Positions 1 to 64,000 of a stretch of 64,000 nt of DNA are shown here, piece after piece. Position numbers and translations under genes: made by a program. This stretch comes from an uncultured Roseovarius sp. (lineage in GTDB: Bacteria; Pseudomonadota; Alphaproteobacteria; Rhodobacterales; Rhodobacteraceae), in contig CANNCP010000004.1 in assembly GCA_947503145.1 (NCBI GenBank), positions 186,001-250,000 on the forward strand, in the 5' to 3' direction. The notes below the pieces were generated by a model. That model made no database searches and was not told where the DNA came from. It saw only the letters and a list, made by a program, of their open reading frames with translations. The first letter of the stretch is position 1; each line of letters begins with the position of its first letter.

Positions 1-524
1 TCGCCTGCGTCCAGCCCGTCGAGATAGGCGCGCGGCGCGGGGATCTTGGGCATCTCGCGCATCATCGGCGCAAAGGGCTGCGTCAGGGCGCTATAGCCCG
101 TCACCGCCAGCGCGCCCAAGGTGCATCCATGATAGGATGGACTGCGCGAGATCACCTTCCAGCGCTCGCCTCTGCCGGTCGCGACGGCGTGCTGGCGCGC
201 CAGCTTCATCGCGCTTTCCACCGCCTCTGATCCGCCGGAGACAAAAAACACCTTGTTCAGGCCCGGCGGAGTCTTTTCCACGGTCTTGGCCGCCAGCCGC
301 TCGGATGCTTCGGTCTCGAAATGCAGCCGGTAGCCAAAGGTCGCCTGGTCCATCTGACGGCGCATCGCCTCCAGCACGGCCTCGTTGGAATGGCCGATAT
401 TGCAGACCATCGCACCGCTTGACCCATCAAGATACCGTTTGCCGGCTTCGTCCCACATATAGACACCGCGCGCCTGCGCCAGCACCGGCTTGCGGTTGCG
501 ACCCTGATAGAAAAGATGGCTCAT
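1..524 (-). CDS. class III (PLP-dependent) aminotransferase, N-terminal part, truncated by window edge
   Basis: Minus-strand translation from ATG at 524 reads SHLFYQGRNRKPVLAQARGVYMWDEAGKRYLDGSSGAMVCNIGHSN..., typical of class III aminotransferases; 4-nt overlap with the upstream ABC ATPase stop. Confidence 0.85.
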   Translation of the reverse strand, partial: MSHLFYQGRNRKPVLAQARGVYMWDEAGKRYLDGSSGAMVCNIGHSNEAVLEAMRRQMDQATFGYRLHFETEASERLAAKTVEKTPPGLNKVFFVSGGSEAVESAMKLARQHAVATGRGERWKVISRSPSYHGCTLGALAVTGYSALTQPFAPMMREMPKIPAPRAYLDGLDAG

Positions 525-1600
525 CGGCCTGCCAGCGCCGAGCCGTCGCGTGGCCGGAATGCCACCATCGCGGCGCTGCCCTTGGCAAACGGGTGATCGT
601 CAATCATGTTTAGCGCCTGCAACTGCGTGTCGCCGACCCGAACGAAATAGCGCACGGTCTGGCCCTGATAATCCACCGTCTCCACTGTGGCGGGTGCGGT
701 GATCATCCCCTCGGGCGCGCTGCCTTCCTTCATCACCTGCAGCTTTTCGGCGCGCAACACCAGCTTGGCCGGGCCTGCACCAGCGACGCGCAAGGATTTT
801 TCTACTGGCAAGTGAACCTTGCCAAAAAGTGTTGTCAGCAAAACGGCCCCCTTCGGGCCAGCCTCCAGGCATTCGGCCTCCAGCACGTTGGACGCGCCGA
901 GAAAATTGGCGACAAATTCGCTGGACGGGTTGTTATAGACCTCCTGGGGCGCACCGACCTGTTCGATGCGCCCGGCGCTCATCACCACGATATGATCCGA
1001 CATCGCCAGCGCTTCTGACTGGTCATGAGTGACAAAGACGGTGGTGACGCCGATCTGGTCCTGAATGCGCTTCAGTTCTACCCGCATGTCCTCCCGCAGG
1101 TTAGCGTCGAGCGCCGACAAGGGTTCATCCAGCAGCAGAACGTCCGGCTCGATCACGATGGCACGCGCCAGCGCGATACGCTGTTGCTGCCCGCCAGACA
1201 ATTCCTTGGGATAACGGGCACCGACATCCGGCAGTTGCACCAGATCCAGCGCCGCCTGCATCTTGCCGGGAATATCGCTGCTGGGGATATCGCGATATTT
1301 TAGCCCGAATACGATGTTTTCCGCCACTGTCTTGTGCGGGAAAAGTGCGTAGTTCTGAAACACGATGCCGAGGTTGCGCTTGTGAATCGGCACGTCATTG
1401 ACGCGCCGCCCGCCAATCAGGATCTCGCCCTCTGTCGGATCAAGCAGCCCGGCGATCATCCGCAGGTTCGTTGTCTTGCCGCAGCCCGACGGGCCCAGCA
1501 GCGTCACGAATGCCCCCTCGGGGATTTCCAGATCGGTCTGGTGCACGGCAGTAAAGCTGCCAAAGCGCTTGACGATATTTTTCAGGGTGACAGAGCTCAT
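521..1600 (-). CDS. ABC transporter ATP-binding protein (PotA-like, spermidine/putrescine/opine type)
   Basis: Walker A GPSGCGKTT, signature LSGGQQQR, Walker B DVLLLDEP, C-terminal TOBE-like region; start chosen at MSSVTLKNIVKRFG. Confidence 0.92.
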   Translation of the reverse strand: MSSVTLKNIVKRFGSFTAVHQTDLEIPEGAFVTLLGPSGCGKTTNLRMIAGLLDPTEGEILIGGRRVNDVPIHKRNLGIVFQNYALFPHKTVAENIVFGLKYRDIPSSDIPGKMQAALDLVQLPDVGARYPKELSGGQQQRIALARAIVIEPDVLLLDEPLSALDANLREDMRVELKRIQDQIGVTTVFVTHDQSEALAMSDHIVVMSAGRIEQVGAPQEVYNNPSSEFVANFLGASNVLEAECLEAGPKGAVLLTTLFGKVHLPVEKSLRVAGAGPAKLVLRAEKLQVMKEGSAPEGMITAPATVETVDYQGQTVRYFVRVGDTQLQALNMIDDHPFAKGSAAMVAFRPRDGSALAGR

Positions 1601-1674
1601 GGCGGGCATGTCCTCGGGCGGTTTATTTAAGTGGTAAATACCCGCCCCGGGCCTGACCCGGGGCGGGCCGGATA

Positions 1675-2826
1675 TCAGTAGCCCTTCTGCACCCGGCCAA
1701 AGGTCTTGGACCACTCCGCCTCGTTACCGTTCCAATAGCCGGGATCGGCAAAGGTCAGCTGTTCCAGCGTGCCCGTGGGGTCAAAGGCGGGCAAGGTCGG
1801 GATCTTGGCCCCGAGATCGACCTTGGTCGGGTCCAGCGCGGGTGGATAGTTCTGGCCTTCGGCCACCGCGATCGAGGTTGCGGGTGCCAGCATGAAGTTC
1901 AGCAGTTCTTCGCAGGGTTCCATCGGGCTGCCCTTCATCACATAAATGCATTCCTGCCAGGCAAAGCTGCTGGGCGGGTCCATATAGCCGATATCATGGC
2001 CCTGTTCCTGCAACGCATAGATGCGGCCCGACCAGCCTTCGGTCAAATAGATTTCCTCTTCGGCCAGCAGGCTCATCAGTTCCGCGCCCGACCCCCAGTA
2101 CTTCAACAACAGGTCGCGGTGGGTGCGGATTGCATCCCAGACGGCATCCATATCGGTGGCATTGTTGGGATCCTGACCAGTTTGCAACGCGCCATACCAG
2201 ACCCGTGTACGCCAATCCGTCCACCCGCCGATCTTTCCCTTGTAGGCTTCGTCCAGCAGGATGCGCGCGCCTTTTTCCCGCACCTCTTCGTCCGAGATAT
2301 ACTTGCGGTTATAGGCGATACCGGTGGTGCCGTAATCATAGGGCACACAGGACAGCGTGCCGTCCGACACCTTGCGGAACACGTCGTTCAGCTTGGGGAT
2401 GACGAATTCGAGGTTGGGAATATTGGCCTCGTTCAGCACGGAATTCAGGCCCAGATTCTGGTAGCGCGCATAATCGAACACGCCTGACAGGTGGGCGATG
2501 TTGAATTCGCCCGGCTGGCCGGCCTTGACGCGCGACAGATACTCATCGCCGTCGCCGAATGTGCCGTCCACCACCTTGATGCCGGTCTTTGCGGTGTAGG
2601 GATCAAAGGCGTATTTGCGGAACGCCTCGGACACGACACCGCCCCAGCCGTCGAACCGCACCTCATTGGCGGCCGCGTGGGCGTATTTGGCAAAGGGCGT
2701 CTGCACGCCGTAGGCAAGCCCCGCCGCACCGATCAGTCCCAGAAACCCGCGCCGGTCGATATCGCCGTTCATATAGCGTTCGCGCAGGCGTTCATAACGG
2801 GTGGTATTGTCCATTTTCCTGGTCAT
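1675..2826 (-). CDS. extracellular solute-binding protein, PotD-like, with twin-arginine-type signal
   Basis: N-terminus ...DRRGFLGLIGAAGLAYG...; clustered with PotABC-like genes. Confidence 0.88.
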   Translation of the reverse strand: MTRKMDNTTRYERLRERYMNGDIDRRGFLGLIGAAGLAYGVQTPFAKYAHAAANEVRFDGWGGVVSEAFRKYAFDPYTAKTGIKVVDGTFGDGDEYLSRVKAGQPGEFNIAHLSGVFDYARYQNLGLNSVLNEANIPNLEFVIPKLNDVFRKVSDGTLSCVPYDYGTTGIAYNRKYISDEEVREKGARILLDEAYKGKIGGWTDWRTRVWYGALQTGQDPNNATDMDAVWDAIRTHRDLLLKYWGSGAELMSLLAEEEIYLTEGWSGRIYALQEQGHDIGYMDPPSSFAWQECIYVMKGSPMEPCEELLNFMLAPATSIAVAEGQNYPPALDPTKVDLGAKIPTLPAFDPTGTLEQLTFADPGYWNGNEAEWSKTFGRVQKGY

Positions 2827-2872
2827 TTTCTCTCTCTCCTTGTTGTGACTTTTGTTGTTTTTTATTGGTTAG

Positions 2873-3676
2873 TCAGCCGCCGCTCTTGCGGGCGAACTGT
2901 CGCGCAATGGCCAGCCCCAGAAGGGGCAGACCGACGGTCATAAAGATCATCACCGTGCCTAGTGCGTTGATCTCGGGACTGATCGAGTTGCGCAGCATGG
3001 CAAAAATCTGGGTCGGCACGGTTTCCACGCCCCCCGGCTTCCAGAACAGCGTGCCGGTGATGTCATCAAAGCTGATGGTAAAGGCGAACAACGCCCCCGC
3101 CAGAACCGCAGGCAGCATCAACGGCAGGGTGATCTGGAAAAACGTCTGCGCGGGTGAGGCGCCCAGGCTCATCGCGGCTTCTTCGATGTCGCGGCGGATG
3201 GCGATCAGCCGCGCCTGCACCACCAGGATCACGAAGGGCAAGGTAAAGATCACGTGACCGAAGAGCAGCAGCGCGAAACTCTTGTTCACGCCGAGGAAAT
3301 TCAGGAACAACAGCAACGCCACCGCCAGTACCACCTCGGGCACCAGAATGGGCGCGATCAGAATGGTCGAGATCATGTTGGCACCGGGCACCCGGTAGCG
3401 CACCAGCGCCAGGCTGGCCAGCACACCGACCGTGGTCGAGATGGCCGATGTCAGCAGCCCCAGGACGATCGAGGTGCGAAAGGCGCGCAGGATCGCTTCG
3501 TTCTCCCACAATGCAACGAACCAGCGAAAGGAAAAACCGGTCATCGGAAAGCTGCCGAATTGCGAGGCGTTGAAGCTGAGCACCACCACCACCATCACCG
3601 GCAGGAACATGAAGAGATAGACCAGCACCGCATAGCCGCGGATCAACTGCCAGCCCAGAGAGGCCCGTTCGCCCAT
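2873..3676 (-). CDS. ABC transporter permease (PotC-like)
   Basis: Hydrophobic helices and EAA-type motif EEAAMSLGASPAQTFFQITLPLMLPA. Confidence 0.9.
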   Translation of the reverse strand: MGERASLGWQLIRGYAVLVYLFMFLPVMVVVVLSFNASQFGSFPMTGFSFRWFVALWENEAILRAFRTSIVLGLLTSAISTTVGVLASLALVRYRVPGANMISTILIAPILVPEVVLAVALLLFLNFLGVNKSFALLLFGHVIFTLPFVILVVQARLIAIRRDIEEAAMSLGASPAQTFFQITLPLMLPAVLAGALFAFTISFDDITGTLFWKPGGVETVPTQIFAMLRNSISPEINALGTVMIFMTVGLPLLGLAIARQFARKSGG

Positions 3677-4542
3677 CAGCCCAGCCCCTTCATGAGTTGC
3701 GCCATGCCGAGATAGCGGTTGTAGATCATCACCAGCGCCCCCAGCACCACCAACAGCATCAGCGACAGCGCACTGCCCAGCGGCCAGTTCAACTGTGTGA
3801 TGATTGCCTCGAATACCAGGTTGGCAAACATTGCGTCGGACGTGCCCCCCAGCACCAGCGGCGTGATATAGGTGCCCGCCCCCAGCACGAAACACAGCAG
3901 CCCCCCCGCCGCCAGTCCCGGCAGCGACAGTGGCAGCGTCACCTGCACGAACGCCTGCCAGCGCGTCGCGCCCAGCGAATTGGCCGCGTCCTCCAACGTC
4001 TCGTCGATGCCATCGACACTGACAAAGACGTTCAGCACCATGAAGGGCAGCAGGAAGTGCACAAGACCCAGGATCACGGTTGCCTCGTTATAGAGCATCT
4101 GAATCGGCTCATTGATCACCCCGATCCATAGCAGGAAAGTGTTGAGCGCACCCGACACGCCGAGGATGTTGATCCAGCTCATCGTGCGGATGATGTAGCT
4201 GATCCAGAACGGCAGCATCAGCATGAGCAGCAGCAACGGCTTGTTACCTTTGGACCGCGCGATGAAATACGCCGCCGGATAGCCCATCATGGCGCACACC
4301 ACCGTAGTGATGGCAGCGACCTTGAACGTATGCAGCAGGATATCGCGGTAGAATGCGTCTGTCAGCGCCTCGCGCCAGTTGTCCAGATAGAACCCGATCT
4401 CGTCCGCGCCGGTCGCCGTGCGCAGCCAGAAACTGTAGACAAATATGAACAACAGCGGGATGAACAGCAGCAGGGTGATCGCCGTCAGCGCGGGCGACAA
4501 CAAAATCCACGGCTGGCGCTTTTCGCGCGCTTCGACCGACAT
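3676..4542 (-). CDS. ABC transporter permease (PotB-like)
   Basis: EDAANSLGATRWQAFVQVTLPLSLPG motif; ATGA overlap with downstream permease. Confidence 0.9.
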   Translation of the reverse strand: MSVEAREKRQPWILLSPALTAITLLLFIPLLFIFVYSFWLRTATGADEIGFYLDNWREALTDAFYRDILLHTFKVAAITTVVCAMMGYPAAYFIARSKGNKPLLLLMLMLPFWISYIIRTMSWINILGVSGALNTFLLWIGVINEPIQMLYNEATVILGLVHFLLPFMVLNVFVSVDGIDETLEDAANSLGATRWQAFVQVTLPLSLPGLAAGGLLCFVLGAGTYITPLVLGGTSDAMFANLVFEAIITQLNWPLGSALSLMLLVVLGALVMIYNRYLGMAQLMKGLG

Positions 4543-4632
4543 CTGGACGTCTCTCCCCCCGGTTTGTCCTTGCGCAAAGCATGCGGAGTCGGCACTCATT
4601 GTGCAAATAGATATTTGGAATTGTGAATATTG

Positions 4633-5613
4633 ATGATGTCTATAACTGACACGGATGACCACCGTTACAGCCCCCAGCGCATCGCAAGAGAACTGGACTG
4701 GAACCTGTTGCGCACCTTCGTCGCTCTGGCTGAGGCCCGGTCGATCACCCATGCCTCAGAGCGGCTGCGCCTGAAGCAGCCATCTGTCTCTACCGCATTG
4801 AAAAGGCTTGAGGACCGCGTCGGGCGCAGGCTCATTGATCGCCGCCCCGGCCACTATTCCCTGACCGATGCCGGGCATCTTCTCTACCGTGAGGCACTCG
4901 ATATCAACGGGTCGATCCTGCGGCTTTCGACGCTGCTGCGCGAGATGACCGATGAGGTGCGCGGCCATGTGGCCATCGCGGCGGCGAGCCATGTTGTCTG
5001 CCCATTTTTCGACCAGACCCTCGCCAGATGGCACCGCGCGCACCCCAAGTCGACGCTGACAGTCAATGTACTGTCCAGCATCGACGCGATTGGCGAGGTG
5101 CAGGCAAAACGCGCTTCATTCGCGCTCTGCCTCGTGCGCGACCGCCACGCCCGGCTGGAATACCGGCGGCTCTACCGCGAGTTCTTTGGCCTCTATTGCG
5201 GGCCGGGTCATACGCTCTTTGGACGCTCGGACCTGACGGTGGCCGATCTGGAAGGCCTCAACGCCGTCAGCTTTGACACCGACCGGCTGCAGGATGTGCT
5301 GAGCCCGGTGGCACTGCTGCGGGCGCAGTCGAGCATGAGCGAAAAGATCGTCGGTTCCTCCAGCAACCTCGAAGAGGTACGGCGCATGATCATGACCGGC
5401 ATCGGCATCGGACCGTTGCCGGTGCACGTGGCAGCACGCGACGTGGCCGACGGCACGCTCTGGCAGGTGCCGCCCTACGACGACCTGCCCGCCATCGACG
5501 TGCATCTGGTCTGGAACCCGCATTCGGTCATGAACCGCGCCGAGGAAATCCTGCTGACCATGTTACGGGATACGATCGACAGCACGCCCATCGAGGACCG
5601 CACCTATCTTTGA
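4633..5613 (+). CDS. LysR-family transcriptional regulator
   Basis: N-terminal HTH LDWNLLRTFVALAEARSITHASERLRLKQPSVSTALKRLEDRVGRRLIDR; divergent from the transporter operon. Confidence 0.92.
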   Translation: MMSITDTDDHRYSPQRIARELDWNLLRTFVALAEARSITHASERLRLKQPSVSTALKRLEDRVGRRLIDRRPGHYSLTDAGHLLYREALDINGSILRLSTLLREMTDEVRGHVAIAAASHVVCPFFDQTLARWHRAHPKSTLTVNVLSSIDAIGEVQAKRASFALCLVRDRHARLEYRRLYREFFGLYCGPGHTLFGRSDLTVADLEGLNAVSFDTDRLQDVLSPVALLRAQSSMSEKIVGSSSNLEEVRRMIMTGIGIGPLPVHVAARDVADGTLWQVPPYDDLPAIDVHLVWNPHSVMNRAEEILLTMLRDTIDSTPIEDRTYL

Positions 5614-5642
5614 GCCCAGGCACGGCGGGAAATTGACCGGTC

Positions 5643-6929
5643 TCAGATACCCAGCCGGTCGCGGATCCGGTAGGCCATGACAGACGGCGCCAGAAACCAC
5701 GGGTTGCCGGTATAGAAGGGGCGCGTGGGGAACGGGATGTGACCGAACGCGGTCTCTCCGGCCGGATCGTCCGCTGCCTGCAGCCCGATCTTCATACCCA
5801 GATAACTGGCCATGCCCACCCCCGACCCGCAATAGCCCATCGCGTAATAAAGGCCATCATCCTGCCCGCAATGCATCAGCGTATCAAAAGTGTAGCCGAC
5901 ATAGCCGGACCACGAATGACTTATTTTCACGCTTTCCAGTTCGGGAAACAGCTCCGTCATCATCGACTTCAGGCGCGGTGCGGTAACGACCGGGTTCATC
6001 TCTTTCAGCGAGACGCGCCCGCCAAAAAGGATGCGCTTGCGGTCTGGTGAGGGACGGTAATAGACCACCAGCTTGCGGGTGTCCGACAGCACGCGATTGG
6101 TGGGCATCAGGCGGTCCATCACCTCTTTCGGCAATTCCTCGGTCGCAATGATGTAAGAGCCGATGGGAATGACGCGGCGCTGCTGCCACGGGGTCAGCCC
6201 GCTGGTATAGCCGTTGGTGGCGATGATCAGGCGGCGCGCCATGACCACGCCGCGCGGAGTGCTCACCCGAAATCCGGGGGCCTGCCGGTCGATCCCCGTC
6301 ACCCGGCAGTGCGAAACCATCTGCGCCCCGGCGGCGCGCACCGCATCGCGCAGCCCCCTGTGATAGAGTGCGGGATGCACGCTGGCGTGTTTGGGATAGA
6401 CGATACCGCCGTGATAGGCGTCGGTGCCCAGTTCCGCGTGTTGCCCGGCGCGCGGAATCAGGAAGGCTTCGGTGTCGACCCCATCGCCGAGGGTGGCGAC
6501 ATAGGCCGCCAGCTTGTTGTACTGCCTGGCGGTATGCGCGCCATGAAACCGGCCCGGCACGCTCAGATGGCAATCAATGCCTTCCTCGGCAATGAAGGTC
6601 TGTAGATAGTCCAGCGACTCCTGCGCATCGCGGATTATCCCGCGCGCGGTCTCTTCTCCATATTTCCGTTTCAGTGCGGCGAAGTCAGGCTTGATAGAGG
6701 TCGAGACCTGCCCGCCATTGCGGCTGCTGGCACCAAATCCCAGCGCCTCGGCCTCCAGCACCAGCGTGCTGCGCCCCGCCCGAGCGGTGCGTAGCGCGGC
6801 GTGCAGGCCAGTGTAGCCCGATCCGACAATCAGCACATCGACCGTTTTGGGCAGATCACCCCCCTGTGCATCCTCGGGCGGGGCGTCCTCCCACCAATAG
6901 GGCTGATCCTTGAAATCATCCGTGAACAT
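5643..6929 (-). CDS. FAD-dependent oxidoreductase (DAO / gamma-glutamylputrescine oxidase-like)
   Basis: Dinucleotide-binding VDVLIVGSGYTGLHAALRTARAG; ASSRNGGQ motif of PuuB/OrdL-like enzymes. Confidence 0.85.
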   Translation of the reverse strand: MFTDDFKDQPYWWEDAPPEDAQGGDLPKTVDVLIVGSGYTGLHAALRTARAGRSTLVLEAEALGFGASSRNGGQVSTSIKPDFAALKRKYGEETARGIIRDAQESLDYLQTFIAEEGIDCHLSVPGRFHGAHTARQYNKLAAYVATLGDGVDTEAFLIPRAGQHAELGTDAYHGGIVYPKHASVHPALYHRGLRDAVRAAGAQMVSHCRVTGIDRQAPGFRVSTPRGVVMARRLIIATNGYTSGLTPWQQRRVIPIGSYIIATEELPKEVMDRLMPTNRVLSDTRKLVVYYRPSPDRKRILFGGRVSLKEMNPVVTAPRLKSMMTELFPELESVKISHSWSGYVGYTFDTLMHCGQDDGLYYAMGYCGSGVGMASYLGMKIGLQAADDPAGETAFGHIPFPTRPFYTGNPWFLAPSVMAYRIRDRLGI

Positions 6930-8562
6930 TTCTTGTCTCCGCATGGTCTCTTGCATCTTCGAGGATCATATCGGCCCCCTTTTCGCCGACCATGATCGCA
7001 GGTGCGTTGGTATTGCCGGAGGTGAGCGTCGGAAAGATCGACGCATCCACCACCCGCAACCCTTGTAACCCGTAGACCCGCAGGCGCGCATCAACAACGT
7101 CCACACGCGCATCCGGCCCCATCCGACAGGTGCTGACCGGGTGAAAGACTGTACCCGCCCGCGCCCGTATATCGGTGGTAAGTGCCTCGTCGCTCTCCAC
7201 CTGCGGTCCCGGCGCGATCTCGGCCTCGATGATCGCCGCCAGCGCCGGGGCGGCGGCCAGCCTGCGGATAAAGCGCATCCCTTCAAGCTGCTCGCGCATG
7301 TCGACCTCGGTGCTGAGATAGTTGGGATGGATCTCAGGCGGTGCGAGGGGATCGGGTGATGCAATCTCGATATGCCCGCGGCTGGTGGGCCGTGTCGGCT
7401 GTGTGCCGATCAGAAAGCCGGGAAATGGATCGGGGTTCATCAGGGGGCGCTTGCCCGGTGGTGCCTTGGTGTAGCTGACGGGCGAGAAGAACAACTGCAT
7501 GTTGGGCCGGGTGAGGTCGGGGCGTGTGCGCACGAACCCGCCACCCTGATTGACCCCCAGCGACAGCGGCCCGCCGCGCGTCAGCACATAGCGCAGCCCT
7601 TGCCAGAGCTTGCCATGCCAGCTGTGCAACTGGTTGTTCAGGGTGGGCAACTTGCTGCGATAGAGAAAATCCATGCCCAGATGGTCCTGCAGGTGCCGAC
7701 CCACGCCGGGCATGTCCTGCACAACCTCGATCCCCTTGTCCTTGAGCAAGGCACCCGGCCCCACCCCGGATAGCTGCAACAGTTGCGGCGAATTCACCGC
7801 GCCGGCCGAAACGACCACCTCTCGCGCAGCCATCGCGCGCCGGGTCCGGCCGTTCTGGCGGTACTCGACGCCGACGGCGCGGGTGCCCTCGAAGATCAGC
7901 CGCGTCGCCATCGCCCGTTTTTCTATCGTCAGGTTGGCCCGCCCCCGGGCAGGCCGGATATAGGCACGCGCGGTGCTCATGCGCATGCCGTCGCGGGCCG
8001 TGTTCTGATAGGTGCCAATGCCCTCTTGGCGTTTGCCGTTGAAATCAGGGTTATGCGGCACCTGTATCTGTTCGCCCGCCTTAATGAAGCTCTGGCAGAG
8101 CGGGTGCAGGTAGCGATCCATCGTACTGACTGCGAGCGGCCCGTCGCCGCCGCGCCATGCATCGGCGCCGCGGTCGTTGGTCTCGGATTTGCGGAAATAG
8201 GGCAGCACGTCATCCCAGCCCCAGCCGGGGTTGCCCATCGCTTTCCAGTCCTCAAAATCTTCGGGCTGACCGCGCACATAGACCATCGCGTTGATCGAGC
8301 TGGAGCCGCCCATCACCTTGCCGCGCGGCCAGTAGGACACCCGGCCATTCAGCCCCGCGTCAGGCTGGGTCTGGTACATCCAGTTGACCGACTTGCGGTA
8401 GAAAGTCTTGCCATAGCCGATCGGCATCCAGATCCAGAGGCTGGCATCAGAGCCGCCCGCCTCCAGCAGCAGGACGCGGTACTTGCCGTCTGCGCTTAGC
8501 CGGTTGGCCAGAACGCAGCCCGCCGATCCAGCACCGACGATCACGAAATCATACTCTGCCAT
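6916..8562 (-). CDS. GMC-family oxidoreductase (choline dehydrogenase-like)
   Basis: [54 protein letters not shown]. Confidence 0.92.
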   Translation of the reverse strand: MAEYDFVIVGAGSAGCVLANRLSADGKYRVLLLEAGGSDASLWIWMPIGYGKTFYRKSVNWMYQTQPDAGLNGRVSYWPRGKVMGGSSSINAMVYVRGQPEDFEDWKAMGNPGWGWDDVLPYFRKSETNDRGADAWRGGDGPLAVSTMDRYLHPLCQSFIKAGEQIQVPHNPDFNGKRQEGIGTYQNTARDGMRMSTARAYIRPARGRANLTIEKRAMATRLIFEGTRAVGVEYRQNGRTRRAMAAREVVVSAGAVNSPQLLQLSGVGPGALLKDKGIEVVQDMPGVGRHLQDHLGMDFLYRSKLPTLNNQLHSWHGKLWQGLRYVLTRGGPLSLGVNQGGGFVRTRPDLTRPNMQLFFSPVSYTKAPPGKRPLMNPDPFPGFLIGTQPTRPTSRGHIEIASPDPLAPPEIHPNYLSTEVDMREQLEGMRFIRRLAAAPALAAIIEAEIAPGPQVESDEALTTDIRARAGTVFHPVSTCRMGPDARVDVVDARLRVYGLQGLRVVDASIFPTLTSGNTNAPAIMVGEKGADMILEDARDHAETRNVHG

Positions 8563-8575
8563 GGTCCTTCTCGCC

Positions 8576-9436
8576 TCAGCCGCCGGATTTGTCGCGCTGG
8601 ACCACGACGCTGATCAACGCCAGAAGACCCGAGCCGACAATCAGGACGAACGACACGGCGTTCAGCACCGGGGTAGAGCCGACCTTGGCCATGCGGTCAT
8701 ACATCGTGATGGTCAGCGGCGATTCAGACCCGACGAGAAAGAGCGTGGTGTTGAAATTCTCGAAACTCACCAGAAATGCCACGATACCCGCCGCGATCAT
8801 CGCCGGCCGCAGGAACGGCAGCGTGACGGTGCGCAGCACCTGCACGCGACTTGCCCCCAGGTTCAGTGCGGCCTCTTCCATCGTATAGTCGAATTTCTTC
8901 AGCCGCGCGGTGATCACCAGCGAGGTGATCGTGGTGATGAACGAAAACTGTCCGAACACGACCAGCAGGATACCGGGCCTGAGAAAATCCAGCTCCATAT
9001 TGTAATTATCCTCCAGCCCGTTGGCGATGTTGCTCGCCATGACGAGGATGGAAATCCCCAGAATGACCCCCGGAATGACCAGCGGCAGGATCATCAGGAT
9101 GTAAAAGAAATTCTTGCCCGGAAAGGTGCCGCGCACGAAGAGAAACGCATTGGTCGTGCCGACAAAGACCGACAGGGCTGACACTATCGCACCGATGATC
9201 GCGGAATAGTACAGCCCGCGCAGCAACCTGCGATCATGGAACATGCCCAGCTTTGGCTCGGTATCATTAAAGAACCAGTCCAGCGTGAAACCCTGCCATG
9301 GCAAGGCAGGGAAAAGGGAATCGTTGAACGCGAAAGCCGCCGCCGCCACCAGCGGGGCCGCGAGAAAGATGAAGAACGCGACCACATAGGCGCGGTAGCC
9401 GATGAGGAGTGCCTTGTTCTGGGTTGCGACTGCCAT
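8576..9436 (-). CDS. ABC transporter permease (PotC-like)
   Basis: EEAALNLGASRVQVLRTVTLPFLRPA motif and TM helices. Confidence 0.9.
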   Translation of the reverse strand: MAVATQNKALLIGYRAYVVAFFIFLAAPLVAAAAFAFNDSLFPALPWQGFTLDWFFNDTEPKLGMFHDRRLLRGLYYSAIIGAIVSALSVFVGTTNAFLFVRGTFPGKNFFYILMILPLVIPGVILGISILVMASNIANGLEDNYNMELDFLRPGILLVVFGQFSFITTITSLVITARLKKFDYTMEEAALNLGASRVQVLRTVTLPFLRPAMIAAGIVAFLVSFENFNTTLFLVGSESPLTITMYDRMAKVGSTPVLNAVSFVLIVGSGLLALISVVVQRDKSGG

Positions 9437-9452
9437 TTCTCTGCCTTCCCCT

Positions 9453-10319
9453 TCAGCTCTTTGCGACCGTGTTGGCCAGTGTCTGACCCGTCAGCTTCAG
9501 CCCCAGCCACACCACCAGCGATGTGAAGGTCAGCAGCAGGAAGCCGAAGGTCGCGCCGCTCTCCCAATTGAACCGCATGATGAACTGGTTATAGATCTGT
9601 TCAGTGAACCAGCTGGAGTTTTTCCCGCCCAGCAGGATCGGCGTCAGGTAACTGCCCGCTGTCAGCATGAACACGACGATGCAGCCAGACACGATGCCGG
9701 GCATGGCATAGGGCACGATGATCTTGCGCAGCACGGTAAAGCCGCTGCCGCCCAGATTGTACCCGGCCTCGATCATGTCATCGCCCATCCCGTCCAGCGT
9801 GGACACCAGCGGCACGATCATGAACAGGATCACCGTGTAAACCAGACCGATGATCACCGTGATATCATTATAGAGAAATTCGATCGGCTGGCTGATCAGT
9901 CCTGTATATTGCAGGAAGTTCGACACGACGCCGGTCTCGCGCAGCAGCAGGATCCAGCCGAAGGCCCGGATAAGGTCGCTGACCCAGAGCGGAATGAGGC
10001 ATAGCAGGAACAGCGCCCCGCGTGACCTCCGTCCTGCGATCTTGGCGATATAGTAGGCGATGGGGAACCCGATCAACAGCGCCAGAAAAGTGACCAGGAT
10101 CGACATCGACCCGGTGCGCAGCAGCGTGTTCCAGTAGATCGGCTCCTGAATGAAGTCGATATAGTTGCCAAAACCGAATTCGTAGACACGCGGCGCGATC
10201 TTCTCGCGCAATGACAGCGCGACGATGCCGATATGCGGCAGGATGATCAGCAAAAGAAGCCAGAGCGCAAACGGCGCAAAGAGCAGGATCAGCGAGAGAC
10301 GTTTGATGTCGCTTTGCAT
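9453..10319 (-). CDS. ABC transporter permease (PotB-like)
   Basis: EAGYNLGGSGFTVLRKIIVPYAMPG motif and TM helices. Confidence 0.9.
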   Translation of the reverse strand: MQSDIKRLSLILLFAPFALWLLLLIILPHIGIVALSLREKIAPRVYEFGFGNYIDFIQEPIYWNTLLRTGSMSILVTFLALLIGFPIAYYIAKIAGRRSRGALFLLCLIPLWVSDLIRAFGWILLLRETGVVSNFLQYTGLISQPIEFLYNDITVIIGLVYTVILFMIVPLVSTLDGMGDDMIEAGYNLGGSGFTVLRKIIVPYAMPGIVSGCIVVFMLTAGSYLTPILLGGKNSSWFTEQIYNQFIMRFNWESGATFGFLLLTFTSLVVWLGLKLTGQTLANTVAKS

Positions 10320-10327
10320 ATCCTACC

Positions 10328-11440
10328 TCACACCGCAAAACACATGGTCTGCTGCGTCGACCAGCTGAGGCGCACCGCGTCGCCTTTTCGCAGATCTTCG
10401 GGCCCCCCGGTCACGACCACATCGGCCTCGATCAGTTCGGCGCTGGGGCCACGTACCAGTACCCGGCTGTTAGCGCCGTTAAAGAGGACGGAATCAACCG
10501 TGCCGGTCAGGGTGTTGTCCGCATTCCCCGCAGCCCCTTCCGTCTGGGCGGTGATGAATTCGGGGCGCACGAAAATCTCGACTGCCTGGCCCGCACTCAG
10601 CGCTTCACCCTCGCGGCGCTTGCAGATCATCGTCAGCCCGGCCTCGGTCTCGACGCGTGCGCTGTCTGATCCGACCTCGGCCACCTTGCCCTTCCAGCGG
10701 TTCGAGTCGCCCACGAACCCCGCGACAAAACTGGTCGCCGGGTTGTGATACAGTGCCTCTGGCCGCCCGATCTGTTCGAACCGGCCATTGTTCATGATCG
10801 CCACGTGATCGGACATCACCAGCGCCTCTGACTGGTCATGGGTGATGTAGACAAACGTGGTGTTGAACTGGTGCTGCAAGAGTTTCAGCTCGATCTTCAT
10901 CGCTTCGCGCAGTTTCAGGTCCAGCGCGCCCAGCGGCTCGTCCAGCAGCAGCACATCAGGGTCCAGTACCATGCAGCGCGCAATCGCGATCCGCTGTTTT
11001 TGTCCGCCCGATAGCTGATGTATCTCGCGTTCGGCCACATCGGGCAGCGCGATCCGGTCCAGCACGTCGCGCACTTTTGGCTCGATCTCGGATTTCGGCA
11101 TGCCCGCGCAGCGCAGCCCGTAGGCGATGTTGTCAAAGACATTCATCATCGGAAACAGCGCCAGATGCTGAAAAACCATCTTCACGTTGCGCTTGTTGGG
11201 CGGCACCTCAAGGACCGATCGCCCTTTGATCCTGATGTCGCCGCTGGTGGGTTTCTCGAACCCCGCGATCATGCGCATCAACGTGGTCTTGCCACAGCCC
11301 GAAGGGCCGAGGATCGAAAAGAACGATCCGGACGGGATTTCGAACGACACCTCTTCGACCGCACGTACAGATCCGAAATCCTTGGTGATATTGGTGCATT
11401 CCAGATCAAAGACAGCTTGGTCACTCATGGGGGCGTCCAT
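10328..11440 (-). CDS. ABC transporter ATP-binding protein (PotA-like)
   Basis: GPSGCGKTT, LSGGQKQR, DVLLLDEP motifs; C-terminal TOBE-like region. Confidence 0.92.
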   Translation of the reverse strand: MDAPMSDQAVFDLECTNITKDFGSVRAVEEVSFEIPSGSFFSILGPSGCGKTTLMRMIAGFEKPTSGDIRIKGRSVLEVPPNKRNVKMVFQHLALFPMMNVFDNIAYGLRCAGMPKSEIEPKVRDVLDRIALPDVAEREIHQLSGGQKQRIAIARCMVLDPDVLLLDEPLGALDLKLREAMKIELKLLQHQFNTTFVYITHDQSEALVMSDHVAIMNNGRFEQIGRPEALYHNPATSFVAGFVGDSNRWKGKVAEVGSDSARVETEAGLTMICKRREGEALSAGQAVEIFVRPEFITAQTEGAAGNADNTLTGTVDSVLFNGANSRVLVRGPSAELIEADVVVTGGPEDLRKGDAVRLSWSTQQTMCFAV

Positions 11441-11505
11441 TTTGGGATATTGAAAAAGTCGGGGCGGCGCGCACATCGGCCCGCCGCCCCAAGGATCAGG
11501 TCAGA

Positions 11506-12585
11506 TCATTCGCTGCCAGTGGCGGCCTTGATCTTTTCCAGTGTCTTGCCTTCCATGTCTTCGACTCCCGGCGGGATGTTGGCAAAGAATTTCAGGTTCG
11601 CGATGTCCGCATCGGTAAAGGCGGCATTGACGGCGGCCTTCTTGTCTGCGGGCAGCAGATCCTTGGCGCCCTTGACCGATGCGATAGCACCGGAACTGTC
11701 GGACATGATGGTGACGTTTTCAGGCTCCATCACAAAGTTGATCCACTTGTAGGCGGCATCGTCAGCCTTGCTCTTGCGTGGCAGGACAAAGGTGTCGATC
11801 CACGCCAGCGCACCGGTCTCTGGCGGCACAAACACGATATCGGGGTTCTCGCCGAACAGACGGTACGCCGTGCTGTCCCATGTCTCGGACGCGACAATCT
11901 CACCCGACAGCATCATCGCAGACAGGTCATCGCCACCCTTCCAGTAGGCCTTGATGTTGGATTTGCAGGCGATCAGCACCTCGGCCACCTCATCCAGCAC
12001 CTTCTGGTATTCGTCCAGATCGGCATAGGCCGCGAACGGATCCTTGCCCATCGCAAAGGCTGTGCCCAGCAGGATCGTCCGCGTCAGGCGCATCGAGGTC
12101 TTGCCCTCGTAGGCCGGATCGCACAGGTCATCCCAGCCGTTGATCTCGGGGGCCAGTGCCTTGTTCTTCATCAGCCCCGAGGTGCCCCACAGATGCGGCA
12201 CGGCATAAACTTCGCCGTCCATCGTGGCGTTGGCCTTGACGCCGTTCAACAGCGAGGGATCCATCGCATCGGTGTTGATCTGGCTCAGATCCATCGGCTT
12301 GTAGATGTCATACTCCAGTTGCGCGGCATAGATCCGGTCGTGGCTGGGCTGGGCCAGGTCAAAACCGGCACCACCCGTGGCGCGCAGCTTGGCGATCATT
12401 TCCTCGTTGTTGGAAAATGTCACCTCGACGTTGATGTCGGGATACTTCTCCTCGAATTTCTGGATCAGCTCCTCGGGGGCGTAAGAGCCCCAGGTCAGCA
12501 GGCGTAGCGTCTCGGCCGAGCCGACCGACGCCGTTCCCAGCATCAACGCGGCGACCAGCCCCGTGGTTTTCAGTGTTTTGATCAT
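11506..12585 (-). CDS. extracellular solute-binding protein (PotD/F-like)
   Basis: Signal peptide MIKTLKTTGLVAALMLGTASVGSAETLRLLTWGSYAPEELIQKFEEKYPDINVEVTF. Confidence 0.9.
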   Translation of the reverse strand: MIKTLKTTGLVAALMLGTASVGSAETLRLLTWGSYAPEELIQKFEEKYPDINVEVTFSNNEEMIAKLRATGGAGFDLAQPSHDRIYAAQLEYDIYKPMDLSQINTDAMDPSLLNGVKANATMDGEVYAVPHLWGTSGLMKNKALAPEINGWDDLCDPAYEGKTSMRLTRTILLGTAFAMGKDPFAAYADLDEYQKVLDEVAEVLIACKSNIKAYWKGGDDLSAMMLSGEIVASETWDSTAYRLFGENPDIVFVPPETGALAWIDTFVLPRKSKADDAAYKWINFVMEPENVTIMSDSSGAIASVKGAKDLLPADKKAAVNAAFTDADIANLKFFANIPPGVEDMEGKTLEKIKAATGSE

Positions 12586-12657
12586 TTGATCCTCCCTTGT
12601 GTACGGCACAGACGCACCGCTATTCTTAATCATATTACCGCCAAAGCTTAGGCGTTG

Positions 12658-12705
12658 ATTGGTCTGCCGCTCATATCCATTATGGAAAATTGCGTAGACC
12701 AATTC
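12658..12705. promoter_or_regulatory. putative MocR-type operator, copy A (ATTGGTCTGCCG-N26-AGACCAATTC)
   Basis: Inverted ATTGGTCT/AGACCAAT arms 38 bp apart start-to-start; same architecture as 14215-14262. Confidence 0.55.
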
Positions 12706-14191
12706 ACACCTGCAGCGCGGGCAGTTCTCGCAGCACCCTGATACCTGTCCGAATCTCGTCCGGGCCGGTGCTGCCAAAGCCCAGTACTAATCCACTGTAA
12801 CAAAGAGGCGACAGCGCGTAACGGCTAATCGGTACGATTGTGACACCCGCGCCGCGCGCTTGCTCAATCAGCGCGTCCACATCCACCCGGTCATCCAGCA
12901 GCGCAGTGGTGTGGAAGCCGCTGGTCGTCGGCTGCACCCTTATTGTTTCCGGCAGCGTCGCCGCCTCTTCGATAAGGGTCTCGTAACGCGCCTTGTAGAG
13001 CCGCCGCATGATCCGGATATGCGTCGCGAACTGCCCTTCATCCATGAAATCGGCAACGCTTGCCTGGATCGCGGTCGGCGGCGAACTGATCCAGCTGGCA
13101 AAGAGGCGATCGAACGCCGTGACCAGACTGCGCGGGATCAGCACGAAACCCAGCCGCAGCGACGGGAACAGCGTCTTGGAAAAGGTGCCGACATAAAGGA
13201 CGCGGTCCTCGGTATCGATACTCTTGAGCGGCGGCATCGGGCGGTCACCAAAGTAGAATTCGCCGTCATAATCATCCTCGATGATCAGCGCCTGCGCCGC
13301 GTTCGCCGCCTCCAGAAGTTCCAGCCGCCGGGCCAGCGACATGACGTGTCCCAGCGGCTGCTGGTGCGACGGCGTGACAAAGGCCAGCCGGAAATGCGGC
13401 GCCTTGGCGCGCCCTTCCTCGACATCAAGCCCGCCATCGCCCACGTTTATAGGCACAAGGTCCGCGCCTGCGGCAACCAGCGCATTACGCGCGCCGATGG
13501 CGCCCGGATTTTCATACCAGACCCTGTCGCCGGGATTGAGCAGCACCCGCCCGATCAGCGAGAAAGCCTGTTGCGCACCGCCGGTCACGAAAATCTGATC
13601 CGGATCGCATTTGATCCCCCTGGTGGCATTGAGGTGGCTGGCAATCGCCCGGCGCAGGCCGGGATGGCCCGCAGGCGGGCCGTACCCCATGACCGTTGCC
13701 CGGTCACCGCGCAGGTGCCGCGCCGAGATACGCGCCCAATGCGCGATGGGAAAGGCGTCGAGCGCTGGCAGCGCCGTCACGAACGCCCCCGCGCTGTGCG
13801 GCAGCCATTCGCGCGGCGCGTAGGCTTCGAACGCATGGTCGATCGTATGGGACAGGCGCGGTGCCGGGGCTGCCACGCCGGGCAGACCCGTCGCAGGCGG
13901 CACCGGGCGCTGATGCTCCAGGATATCACTGACAAAGGTGCCGGCACCCACCCGCGAGACCAGCATCCCCTCGGCCGCCAGCCGCTCGACCGCGTCGATG
14001 ACCGTGGTACGCGACACGCCGATCTCGCGCGCCAGAATGCGGCTGGCGGGCAGACGATCCCCCGGTCCCAAGCCCCCCGACAAGATGATGTCGCGCAACG
14101 CAAGGTATAGCTGCACACTCACCTTCCTGGGGGCCGTCCGATCAATAAGAATCGATGACAAGAGCGCTCCAGCCTGCTGCTTCATTGGCAA
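12704..14191 (-). CDS. MocR/PdxR/GabR-type regulator (GntR HTH fused to class I aminotransferase domain)
   Basis: N-terminal wHTH (YLALRDIILSGGLGPGDRLPASRILAREIGVSRTTVIDAVERL) plus aminotransferase domain with PLP-lysine region YVGTFSKTLFPSLRLGF. Confidence 0.95.
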   Translation of the reverse strand: MPMKQQAGALLSSILIDRTAPRKVSVQLYLALRDIILSGGLGPGDRLPASRILAREIGVSRTTVIDAVERLAAEGMLVSRVGAGTFVSDILEHQRPVPPATGLPGVAAPAPRLSHTIDHAFEAYAPREWLPHSAGAFVTALPALDAFPIAHWARISARHLRGDRATVMGYGPPAGHPGLRRAIASHLNATRGIKCDPDQIFVTGGAQQAFSLIGRVLLNPGDRVWYENPGAIGARNALVAAGADLVPINVGDGGLDVEEGRAKAPHFRLAFVTPSHQQPLGHVMSLARRLELLEAANAAQALIIEDDYDGEFYFGDRPMPPLKSIDTEDRVLYVGTFSKTLFPSLRLGFVLIPRSLVTAFDRLFASWISSPPTAIQASVADFMDEGQFATHIRIMRRLYKARYETLIEEAATLPETIRVQPTTSGFHTTALLDDRVDVDALIEQARGAGVTIVPISRYALSPLCYSGLVLGFGSTGPDEIRTGIRVLRELPALQV

Positions 14192-14214
14192 AATTCCTCA
14201 GTATAGCATGAAAA

Positions 14215-14262
14215 ATTGGACTGACGTTTTGGCGGCAATGGACCTACTGTAGAGACCAATTC
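14215..14262. promoter_or_regulatory. putative MocR-type operator, copy B (ATTGGACTGACG-N26-AGACCAATTC)
   Basis: 48-bp element with the same end motifs and spacing as copy A, in the MocR/enolase-superfamily divergent promoter. Confidence 0.6.
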
Positions 14263-14341
14263 TAAGTATGGTCAATGCCATGTTGGCGCGCGACCTGAAA
14301 CAGTCCGCCCCGGAACGCCCACCATTACCCTCGGAAACCCC

Positions 14342-15448
14342 ATGAAAATCACCTCAATCGAAACCTTCACCGACGAATTCATCTGCTTTACCCGCGTAAC
14401 CGCCGAGGATGGCGCGCAGGGCTGGGGACAGGTCGCGCCCTACTATGCCGACATCACGGCGCATGTGGTCCACCGACAAGTGGCACCCTATGCGCTGGGT
14501 CGGGACACAGGCGACATCGACGCCATCCTGGAGACGGTCCGCGACCGCGAGCACAAATTCCCTGGCTCCTACCTGCGCCGGGCGATGGGTGGCCTCGACA
14601 CGGCGTTGTGGGACATGCGCGGGCGGCGCGAGGGCAAGCCGGTCTGCGCCCTGATCGGCGGCACGCCCGGCCCGATACGTGCTTATGGCTCATCAATGAA
14701 ACGCGACATCACCCCCCGCGATGAGGCGGACCGGCTGGTCCGGTTGCGCGACGAAAAGGGCTTTGACGCGTTCAAGTTCCGCATCGGCGCCGAGGTCGGA
14801 CATGATCAGGACGAATGGCCCGGCCGTACCGAAGAGATCGTGCCGACCATGCGCCGCGCGATGGGCGACGACATCGCACTGCTGGTGGATGCCAATTCCT
14901 GCTACTCGCCCGCCAAGGCCATCGAGGTGGCCCGGATGCTGGAGCAGCACGGCATCTCGCATTTCGAAGAGCCTTGCCCCTACTGGGAGTTCGCCCAGAC
15001 CAAGGAGGTGACCGACGCGCTCGATATTGACGTGTCCGGCGGCGAACAGGACTGCATGATGGCCAACTGGCGTAGCATGATCGACGGGCGTGTAGTGGAC
15101 ATATTACAGCCCGATATCTGCTATCTCGGCGGCCTCAGCCGCACGCTGCACGTGGCAAAGATGGCCGAGGCGGCGGGCCTGCCGATCACGCCCCACGCGG
15201 CCAATCTGTCAATGGTTACGCTGTTCACCATGCATCTGCTGCGGGCGATTCCAAACGCGGGAAAATATCTGGAATTCTCCATCGAGGGGCTGGATTACTA
15301 CCCTTGGCAGGACAAGATTTTCGCGAGCGATCCCTATGAGATCATAGACGGACATGCGACGGTTACGGACGTGCCGGGCTGGGGCGTGGAGGTCAACCCC
15401 GAGTGGCTGGCAAAAGCGGCGTACCGGGTGAGTGAACTGGACGGGTAA
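14342..15448 (+). CDS. enolase-superfamily enzyme (mandelate racemase / muconate lactonizing enzyme family)
   Basis: FKFRIG, metal-ligand motifs LLVDANS / FEEP / GGEQD, QPDICYLGG and PHAAN. Confidence 0.9.
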   Translation: MKITSIETFTDEFICFTRVTAEDGAQGWGQVAPYYADITAHVVHRQVAPYALGRDTGDIDAILETVRDREHKFPGSYLRRAMGGLDTALWDMRGRREGKPVCALIGGTPGPIRAYGSSMKRDITPRDEADRLVRLRDEKGFDAFKFRIGAEVGHDQDEWPGRTEEIVPTMRRAMGDDIALLVDANSCYSPAKAIEVARMLEQHGISHFEEPCPYWEFAQTKEVTDALDIDVSGGEQDCMMANWRSMIDGRVVDILQPDICYLGGLSRTLHVAKMAEAAGLPITPHAANLSMVTLFTMHLLRAIPNAGKYLEFSIEGLDYYPWQDKIFASDPYEIIDGHATVTDVPGWGVEVNPEWLAKAAYRVSELDG

Positions 15449-15498
15449 ACGCAGGTCTTTAATCCGGCAACTTCACGCGGCCTACACTCCAACAAAAA

Positions 15499-15528
15499 AG
15501 GCCCGTGCGGATCACTCCGCACGGGCCT
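15499..15528. terminator. bidirectional rho-independent terminator between convergent genes
   Basis: AGGCCCGTGCGG-atcact-CCGCACGGGCCT preceded by AAAAAA. Confidence 0.85.
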
Positions 15529-15565
15529 GATCTACTCGGTCAGCCAAAACTCAGGCCGCTCTGGA

Positions 15566-16840
15566 CTACTTGCGCACCGCTTCAATCGACGCCTCAAGGA
15601 TATCCAGCCCTTCGGCGAACACCTCGTCCTGCACCGTGATCGGCGCCAGGAAGCGGATGACGTTGCCATAGACGCCGCAGCTCAGCAGGATCAGCCCGCG
15701 CTTTTGTGCCTCGGCACGGATCGCGTTCACCATCTCGGGATTCGGCGATTTGCCGTCGGCCGTGTTGAACTCGGCCGCGACCATGAAGCCGGGACCGCGC
15801 ACATCGATGATCTCGGGTGTGGTGGCGCGGATCGATTCTAGCCGCTGCTTGAGCCGCGAGCCCAACTCGTTGGCGCGCGCACACAGGTCTTCTTCCTCGA
15901 TCACGTCGAGCACGGCATTGGCCGCCGCGATACCCAGCGGGTTGCCCCCATAGGTGCCGCCCAGACCGCCGGGATGGGCCGCATCCATCAGATCCGCGCG
16001 CCCGGTCAGCGCCGCCAGCGGCAGACCGCCCGCCAGCCCCTTGGCCATCGTGGTGATGTCGGCGGCCACATCGTAGCCCTCCATCGCAAAGAGGTGCCCG
16101 GTCCGGGCAAAACCGGTCTGCACCTCATCGGCAATCATGACGATACCATGCTCGTCGCACAGCTTGCGCAGGCCGCGCATCAACTCGACAGGTGCGGGGT
16201 AGAAACCGCCCTCGCCCTGCACCGGCTCGATGATGATCGCGGCGACGCGGTTGGGGTCGAGATCGGCCTTGAAGAGCTTGGTCAGCGCGCCCAGCGCCTC
16301 GTCCACGCCGGTGCCGTGCAGCTCGATCGGGAACGGCACGTGATAGACATCGGGCATCATCGCGCCAAAGCCTTTCTTGTACGGCACCACCTTGCCCGTG
16401 AGCGACATGCCCATGAAGGTCCGGCCGTGGAACGCCCCGCCAAAGGCGATGACAGCCGGGCGCTGGGTGGCAATCCGCGCGACCTTGATCGCGTTCTCGA
16501 CGGCTTCGGCACCGGTGGTCACGAACACGGTCTTTTTCTCGAAATTTCCCGGAACCTTTTGGTTCAGGCGTTCGGCCAGACGGACGTAATTCTCGTAGGG
16601 CAATACCTGATGGCAGGTGTGGGTGAAACGCGCGGCCTGTTCTGACACGGCGGCCATGACCCTGGGGTGGCAGTGGCCGGTGTTGACCACCGCGATGCCG
16701 GCAGCAAAGTCGATATAGCGATTGCCCTCCACGTCCCAGACTTCGGAATTCAGCGCGCGATCCACATAGATCTGGGTCATCATGCCCACGCCCTGACTGA
16801 CGGCAGCCTCGCGGCGCTTTGCGATGTCAGCGTTCAACAT
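15566..16840 (-). CDS. gabT: 4-aminobutyrate aminotransferase-like class III aminotransferase
   Basis: MLNADIAKRREAAVSQGVGMMTQIYVDRALNSEVWDVEGNRYIDFAAGIAVVNTGHCHP; PLP lysine context TTMAKGLAGGLPLAALTGRADLMDA. Confidence 0.9.
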   Translation of the reverse strand: MLNADIAKRREAAVSQGVGMMTQIYVDRALNSEVWDVEGNRYIDFAAGIAVVNTGHCHPRVMAAVSEQAARFTHTCHQVLPYENYVRLAERLNQKVPGNFEKKTVFVTTGAEAVENAIKVARIATQRPAVIAFGGAFHGRTFMGMSLTGKVVPYKKGFGAMMPDVYHVPFPIELHGTGVDEALGALTKLFKADLDPNRVAAIIIEPVQGEGGFYPAPVELMRGLRKLCDEHGIVMIADEVQTGFARTGHLFAMEGYDVAADITTMAKGLAGGLPLAALTGRADLMDAAHPGGLGGTYGGNPLGIAAANAVLDVIEEEDLCARANELGSRLKQRLESIRATTPEIIDVRGPGFMVAAEFNTADGKSPNPEMVNAIRAEAQKRGLILLSCGVYGNVIRFLAPITVQDEVFAEGLDILEASIEAVRK

Positions 16841-16945
16841 AACACTTCCTTTCAGCTATTCGGGCGACCTTGCCGCTCCGACTTTGATCCGCAGATAATA
16901 TGGTGTCCGGTTGTCCCTCATTCTAGTGGGGCTCAACCGTGGAAC

Positions 16946-17035
16946 TCACGCAGCTGCTATCACTTTCATGGCGGGCGTCATGCCGCGATGCTCATGTTGG
17001 GTCGCTCGTTGTTGTAAGTCCAGAGGGCTTTGATG
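16946..17035 (-). pseudogene. relic of an IS3-family transposase (OrfB) C-terminus
   Basis: Minus-strand IKALWTYNNERPNMSIA-(frameshift)-GMTPAMKVIAAA*, matching the recalled LWTYNNERPNMGIGGMTPAMKLKMAA-type C-terminus; no other part of the transposase present. Confidence 0.7.
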
Positions 17036-17061
17036 CAACAAAGCCGCTCAGGCCATAGAGG

Positions 17062-17898
17062 TTATTCCACTTCTTGGCGCTGTTTGCCCAGCTTTGCTAT
17101 TTCGGCGACGATGATGTCGCCTGACGCCAGGAAACGTTGTGGGTTCTGGCCCAGCCCCACCCCTTCAGGTGTGCCGGTAGAGATGATGTCGCCTGGCAGC
17201 AGGCGCATAAAGCTCGACATGTAGCTGATTATCTCGCTGACGCTGAAAATCATGTCGGCGGTCGAGCTATCTTGTTGCGTGTCCCCGTTGACAGACAGCG
17301 TCAGCGCCAAGTTCTGAGGATCCGCAACCTCATCCGGAGTGACGAGCCATGGTCCTACGGGGCCGAATCCGGGTGCTGACTTTCCCTTAATCCATTGGCC
17401 ACCGCGTTCGATCTGATAGGCGCGTTCGCTGATGTCGTTGACGGTGCAATAGCCGGCTACGTAGGACAGCGCATCGGCCTCACTCACGTGCTCGGCTGAG
17501 CGGCCGATGACAACACCAAGCTCGACCTCCCAATCGGTTTTGGCCGATCCTTGTGGCAGCACTAGCGGATCATTAGGACCGCTAAGGCAGGATGTTGCCT
17601 TTGAAAAGAGGACTGGTTCCAGAGGTTCGGGATTGCCCGTCTCGCGTGCGTGGCGTGCGTAATTCAGTCCTATGGCGTAGAAGTTCGGAGGACGTCCTAC
17701 GCAGGACCCGATGCGCACGCTCTCGTCTATCAACGGCAGCGCGGTGATATTGGTGTCGGACAACCGCGAAAGCGTCTCAATTGTTACGTTCTCGCTTGTA
17801 AAGTCAGCGACAAGGCCCGACAGGTCGCGGATGCGGCCATCCGCATCCAGACATCCCGGCTTTTCCTGACCAACCGGTCCAAAACGAAGAAATTTCAT
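17062..17898 (-). CDS. fumarylacetoacetate hydrolase (FAH) family protein
   Basis: IGLNYARHARETGNPEPLEPVLFSKATSCLSGPNDP...DWEVELGVVIG...ISTGTPEGVGLG. Confidence 0.92.
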   Translation of the reverse strand: MKFLRFGPVGQEKPGCLDADGRIRDLSGLVADFTSENVTIETLSRLSDTNITALPLIDESVRIGSCVGRPPNFYAIGLNYARHARETGNPEPLEPVLFSKATSCLSGPNDPLVLPQGSAKTDWEVELGVVIGRSAEHVSEADALSYVAGYCTVNDISERAYQIERGGQWIKGKSAPGFGPVGPWLVTPDEVADPQNLALTLSVNGDTQQDSSTADMIFSVSEIISYMSSFMRLLPGDIISTGTPEGVGLGQNPQRFLASGDIIVAEIAKLGKQRQEVE

Positions 17899-17938
17899 GT
17901 GGTTTTCCTAACTTTGATTACATGGGGTTCAGGCTGTT

Positions 17939-19546
17939 TTATGCGCGACCAAGGATCAGGTCCGCACCTTTTTCCGCGATCATCACCACGGGCGAGGCGG
18001 TGTTGCCGGACACGATACGAGGCATGATTGAGGCGTCGATCACGCGCAAGCCGCTCACACCGCGAACGCGCAACTCTGGGTCCACCACAGCGCTTTCATC
18101 TGCTCCCATGCGGCAGGTGCCGACGGGGTGAAATATGGTTGTGCCGATGTCACCTGCAACTCTGGCCAGTGCATCATCGCTTGCCACAGCCGCGCCTGGC
18201 AGATTTTCATGTGGCTGGTATTTTGCCAGCGCGGGCATCTGCATCAGCTCGCGCGCTTGCCTTAGTGCGCGCACCGCTGTGTCGCGATCGGCTGAGGCGC
18301 TCAGGTAGCCGGGGCGAATATCGGGGGTGCCATGCGGCGCATTCGCCGTAATATGAGTGCTGCCACGGCTTTCTGGGCGCAGGTTGCACACCGACACTGT
18401 AACTGCTGGATAGTGATGCAGGGGATCGCCCAGCTTGTCGGTGGACAGAGGCTGGATGTGATACTCCAGATCGGGCGTTTCGAGACGACGATCACTGCGG
18501 GTAAAGATACCCAATTGGCTGGGTGCCATCGACAGGGGGCCGCGCCGGTTCCACAAGTATTGCAAGCCCATACGCATCTTACCAGTCAGGCTGTTCGCCA
18601 TCTGGTTCAGTGTATGTGCATTATTCAGGCGGAAGATCATCCTGAGTTGAAGGTGGTCTTGTAGGTTCTCGCCAATCTCAGGTTGATGGGTGATCGGCAC
18701 AATTCCCGCCGCCTTCAGGCAATCTGCATCACCCAACCCGGATTTCTCCAGAAGTGCTGGTGAATGGATTGCGCCGGCAGCCACGATAACCTCTGCCTTG
18801 GCGGTGGCAACGCAGTGCGCCCCGCGATGACCGAATTCCACCCCACTGGCCTGTTTGCCGGTGAAGGTGATCCGATGCACTTCGGCATCCGTCAGCACCC
18901 GCAGGTTGGCGCGCTTGCGTACAGGTTTCAGAAAGGCCCGCGCAGTGCTCCACCGTAGACCGCGGTGCTGATTGACTTCGAAATAGCCCGAACCTTCGTT
19001 GCTGCCACTATTGAAATCGTCGCTGCGTGGCACACCCATTTGATCAGCGGCCAGCTGAAAATCGTCAAGCAGGTCCCATTTCAGCCGTTGGCGTGCCACT
19101 TTCCACTCCCCGCCCGTGCCGTGAGTGACGCTGGCAGGACCGGGGCGGTCCTCGGACCGTGTAAAATAGGGCAGAACATCGTCCCACCCCCAGCCTATAT
19201 TTCCCATCTGTCGCCAGTTGTCGTAATCTGTTGCTTGACCGCGCATATAGATCATCCCGTTGATCGAACTGCACCCTCCCAAGAGCTTGCCGCGTGGATA
19301 AGCCAGGCTGCGCCCATTCAGTCCCGGCTCAGCGGCCGTGTGCATCATCCAGTCTGTGCGGGGGTTCCCCATGCAATAGAGATATCCGATGGGGATATGT
19401 ACCCAGTGATAACGATCGCTGCCGCCCGCCTCCAGCAACAGCACGCGGTTTCCCGGAGTCTCCGACAGCCGGTTGGCCAACACGCAGCCGGCCGTTCCGC
19501 CGCCGATAATGATATAGTCGTATTCACCCTCTGATCTGGCTTGCAT
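17939..19546 (-). CDS. GMC-family oxidoreductase (choline dehydrogenase-like), second paralogue in window
   Basis: [67 protein letters not shown]. Confidence 0.92.
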
Positions 19547-19597
19547 AGTAAACTTGTTCCTAGATGGTTTGACGGCGACGCCATCAAGGCGCCCATG

Positions 19598-20926
19598 TCA
19601 ATATATGGCAATGGCCGGAAAGATGAGAAGTAGCCCGACCGCGATGACCTGAAGGCAGATGAAGGGAACCAACGACCGGAATATCTCGCCCAGGGTGATC
19701 TCGGGTGGTGTCACGCTTTTCAGATAGAACGCCGCCGGGCCGAACGGCGGTGTAAGAAACGACACTTGCATGTTCATCGCAAAGAGCACGCCAAACCAGA
19801 CCGGATCATAGCCCAGATCCCTGATGATTGGCACGAAGATTGGCATTGTTAGTAGCGCGATCCCGACCCAATCCAGGAACATGCCCAATAGAAACAGGAT
19901 CGCCATCATCAAAAGGATTATGGTCATCGGATTGTCCGACACGCCAGTAATCAGTTGCGAGATAAAGCGGATGCCTCCCATGAGGTTATAAACCCCTACC
20001 AGCGCACTGGCGCCAACGCCTATCCAGACGATCATGCCGACCGTGGCCAGCGTATGGATTGCGGCATCCAGCATCATACGCATCGAGAATTCGCCTCGGA
20101 GGATTGTTGACAAGACGACACCCGCGACGCCAATTGCCGACGCCTCGGTGACTGACGCGATCCCACCGTAAATCGAACCGAGCACGCAAAAGACCACGAG
20201 CATAGGCAACGCGAGCCCATGCAGCAACGGAAGCTGAGTCCGCAGCGGAATGCGTTCGGGCTCAGGCGCGGGGGCGGCGTTCGGATCCAGGTAGCAACGG
20301 ATCAGGATATAGCTGATGTAAAGGGCCGCCAGCATGAAACCCGGCACGAAGGACGCCGTGAATAGATCGCCGACCGAGACGTTAGCCGTTAGCCCATAAA
20401 TAATAAGCACGATTGAGGGTGGAACCATCGTGCCCAGCGACCCGCCGGCACAGACCACGCCAATAGCGAGGCGCCTATTGTAGCCCTGTCGCAACATTTG
20501 TGGCAGAGCTACAAGGCCCAGCAGCACGATCTCGCCGCCGATGATGCCGCTCATCGCGGCCAGAATAACGGCGACAAAGATTGTCTGCACAGCCACACCG
20601 CCGCGTAGACGGCCGCCAACCAGCTTCATAGCGTCAAAGAGATCACGCGCTATTCCCGAACGGTCGAGAATAGCGGCCATCAGCACGAACATCGGCACTG
20701 ATACAAAGACGAAGGATGAAACGAAGCTGTAGACGCGGCTCGTAATGAGAGGCACCGACATAGGGCCGAACCAGCCAAGAGCAAAAATAAGCGCGACCAG
20801 CAGCGTCACCATCGCGAGCGGCGTTCCGGTCAACAAGAGCGTCACCAGCATCACGAACATCACCAGCGTCGCCCAGCCAATGCCGAGATCGCGAAAGTCG
20901 AAACTAAAGTCTAGAAGCTCGATCAT
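19598..20926 (-). CDS. TRAP transporter large permease subunit (DctM)
   Basis: Long hydrophobic protein with DctM-type PPSIVLIIYG and LTPPFGPAAFYLK. Confidence 0.93.
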   Translation of the reverse strand: MIELLDFSFDFRDLGIGWATLVMFVMLVTLLLTGTPLAMVTLLVALIFALGWFGPMSVPLITSRVYSFVSSFVFVSVPMFVLMAAILDRSGIARDLFDAMKLVGGRLRGGVAVQTIFVAVILAAMSGIIGGEIVLLGLVALPQMLRQGYNRRLAIGVVCAGGSLGTMVPPSIVLIIYGLTANVSVGDLFTASFVPGFMLAALYISYILIRCYLDPNAAPAPEPERIPLRTQLPLLHGLALPMLVVFCVLGSIYGGIASVTEASAIGVAGVVLSTILRGEFSMRMMLDAAIHTLATVGMIVWIGVGASALVGVYNLMGGIRFISQLITGVSDNPMTIILLMMAILFLLGMFLDWVGIALLTMPIFVPIIRDLGYDPVWFGVLFAMNMQVSFLTPPFGPAAFYLKSVTPPEITLGEIFRSLVPFICLQVIAVGLLLIFPAIAIY

Positions 20927-21516
20927 TGAGCGACCTCATCTGCAGGTTTGATGCCACGCGCGTAATTTATCGCCAGCACCAGAAACTGGGCGCCCATCAC
21001 CATCAGAACGGCCAGCAGAAAGATCTTCATCATCGCGGGTGTCGGGGAATTCCAGGCGCTACCGCTGGCTTCCATATAAAAACTACCATCGGGGCGAAAT
21101 ATCGCCTTCTTCACCATCAACCACGACGCCCAGGCAAAAAACAGGCTGGCAGTGAGGCAGGTCAGGGAAATCACAATGTCGAAAATTCGGCGGGTCCGCG
21201 GTCCAACCAGGTCATAGATCAGCACGACACGAATATGTGTGTTACGCGCAACGCAGTATAGCCCACCGTAGATAAAGGTGATGCCGCTCAGGAATATCGT
21301 CGTCTCATGGGCCCAGATCGTCGGCGCATTGAAGACGTAACGCAGGAATACCTCCATCACGAGCACGACGACTGCGATCAGAATCCCGGCTCCGAACAGG
21401 ACAGAGCCCCGCCCGATCAGCCAGCCCAGCCAACCCGCTTCGGGAAGGGTTTCGGGCATTGGATACCGTCCCTTCTGCGTGTCTTCGGTGCGGCCTTCGT
21501 CGGTCGGTAAAGTCAT
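20923..21516 (-). CDS. TRAP transporter small permease subunit (DctQ)
   Basis: Four-helix protein, ATGA overlap with DctM. Confidence 0.88.
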   Translation of the reverse strand: MTLPTDEGRTEDTQKGRYPMPETLPEAGWLGWLIGRGSVLFGAGILIAVVVLVMEVFLRYVFNAPTIWAHETTIFLSGITFIYGGLYCVARNTHIRVVLIYDLVGPRTRRIFDIVISLTCLTASLFFAWASWLMVKKAIFRPDGSFYMEASGSAWNSPTPAMMKIFLLAVLMVMGAQFLVLAINYARGIKPADEVAQ

Positions 21517-21611
21517 GGACGTATCTCCGCCTTGGGGTATGTAGGATGCCGGAAACATTACGCGGCACGGGATGAGCCATGATCCCGCGCCGCGCATAGG
21601 TAGGACGCTGC

Positions 21612-22628
21612 TTAGTCAAGCAAGCCCTGCTCATCGAGATATGTCGTCAGGGTATCATAGACCTTTTGCGCATTCTCTGAACGCTCGGCGACCTTCGCCC
21701 ATTGGTCCATCGCAATAGTGCGGAATTTGGCACGTTCTTCGGCAGGCCAATTATGCACGGTGATGTTGGGGTCAGCCTTGGCCTCGGCATAAGCCGCCAT
21801 GTCATTCATCGATAGTACGGCCACCATGTCCTGCGCGAGATCGCGCACTGAAACCGTCATGATCGCCTGAAGATCGGCCGGCAGTGAATTCCACTTGTCG
21901 AGGTTCATGGAAACCTCAACCAGCGGCATCGAGTGAAAGCCGGGATAAACGGGGTTATTACCGACCTTATGCAAACCTTGCTGATGGTTAGTTGAGAATA
22001 CTGTAGAATCAGCCGCGTCGATCACCCCCTTATCGAGGGATGTATAGACTTCTGCATATGGGAGGTTGACCGGAACGGATCCGGCGGCGGCAAAGACCTC
22101 CTGAATCAGACCTTCGGGAGCGCGCACCTTAAGCCCCTTCAGGTCGGCCACACCGTTGAGCGGCTTTTTAGAGACAAAACCCTCTAACCCGGTCGTGGTC
22201 GCGCCGACAAAATGCAGCCCGTAAGGGTTTTCAAGTTCGTTCATCAATTCGTATCCGCCACCATAGTTGATAAAGCGGAACATTTCGTTTGGATCGGACC
22301 AGGCTCCGATGGGGTTGGCCGCTAGACCAAAGGCCGGATCCTTGCCTGAGAAATAACTGATATCGGTAATGTGGCCGTCCAGAATTCCTGCACCAACAGC
22401 GTCCTGAGTCTCGTTATACTCTACCACGGCACCGACCGGCAGCAATTCGATGATCAAGCGCCCACCGGACATTTCCGCAACGCGGTCGGTCCAGGCGTCC
22501 TGGATACCGAAATTCGGGTTCCCCGCCGGGTCTACCGACTGGAACGTGAATTCAAAGTTTTCTGCCGCAGCAGCTGTCCCCGTCAGAAGACCGGCCACAA
22601 CTACATAATTCAAGATATTGGATTTCAT
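21612..22628 (-). CDS. TRAP transporter substrate-binding protein (DctP)
   Basis: Signal peptide then FEFTFQSVDPAGNPNFGIQDAWTDRVAEMSGGRLIIELLPVGAVV. Confidence 0.92.
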   Translation of the reverse strand: MKSNILNYVVVAGLLTGTAAAAENFEFTFQSVDPAGNPNFGIQDAWTDRVAEMSGGRLIIELLPVGAVVEYNETQDAVGAGILDGHITDISYFSGKDPAFGLAANPIGAWSDPNEMFRFINYGGGYELMNELENPYGLHFVGATTTGLEGFVSKKPLNGVADLKGLKVRAPEGLIQEVFAAAGSVPVNLPYAEVYTSLDKGVIDAADSTVFSTNHQQGLHKVGNNPVYPGFHSMPLVEVSMNLDKWNSLPADLQAIMTVSVRDLAQDMVAVLSMNDMAAYAEAKADPNITVHNWPAEERAKFRTIAMDQWAKVAERSENAQKVYDTLTTYLDEQGLLD

Positions 22629-22726
22629 GGTTTTCCTCCCTTTGCGAGCACGCCAAGTAGTGATCCCGTGCCCATGGATCGTCTTTTGTATGATCACGTC
22701 GGCTCAACAGCCACATGACCGACTTG

Positions 22727-23761
22727 TCAGGCAGCTCCCCGCTTGGTTGATGCCGGGTTGTTCACCAAATTGCGCATCCGTCCATCACGGAGAAACTGCA
22801 CCGCCGTTTCCACTGATAGCCGCCGTGCGTCGGCGACGCTTTCGGGGCTGGACCACGCAGCATGCGGCGTGACGAAAAGCCGCTCACCGACCAGTGCGTC
22901 ATGCCCGCCCGCATAAGCGATAGCTATTGCATCACTAGGTGACGGTGGTTCAGTTGGCAGAACGTCGATGCCGGCGCCGGCGATAGTTCCATCGCGCAAA
23001 GCTTCGATCAGTGCCTCAATATCCACGATGGCACCGCGCGCGGTGTTGATCAGGATCGCGGATTTCCGCATCATGCTTAGTCGATCGGCGTTGATCATCG
23101 CCCCCGTATCGGCGGTCAGCGGGCAGTGCAAACTGACGACATCGCTTTGCTCCAGCAGTTCTTCGATACTATCGCACCGGTCGACGCCAACGGCGATCTC
23201 TGTGCCGCGCGAAACCTGCGGATCATAGGCCAGAACGCGCATCCCGAAAGCCTTGGCTCGCAGCGCAGCCGCCGTCCCGATTCGGCCCAGCCCGACGATC
23301 CCAAAAGTCTGACCTCGCAGCCGCCCAAGCAGTGGAGCACGGCTATGGTCAAAGCCCTCTTGCGGCGACGCCATCAGATTGCGGTGATAGGACGCGATGC
23401 CCCGCCGCATTGTCAGCATGAGTGCAACCGCGTGATCGGCCACCTCGCTGGTACCGTAATCCGGCGTATTGCAGACGGGAATGCCCGCGCGCGCCGCACT
23501 GTCCAGGTCGATGTGGTCGAACCCGACACCCGCGCGCACTATAATCCGGCAGTTTTTCAGCTTGGAAATGAGGGCAGCATCAATCGGCATTTCGTGCCAG
23601 ACAACCATCGCATCACAACGCGCGAATGCTTCGTCCGGGATGCATTCCGGCGATCTTTCGCGAAAGATATCCCACGTAACGCCAGTGCCAGCCGTAGCGC
23701 GTTCGATCAGCGCATCGTCGGCATATTGCGCATCAGGTGTCAGAAGGCGGAAACTTTGCAT
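22727..23761 (-). CDS. D-isomer specific 2-hydroxyacid dehydrogenase family protein
   Basis: GQTFGIVGLGRIGTAAALRAKAFGMRVLAYDP; INTARGAIVDIEALIEALRDGTIAGAGIDVLPTEP. Confidence 0.93.
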   Translation of the reverse strand: MQSFRLLTPDAQYADDALIERATAGTGVTWDIFRERSPECIPDEAFARCDAMVVWHEMPIDAALISKLKNCRIIVRAGVGFDHIDLDSAARAGIPVCNTPDYGTSEVADHAVALMLTMRRGIASYHRNLMASPQEGFDHSRAPLLGRLRGQTFGIVGLGRIGTAAALRAKAFGMRVLAYDPQVSRGTEIAVGVDRCDSIEELLEQSDVVSLHCPLTADTGAMINADRLSMMRKSAILINTARGAIVDIEALIEALRDGTIAGAGIDVLPTEPPSPSDAIAIAYAGGHDALVGERLFVTPHAAWSSPESVADARRLSVETAVQFLRDGRMRNLVNNPASTKRGAA

Positions 23762-23821
23762 GTGTAACCTCGCATATTCAACTTGGCTTGCCAGCAACAT
23801 AGTCAGCGGCAGCGCTCTTAC

Positions 23822-23839
23822 ATTCTAGAATTCTAGAAT
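23822..23839. promoter_or_regulatory. putative operator: perfect 18-bp palindrome ATTCTAGAATTCTAGAAT
   Basis: Perfect palindrome made of overlapping TTCTAGAA units in the divergent promoter of the dehydrogenase and GntR regulator. Confidence 0.55.
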
Positions 23840-23923
23840 TTACTTCTCTTGTCAATCGTCTATTATTACTTTTAACAAGAGTCAGGATTTCTGGGCATCC
23901 GGACGATCATCGCGCCGCCCGGC

Positions 23924-24661
23924 GTGGCCCTACAACTGCCCCGAGAGGAGAGTCACTTGTCGTTGACACAAAAAGCTTGTGAGCAAATTCGTCGCGCTAT
24001 CGTAACGGGTGGGTTCGAATTCGGTGAGCGACTGTCGGAGGTGCAGGTTGCCCGCGCCCTCGGGATGAGCAAGGCACCCGTTCGCGCCGCATTCATAGAA
24101 CTGCGCGACATGGGCCTGGTCACCATCGTTCCGCAGGCCGGTACTTACGTATTCACCCCCACCTCAGGTGACGTGGCCGAAATGAGCGGCTTTCGCGCCA
24201 TGCTCGAAGACGAGGCGCTACGAATGGCGATGGATTTTGCACCCGAAGCCGTCACGCGCGGCCTGACCTCTGCGATCGAGCGCATGACAGAAGCGATTGA
24301 TACCGATAAGTGGCATCTTTACAGCGAGGCCGACAGCGCCTTTCACATGGTGCTCCTCCAGCAGGCGGGTAATAAATACCTCGAAAAGGCCTATGGGTTG
24401 ACCGCGACCGCATTGGAAGCCCTGCGAGCCCGGCTTCAATCGGGTGAAGGCGATTTCTGGAAAAGGTCATATTCCGAGCACATACAGATACGCGATGCGC
24501 TTGCTGTTGGAGATGTAGAAAGTGTGCGGCCAATCTTGCGCGAACATATTCTTATCATCAATCGCTCGCTGGAAATCCCGGGGGATCACCTGCAAGAGCG
24601 CGATAAATCGCGGCGCAGGTCGGACGAGGAATATGCCGATCTTCTGGCGCCGATACGTTGA
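23924..24661 (+). CDS. GntR-family (FCD-domain) transcriptional regulator
   Basis: HTH LTQKACEQIRRAIVTGGFEFGERLSEVQVARALGMSKAPVRAAFIELRDMGLV; C-terminal FCD-like helical domain; GTG start. Confidence 0.92.
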   Translation: MALQLPREESHLSLTQKACEQIRRAIVTGGFEFGERLSEVQVARALGMSKAPVRAAFIELRDMGLVTIVPQAGTYVFTPTSGDVAEMSGFRAMLEDEALRMAMDFAPEAVTRGLTSAIERMTEAIDTDKWHLYSEADSAFHMVLLQQAGNKYLEKAYGLTATALEALRARLQSGEGDFWKRSYSEHIQIRDALAVGDVESVRPILREHILIINRSLEIPGDHLQERDKSRRRSDEEYADLLAPIR

Positions 24662-24675
24662 CTTCCAGACCTGTG

Positions 24676-24784
24676 CCCCAGGTTCCCCAAGGCTGAATGT
24701 GGTCTGCGCCAGCTGTAATCCTGCTGCCATTCTTCAAGCGCCTGCGGGCGTCGTGCAATCTGCCGCATCGCAAGCGCGCATAAT
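24676..24784 (-). pseudogene. relic of an IS3-family transposase C-terminus
   Basis: Minus-strand LHDARRRL-(frameshift)-EEWQQDYSWRRPHSALGNLG, the characteristic IS3 OrfB C-terminal motif. Confidence 0.7.
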
Positions 24785-24901
24785 CTAAAGCGTTCCGCGA
24801 AAAGCCTGAATCACAGCTTTTCACGGAACGCAGCGATACATATGAGCATTGCACGCATTCCGCCTTAACTGAGTGCTCAGGTTTAAGGCGGAATGCTTTA
24901 G
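24785..24901. repeat. compound palindromic (MITE/REP-like) element with two internal hairpins
   Basis: Ends CTAAAGCGTTCCGC...GCGGAATGCTTTAG (terminal inverted repeats, 1 mismatch); internal hairpins GCGTTCCGcGAAAAGC/GCTTTTCaCGGAACGC and GCATTCCGCCTTAA/TTAAGGCGGAATGC. Confidence 0.8.
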
Positions 24902-26403
24902 CGGCGCTTGCCGGCCACGATGCGATCAAGGATGAGGGCGCAGAAAAGGATGGCAAGACCTGCCAGAATCCCCTGCCCCGCCGCCGCGTATTGAAGTGCC
25001 TCCAACACGTCTTCACCCAGCCCTTTGGCTCCGATAAGTGAGGCGACAACGACCATGGCGAGAGACAGCAGAATGGTCTGGTTGACCCCTGCCATGATGG
25101 TGCGCGCCGCCAGAGGCAGATCCACACGCCATAACAGATAGCGCGGCGTCGCACCAAAAGCGAGCGCAGCCTCGCGGATCGAATCGGGCACCTGTTGCAG
25201 GCCCAGAACCGTAAAACGGATCACCGGTGGGCTGCCGAAAATCATCGTGGCGACAACGCCTGCAGGCTTGCCCGACCCGATGAACGCAACGACCGGGATC
25301 AGATAGACGAAAGAGGGCATCGACTGCATGAAATCGAGGATCGGACGCACGATTGCAAAGGTGCGCGGACGTCGCGCGCAATAGATGCCCAACGGGATGC
25401 CAAGACTGATCGAGATCAGCGCAGCGGCCCCCAGCAGCGAGATTGTCGCCATCGCCTTTTCCCAAAAGTCGAGCAGCCCCAGATAGGCCAGTGCCGCCGT
25501 CGTAAAAATCGCGACGCGCGGCCCGCCTGTGAGATAGCCCAGCAGTATGACAACCAGCGCAACAACCGGCCATGGCGTGCCCACGAATACGATCTCGAGC
25601 CCGTCCAGGAGCATGCGCATTCCGAATGTGATCGTATCGAAAAACCCACGCCCGGCGGTCTTGGTCCAATCAAACGCCGCCTGGATGCCATCGCCCACGC
25701 CAAGCCGCCATGTTCGGTTGGTCGGAAATTCGCTAAGTAGGGGGATGGCCTCGGGCTGAGCAAACTTGAGTGTGCTTGGAGCCATGACAAGGCCGAAAAG
25801 CAAGGTGGCAAGGCCCGTCCTGGTCCAGGACCAGCCATGCGCGAACGAGCGATCTGACCGCCAGCGCGCGAACTGCCCCTCCAGCGCCCAGTTCGCAATC
25901 GACGCTGCCAGAACTTTGAAGGCGATCAACAATGCCAGCCCCACCAGGACATAGAACAGCCCCGTCGCATCAGCAGTGGTGGCGGTAAGTTCCGCCTGCT
26001 TCAGCGCATCTTGCAGGGATTCGGTGGCACGTTTCAATGCATCCAACGTCGAGGCGCCGGATTGTTCCGCAGCGCTGATCTGTTGCTGGCGCAGATCCAG
26101 CGTTTCGGCAATGCGCGCAGCCCGTTCGCGTGCATCTCGTCCAAGATCGCCGAACAGGCCGCGCCCGATCTGGATGAAGGCCAGCGTTTCCAGCAGCATG
26201 AATATCAGGAACCACGACCACAGGCCGCGCGCCCCGAACCAGATCGGCCCCAGCAACCCCGCCGCACCGTTCAGCGTAAAGCGATAGCCGGGAGCCTGCA
26301 TGACATAGGCGAAAACCCGGCGATAGTAACCGCGGTTCTGCCCTACGAAATTGTCGATCAGCGGGTTGAGCCGCGTCACGGCCTCTGTGCTGGATTCTTC
26401 CAT
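24898..26403 (-). CDS. ProW-like quaternary amine ABC transporter permease with long N-terminal membrane extension
   Basis: C-terminal half with ProW-type RPILDFMQSMPSFVYLIPVVAFIG and REAALAFGATPRYLLWRVDLPLAARTIMAG. Confidence 0.9.
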   Translation of the reverse strand: MEESSTEAVTRLNPLIDNFVGQNRGYYRRVFAYVMQAPGYRFTLNGAAGLLGPIWFGARGLWSWFLIFMLLETLAFIQIGRGLFGDLGRDARERAARIAETLDLRQQQISAAEQSGASTLDALKRATESLQDALKQAELTATTADATGLFYVLVGLALLIAFKVLAASIANWALEGQFARWRSDRSFAHGWSWTRTGLATLLFGLVMAPSTLKFAQPEAIPLLSEFPTNRTWRLGVGDGIQAAFDWTKTAGRGFFDTITFGMRMLLDGLEIVFVGTPWPVVALVVILLGYLTGGPRVAIFTTAALAYLGLLDFWEKAMATISLLGAAALISISLGIPLGIYCARRPRTFAIVRPILDFMQSMPSFVYLIPVVAFIGSGKPAGVVATMIFGSPPVIRFTVLGLQQVPDSIREAALAFGATPRYLLWRVDLPLAARTIMAGVNQTILLSLAMVVVASLIGAKGLGEDVLEALQYAAAGQGILAGLAILFCALILDRIVAGKRR

Positions 26404-26414
26404 TTCCCGGCTCC

Positions 26415-27464
26415 TCAGGACTGGTTGTTTCGGATCGCACGCATCAACATCGGACGGTTGAGCACACCGATGGTAGCCCCATCCTGAACAACTCGCATGA
26501 TACCGTGCCCGTCGACGCAAAGGTCGATCAGCGTGTTCAGATCCATGTCGGGATGCGCCACGGTGGCATCCGCTGGCACCTTGGAATAAGTGGCCTCGAA
26601 CTGCTCAAGAGGGCGCATCACCGAATGCGCGAAGATCATGTTCAGCTTGGAAATACCGGCAACAAAATCGGCGACATATTGATCAGCCGGATTAAGAATG
26701 ATCTCTTCCGGAGTGCCGATCTGAACGATGCGGCCATCCTTCATGATCGCTATGCGGTTGCCGATCCGGATCGCCTCATCCAGATCGTGGGTAATGAACA
26801 TCGTGGTTTTATTCAGCCTTTTCGACAGCTTGATGAACTGATCCTGAAGCTGTCTGCGGATCAGTGGGTCTAGTGCCGAAAATGGCTCGTCCATCAGCAG
26901 GATGTCGGGGTCCGAGGCGATGGCGCGGGCGATGCCCACCCGTTGTTGCATGCCGCCGGATAATTCATGGGCATATCTGTCCTCCCAGCCGGTCAATTCG
27001 ACGAGGTCCAGAACCCTGTCAGCTTCCTGCCAGCGGCGTGCCTTGCCGGTGCCCCTGATTTCAAGGGGCATCGCCACGTTGTCCCGCACTGTGCGATGTG
27101 GCATCAGACCAAAATTCTGAAACACCATGCCGACCCGCCGATTGCGCAGATTGCGTAATCCTTGGTCGTTCAGGGACATCACATCTTCGCCCCCGATCAG
27201 GATCTGCCCCGCCGTGGGTTCAAGCAGGCGGTTAACATGTCGCACAAGCGTCGACTTGCCCGACCCGGACAGGCCCATCACGCAAAACAATTCACCCGAG
27301 CGGACCTGAAACGTCGCGTCAGCAACGCCGACGACGCAATTGAACCGCTTGAGCACCTCGGGCTTGCCGATCCCTTCGGACCGGATGGCGGCCATTGCTT
27401 CATCTGCGCGCAGGCCAAATACCTTCCAAACGTTACGTGCGTCTATAGCGATGTCATTTGCCAT
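26415..27464 (-). CDS. ProV-like quaternary amine ABC transporter ATPase
   Basis: MGLSGSGKSTLVRHVNRLLEPTAGQILIGGEDV; LSGGMQQRVGIARA; C-terminal CBS-like segment. Confidence 0.93.
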   Translation of the reverse strand: MANDIAIDARNVWKVFGLRADEAMAAIRSEGIGKPEVLKRFNCVVGVADATFQVRSGELFCVMGLSGSGKSTLVRHVNRLLEPTAGQILIGGEDVMSLNDQGLRNLRNRRVGMVFQNFGLMPHRTVRDNVAMPLEIRGTGKARRWQEADRVLDLVELTGWEDRYAHELSGGMQQRVGIARAIASDPDILLMDEPFSALDPLIRRQLQDQFIKLSKRLNKTTMFITHDLDEAIRIGNRIAIMKDGRIVQIGTPEEIILNPADQYVADFVAGISKLNMIFAHSVMRPLEQFEATYSKVPADATVAHPDMDLNTLIDLCVDGHGIMRVVQDGATIGVLNRPMLMRAIRNNQS

Positions 27465-27491
27465 CGTTTCTCCCCGAACCTGTGCTTGTAG

Positions 27492-27514
27492 ACCCGGCGC
27501 TGAGGGCGCCGGGT
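27492..27514 (-). terminator. intercistronic hairpin ACCCGGCGC-N5-GCGCCGGGT between proX- and proV-like genes
   Basis: Inverted repeat without strong U-tract, immediately downstream of the binding-protein gene. Confidence 0.5.
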
Positions 27515-27525
27515 TGGTGCAGTGC

Positions 27526-28491
27526 TCAATTAAGGCCAAGCCAGCCGTCCACCATTTCGCCATTCGCGCCGATCCATTCGGACACGACCTCCGCGATCTC
27601 GCGACCCTGGACGACAACCTCATATGTCATCTGAGAAAGCTGATCCGCCTCCATGTCGATATTGGCAAGAAAGGAGGCTGCAACGGGATTGCGCGTTTCC
27701 AGAGATTTGGAATAGGCCACCGTCACCGTCTTGACCTGATCGCCTGTCAGTATCTTCGAGTTTTCAAACCAGTCTGCATCCTGATCCGGCTGCACCATCG
27801 TGTATTGATCCGGTTCATAGGCGGGTTCCTCGATCATGGTGATGTCATAAAGTGCGTGGACGTAATGCGGGCTGTAACAGTAAAAGGCAACGCCCTCATG
27901 CTGATCGATCGCGTCCTTCAGCCGGGAATAAAACACGGTTTCGTCCTCGGTTCCGGGCTCCAGAAAGGACTCGATTCCATAGTCGCGCACCTTGACCTTG
28001 TGCACGTTGGTCGATGCCCAGCCAGAGGCGCCAACCCAGATCTCGCCCTTGCCATCGCCGTTCGAATCAAACAGGGCTTCCGCTGCGGGCGTAGCAAGAT
28101 CGAAGATTGATTTGATGTTGTGCTCTTCAGCCATGTAGGTCGGCGTGCAAAAGCCGGACCGCCCCTCATAAGATCCCGACGACACTGCCACAGTGCCCTT
28201 GCCATCGACGAACTCGTCAATGAACGAAGCCTGATTAGGTAGCCAGACGTCCGGGTGAACGTCGATATCGCCGCGCCCGCCATCCATCGCCTCAAAGATC
28301 ACCGCATTTGCTCCCGGCGCATAGCCAATCTCGCCGCCGAGGCGGGTTTCGATGACCTGGCCGATCACATTCGCCATGATCTTGGCGCCCGGCCAGCTGG
28401 GTTCACCAACCACGACCTTTTCCTGTGCCCCGGCGGTTGTCGCCGCGATCGCTATGACCAGGGCCGCGCTTGTTGTCCTCATGTGTTTCAT
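27526..28491 (-). CDS. ProX/OpuAC-like glycine betaine-type substrate-binding protein
   Basis: Signal peptide; EKVVVGEPSWPGAKIMANVIGQVIETRLGGEIGYAPGANAVIFEAMDGGRGDIDVHPDVWLPNQ. Confidence 0.93.
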   Translation of the reverse strand: MKHMRTTSAALVIAIAATTAGAQEKVVVGEPSWPGAKIMANVIGQVIETRLGGEIGYAPGANAVIFEAMDGGRGDIDVHPDVWLPNQASFIDEFVDGKGTVAVSSGSYEGRSGFCTPTYMAEEHNIKSIFDLATPAAEALFDSNGDGKGEIWVGASGWASTNVHKVKVRDYGIESFLEPGTEDETVFYSRLKDAIDQHEGVAFYCYSPHYVHALYDITMIEEPAYEPDQYTMVQPDQDADWFENSKILTGDQVKTVTVAYSKSLETRNPVAASFLANIDMEADQLSQMTYEVVVQGREIAEVVSEWIGANGEMVDGWLGLN

Positions 28492-28523
28492 CAATTGATC
28501 TCCTGTTGGTTGGACCGTCTTTT

Positions 28524-30848
28524 TCAGGCTCTTGCCCGCGTTCTTTTGGGATCGACAAAGGGAATATCCACGACCGTCACGCCCAACCGCTTCATGTGCC
28601 CGTCCATCATTCCGACCTCCAGGTCGGTGCCGTTTTCCGCATATTCGACGGCAAGCCGCGCCATCGCGATGGTGCAGTTCAGCATTGGCGAGCGCGTCGC
28701 AGATGTGATGACACCGACCTGTCGCTCGCCGGCGAAAACCGGCGTACCATGCGCGGGCACGTCGGTGCACTGAAAGACAAGACCCTTGAGGATGCGCCTG
28801 GGGTCTTTTGAATTGCGCACCAGCGCGGCCTTGCCGGTAAAATCTGCCTTCTCCAGATCCACCGCAAATCCGAGACCGGCCTCAAAGGCATCGCCCCCCG
28901 GCGCGAACTCGGCATTGGCTGCGGCAAGGCCGGCCTCGATGCGGATGATCTCAAGCGCGGCGGCCCCCATCGGCGCAAGTCCAAAGTCCTGACCTGCCTC
29001 CATGATTGCATCCCACAGCGCAACCGCGTCGGACTTGGCGCAGAACAACTCATACCCCAACTCGCCGGTATAGCCCGAGCGAGACAGCATGAAGGGAATG
29101 CCGTCGCGATCACCAATGCGCGCGACCGTCACACCGAACCACTTTATCTGATCCAGCGACGGAACATTCGGCTGGGTAAAGATGATCTTGCTCAGAAGAT
29201 CGCGTGATTTCGGGCCCTGCAACGCCAGATTGGGCAGCGCATTGCGCATTGCGTTTATGCGCACCTGAAGCCCTTCCCGTTCGGCCAACTCGTTCAGAAC
29301 GCGCCCACTCTGCTCATTGCCGCAGCACCAGCGGAACAACTCCGGTCCGATCCGGAAAAGCGTGCCGTCGTCGATCACCGCTCCGCCGACATCACACATC
29401 AGCGTGTAGGTGCCGCGCCAGACCGGCAGCTTTGCGATGTTGCGCGTCAACGCCATCTGCAACAGCCGTTCGGCATCCGGGCCGATGATATCGTATTTCC
29501 TGAGCCCACTCATATCCTGTAGGGTCACCGCGTTGCGGCAGGCCCAATATTCCCCGGTTGTCCCGATTGAAGGAAACGAGACTGGCGCCCACAGATCGCG
29601 CACAGGCGTGAAGTGCTGTGTGAGCGGGGCAAGGCGCGCATGAAAGGCGGATTCCTGGCTGATCGACATGGGAGCGTCCTCTTTCTCACGATAGGCTACC
29701 GCGCGGCGGATGGGGGTATCGGATCGGTAAATCCGCACATGGATGTCCGTTGGGTTCCATCCGTTGATCGGGTCGATATCATCGGGACAGGCCGTCGAGA
29801 CGCAGACCAGATCGGCCAGAGCGCGCATGATCACATAATCGCCGGGACGCGAATGGGATTCCTCGGTCAGGATGTGATGCGATGCAGCATCGATCCAGGT
29901 GTTCCAGAAGAAATTGATCGCTGGCCAGGCCGGCCGACGCGCAACCCCGAAGGGCCCAAGCACGTGGGAGATGTTGTCCGAACAGTTCAGATGCCCCGGA
30001 AACCCCCGGTCTTCGTATACCCGCGCCGAACAGGCCAACCCCAACGTGTCGTGCCGCCCGCATGTATCTTGAACGACGCTCAGCAATGGCTGCATCTCAT
30101 TGTCGTAAAACTTGTCAAACAGCCCCGGACCGGGGTAGGAGCGCCGCACCATCGTCCGTGTCACGGTGCCATCAATCAAAAGCTCCCGCCCTGCATGCAG
30201 CCCGTCAGCACGGAACGCCATGAAATCCGAGCATTGCTGCCCCTCAATGTCGATAATCTGGACATATTCGCCCTGGCGCAGTTCATAAGCGCGCGCAGTT
30301 CCGCGCGAGACAGTAAACTCTTCGCGCACATCCCCCAGAAGCGGCGGCAACAAGACATCGCTGGCCTTGGCGGGCTGATGCGCAACATGGACAGTGCCAC
30401 CTGCGCCGCAGGAAACCAGATGGTCCGGACGGGCCGGCTGTGCCACCCAGACCGTGCAGGCACGCGTCGCCCCGAGCACGATGGTATCATCGGTCCCGAC
30501 AATCCATGCGGCGTCTGGTGGCGCGACCGCCGAGCCGCCGTTGCGGGCGATCCAGCCCAACAATGGCGCACTGTCAAAATCGTCTAACTGCACCGTTGCA
30601 TCACCTGCAAGTCCCAGCCCGGACAGCGCCGAACGCCCGCGTTCATCAAAGGCCATGACGATGACGCCATCCCCCGAGCGCATACCGCTGAGTGACAAAA
30701 GGTCGCCCGCAGCCACATCAAAGCGGACCGCATCGCGCGGCGCAATCAGCCGGTTGTCTGCCGTCGGCTTTGCGAAACCGGGAAACGACCGCGCGGACGA
30801 GGTGAAACCGATATTGCTGAGCGTGTGGATGACATTGCTTTGGTGCAT
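28524..30848 (-). CDS. fusion protein: N-terminal DUF1989 (urea carboxylase-associated) domain plus C-terminal GcvT/aminomethyltransferase domain
   Basis: 774 aa; DUF1989-type GEYVQIIDIEGQQCSDFMAF...CGRHDTLGLAC...NCSDN...INFFWNT, then GcvT-type MSISQESAFHARLAPLTQHF...FMLSRSGYTGELGYELFC. Confidence 0.85.
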   Translation of the reverse strand: MHQSNVIHTLSNIGFTSSARSFPGFAKPTADNRLIAPRDAVRFDVAAGDLLSLSGMRSGDGVIVMAFDERGRSALSGLGLAGDATVQLDDFDSAPLLGWIARNGGSAVAPPDAAWIVGTDDTIVLGATRACTVWVAQPARPDHLVSCGAGGTVHVAHQPAKASDVLLPPLLGDVREEFTVSRGTARAYELRQGEYVQIIDIEGQQCSDFMAFRADGLHAGRELLIDGTVTRTMVRRSYPGPGLFDKFYDNEMQPLLSVVQDTCGRHDTLGLACSARVYEDRGFPGHLNCSDNISHVLGPFGVARRPAWPAINFFWNTWIDAASHHILTEESHSRPGDYVIMRALADLVCVSTACPDDIDPINGWNPTDIHVRIYRSDTPIRRAVAYREKEDAPMSISQESAFHARLAPLTQHFTPVRDLWAPVSFPSIGTTGEYWACRNAVTLQDMSGLRKYDIIGPDAERLLQMALTRNIAKLPVWRGTYTLMCDVGGAVIDDGTLFRIGPELFRWCCGNEQSGRVLNELAEREGLQVRINAMRNALPNLALQGPKSRDLLSKIIFTQPNVPSLDQIKWFGVTVARIGDRDGIPFMLSRSGYTGELGYELFCAKSDAVALWDAIMEAGQDFGLAPMGAAALEIIRIEAGLAAANAEFAPGGDAFEAGLGFAVDLEKADFTGKAALVRNSKDPRRILKGLVFQCTDVPAHGTPVFAGERQVGVITSATRSPMLNCTIAMARLAVEYAENGTDLEVGMMDGHMKRLGVTVVDIPFVDPKRTRARA

Positions 30849-30871
30849 CGGGAAATGCCTTGAATCGTCTC

Positions 30872-30907
30872 TGAAACTAGTTACAATACTGAATGTAACT
30901 AGTTACA
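30872..30907. promoter_or_regulatory. two putative LacI-family operators (TGAAACTAGTTACA and TGTAACTAGTTACA), 22 bp apart
   Basis: Perfect 14-bp palindrome at 30894-30907 and a near-identical copy at 30872-30885, between divergent genes. Confidence 0.7.
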
Positions 30908-30950
30908 TGTGTCAAGATGTTATATTTTCAGAATGTGAGAATTTTATCCC

Positions 30951-31994
30951 ATGTTGACGACAGGCGGTAAAAAGCGGGCAAATTTGCGGGACGTCGCCAA
31001 GATGGCAGGCGTTTCAGTGGCCACTGTTTCGCGGGTTCTGAATTCACCCGGATCGGTCACAGAGCGAACCCGTGCCCGCGTGTTGGTCGCCATAGACGAA
31101 CTACGCTTTGTGCCAAGTGCTGCGGCGAGAGCGATAAATTCTGGGCGCACGCGGATCGTGGGCGCACTGATTCCGACGCTGGACAATGCGATTTTCGCGC
31201 GCTTCCTCGATGCGGTCGAAAGGCATCTGGCGCCGCATCAACTATCGTTGATCGTGGCCACTACCAATGGCGATGCCGCGACCGAGCGGGAAAAAGCGCA
31301 GAACCTTGTCGATATCGGCGCCGAAGGGTTGATCGTATCGGGAATCCATCACAGTCAGGAATTTCTTGATCTGGTAACCAAGAACCAACTACCGGTCATC
31401 GTGACATCCTATTTCGACGCACAATACCGGCTGCCGACGATCGGCTATGACAACCGCGTCGCGGCCCGTGTCGCAGCGCGGCATCTGTTCGATCTTGGCC
31501 ATACCGAAATCGCCGTGATCCACGGGCCGCGCCGAAGCAACGACCGCACCAGTGCCCGTATCGCAGGGATCGAAGAGGCGGAACTGATGACAAAACTGGT
31601 CTTTCACGAGGTTGATCTTTCGGTCGCGGGCGGGTGCGCCGCTGTTCAGGCGCTTGTCGCATCGGGCGAGAGCGTCAGCGCCATCCTGTGTCTGTCGGAT
31701 GTTCTAGCCATGGGCGCACTGTTCGAGCTTGATCGCGCAGGCCTCAAGGTGCCGCTGGATATATCCGTGATGGGGATCGACGATCTGCCCGGGTCTTCCT
31801 TCACCGCTCCCGCCTTGACCAGCGTTCACTTGCCGGTGCAGGAAATGGGTGCCCAGGCAGCCAAGGCACTGTCGGCCTGGATCGAAATGGGCCAAGTGCC
31901 CGATCCCGTCGCCTTGAGTTCCAACCTGGTTGTCCGGCATTCCACTGCGAAAAACGGTAACCTGAATCGCCCCGATTTTAGCCGAGACCCATAG
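30951..31994 (+). CDS. LacI-family transcriptional regulator
   Basis: NLRDVAKMAGVSVATVSRVLNSPGSVTERTRARVLVAIDELRFVPSAAARAINSGRT. Confidence 0.96.
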   Translation: MLTTGGKKRANLRDVAKMAGVSVATVSRVLNSPGSVTERTRARVLVAIDELRFVPSAAARAINSGRTRIVGALIPTLDNAIFARFLDAVERHLAPHQLSLIVATTNGDAATEREKAQNLVDIGAEGLIVSGIHHSQEFLDLVTKNQLPVIVTSYFDAQYRLPTIGYDNRVAARVAARHLFDLGHTEIAVIHGPRRSNDRTSARIAGIEEAELMTKLVFHEVDLSVAGGCAAVQALVASGESVSAILCLSDVLAMGALFELDRAGLKVPLDISVMGIDDLPGSSFTAPALTSVHLPVQEMGAQAAKALSAWIEMGQVPDPVALSSNLVVRHSTAKNGNLNRPDFSRDP

Positions 31995-32166
31995 CCTCGC
32001 ATTACGCGACCATATCGAGCACGTTGCGCTGTGAGGCCGTGCATCAATCAGATGTCATCCGTCAGCCGGGCGACGGCTTGGCCGAATATAAGGCCTGCAC
32101 AGCGCCCGTCTGCATCATGGGGCGGAATTGCCGGACTGATCCTAGTCTTGCACATGATGCCAGGAC

Positions 32167-32196
32167 AAAAAAGCCCCGGCCATTTCGGGCCGAGGC
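32167..32196 (-). terminator. rho-independent terminator downstream of rpmD
   Basis: Minus strand CCTCGGCC-CGAAAT-GGCCGGGG-C-TTTTTT. Confidence 0.8.
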
Positions 32197-32235
32197 GCAT
32201 CCGGGGTAGAAACCCGGCATGATGTTGATGCAGAG

Positions 32236-32256
32236 GCCCCGGACCAGGTCCGGGGC
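32236..32256. repeat. REP-like palindrome GCCCCGGA-CCAGG-TCCGGGGC
   Basis: 21-nt palindrome; member of a dispersed family in this window. Confidence 0.7.
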
Positions 32257-32270
32257 GCGCAGCAAAGACC

Positions 32271-32459
32271 TTAGCCTTTTTCTTCGACGATCTCGACCAG
32301 GTGCGAGATCTTGTTGAGCATACCGCGGATCGAGGGCGTATCCTCCAGCTCCCGCATGCGGTGCATCTTGTTAAGACCCAGGCCGATCAGCGTTGCGCGC
32401 TGGTCTGCGGGGCGGCGAATGGGCGAACCCACCTGTTTGACGATGATTGTCTTGGCCAT
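32271..32459 (-). CDS. rpmD: 50S ribosomal protein L30
   Basis: [34 protein letters not shown]. Confidence 0.97.
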
Positions 32460-32462
32460 GTC

Positions 32463-33050
32463 TTAACCCTCCTGAGCCGCAGGGGCTTGCTCGCCGCCGG
32501 CTTTGGGCGCGTCTTCGCGAACGAGGATGTCGGACACCTTCTTGCCGCGACGCTGCGCAACCATGCGGGGGCTCGATTCCTTGCGCAGACCGTCGATGGT
32601 GGCGCGGATCATGTTGTAGGGGTTCTGGCTGCCGTTCGACTTGGCGACGACGTCCTGAAGACCCAGCATCTCGAACACGGCCCGCATCGGACCACCGGCG
32701 ATGATGCCGGTACCCTGCGGTGCCGAGCGCATGATGACCTTACCGGCGCCATGGCGCCCTTCCATGTCATGATGCAGCGTGCGGCCTTCGCGCAGCGGAA
32801 CGCGGATCATCTGGCGCTTGGCCTGCTCGGTAGCCTTGCGGATGGCCTCGGGGACCTCCTTGGCCTTGCCCTTGCCAAAGCCGACGCGGCCCTTCTGGTC
32901 ACCCACGATGACAAGTGCTGCAAAGCCGAAGCGTTTACCACCCTTGACTGTCTTGCTGACGCGGTTGATCGCAACCAGGCGATCGGCGAATTCAGGGGTC
33001 TCGTCACGCTGATTGCGACGGCCTCCCCCACGATTATCATCTCTTGCCAT
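32463..33050 (-). CDS. rpsE: 30S ribosomal protein S5
   Basis: [44 protein letters not shown]. Confidence 0.98.
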
Positions 33051-33136
33051 GTGGCTTCCTTGCTCATTCGGCCTTGTAGGCCTGTCATACTCGATCCCAG
33101 TGCCCCGCCCCCGTCAGGCCGGTGCCCGGATCATCG

Positions 33137-33161
33137 AGGCGGCCCCGAAATGGGGCCGCCT
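33137..33161. repeat. intercistronic hairpin AGGCGGCCCC-GAAAT-GGGGCCGCCT between rplR and rpsE
   Basis: Perfect 10-bp stem, 5-nt loop, no U-tract. Confidence 0.7.
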
Positions 33162-33166
33162 GCGCC

Positions 33167-33526
33167 TTAGATCTTCAGTCCACCCTCACGTGCGGCATCG
33201 GCAACTGCCTTGACCCGCCCGTGAAAGAGGAAACCACCGCGGTCGAAATACGCCTCGCTTACGCCTGCCTTCTTGGCACGCTCCGCGATGGCGGTTCCGA
33301 TCTTGCCGGCCGCTTCGATGTTGTTCTTGCCGACCACGCCGAAATCCTTTTCGAGCGTCGAGGCCGACGCCAGGGTCACGCCCTGAACATCGTCGATCAG
33401 CTGAACGCTGATATTCTTGTTGCTGCGGTGAACGCTGAGGCGCACGCGCCCTGCATTGACCTTGCGAAGTTTGTTCCGAACGCGCAGGCGGCGTTTCTGG
33501 AACAGTTTTCTTTTGCTGTTTGCCAT
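33167..33526 (-). CDS. rplR: 50S ribosomal protein L18
   Basis: [34 protein letters not shown]. Confidence 0.97.
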
Positions 33527-33538
33527 CTTCTCGCGTCC

Positions 33539-34072
33539 TTACTTCTTCTTGCCTTCCTTCTGGAAGATATACTCGTTCTTGTAGCGGATGCCTTTGCCCT
33601 TGTAGGGCTCGGGCCGCCGCCATTCGCGGATATTGGCCGCGACTTGACCGACGAGCTGCTTGTCCGTGCCTTCAACGACCAGTTCGGTCTGCTTGGGCGC
33701 GGTGACAGTCACACCTTCCGGAACTTCAAAATCCACATCGTGGCTCAGACCCAGGTTCAGCTTCAGGATGTTGCCCTGCATCTGTGCCCGGTAACCGACG
33801 CCGCGGATTTCCAGCTCTTTCTTGAACGTTTCATTCGCCCCATGCACCATGTTCGCGACAACGGTGCGGGTCATGCCCCACTGCTGGCGCGCGCGCTTGG
33901 CCTTGCCGCGCGGGGTCACGGTGATCTGGCCATCTGCGATGGTCAGTGTCACGTCATCCGTGGCGGTGAAGGATTTCGTTGCCTTGGGGCCTTTGACCTC
34001 AAGCGTCTGGCCGCTGAGTGTTGCGGTGACGCCATCAGGCAGGGCCACAGGTTGTTTTCCGATACGAGACAT
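33539..34072 (-). CDS. rplF: 50S ribosomal protein L6
   Basis: [31 protein letters not shown]-type start; [19 protein letters not shown] end. Confidence 0.98.
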
Positions 34073-34083
34073 CTGAGCCCTCC

Positions 34084-34476
34084 CTAGAATACAGTGCAGA
34101 GCACTTCGCCGCCGACATTCTGGCTGCGTGCACTTGCGTCCGACATCACACCCTTGGAGGTGGAGACAATCGACACGCCCAGGCCCTGACGGACCGATGG
34201 GATGTCATCAACGCCCAGATAGACGCGACGTCCGGGCTTCGAAACCCGTTTCATCTCGCGAATAACCGGTGCGCCGTCAAAATATTTCAGGCTGATTTCG
34301 ATGGCCGGATGGCCGTCATCACCTGTGACCGCTTCATATCCGCGGATGTAACCCTCTTCCGCCAGAACATCGAGAACGCGCACGCGCATTTTCGAGGCGG
34401 GGGCCATCACCGTGGATTTGCCGCGCATCTGGCTGTTGCGGATGCGCGTGAGCATATCGCCGATAGGATCATTCAT
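34084..34476 (-). CDS. rpsH: 30S ribosomal protein S8
   Basis: [31 protein letters not shown]. Confidence 0.98.
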
Positions 34477-34488
34477 ATCAAATCTCCC

Positions 34489-34794
34489 TTACCAGCTGGA
34501 TTTCACGAGGCCGGGGGCCTGGCCGTTCTGGCCAAGTTCCCGCAGCGCGATCCGCGACACTTTGAGTTTGCGATAATAGGCGTGCGGACGACCCGTCAGT
34601 TGGCAGCGGTTGTGCAGCCGACTGGCAGAGCTGTTGCGCGGCAGTTCAGCCAGCTTCAGGGTCGCGCGGAAACGCTCCTCCATCGGCTTGCTCTGGTCGT
34701 TGATGATTACCTTGAGCGCGGCGCGTTTCGTGGCGTATTTATTCACCAGCTTCTGACGCTTCTTTTCGCGTTCGATCATTGCTTTTTTAGCCAT
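34489..34794 (-). CDS. rpsN: 30S ribosomal protein S14
   Basis: [49 protein letters not shown]. Confidence 0.98.
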
Positions 34795-34809
34795 AAGTCT
34801 CTCTCCCGC

Positions 34810-35373
34810 TCAGCTGTTGAAGGGCATGTTGAAAAGCTTCAACAGCGCCTTGGCTTCAGCGTCGGTTTGCGCCGTGGTGGCGATGATGATGTCCATGCCC
34901 CACATCTCGTCCACCTTGTCAAAATTGATCTCGGGGAAGATGATGTGCTCCTTGATACCGAAGGCATAGTTGCCACGGCCATCAAAGGATTTTCCAGAGA
35001 CACCACGGAAGTCGCGGATGCGTGGCATTGCCACGGTCACCAGACGGTCAATGAAATCATACATGCGATTGCCGCGCAGGGTGACCTTGGCCCCCAGCGG
35101 CATGTCTTCGCGGACGCGGAACCCGGCGATCGAGTTCTTGGCCTTGGTCACGACAGCGTGCTGGCCTGCGATCGTCGTCAGGTCTTCCTGCGCTGATCTG
35201 GCCTTCTTGCTGTCGCGCACGGCCTCGGAACCGCAGCCGATGTTCAGGACGATCTTGTCCAGACGCGGGATCTGCATGTCGTTCTTGTAGCCGAACTCTT
35301 CTTTCATCGCCGGTTTGATCGTCTCGCGATAAACTGTCCGCATACGCGGGGTGTAGGTAGCAGTGTCAAGCAT
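34810..35373 (-). CDS. rplE: 50S ribosomal protein L5
   Basis: [20 protein letters not shown]...[16 protein letters not shown]. Confidence 0.98.
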
Positions 35374-35677
35374 CGATCACGTCCCCCGTGGTCTTGGCTA
35401 CGCGCACTTTCTTGCCGTCTTCGATCTTGAAGCCGACACGGGTGGGTTTGCCGTTCTTGTCGAGATAGGCCAGATTGCTCAGTTCGATCGGCATCGCCTT
35501 GGGGATGCGGCCGCCCTGAGTGGTCTGGCTCTGACGGGTGGCGCGGATCGCCATGTTCACACCGTCAACGACGGCCTTGCCGGCCTTGGGGTCCACAGAA
35601 GAAATCGTACCTTCCTTGCCCTTGTCCTTGCCGGCCAGAACGACAACCTTGTCGCCCTTTTTCAACTTGGCAGCCAT
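35366..35677 (-). CDS. rplX: 50S ribosomal protein L24
   Basis: [40 protein letters not shown]. Confidence 0.98.
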
Positions 35678-35678
35678 A

Positions 35679-36047
35679 TCACAGCACCTCCGGGGCGAGC
35701 GAAATGATTTTCATGAAGTTCTTGGCGCGCAGCTCGCGTACCACCGGGCCAAAAATCCGCGTGCCGACCGGTTCACCTGAGTTGCTCAGGATCACGGCCG
35801 CGTTGCGGTCAAAGCGAATGGCGGTGCCGTCTTCGCGACGGATTTCCTTGGCGGTGCGTACGACGACGGCCTTGCGGACGTCGCCCTTTTTCACGCGGCC
35901 ACGCGGGATGGCTTCCTTGACCGAGACGACAATGATGTCGCCGACGGACGCATATCTGCGCTTGGAACCACCCAGGACCTTGATGCACTGAACACGGCGG
36001 GCGCCGCTATTGTCAGCAACATCCAGATTGGTCTGCATCTGGATCAT
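35679..36047 (-). CDS. rplN: 50S ribosomal protein L14
   Basis: [57 protein letters not shown]. Confidence 0.98.
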
Positions 36048-36205
36048 ATGGTTTCTCCCGACCTATGGGGGGCTCTGCTTGGCCTTCTCCCCAGGGTTTC
36101 GTTTAATCTGGAACGTGATGTCCGTCTGAAAGGCACCTCGTCAAGCCCGGGCGGGCATCCTTCGCGTCGCAAAGAAAGCCCGTAAGGGATTGATGAGCGG
36201 CGCGA

Positions 36206-36436
36206 TCAGGCTTCCAGCACCTCCCAGCGTTTCGTCTTGGATCGTGGCGCGCATTCGATGATGCGGACCTTGTCGCCCACCTTATAGGTGTTCTTCTCGT
36301 CGTGGGCACGGTACTTCTTGGACTTCCGGATCGTCTTTTGCAGAACCGGGTGCTTGAAACGGCGCTCGACCGAAACCGAGATCGTCTGGGCGTTGGCGTC
36401 GCTGGTCACGGTGCCGGTCAGAATACGTTTGGGCAT
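36206..36436 (-). CDS. rpsQ: 30S ribosomal protein S17
   Basis: [47 protein letters not shown]. Confidence 0.97.
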
Positions 36437-36448
36437 CTTGTCGGCTCC

Positions 36449-36655
36449 TTATTCAGCGGTAGCTGCGGCAGCAGCTTTTTGGTTGAGGATGGTCAGCACG
36501 CGGGCCGCATTGCGGCGCGCGACACGCATCTGCGCTGAATTTTCCAGCTGGCCCGTGGCCGCCTGGAAGCGCAGGTTGAATTGTTCTTTCTTGAGACTGG
36601 CCAGCGCTTCGCGCAGCTGGTCGGGTGTCTTGTCACGCAGTTCGTTGGCATCCAT
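36449..36655 (-). CDS. rpmC: 50S ribosomal protein L29
   Basis: [39 protein letters not shown]. Confidence 0.97.
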
Positions 36656-36850
36656 CGCCTTGTCCTTTCAACATCACTGGCAGGCCCCTATGCATCGTTG
36701 CGTCGGGTCACCGTGATTCCAGTGGAGTCCATGATGAGCGTGCCCAATACCGCCCCCGCCCCTGTAACGCAACCCCTTCCGGCGCGGATAGCGCGGAATA
36801 CTGCGCGCTATCCTCTCGCACTTGGCTCAGACCTGCGCTATCACGCGGAC

Positions 36851-37471
36851 ATGGCACATATCAAACCCCTCTTCATCACCCCGCTCTACCGCGCAGCGCT
36901 GTCTGATTTCGGCGATGGCGTGGACATATCCGAACTTGCCAGATCCTGCTGGTCCATCGCCGAGGATGATGAGGCGGGCCAAGGCTGGTGCGAGGAAAAC
37001 GGCTATCCCGGATACACCTCCTATGCATCCCTCACGGACCTGCCCTGGCGGTTCCCGATCTTTGCCGATGTGGTCAGCGCGCTTGATGCCCATGTCGCGG
37101 CTTTTGCCGAACATCTCGCCTTCGATCTCGAAGACAAGCCGCTCAAGCTTCAGGATATCTGGATCAACATCCTGCCCGAGGGCGGCACGCACGCCTCGCA
37201 TATCCACCCCCATTCGATGATTTCCGGCACCACCTATGTAGCCATGCCCGAAGGCACCTCAGCGCTGAAACTCGAAGATCCCCGATCGTCACGCATGATG
37301 GCCGCGCCAACCCGGTGCCGGGACGCCCCCGAAGAACTGCGCCAGTTCGTCTATGTGGCCCCCGATGTAGGCGATGTGCTGCTGTGGGAAAGCTGGCTGC
37401 GCCACGAAGTGCCGGTGAACATGAGCGAGGATGACCGGATTTCGGTCTCGTTCAACTACGATTGGGGATAG
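36851..37471 (+). CDS. putative 2OG-Fe(II) oxygenase (TIGR02466-like)
   Basis: MAHIKPLFITPLYRAALSDFG...LQDIWINILPEGGTHASHIHPHSMISGTTYVAMPEG...GDVLLWESWLRHEVPVNMSEDDRISVSFNYDW; HxH-type ligands plus distal H and RxSxSFN end. Confidence 0.75.
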   Translation: MAHIKPLFITPLYRAALSDFGDGVDISELARSCWSIAEDDEAGQGWCEENGYPGYTSYASLTDLPWRFPIFADVVSALDAHVAAFAEHLAFDLEDKPLKLQDIWINILPEGGTHASHIHPHSMISGTTYVAMPEGTSALKLEDPRSSRMMAAPTRCRDAPEELRQFVYVAPDVGDVLLWESWLRHEVPVNMSEDDRISVSFNYDWG

Positions 37472-37855
37472 CGGATCGCGCCCTCCCTCGGATGGGCGTT
37501 CGGAACATCCGTTGGGTCCACTTTATCGCACAGCTTATAACCTAACTGCATTTCTCAGATAACATCGCAAATACGCCCTCCCAAGGGGAGGGAGGGCGTG
37601 ACCCGGCGGGCTACGCCCTTGATTCCGGATTGGGCAGATCAATGGCGTAGGACCAAATGCAAAACACCTGGTCCGCCTAAAAAGAAGAATGCCAAAATCA
37701 GAGTGAATAGTAAGAACGCTCCCAAACCCTAGCCGCACATGCCAAACAACCTGAGCTCTGATTGTTCAATCAAGTGGATCAGCATCATAAAACGATTCTT
37801 CTTTATAGGAGAGTTATCGCGAACAGGTGTGGTTACAGCCCCCCCCCCTCCAACG

Positions 37856-37887
37856 AAAAACCCCCGCCGATATCTCGGCGGGGGTTT
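37856..37887 (-). terminator. rho-independent terminator downstream of rplP
   Basis: AAACCCCCGCCGAGATATCGGCGGGGGTTTTT on the minus strand. Confidence 0.85.
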
Positions 37888-37968
37888 CATGATCTTTACC
37901 GGAGTGCGCTCGCAATTGGCCTAGCCAATCGCTTTCCCGCACACGTCATTCGCAAGGGCGAATGACGT

Positions 37969-38382
37969 TTACCAGTCCTCGCGCTGAACGACGCGTGTCT
38001 TGATCGGCAGCTTCATCGCCGCAAGGCGCAGGGCCTCCACGGCAACGGCTTCGGTCACGCCGTCCAGTTCGAACATCACCCGACCGGGCTTGACCTTGCA
38101 GGCCCAGAAATCGACCGAACCCTTACCCTTGCCCATCCGGACTTCGGTAGGCTTGGACGAGACCGGCACATCCGGAAAGATGCGGATCCAGACACGGCCC
38201 TGACGTTTCATGTGGCGGGTCATCGCGCGGCGGGCTGCCTCGATCTGACGCGCTGTCACACGCTCTGGTTCCGTCGCCTTCAGCCCGAACGAGCCAAAGT
38301 TCAGGTCGGAGCCGCCCTTGGCCTCGCCCTTGATCCGGCCCTTGAACTGCTTGCGGAATTTAGTGCGCTTTGGTTGCAGCAT
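37969..38382 (-). CDS. rplP: 50S ribosomal protein L16
   Basis: [89 protein letters not shown]. Confidence 0.98.
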
Positions 38383-38394
38383 ATCCTATCCTCC

Positions 38395-39102
38395 TTAGCG
38401 ACGGCCGCCGGCGCCGCGCGGCGCTGGACCATCCTGAAGTTCCTGGGCCTTGCGATCACGTGCACCTGGATCGTGCTCCATGATCTCGCCCTTGAAGATC
38501 CAGACCTTGATGCCGATGATGCCATAGGCAGTCACGGCTTCGATATGGGCGTAATCAATGTCCGCACGCAGGGTATGCAGGGGCACGCGGCCCTCGCGAT
38601 ACCATTCGGTCCGGGCGATCTCGGCACCGCCAAGGCGGCCCGCGACGTTGACCCGGATACCCAGGCCCCCCATGCGCATGGCGTTTTGCACGGCACGTTT
38701 CATTGCCCGGCGAAAGCTGACCCGACGCTCCAGCTGCTGGGCGATGCTTTCCCCCACCAGCGCCGCGTCAAGCTCGGGCTTGCGCACTTCGACGACGTTC
38801 AGATGCAGCTCGGACGCGGTCATGTCGGCCAGCTTGCGGCGCAGCGTCTCGATATCCGCGCCTTTCTTGCCGATGATCACGCCGGGACGTGCGGTGTGGA
38901 TCGTCACGCGGCACTTCTTGTGCGGCCGCTCGATGATCACACGGCTGATGCCCGCCTGCTTGCACTCGGTCTTGATGAAATCGCGCATTGCGATGTCTTC
39001 CAGCAGCAGATTGCCGTAATCCTTGGTATCTGCATACCAACGGCTGTCCCATGTGCGGTTGATCTGAAGGCGCATGCCAATCGGATTGACTTTATTTCCC
39101 AT
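38395..39102 (-). CDS. rpsC: 30S ribosomal protein S3
   Basis: [26 protein letters not shown]-domain [14 protein letters not shown]. Confidence 0.98.
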
Positions 39103-39482
39103 CAGGCTTGCTCCTCAACTTCGCGAACTTTGATCGTCAGTTCCGAGAACGGCTTGCGCAACGCGCCGAACCGGCCCCGGGCACGCGGGCGACCGCGCTT
39201 CATGACGAGGTTCTTGCCGACATAGGCCTCTGCGACCACCAGCTCGTCAACATCCAGGTTATGGTTGTTTTCGGCATTGGCGATGGCCGATTGCAGGCAT
39301 TTGCGCACATCTTCGGCGATCCGCTTCTTCGAGAAAGCCAGATCGTTCAGCGCTTTGTCCACTTTCTTGCCACGGATGAGCGCGGCCAGAAGATTCAGCT
39401 TTTGCGGGCTGGTGCGAAGCATGCGCAGTTTTGCCATTGCTTCGTTGTCGGCCACGCGGCGGGGGTTCTTTTCCTTGCCCAT
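39102..39482 (-). CDS. rplV: 50S ribosomal protein L22
   Basis: [52 protein letters not shown]. Confidence 0.98.
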
Positions 39483-39485
39483 GAC

Positions 39486-39764
39486 TTATTTCCGCTTCGC
39501 TTTTTTGTCGGCGGCATGACCTGTGTAGGTCCGGGTCGGCGAATACTCACCGAACTTCTGACCGATCATGTCTTCGCTGACGTTGACAGGGATATGTTTC
39601 CGACCGTTGTAGACGCCAAACGTCAGGCCCACGAACTGGGGCAGGATCGTCGAACGGCGCGACCATATCTTGATGACTTCATTACGACCGCCCTCACGCG
39701 ATGCTTCGGCTTTCTTAAGCACGTAGGCATCGACAAAGGGGCCTTTCCATACAGAACGCGACAT
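39486..39764 (-). CDS. rpsS: 30S ribosomal protein S19
   Basis: [20 protein letters not shown]...[30 protein letters not shown]. Confidence 0.98.
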
Positions 39765-39766
39765 GT

Positions 39767-40609
39767 TTACCGGCCCTTTTTCTTGGCGTGACGCGAGCGG
39801 ATGATCAGCTTCTGCGACGCCTTGTTCTTGTTGCGGGTGCGGGCACCCTTGGTCGGCTTGCCCCAGGGCGTGACCGGGTGACGACCACCCGAGGTCCGAC
39901 CCTCACCACCACCATGAGGGTGATCGACCGGGTTCATGACCACACCGCGGACAGAAGGACGAATGCCCTTGTGACGCATGCGGCCAGCCTTGCCGTAGTT
40001 CTGGTTGGAGTTGTCGGGGTTCGAGACCGCACCAACCGTCGCCTTGCATTCCTGGCGGACCAGGCGCAATTCGCCGCTGCTGATACGCACCTGCGCGTAG
40101 CCACCATCACGACCGACAAACTGGCCGTAGGTTCCGGCTGCGCGGGCGATCTGCCCACCCTTGCCCGGCTTCAGCTCGATATTGTGGACGATTGTGCCGA
40201 TCGGCATGCCCGAGAACGGCATGCAGTTGCCCGGCTTGATGTCGACCTTGTCGCCGGCGACGATCTTATCGCCGATGGCCAGACGCTGCGGCGCCAGGAT
40301 ATACGCCTGCTCACCGTCCTCATACTTGACGAGCGCGATAAAGGCGGTCCGGTTGGGGTCATATTCAATCCGCTCGACCGTGGCCGCGACATCGAATTTG
40401 TTCCGTTTGAAATCAACGATACGGTAGAGGCGTTTCGCCCCGCCACCGCGCCTGCGTGATGTGATACGTCCGGTGTTGTTCCGGCCGCCCGATTTCGACA
40501 GACCCTCGGTGAGGGCCTTGACGGGGCGTCCTTTGTACAGCTCCGAACGGTCGATCAGCACCAGCCCGCGCTGGCCCGGCGTCGTTGGCTTATACGACTT
40601 GAGTGCCAT
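39767..40609 (-). CDS. rplB: 50S ribosomal protein L2
   Basis: [81 protein letters not shown]. Confidence 0.98.
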
Positions 40610-40633
40610 GCTTTCTGTCTTCCGTTTAGCAAA

Positions 40634-40654
40634 CGCCCCGGGTTTGATCCGGGG
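40634..40654. repeat. REP-like palindrome GCCCCGG-GTTTGAT-CCGGGGC
   Basis: Member of the dispersed palindrome family, upstream of rplB. Confidence 0.65.
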
Positions 40655-40991
40655 CTATGTAGGATGGATTCGAAACCCACCATGTTTATAGGCCCCCGTA
40701 GGTGCCCGGCTAATACGTTCATACGAACGAAAACGAAGCCCCGGACGAATCCGAGGCCACGCAGATAGGTTCTGTTAGGGGAGACAGCAGGCAGGGTCAA
40801 GCACTTGCAGCGATTATCCCACGCGGTTGCCCTGCCCCGGCCAAAGTCCACGCTCAAGCCGGGCGCAGGTTGTGGTCGCGGCAAGGCCAGCAAAGCGGAC
40901 TCTTCTGCCGTTCACCTTAACCAAGCGAATGTCTCCTATGGTGAAGGTCGATTGTGGAGGGCACTGACTAACAATGCCTTCCACTTGACCG

Positions 40992-41420
40992 TTACGAAGC
41001 TGGCATGGCCATCTTGAATGTTTCATCGCCAGTGACATCAAATGTGCCCTCACCAATCACCTCAAATCCATACCGATTGTAAAACGGAAGACCGATCTTG
41101 TTGTCCTTGAACACTTCGACCGTGAGCGGTCCTTTCAAGGAAACAACATGATCGACCATTTGGCGTCCCATGCCCTTGCCCTGCTGGGCAGGATCAAGGA
41201 ATAAACCGCCGATATCGGTGTCGATCATAGCGATGAATCCAATAGGGGTACCATCATCTTCCAATACCCATGTCTCTGCATTTGGTAGATACATATTGCG
41301 TATGTCTTTGCGCACTTGGTCTCTAACTTCAGGCGCTAAAAATGGATGCGCAAGCGCCTCTGCCTTATCCCAGATTGCTATCAGGGCATCGGTGTCTTCT
41401 GTTTTGTATTTACGGATCAT
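40992..41420 (-). CDS. GNAT-family N-acetyltransferase
   Basis: GLFLDPAQQGKGMGRQMVDHVVSLKGPLTVEVFKDNKIGLPFYNRYGFEVIGEG. Confidence 0.9.
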   Translation of the reverse strand: MIRKYKTEDTDALIAIWDKAEALAHPFLAPEVRDQVRKDIRNMYLPNAETWVLEDDGTPIGFIAMIDTDIGGLFLDPAQQGKGMGRQMVDHVVSLKGPLTVEVFKDNKIGLPFYNRYGFEVIGEGTFDVTGDETFKMAMPAS

Positions 41421-42502
41421 CTTTTTGGCTTTCTGTTTTTCTGTTGAATCGTGTTGATCATTTTTTGAAAGGATTTATCTGCCGATTTACGTTCGGCCAG
41501 AGAAGAAGAATTGAAACGCTCCTCCGTGACTAATTTGTTCCACCGAGCAAGTCTGGACGGATCAATGTCCCCGAACTCCAACGCTCTTCGAATGGCGCAA
41601 CCGGGTTCGGTCTCGTGCTTGCAATCGCTGAAACGACATTGGCCCGCTAGTACGACCATATCTGCAAACACGTCGGCAATTCCGGTCTCAACATCTGTAA
41701 GCTGTAGTTCCCGCATTCCGGGAGTGTCCAACACCGCGCAGCCATCGGGTGTGAAGTGCAGTTGCCGCCGCGTCGTCGTGTGGCGACCTTTGCTGTCTTC
41801 TTCACGTGTAGTAGCCGTTTCAGCGACCCCCTCCAGAAACAGGGCATTGACCAGCGTAGATTTCCCAACGCCAGACGATCCCATAAACGCAACAGTTTGC
41901 CCTGGCTTACACCAAGGTGCGAGCTTGGCAATCGGCTCGTCGCTCAAGGCATTAAGCACTTCCACAAGAACACAGTTCGAAATTGCGCTTGCCTCATTCA
42001 CGTAGGATTCTGGCTCATCACAAAGATCAACCTTAGTGAGCAAGATGACAGGCGTTACTTCCGCCTCAAATGCCAAGGCAACATAGCGCTCAAGCCGCGC
42101 AATGTTGAAATCTCTGTTGCACGAAGACACTATAAAAACCGTGTCCACGTTCGCAGCTATCAATTGCCTCTTGCGGTCTGAACCGGGCGCACGGCGTTCA
42201 AACACGCTCCTGCGTTGCAGAACCTTGCTACTGGATGGATGATGCCGATCATAAAGCAGCCAATCACCCACCGTCGCGTCAGACTTCGGTGGGATAACCG
42301 TATCAAGACTGTCACCCAGTACGTGCAGGCCTGTCCTGTGGACTTCAACCACTCGGACAGGCGATGCATCAGCAGTGTCGTCAATCTTGGTTTGTTGGCT
42401 AAAGAAAGGCTTCCAGCCGAGTTTTTCCAATGGCGAGCGTTCGCGTTTTGGAATTTTGCCAGCACCCGAAGGCGGCAAAAATTGGGAATAGTCCCGTGTC
42501 AT
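41417..42502 (-). CDS. rsgA: small-ribosomal-subunit-dependent GTPase A (RsgA/YjeQ)
   Basis: Circularly permuted GTPase motifs TKVDL, GSSGVGKSTLVNAL, DTPGMREL; zinc motif CRFSDCKHETEPGCAI. Confidence 0.95.
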   Translation of the reverse strand: MTRDYSQFLPPSGAGKIPKRERSPLEKLGWKPFFSQQTKIDDTADASPVRVVEVHRTGLHVLGDSLDTVIPPKSDATVGDWLLYDRHHPSSSKVLQRRSVFERRAPGSDRKRQLIAANVDTVFIVSSCNRDFNIARLERYVALAFEAEVTPVILLTKVDLCDEPESYVNEASAISNCVLVEVLNALSDEPIAKLAPWCKPGQTVAFMGSSGVGKSTLVNALFLEGVAETATTREEDSKGRHTTTRRQLHFTPDGCAVLDTPGMRELQLTDVETGIADVFADMVVLAGQCRFSDCKHETEPGCAIRRALEFGDIDPSRLARWNKLVTEERFNSSSLAERKSADKSFQKMINTIQQKNRKPKR

Positions 42503-42796
42503 TGTTGTGAACTTTCGTGTTCGGGGCACGGATCAAGGCCGCGCCATAATGTGTAGAAAAACTAGGTCGCAAAAAACCATTCGCCGACGACAAAAACGCG
42601 GCGTTTGCTTGGTTTGAATTTGCACCGGGAGGACGCTTTGCCTCCCCACATTATCGGGACATAAAATCTCCAAGAACACGCGATTTAGGTAACTTAGGAC
42701 GGTAGATTTTGCAAGCAATCCAGTCAAGCAAAAAGGTATAAGCAGACAGCCTTGCACGCCGCAGCATTGAGTAATGAGGGCTCTTTGCTGCCATTC

Positions 42797-42832
42797 ACAA
42801 AAAAACCCCGGCCACTTTCGCAGCCGGGGTTT
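42797..42832 (-). terminator. rho-independent terminator downstream of rplW
   Basis: Minus strand AACCCCGGC-N10-GCCGGGGTT followed by a T-run. Confidence 0.85.
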
Positions 42833-42844
42833 CCCGAAATTCCC

Positions 42845-42865
42845 GCCCCGGACCTGATCCGGGGC
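42845..42865. repeat. REP-like palindrome GCCCCGGA-CCTGA-TCCGGGGC
   Basis: 21-nt palindrome. Confidence 0.75.
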
Positions 42866-42899
42866 CTCGAAACTTAACCGTTCCGCCAGGAACAGCGAG

Positions 42900-42920
42900 G
42901 TCCCGGGTCAGGCCCGGGAC
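42900..42920. repeat. REP-like palindrome GTCCCGGG-TCAGG-CCCGGGAC (loop inverted relative to 42845-42865)
   Basis: 21-nt palindrome. Confidence 0.75.
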
Positions 42921-42929
42921 GGGGCTGCT

Positions 42930-43226
42930 TTACAGCCCGGTGCTCACGTCGATCGTGTTGCCCTCTTCGAGCGTCACATAGGCCTTCTTGACGTTCGCCC
43001 GCTTGCCGGGGCGACCGCGGAACCGCTTGACCTTGCCTTTGGTGATCGTCGTGTTCACGGCCTTCACCTTGACACCAAAGAGTGACTCTACGGCCTCCTT
43101 GATCTGCGGTTTGTTGGAGGCCATCGCCACTTCAAAGACGACCCCGCCGTGCTCGGACGACATGGTGGCTTTCTCGGTGATGACCGGCTTGCGGATCACG
43201 TCGTAATGTTCTGCTTTCGCGCTCAT
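42930..43226 (-). CDS. rplW: 50S ribosomal protein L23
   Basis: [52 protein letters not shown]. Confidence 0.98.
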
Positions 43227-43855
43227 TTCACGTCACCTTTCCCCAAACGGGCTTCCAGTGCCTCGACACCCGCCTTGGTCAGCACGAGCGTGTCGCGCTT
43301 GAGGATGTCATAGACGTTTGCGCCCATCGTCGGCAGAATATCCAGCCCATCGATGTTGCGGGCGGCCTTGGCGAAATTTTCGTTCACCTCGGTGCCGTCG
43401 ATGATCAGCGCGCGCTTCCAGCCCAGTTCCTTGACCTGCTTGGCCAGGGCACCGGTTTTGCCGTCGGACGCGGCGCTGTCGATCACGATCAGCTCGCCGG
43501 CCTTTGCCTTGGCGCTCAGCGCCATCTTCAGACCCAGCATGCGCACCTTCTTGGGCAGATCATGCGCGTGGCTGCGCACGACCGGACCCTTGTAGATGCC
43601 ACCACCGCGAAAGATCGGAGCCGACCGCGCGCCGTGGCGTGCGCCGCCGGTGCCCTTCTGCCGATAGATCTTCTTGGTCGAATAGCTGACCTCGGACCGG
43701 GTCTTGACCTTGTGCGTGCCGGCCTGCGCCTTGTTGCGCTGCCAGCGGACGACGCGGTGCAGGATGTCTGCGCGCGGCTCCAGGTCGAAGATGTCTTCGC
43801 CCAGATCGACCGAGCCGGCCTTGCTGCCGTCCAGTTTGATCACGTCGAGTTTCAT
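43223..43855 (-). CDS. rplD: 50S ribosomal protein L4
   Basis: [52 protein letters not shown]. Confidence 0.98.
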
Positions 43856-44712
43856 TCCTCGCCTTCCTTCTTCTCGGCAGCTTGGGCTTCGGCGACCGCA
43901 TCGGTCCCGGCCTCTTCTGCGGCTTGTGCGTCGAGCGCGGCCTGTTCGGCTTCGGCTGCTGCTGCGGCGGTGGCTTCGGCCTCTGCTGCTGCGGCGGCGG
44001 CAGCTTCTTCAGCGGCCTTGGCTGCGGCTTCGGCTGCGGACTTCAGCGCGGCGGGCAGAATCGCGTTCTCGGGGAACGGCTTCTTGACCGCATCCTTGAC
44101 CGTGACCCAGCCACCCTTGGAGCCGGGGACCGCGCCCTTGACCATGATCAGGCCACGATCGGCGTCGGTTCTGACCACTTGCAGGTTCTGCGTGGTGATC
44201 CGGGCCGCGCCCATGTGACCGGCCATCTTCTTGCCTTTGAAGACCTTGCCGGGGTCCTGACACTGGCCGGTGGAGCCGTGCGAACGGTGCGAGATCGAAA
44301 CGCCGTGGGTCATTTCCAGACCCTTGAAGTTGTGACGCTTCATCGCACCGGCAAAACCCTTACCGATCGAAGTGCCGCAGACATCGACATACTGACCTTC
44401 AAAGTAATGGTTCGCGGTGATTTCTTCACCGACCGCGATCATTGCTTCGGGTGCCACGCGGAATTCAGCGATCTTGCGCTTGGGTTCCACCTTGGCGGCG
44501 GCAAAGTGGCCGCGCATTGCCTTTGAGGTCCGCTTGGCCTTGGCCGTGCCGGCGCCCAGCTGAATCGCGGTATAGCCGTGGGTCTCAGGGGTGCGTGTCG
44601 CCACGACCTGAAGTTTGTCCAATTGAAGAACGGTCACAGGAATCTGCTTGCCGTCTTCCATGAAAAGCCGGGTCATGCCGACTTTCTTTGCGATAATACC
44701 AGAGCGCAACAT
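43852..44712 (-). CDS. rplC: 50S ribosomal protein L3 with long Ala/Glu-rich C-terminal extension
   Basis: [37 protein letters not shown]...; tail [58 protein letters not shown]. Confidence 0.98.
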
Positions 44713-44726
44713 GTCTACTGCCCTCC

Positions 44727-45035
44727 TTAAACCGAAATCTGCACATCCACACCAGCAGCCAGGTCGAGCTTCATCAGCGCGTCCACGGTCTGTGGTGTGG
44801 GATCAACGATATCCAGCAGGCGTTTGTGCGTGCGGATTTCCCATTGATCGCGGGATTTCTTGTTCACGTGGGGGCCACGCAGAACGGTAAATTTTTCGAT
44901 CTTGTTCGGCAGCGGGATCGGGCCTCGCACCTCGGCGCCGGTGCGCTTCGCGGTGTTGACGATTTCCTGCGTGCTGGCATCCAGTACGCGGTAATCAAAG
45001 GCCTTCAGCCGGATGCGAATGTTCTGACTTTGCAT
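44727..45035 (-). CDS. rpsJ: 30S ribosomal protein S10
   Basis: [76 protein letters not shown]. Confidence 0.98.
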
Positions 45036-45128
45036 TGTCGTAGCCTTTCGCGGCTTTTGGTGTTGATAGGAGGAGTGCCGGACCACCCGGCCCCCTCGTC
45101 GAACTTCCCCCGGCTTTAACGGAGGGAG

Positions 45129-45149
45129 GTCCCGGGCATGACCCGGAAC
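45129..45149. repeat. degenerate REP-like palindrome GTCCCGGGCATGACCCGGAAC
   Basis: Member of the dispersed family, between tuf and rpsJ. Confidence 0.55.
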
Positions 45150-45216
45150 CCCGCTTGTATGGTTCGCCTATGCGGTCTCGGTGAAAGTTGCAATCACCTG
45201 CCGCACAGATAATCCC

Positions 45217-46392
<1,176 letters not shown>

Positions 46393-46422
46393 GTTGGTGG
46401 CTCCTCTTCTTGTCTGTCAGGT

Positions 46423-46475
46423 GGTGGGTCAAAAACCCACCCTACGGTGTGGGTAGGGCGGGACAAAGACCCGCC
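46423..46475. repeat. two related intercistronic hairpins between fusA and tuf
   Basis: GGTGGGT-CAAAA-ACCCACC (46423-46441) and GGCGGG-ACAAAGA-CCCGCC (46457-46475). Confidence 0.7.
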
Positions 46476-46482
46476 ACCCGGG

Positions 46483-48606
<2,124 letters not shown>

Positions 48607-48632
48607 GGGGCTGCTTCCTCAGAGTATCTGTT

Positions 48633-49124
<492 letters not shown>

Positions 49125-49207
49125 CTATCGGTCGCGCCCCGATGTTGAAACCGGGGCCTCTTGGCGGCGCGAAATCCCGAAGTAGCTCCGGGATGACGCC
49201 AAAGGGG

Positions 49208-49579
49208 TCACTTGGGACGCTTGGCACCGTACTTCGAACGGCGCTGCTTGCGGTCCTTGACACCCTGGGTATCCAGAACACCGCGCAGGATGTGGTAACG
49301 CACACCCGGAAGGTCCTTGACACGGCCGCCGCGGATCAGCACGACGCTGTGCTCTTGCAGGTTGTGGCTCTCGCCGGGGATATAGCTGATCACCTCAAAA
49401 CCATTGGTCAGGCGCACTTTGGCAACCTTCCGCATGGCCGAGTTCGGCTTCTTCGGTGTCGTTGTGTAGACGCGCGTGCATACGCCGCGCTTCTGCGGGC
49501 AGCCCTGAAGGTGCTGCGACTTCTGCGTTCTTGCTTTCGGCTGCCGCGGCTTGCGGATCAGCTGTTGGATCGTTGGCAT
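49208..49579 (-). CDS. rpsL: 30S ribosomal protein S12
   Basis: [96 protein letters not shown]. Confidence 0.99.
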
Positions 49580-49928
49580 TCCGGTCTATCCCCGTCTCTC
49601 AACACATGTCTGCATGGGGCGTCCCATGCGGGTTAATCTCGTCTCAAACACGTCACGCATCCGCAAAAGCGCAATGACCGCAATCGTTCCCATTCCGAGG
49701 TGAACGACGCGGCTGGTTCCCAGAGGATCGAGGCGTAACAAGGTGCCTGGATCTTGACCACTTCAGTTTTGATATCGGCGTTCGGGGCAGAACCCTGAGG
49801 CCGGATGGGGGGCGTATAGGCGCTTGCTTAGGCGTTGTCAACAGCCCCGCCAGCCTCACTGCACCTTGTCTCGACACCAGGCGGCTGGCATGGTGAAGAC
49901 GGGCAAGGCATACGGGAAATCGAGTGAA

Positions 49929-50765
49929 ATGGACAGCCGCAAGATGCAGGTGATCGGGCTTTGCCGGTTCTCCTATCCCGCGCTTGGCGGCTTCCAGGTC
50001 GAGCATGAATCACCTGCGGCGCGCGCGGCCTTTCTTTATGATCCGGTACGGATGGAAGAGCGCTTTGCTACCTTCGAGACACTTACCCTGCCGCCCCTGC
50101 GCGCCCAGACCGATTCTGATTTCACCCTGCTCATCGTCGTGGGCACCGCCATGCCCGAGGCATTGCTGGCCCGTCTGCTTGATCTGGTAGAGGACATGCC
50201 GCAGGCGGTGGTCGTTGCGCGCACGCCGGGCCGTCACCGGCAGGTCATGCGCGAGGTGATCAACGCCGCGCGCACCGAGACCGGGTTGCCCAGCCTGCAA
50301 TTCCGCATGGACGACGATGACGCAGTTGCCTGCAACTTTGTCGAGCGGCTCCGCGAGGCGGCGGCGGACCTCGCGCCGCTGATCACGAAACATCGCTATG
50401 TGGGCATCGACTTTAACCAAGGGTTCATTGCACGCATCACCCCCGAAGGGATTCGCGCCAAACCCACGACCGAGACGCTCTGGACCTCCGCGCTCGGGAT
50501 GGCAGTGGCGCCGGGTGCTTCGCGCGGGATCATGAATTTCAGCCACGCCAAGCTGAGCCGCGTCATGCCCGTCGTCGCCCTGCCCGGCGAGGACATGTTC
50601 ATCCGCGGTCATAACGAGTTCAACGATTCACGCCAGAAGGACGGGATCAGGCCGGTAGGCCTGCCGCCTCTGGACGCGGCAGGCGAGGCGCAGTTTCGCG
50701 ATCTGTTCAACATCGACGCGGACCATGTGCGCCGCGTCATGGCCCCCGGAACAAGGAACACCTGA
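49929..50765 (+). CDS. putative glycosyltransferase (putative rhamnosyltransferase family), copy 1
   Basis: MQVIGLCRFSYPALGGFQVEHES...LPPLRAQTDSDFTLLIVVG...FRMDDDDAVACNFVERL. Confidence 0.75.
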   Translation: MDSRKMQVIGLCRFSYPALGGFQVEHESPAARAAFLYDPVRMEERFATFETLTLPPLRAQTDSDFTLLIVVGTAMPEALLARLLDLVEDMPQAVVVARTPGRHRQVMREVINAARTETGLPSLQFRMDDDDAVACNFVERLREAAADLAPLITKHRYVGIDFNQGFIARITPEGIRAKPTTETLWTSALGMAVAPGASRGIMNFSHAKLSRVMPVVALPGEDMFIRGHNEFNDSRQKDGIRPVGLPPLDAAGEAQFRDLFNIDADHVRRVMAPGTRNT

Positions 50766-50766
50766 A

Positions 50767-51591
50767 ATGCGAGTCATCGGCATCTGCCGCTTTTCCTACC
50801 CCGCGCTTGGCGGGTTCAAGCGGATGCACGATACCGTCGAGGCCCGCGAGGCCTATCTCTATGCAGCTGAGCGGATGGAACTGCGCTTTGCGCATTTCGA
50901 AGCGCTCGCCCTGCCATCGATTCGCGCCCAGACCGATCCCGATTTCACCTTTCTCATCGTGATCGGCGAACGCATGCCGGAGCCGTACCTGTCGCGCCTG
51001 CACGATCTGTGTGCATCTGTCCCGCAGATCCGGATCGTGCCGCGCCCACCGCAGAAACACCGGCTGGCGCTGCAACTGGCCATCCAGGAAGAACTGGGCG
51101 CCAATGACGAGGACACGCTCCAGTTCCGGCTCGATGACGACGATGCGATGGGCGTCGATTTCGTCGCCCAGTGCCGCAGCGTCGCCCGGCGCAGCGGTCG
51201 CTTGCGCCGCCGCGAGCCGCGAATGGTGATCGAGTTCAACAGCGGCTATTCGGCACGGCTGTCAGCGAACGGGATCAGCGCCGAGCCGGTCATCACATCT
51301 TTCTGGGCCTGCGGCCTCGGCGTGACCTTTCCGGCGGGCGATACACGCACCGTGATGAATTATGGCCACCACAAGCTGCACCATGCCATGCCTGCGGTGA
51401 TCCACCCGCGCCCCCCGATGTATATCCGCGCCAAGCATGAAGACAACGACAGCGCTGCGAAATTCAGGACCGGTCCGCTAAAGCCGCTCGACGACGCCAT
51501 GCGTCAGCTCTTTCGCGACCGCTTCAACGTCGATGAAGCAGAGATCTGCCGGATTTTCGCAGACCAAGCCGCGCTTCGCGGTAAAGGGTGA
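50767..51591 (+). CDS. putative glycosyltransferase (putative rhamnosyltransferase family), copy 2
   Basis: MRVIGICRFSYPALGGFKRMHDT...LPSIRAQTDPDFTFLIVIG...FRLDDDDAMGVDFVAQ, paralogous to the preceding gene. Confidence 0.75.
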   Translation: MRVIGICRFSYPALGGFKRMHDTVEAREAYLYAAERMELRFAHFEALALPSIRAQTDPDFTFLIVIGERMPEPYLSRLHDLCASVPQIRIVPRPPQKHRLALQLAIQEELGANDEDTLQFRLDDDDAMGVDFVAQCRSVARRSGRLRRREPRMVIEFNSGYSARLSANGISAEPVITSFWACGLGVTFPAGDTRTVMNYGHHKLHHAMPAVIHPRPPMYIRAKHEDNDSAAKFRTGPLKPLDDAMRQLFRDRFNVDEAEICRIFADQAALRGKG

Positions 51592-52426
51592 ATATCCCGC
51601 TCGCCACCACGATCCCTGCCCCGAGCAGGGTCAATGGCACCGGCCATTCACCAAAGACGAACCAGCCCAGCACCAGCGCCCAGAGCAACGAGGTGTAGCG
51701 GAACGGTGCGATAAAGCTGATCTCGCCCACCCGCATCGTCATGATGGAAAAGATGTAGCCAGCGATCACGAACACCCCCGCCGCCACGATCAGCCCGCCC
51801 TCGCGCCCGGTCATCGGCACCCATTCCTGTCCCAGGCTCGCCAACCCAAAGACAGACATTACCGTCACCGACGTCACCACCGTGACCAGCATCGAAGGCA
51901 CCTCGCGGCTCAGCCGCCGGGTGCTCAGGTCGCGTACCGTCACACAGGCCACCGCAGCCAGCCCATAAAGGGCATAGACGTTGAATCCCTCTGGTCCGGG
52001 CCGCACGATCAGCATCACGCCGAAGAACCCTACCGAAATCGCCGTCAGCCGCCGCCAGCCCAGCGGTTCCCTGAACACCAGCGCCGCCACCAGAGCCAGG
52101 CTGAGCGGCAGCGCCTGCAAAATCGCGGTCACGTTAGCCAATGGCATGTGAAACAGCGCGGTGAGAAAGCAATAAGTCGCCATCACCTCGGCGGTGGTCC
52201 GGATCGCCATCACCCCCCAGTCACGCCGTGGCACCTTGCGACCAAAGGCCCCCATCCGCCAGGCGATCATCACCACCGCTACCGTCGTCAGGACGCCGCG
52301 CAGAAACAACAGCTGAAAAAGCGGTACATCGCCCGCCAGAACCTTCATCAATGCATCGTTGATCGTGAACCCCGCCATGGAGCCCACCATCAGCAATGCG
52401 CCGGTCATGTTGTCAGAGCGTTTCAT
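51524..52426 (-). CDS. EamA/DMT-family transporter
   Basis: About ten hydrophobic helices: GALLMVGSMAGFTINDALMKVLAGDVPLFQLLFLRGVLTTVAVV... Confidence 0.88.
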   Translation of the reverse strand: MKRSDNMTGALLMVGSMAGFTINDALMKVLAGDVPLFQLLFLRGVLTTVAVVMIAWRMGAFGRKVPRRDWGVMAIRTTAEVMATYCFLTALFHMPLANVTAILQALPLSLALVAALVFREPLGWRRLTAISVGFFGVMLIVRPGPEGFNVYALYGLAAVACVTVRDLSTRRLSREVPSMLVTVVTSVTVMSVFGLASLGQEWVPMTGREGGLIVAAGVFVIAGYIFSIMTMRVGEISFIAPFRYTSLLWALVLGWFVFGEWPVPLTLLGAGIVVASGIFTLYREARLGLRKSGRSLLHRR

Positions 52427-52674
52427 GCGGAGCATTAGACATGGAGGTAACGAGGGAGCAAGGTGAAAGAGATGCAGACAGGGTAGTGTCCAGAGTCTTT
52501 CGCACTTTCGATCATGCGACGACGGCCTCTCGTCCGAAGACAGGTGTGAAAAGAACGCCGGGGCATCCGCGAACCCCTGAATTCGCTCCGACATCCCCAG
52601 ATGTGGAAACACACCCGGTCACACGCACGGGCCAGAAAACGCTCATCTGGCCGGCCGGATGCCAATAGCAGAAA

Positions 52675-52694
52675 GGCCCCGCCAAAGCGGGGCC
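52675..52694 (-). terminator. rpoC downstream terminator hairpin GGCCCCGC-TTTG-GCGGGGCC
   Basis: Perfect 8-bp stem followed by TTTCT on the minus strand. Confidence 0.75.
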
Positions 52695-52721
52695 ATTCAA
52701 AGTCTCGTTATACGTCGTTGC

Positions 52722-56957
<4,236 letters not shown>

Positions 56958-56993
56958 CTTGTGACCTTTCAGTTAAGGCAATGCGTTGGGGGC

Positions 56994-57046
56994 GGACCCA
57001 GATTTTTCGCGAAAAACCTGGGTCCTAGAAAATTCGTAGAATTTTC

Positions 57047-57047
<1 letters not shown>
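56994..57047. repeat. two adjacent palindromes in the rpoB-rpoC intergenic spacer
   Basis: GGACCCAGaTTTTTCGCGAAAAAcCTGGGTCC (56994-57025) and AGAAAATTC-GTA-GAATTTTCT (57027-57047). Confidence 0.85.
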
Positions 57048-61183
<4,136 letters not shown>

Positions 61184-61472
61184 GTGTCTGGTCACCTTTC
61201 ATTTCTCACCGGTCATGCGGGCTGTCGGGCTCCAGCTGCGTGACCATTTGAGACGGCGCGTAAGGGTCCATTCATGGCTGTCGTCCCAATGACAGCCTCC
61301 CGACCCAAAACCTCGCCTGAGAAAAACCCCGCATCGCACAGGGCCTCTCTGAGACAGGTTTGGCTGGAGACGGGGTAACCCGCCTCCAGCCTCGCTTTCG
61401 TTCGCGCGCCCGGAATTCATGCAAATTCCGGTCTGTTTCCTGCAAGCAGGAAACAGCAGCGGCGCGCTCCGA

Positions 61473-61850
61473 TTACTTGAGCTCGACTTCGGCGCCAACT
61501 GCTTCCAGCTTGCCTTTCAGCTCGTCGGCTTCTTCCTTCGAGACTTGCTCCTTGACGGCTTTGCCGCCGGCCTCGACCAGGTCCTTGGCTTCTTTCAGGC
61601 CCAGACCGGTGATTGCACGAACCTCTTTGATGACGTTGATCTTCGACGCGCCGGCCGATTTCAGGATAACGTCAAATTCGGTTTGCTCTTCAGCCGCGTC
61701 CGCGCCTGCGTCAGCAGGGCCGGCCATCATCACAGCGCCGCCAGCGGCGGGCTCGATGTCGTACTCATCTTTCAGGATGGTTTTCAGTTCTTGTGCTTCG
61801 AGAAGCGTCAGACCAACGATCTCTTCTGCCAGTTTTTTCAGATCAGCCAT
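61473..61850 (-). CDS. rplL: 50S ribosomal protein L7/L12
   Basis: [68 protein letters not shown]. Confidence 0.98.
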
Positions 61851-61923
61851 TTTCTCATGCTTTCCGTATTAGATGTGTTCCAACGCCCGGGTTTCAATGC
61901 CGGTACGGGTACGTTCCAGTTGC

Positions 61924-62442
61924 TTATGCCGCTTCGGCCTTCTCTTCGATGGTCGAAAGGATGCTCGCGATATTAGAAGCAGGTGCGCCAATGGCCCCGG
62001 CAATGTTCGAAGCAGGTGCGCCAATGCAGCTAACGATCTGAGCGATAAGCTCGTCACGCGAAGGCATTTTCGACACAACTTCGACACCGGCCCGGTCCAG
62101 AGCGTTCTCACCCATCGCCCCGCCAAGGATCTCGTATTTCTTGTTATCCTTGGCGAAACCCTCGGACACCTTGGCAGCTGCCACGGGGTCTTCGGAATAG
62201 GTCAGAACGGTCATACCCGTGAGGTAGTCAGCAATGCTTGCGCATGGCTTGCCCTCAAGGGCGATCTTGGCGAGCTTGTTCTTGGCGACGCGAACAGATG
62301 CATCGGCATCGCGCGCACGCGCACGAAGATCCTGCATCTCTGCAACTGTCAGTCCCGCGTAGTGGGCGACCACTACAACGCCAGAGCTTTCGAAGATCTG
62401 GCCGAGTTCCTCGACCACTTTCTCTTTCTGGGCTCTATCCAC
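61924..62442 (-). CDS. rplJ: 50S ribosomal protein L10 (GTG start)
   Basis: [62 protein letters not shown]. Confidence 0.96.
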
Positions 62443-62727
62443 AGTTTCACTCCAATTCTGGGGGTCTCCCCCCGGCTCAGTTAAGGGTGCGGCTTGCCGC
62501 GCCCAATCGGGTCCAATTTCAGGGTCCCGAGCCAAGAGATCGCCCGAAGGCAGGTGCCTTCACATGGAAATCTTATCTCGTTCCCCATCTCGGGAAGGAT
62601 TTATTCAGGGTAGATACCCCGAACCCTCCGTCTCGGACAGGACAGGACCGGTCTTCTGGCCCTGCCATCGACGGGAGGACACGCCCCCCGAAGAATTCTC
62701 AGATGGCGGGGTCAGCCCACCACGCAC
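62443..62727 (-). promoter_or_regulatory. probable L10-type ribosomal protein leader between rplA and rplJ
   Basis: 285-nt untranslated spacer at the canonical position, with several potential hairpins and a conserved-looking 3' end GGAGACCCCCAGAATTGGAGTGAAACTGTG. Confidence 0.45.
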
Positions 62728-63423
62728 TCAGCTCAGTTCGTCAGCCACGTTGATGCTGACCGACGGCCCCATTGTCGACGTGAGGCAGATACGCTTCATG
62801 TAGGAGCCTTTGGCGCCCGCAGGCTTGGCCTTGGCCACCGCGCTGATGAAGGCGCGTACGTTTTCAACCAACTGCGCTTCGCCAAACGACGCCTTGCCGA
62901 CGCCCGCATGCACCACACCGGCCTTCTCGGCCTTGAACTGCACCTGGCCGCCCTTGGCATCCTCGACAGCCTGCTTGACGTCCATGGTCACGGTGCCAAC
63001 CTTGGGGTTGGGCATCAGGTTGCGCGGGCCCAGAACCTTGCCCAGGCGTCCGACGATCGGCATCATGTCAGGCGTGGCGATGCAGCGATCAAACTCGATC
63101 TTGCCGCCCTGGACGATTTCCATCAGGTCCTCGGCACCGACGATGTCCGCACCAGCGGACTCGGCTTCTTCGGCCTTGGCGCCGCGGGCAAAAACCGCCA
63201 CGCGCACGGTCTTGCCGGTGCCGTTCGGCAGGCCGACAACGCCGCGTACCATCTGGTCCGCGTGGCGCGGGTCGACGCCGAGATTCAGCGCGATCTCGAT
63301 GGTTTCATCGAACTTGGCAGTAGCGCCGGCCTTGACCAGGGCTACGGCCTCCTCGACACTCACATCATGCTTGCCGACAAAGGCTTCGCGGGCGGCGCGG
63401 GTGCGTTTTCCGATTTTTACCAT
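62728..63423 (-). CDS. rplA: 50S ribosomal protein L1
   Basis: [81 protein letters not shown]. Confidence 0.98.
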
Positions 63424-63424
63424 C

Positions 63425-63850
63425 TTACTTTACCTCGATGCCCATGGAGCGCGCGGAGCCGACGATGATCTTCATCGCGGATTCGACGTCGTTCGCGTTC
63501 AGGTCTTTCCATTTGGCTTCCGCGATCTCACGGACCTGCTTGACGGAAACGGTGCCCGCAGTGTCGCGGCCCGCTGCCTTGGAACCGGATTTCAGCTTGG
63601 CGGCTTTCAAGATGTAATAGGACGCGGGCGGCGTCTTGATTTCCATCTCGAAGGACTTGTCCTGATAATAGGTGATCACGGTCGGGCACGGGGCGCCCGG
63701 CTCCAGATCCTGCGTTTTGGCGTTGAACGCCTTGCAGAACTCCATGATGTTGATGCCGCGCTGACCCAGGGCGGGTCCGACTGGCGGGCTGGGGTTGGCT
63801 TGCCCGGCTTTCACCTGCAGCTTCATCTTGCCAGCGAGCTTCTTGGCCAT
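63425..63850 (-). CDS. rplK: 50S ribosomal protein L11
   Basis: [47 protein letters not shown]. Confidence 0.98.
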
Positions 63851-64000
63851 GAGGCCTCTCCTTTTCATTCAACGGTATCAGGGCGCGCCCCTCTACCTTA
63901 CGGTTGCCGTGGTCCGGTTCGGGTGCCGCGACCCCCTCGCCTCCCACATCGGATGCTCCTTCGCCCCTTGCGGGCCGTTCTCGCATATGTCGTGGGGCGG

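Follow-up and report, generated by a model that had tools for sequence, protein, structure and literature searches.

What does a protein that joins a DUF1989 domain to a GcvT unit do at the head of a ProXVW-type importer operon, and which compound does it act on? The question arises from a 64,000-nt stretch of DNA from an uncultured Roseovarius sp. (hereafter, the window), in which a single open frame on the (−) strand (28524..30848) encodes such a fusion of 774 aa. To our knowledge, Tdm, the TMAO demethylase, is the only DUF1989-GcvT enzyme of known reaction.

Architecture of the fusion and its likeness to Tdm

Pfam placed DUF1989 at residues 179–348 (147 bits), GCV_T at residues 403–662 (191 bits), and GCV_T_C, the C-terminal barrel, at residues 688–766 (62 bits), all above the curated cut-offs, with the GcvT unit complete across residues 403–766. 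The initial annotation had described this DUF1989-GcvT fusion correctly but had overlooked an N-terminal domain (residues ~30–160), for which no Pfam domain is listed and which forms a folded region in the AlphaFold model. With a diverse alignment as input, this model reached a pTM of 0.82, whereas with close relatives alone it stayed poor (pTM 0.36). Foldseek matched the DUF1989 fold of the model to 3siy (TMt 0.75) and its GcvT fold to 1yx2, and both domain assignments were thus borne out by Pfam, AlphaFold, and Foldseek. The solved Tdm structure 9q59 was not among the Foldseek matches listed for the model (library entries up to April 2026), so that structure gives support at the level of domains only.

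In sequence searches, 9q59 was the best solved match of the fusion (E = 9e-186, residues 166–773), and NF053776, TMAO demethylase, was its best curated family; identity to the solved Tdm amounted to 51% over DUF1989 and 44% over GcvT. Since DUF1989-GcvT fusions have been characterized as Tdm (PDB 9q59, 9q5a, and 9q5l; NF053776; PMC12560246), the protein is not of an undescribed kind, and its layout, being the same as that of Tdm, represents an already known architecture, a likeness that had escaped the initial annotation. Specifically, Tdm of Methylocella silvestris consists of DUF1989, GcvT, and an additional N-terminal DUF1989-like domain (PMC12560246), and the fusion has domain order, length, and catalytic and metal residues in common with it. 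The residues named for Tdm, whose metal site sits in the DUF1989 part, are D198, C263, H276, C279, C343, and D346 (PMC12560246); all of them were matched (97–100%) in 96 window-group sequences, and their predicted equivalents in the fusion are D208, C273, H286, C289, C354, and D357. Conservation of 97–100% was found in both the window-type clade and true Tdm, and the loss of DUF1989 ligand residues that the initial annotation had named as a point against itself was therefore not observed. The GcvT part of Tdm also lacks two THF contacts of E. coli GcvT (Arg223 → Leu and Tyr101 → Phe; PMC12560246), and the fusion shares these losses (L632 and F498, respectively), which makes the originally proposed THF methyl acceptor uncertain. 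DmdA, the DMSP demethylase, is likewise a GcvT-fold demethylase family, but it has no DUF1989 domain, and the fusion scored 130 against a cut-off of 410 on NF009133.

Separation from true Tdm and from the TMAO pathway

Despite this likeness, the NF053776 score of the fusion (1,054 bits) fell 4% short of the curated cut-off of 1,100 bits that served as the Tdm equivalog threshold. Two samples were scored: 397 genomes from the family, of which 99 gave a match, and 395 genomes from the order, of which 104 did. In both, the scores formed two bands, 987–1,080 (window type) and 1,113–1,244, and no value fell between them once a gene divided between two contigs was left out. The two bands occurred together in six genomes of the first sample (397 genomes). 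Rhizobium Tdm, which lies beside dmm and glnT, scored 1,276 although it belongs to another order, indicating that the gap between the bands is not a matter of taxonomic distance. In a tree, the low-band proteins tested formed one clade with a support of 100/100, comprising 16 proteins of the window group and 4 of a sister group, and both the solved Tdm and Rhizobium Tdm fell outside the window clade; L064, a truncated low-scoring protein, grouped with true Tdm. We found ~46 positions conserved differently between the window clade and true Tdm, including Tyr289 → Gly/Val and Tyr295 → Phe (solved Tdm numbering; loop between two metal ligands). We dropped a Gln204/Arg difference close to the DUF1989 motif as a mark of specificity, since Arg also occupies this position in one stand-alone DUF1989 protein encoded by the same genome. 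Judged from its sequence, the fusion is a paralog or sister of Tdm and not an ordinary Tdm. Literature searches retrieved no study of the window-type clade, but the earlier suggestion of an undescribed catabolic route is not supported in that form: although no substrate has apparently been described for this clade, the kind of fusion is already characterized as Tdm, with its substrate assigned in the sister clade and not in the window clade.

The foremost alternative is that the fusion is a divergent TMAO demethylase whose importer pocket binds TMAO in another way, with formaldehyde used for carbon and energy and dimethylamine excreted or handled elsewhere. We regard this as possible but rather unlikely. 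Turnover of TMAO is conceivable, given identical catalytic residues and a score only 4% under the cut-off, and the common architecture, the strong match to the solved Tdm, and the quaternary-amine type of the importer fit it, as does the marine origin of many holders, since TMAO occurs in the sea; the separate clade and score band and the genomes that hold both types argue against it. The rest of the TMA/TMAO pathway also argues against it. We compared 13 genomes with the window type only and 17 genomes with true Tdm, each of a different genus, counting TmoX at ≥65% identity and tdm-linked Dmm at >200 bits. Tmm was found in 0 of 13 window-type-only versus 15 of 17 true-Tdm genomes (Fisher p = 2e-6), TmoX in 0 of 13 versus 11 of 17 (p = 3e-4), tdm-linked Dmm in 0 of 13 versus 7 of 17 (p = 0.01), and GmaS in 2 of 13 versus 16 of 17 (p = 2e-5), all p values being uncorrected for relatedness. 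None of the four was found in the window's own genome. A lack of Dmm is by itself compatible with the use of TMAO, as SAR11 grows on TMAO without dmmDABC (PMC8918994) and several true-Tdm genomes also lack tdm-linked Dmm. In a subclade of true Tdm (L071, L068, and L069), TmoXVW-type importer genes are located immediately upstream or nearby, with no local dmm.

The importer, its operator, and the distribution of the module

The fusion is followed on the (−) strand by proX (27526..28491), encoding a ProX-like periplasmic binding protein of 321 aa, proV (26415..27464), encoding a ProV-like importer ATPase, and proW (24898..26403), encoding a ProW-like permease, and lacI (30951..31994), encoding a LacI-family regulator of 347 aa, diverges from it on the (+) strand. 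Importer gene starts were trimmed to conserved ATGs, giving MANDIAIDARNVWKVFG for ProV and MEESSTEAV for ProW. This gene order agrees with the initial annotation, which was also right to link a demethylase to a quaternary-amine importer. Just past lacI, the (−) strand carries genes for the ribosomal proteins S5, L18, L6, S8, S14, L5, L24, and L14 (32463–36047; assigned by sequence). On the other side of the operon, the region 14342–24661 holds genes for a TRAP-type transporter, a GMC oxidoreductase, a fumarylacetoacetate-hydrolase-like protein, a class III aminotransferase, a 2-hydroxyacid dehydrogenase, and a GntR regulator, which looks like a separate organic-acid pathway.

The importer resembles TmoXVW (TmoX PDB 4xz6) in its ProX-type binding protein with a Trp box, its ProV-type ATPase, and its ProW-type permease, but the window ProX is slightly nearer to E. 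coli ProX than to TmoX (38 versus 30 bits), and the ATPase and permease are nearest to choline ABC transporter models, both below cut-off. TmoX binds TMAO through its Trp box, Phe106, and Glu131, which are reportedly conserved in Roseobacter and SAR11 TmoX, and the corresponding Glu-to-Ala and Phe-to-Ala changes in SAR11 TmoX abolish or severely reduce TMAO binding (PMC8918994). The window ProX keeps the aromatic box (W33, W83, W158, and Y206) but has no counterpart of Glu131 or Phe106, so that the full TMAO pocket of TmoX (four Trp, Phe106, Glu131, and Phe220) is absent while the Trp box is largely retained. Across ProX proteins of about 80 window-type loci (62 of importer type 1 and 21 of type 2), the Trp/Tyr box was likewise kept, its last position being Tyr in type 1, with Glu131 replaced by A/T/S/Q and Phe106 by Q/H/W/R. 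By these residues, the window importer is not a TmoX, yet an onium group, quaternary or similar, should still be bound by it; the loss of both TMAO-binding residues counts against TMAO as the imported compound.

Between lacI and the fusion lies a conserved two-site operator, TGTAACYRGTTWCA (30872–30907), which the initial annotation had missed. Predicted operator 1 (30894..30907) is a perfect palindrome, TGTAACTAGTTACA, located immediately 3′ of a (−)-strand TTGACA hexamer, and predicted operator 2 (30872..30885), TGAAACTAGTTACA, is a near copy of it at a distance of 22 bp. At least 76 of 100 loci have the motif ahead of the fusion. In a search of 19 genomes, 15 held the motif, with all exact matches at the fusion locus and no further regulon members, and no additional sites were found in the window's own genome with one mismatch allowed. 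As the matches are confined to the fusion locus, LacI is probably a single-target regulator, on the evidence of its predicted sites, and the pathway self-contained. In comparison, tdm and tmm are under TmaR/TmoR control (PMC13390433), a difference that again speaks against a divergent TMAO demethylase. Relative to Tdm, the fusion therefore differs not only in its clade below the equivalog cut-off but also in its regulator, its importer, and its lack of association with tmm, dmm, and gmaS.

Counted over 101 related loci, the whole module (lacI, the fusion, proX, proV, and proW) was present in 75, which shows that the arrangement is not due to chance. Two importer subtypes and differing gene orders were seen among the 101 loci. 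The named holders include Paracoccus, Ruegeria, Leisingera, Roseibium, Tropicimonas, Roseobacter, and an uncultured Granulosicoccus, and many holders are marine. On plasmid p599725 of Paracoccus seriniphilus (L043, 15001–17248), the ortholog of the fusion has been annotated as a pair of overlapping genes, with an apparent frame shift within the N-terminal part.

Proposed reaction and candidate substrates

Homology, domain order, catalytic residues, the operon, its operator, and the genomic separation from the TMA/TMAO pathway are the observations from which we infer an activity and a class of substrate. With an importer and a putative repressor of its own, in marine-type hosts that mostly lack the rest of the TMAO pathway, the fusion probably demethylates a different compound. 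We thus favor, with some reservation, a Tdm-type demethylase acting on an imported compound other than TMAO, and the combined evidence tilts to a similar degree toward a difference in substrate as such. Most likely, the compound is an N-methylated onium compound, quaternary-ammonium or otherwise, or else an amine N-oxide. ProXVW would bind the compound through a cation-pi interaction with its aromatic box and import it, the metal-centered DUF1989 site would N-demethylate it with the methyl group leaving as formaldehyde, and the GcvT domain may handle or release the one-carbon unit. LacI, bound at the two operator sites ahead of the fusion, would repress the operon. Recurrent catabolic neighbors were sought in the 101 loci, and none was widespread, with only small local groups (taurine-type and Tct-type transporters) seen; as no dedicated downstream enzyme is linked, the demethylated product would enter housekeeping metabolism.

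The local groups suggest a special case of this explanation, in which the substrate is an N-methylated taurine or another sulfonate or carboxylate betaine and the product feeds into taurine or amino-acid catabolism. Genes for a TauABC-like transporter and a class III aminotransferase adjoin lacI and the fusion in L091, L106, L107, and L145 (Roseibium/Labrenzia), and the same cluster with the transporter genes reversed occurs in L104 (Paracoccus zeaxanthinifaciens); in L107 and L145, which lack proXVW, the taurine-type transporter is the only one seen beside the fusion. Where proXVW is missing in L045 and L058, the surroundings of the fusion include genes for a tripartite tricarboxylate-type (Tct-type) transporter and for two-component regulators, and the transporter genes can be counted in favor of this special case. 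We consider a substrate of this kind improbable and the taurine-related substrate a weak lead from five loci, given that the cluster was seen in only ~5 of 101 loci, that the near-identity of L107 and L145 leaves few independent cases, that the binding protein scored 155 against a taurine equivalog cut-off of 304, and that no supporting literature was found. The original proposal that one polypeptide both demethylates and removes a second group, for example by deiminating an N-methylated guanidine in the manner of carboxyguanidine deiminase, draws on the DUF1989 fold that the fusion shares with the urea-amidolyase-associated proteins UAAP1 and UAAP2, but these stand alone, the fusion stays far below the cut-offs of the UAAP/carboxyguanidine deiminase models TIGR03424 and TIGR03425 (87 versus 285 and 60 versus 206 bits), and its whole architecture is that of Tdm, which makes this reading highly improbable.

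For the preferred explanation, a Tdm-type demethylase of a compound other than TMAO, the wider form is a widespread and dedicated import-and-demethylate module of the Rhodobacterales that applies Tdm chemistry to another marine onium compound or N-oxide, and to this form we give an even chance. If true, metal-dependent N-demethylation of the Tdm type would extend beyond TMAO. Annotation by homology would name the window type a TMAO demethylase and so overstate the number of TMAO-degrading bacteria. Because the operon is self-contained, a single binding protein and a single enzyme suffice to test the question. Many genomes of Ruegeria, Leisingera, Roseibium, and Paracoccus hold this sister clade together with an importer and a probable single-target regulator of its own, which points to the use of another methylated compound, probably in the sea.
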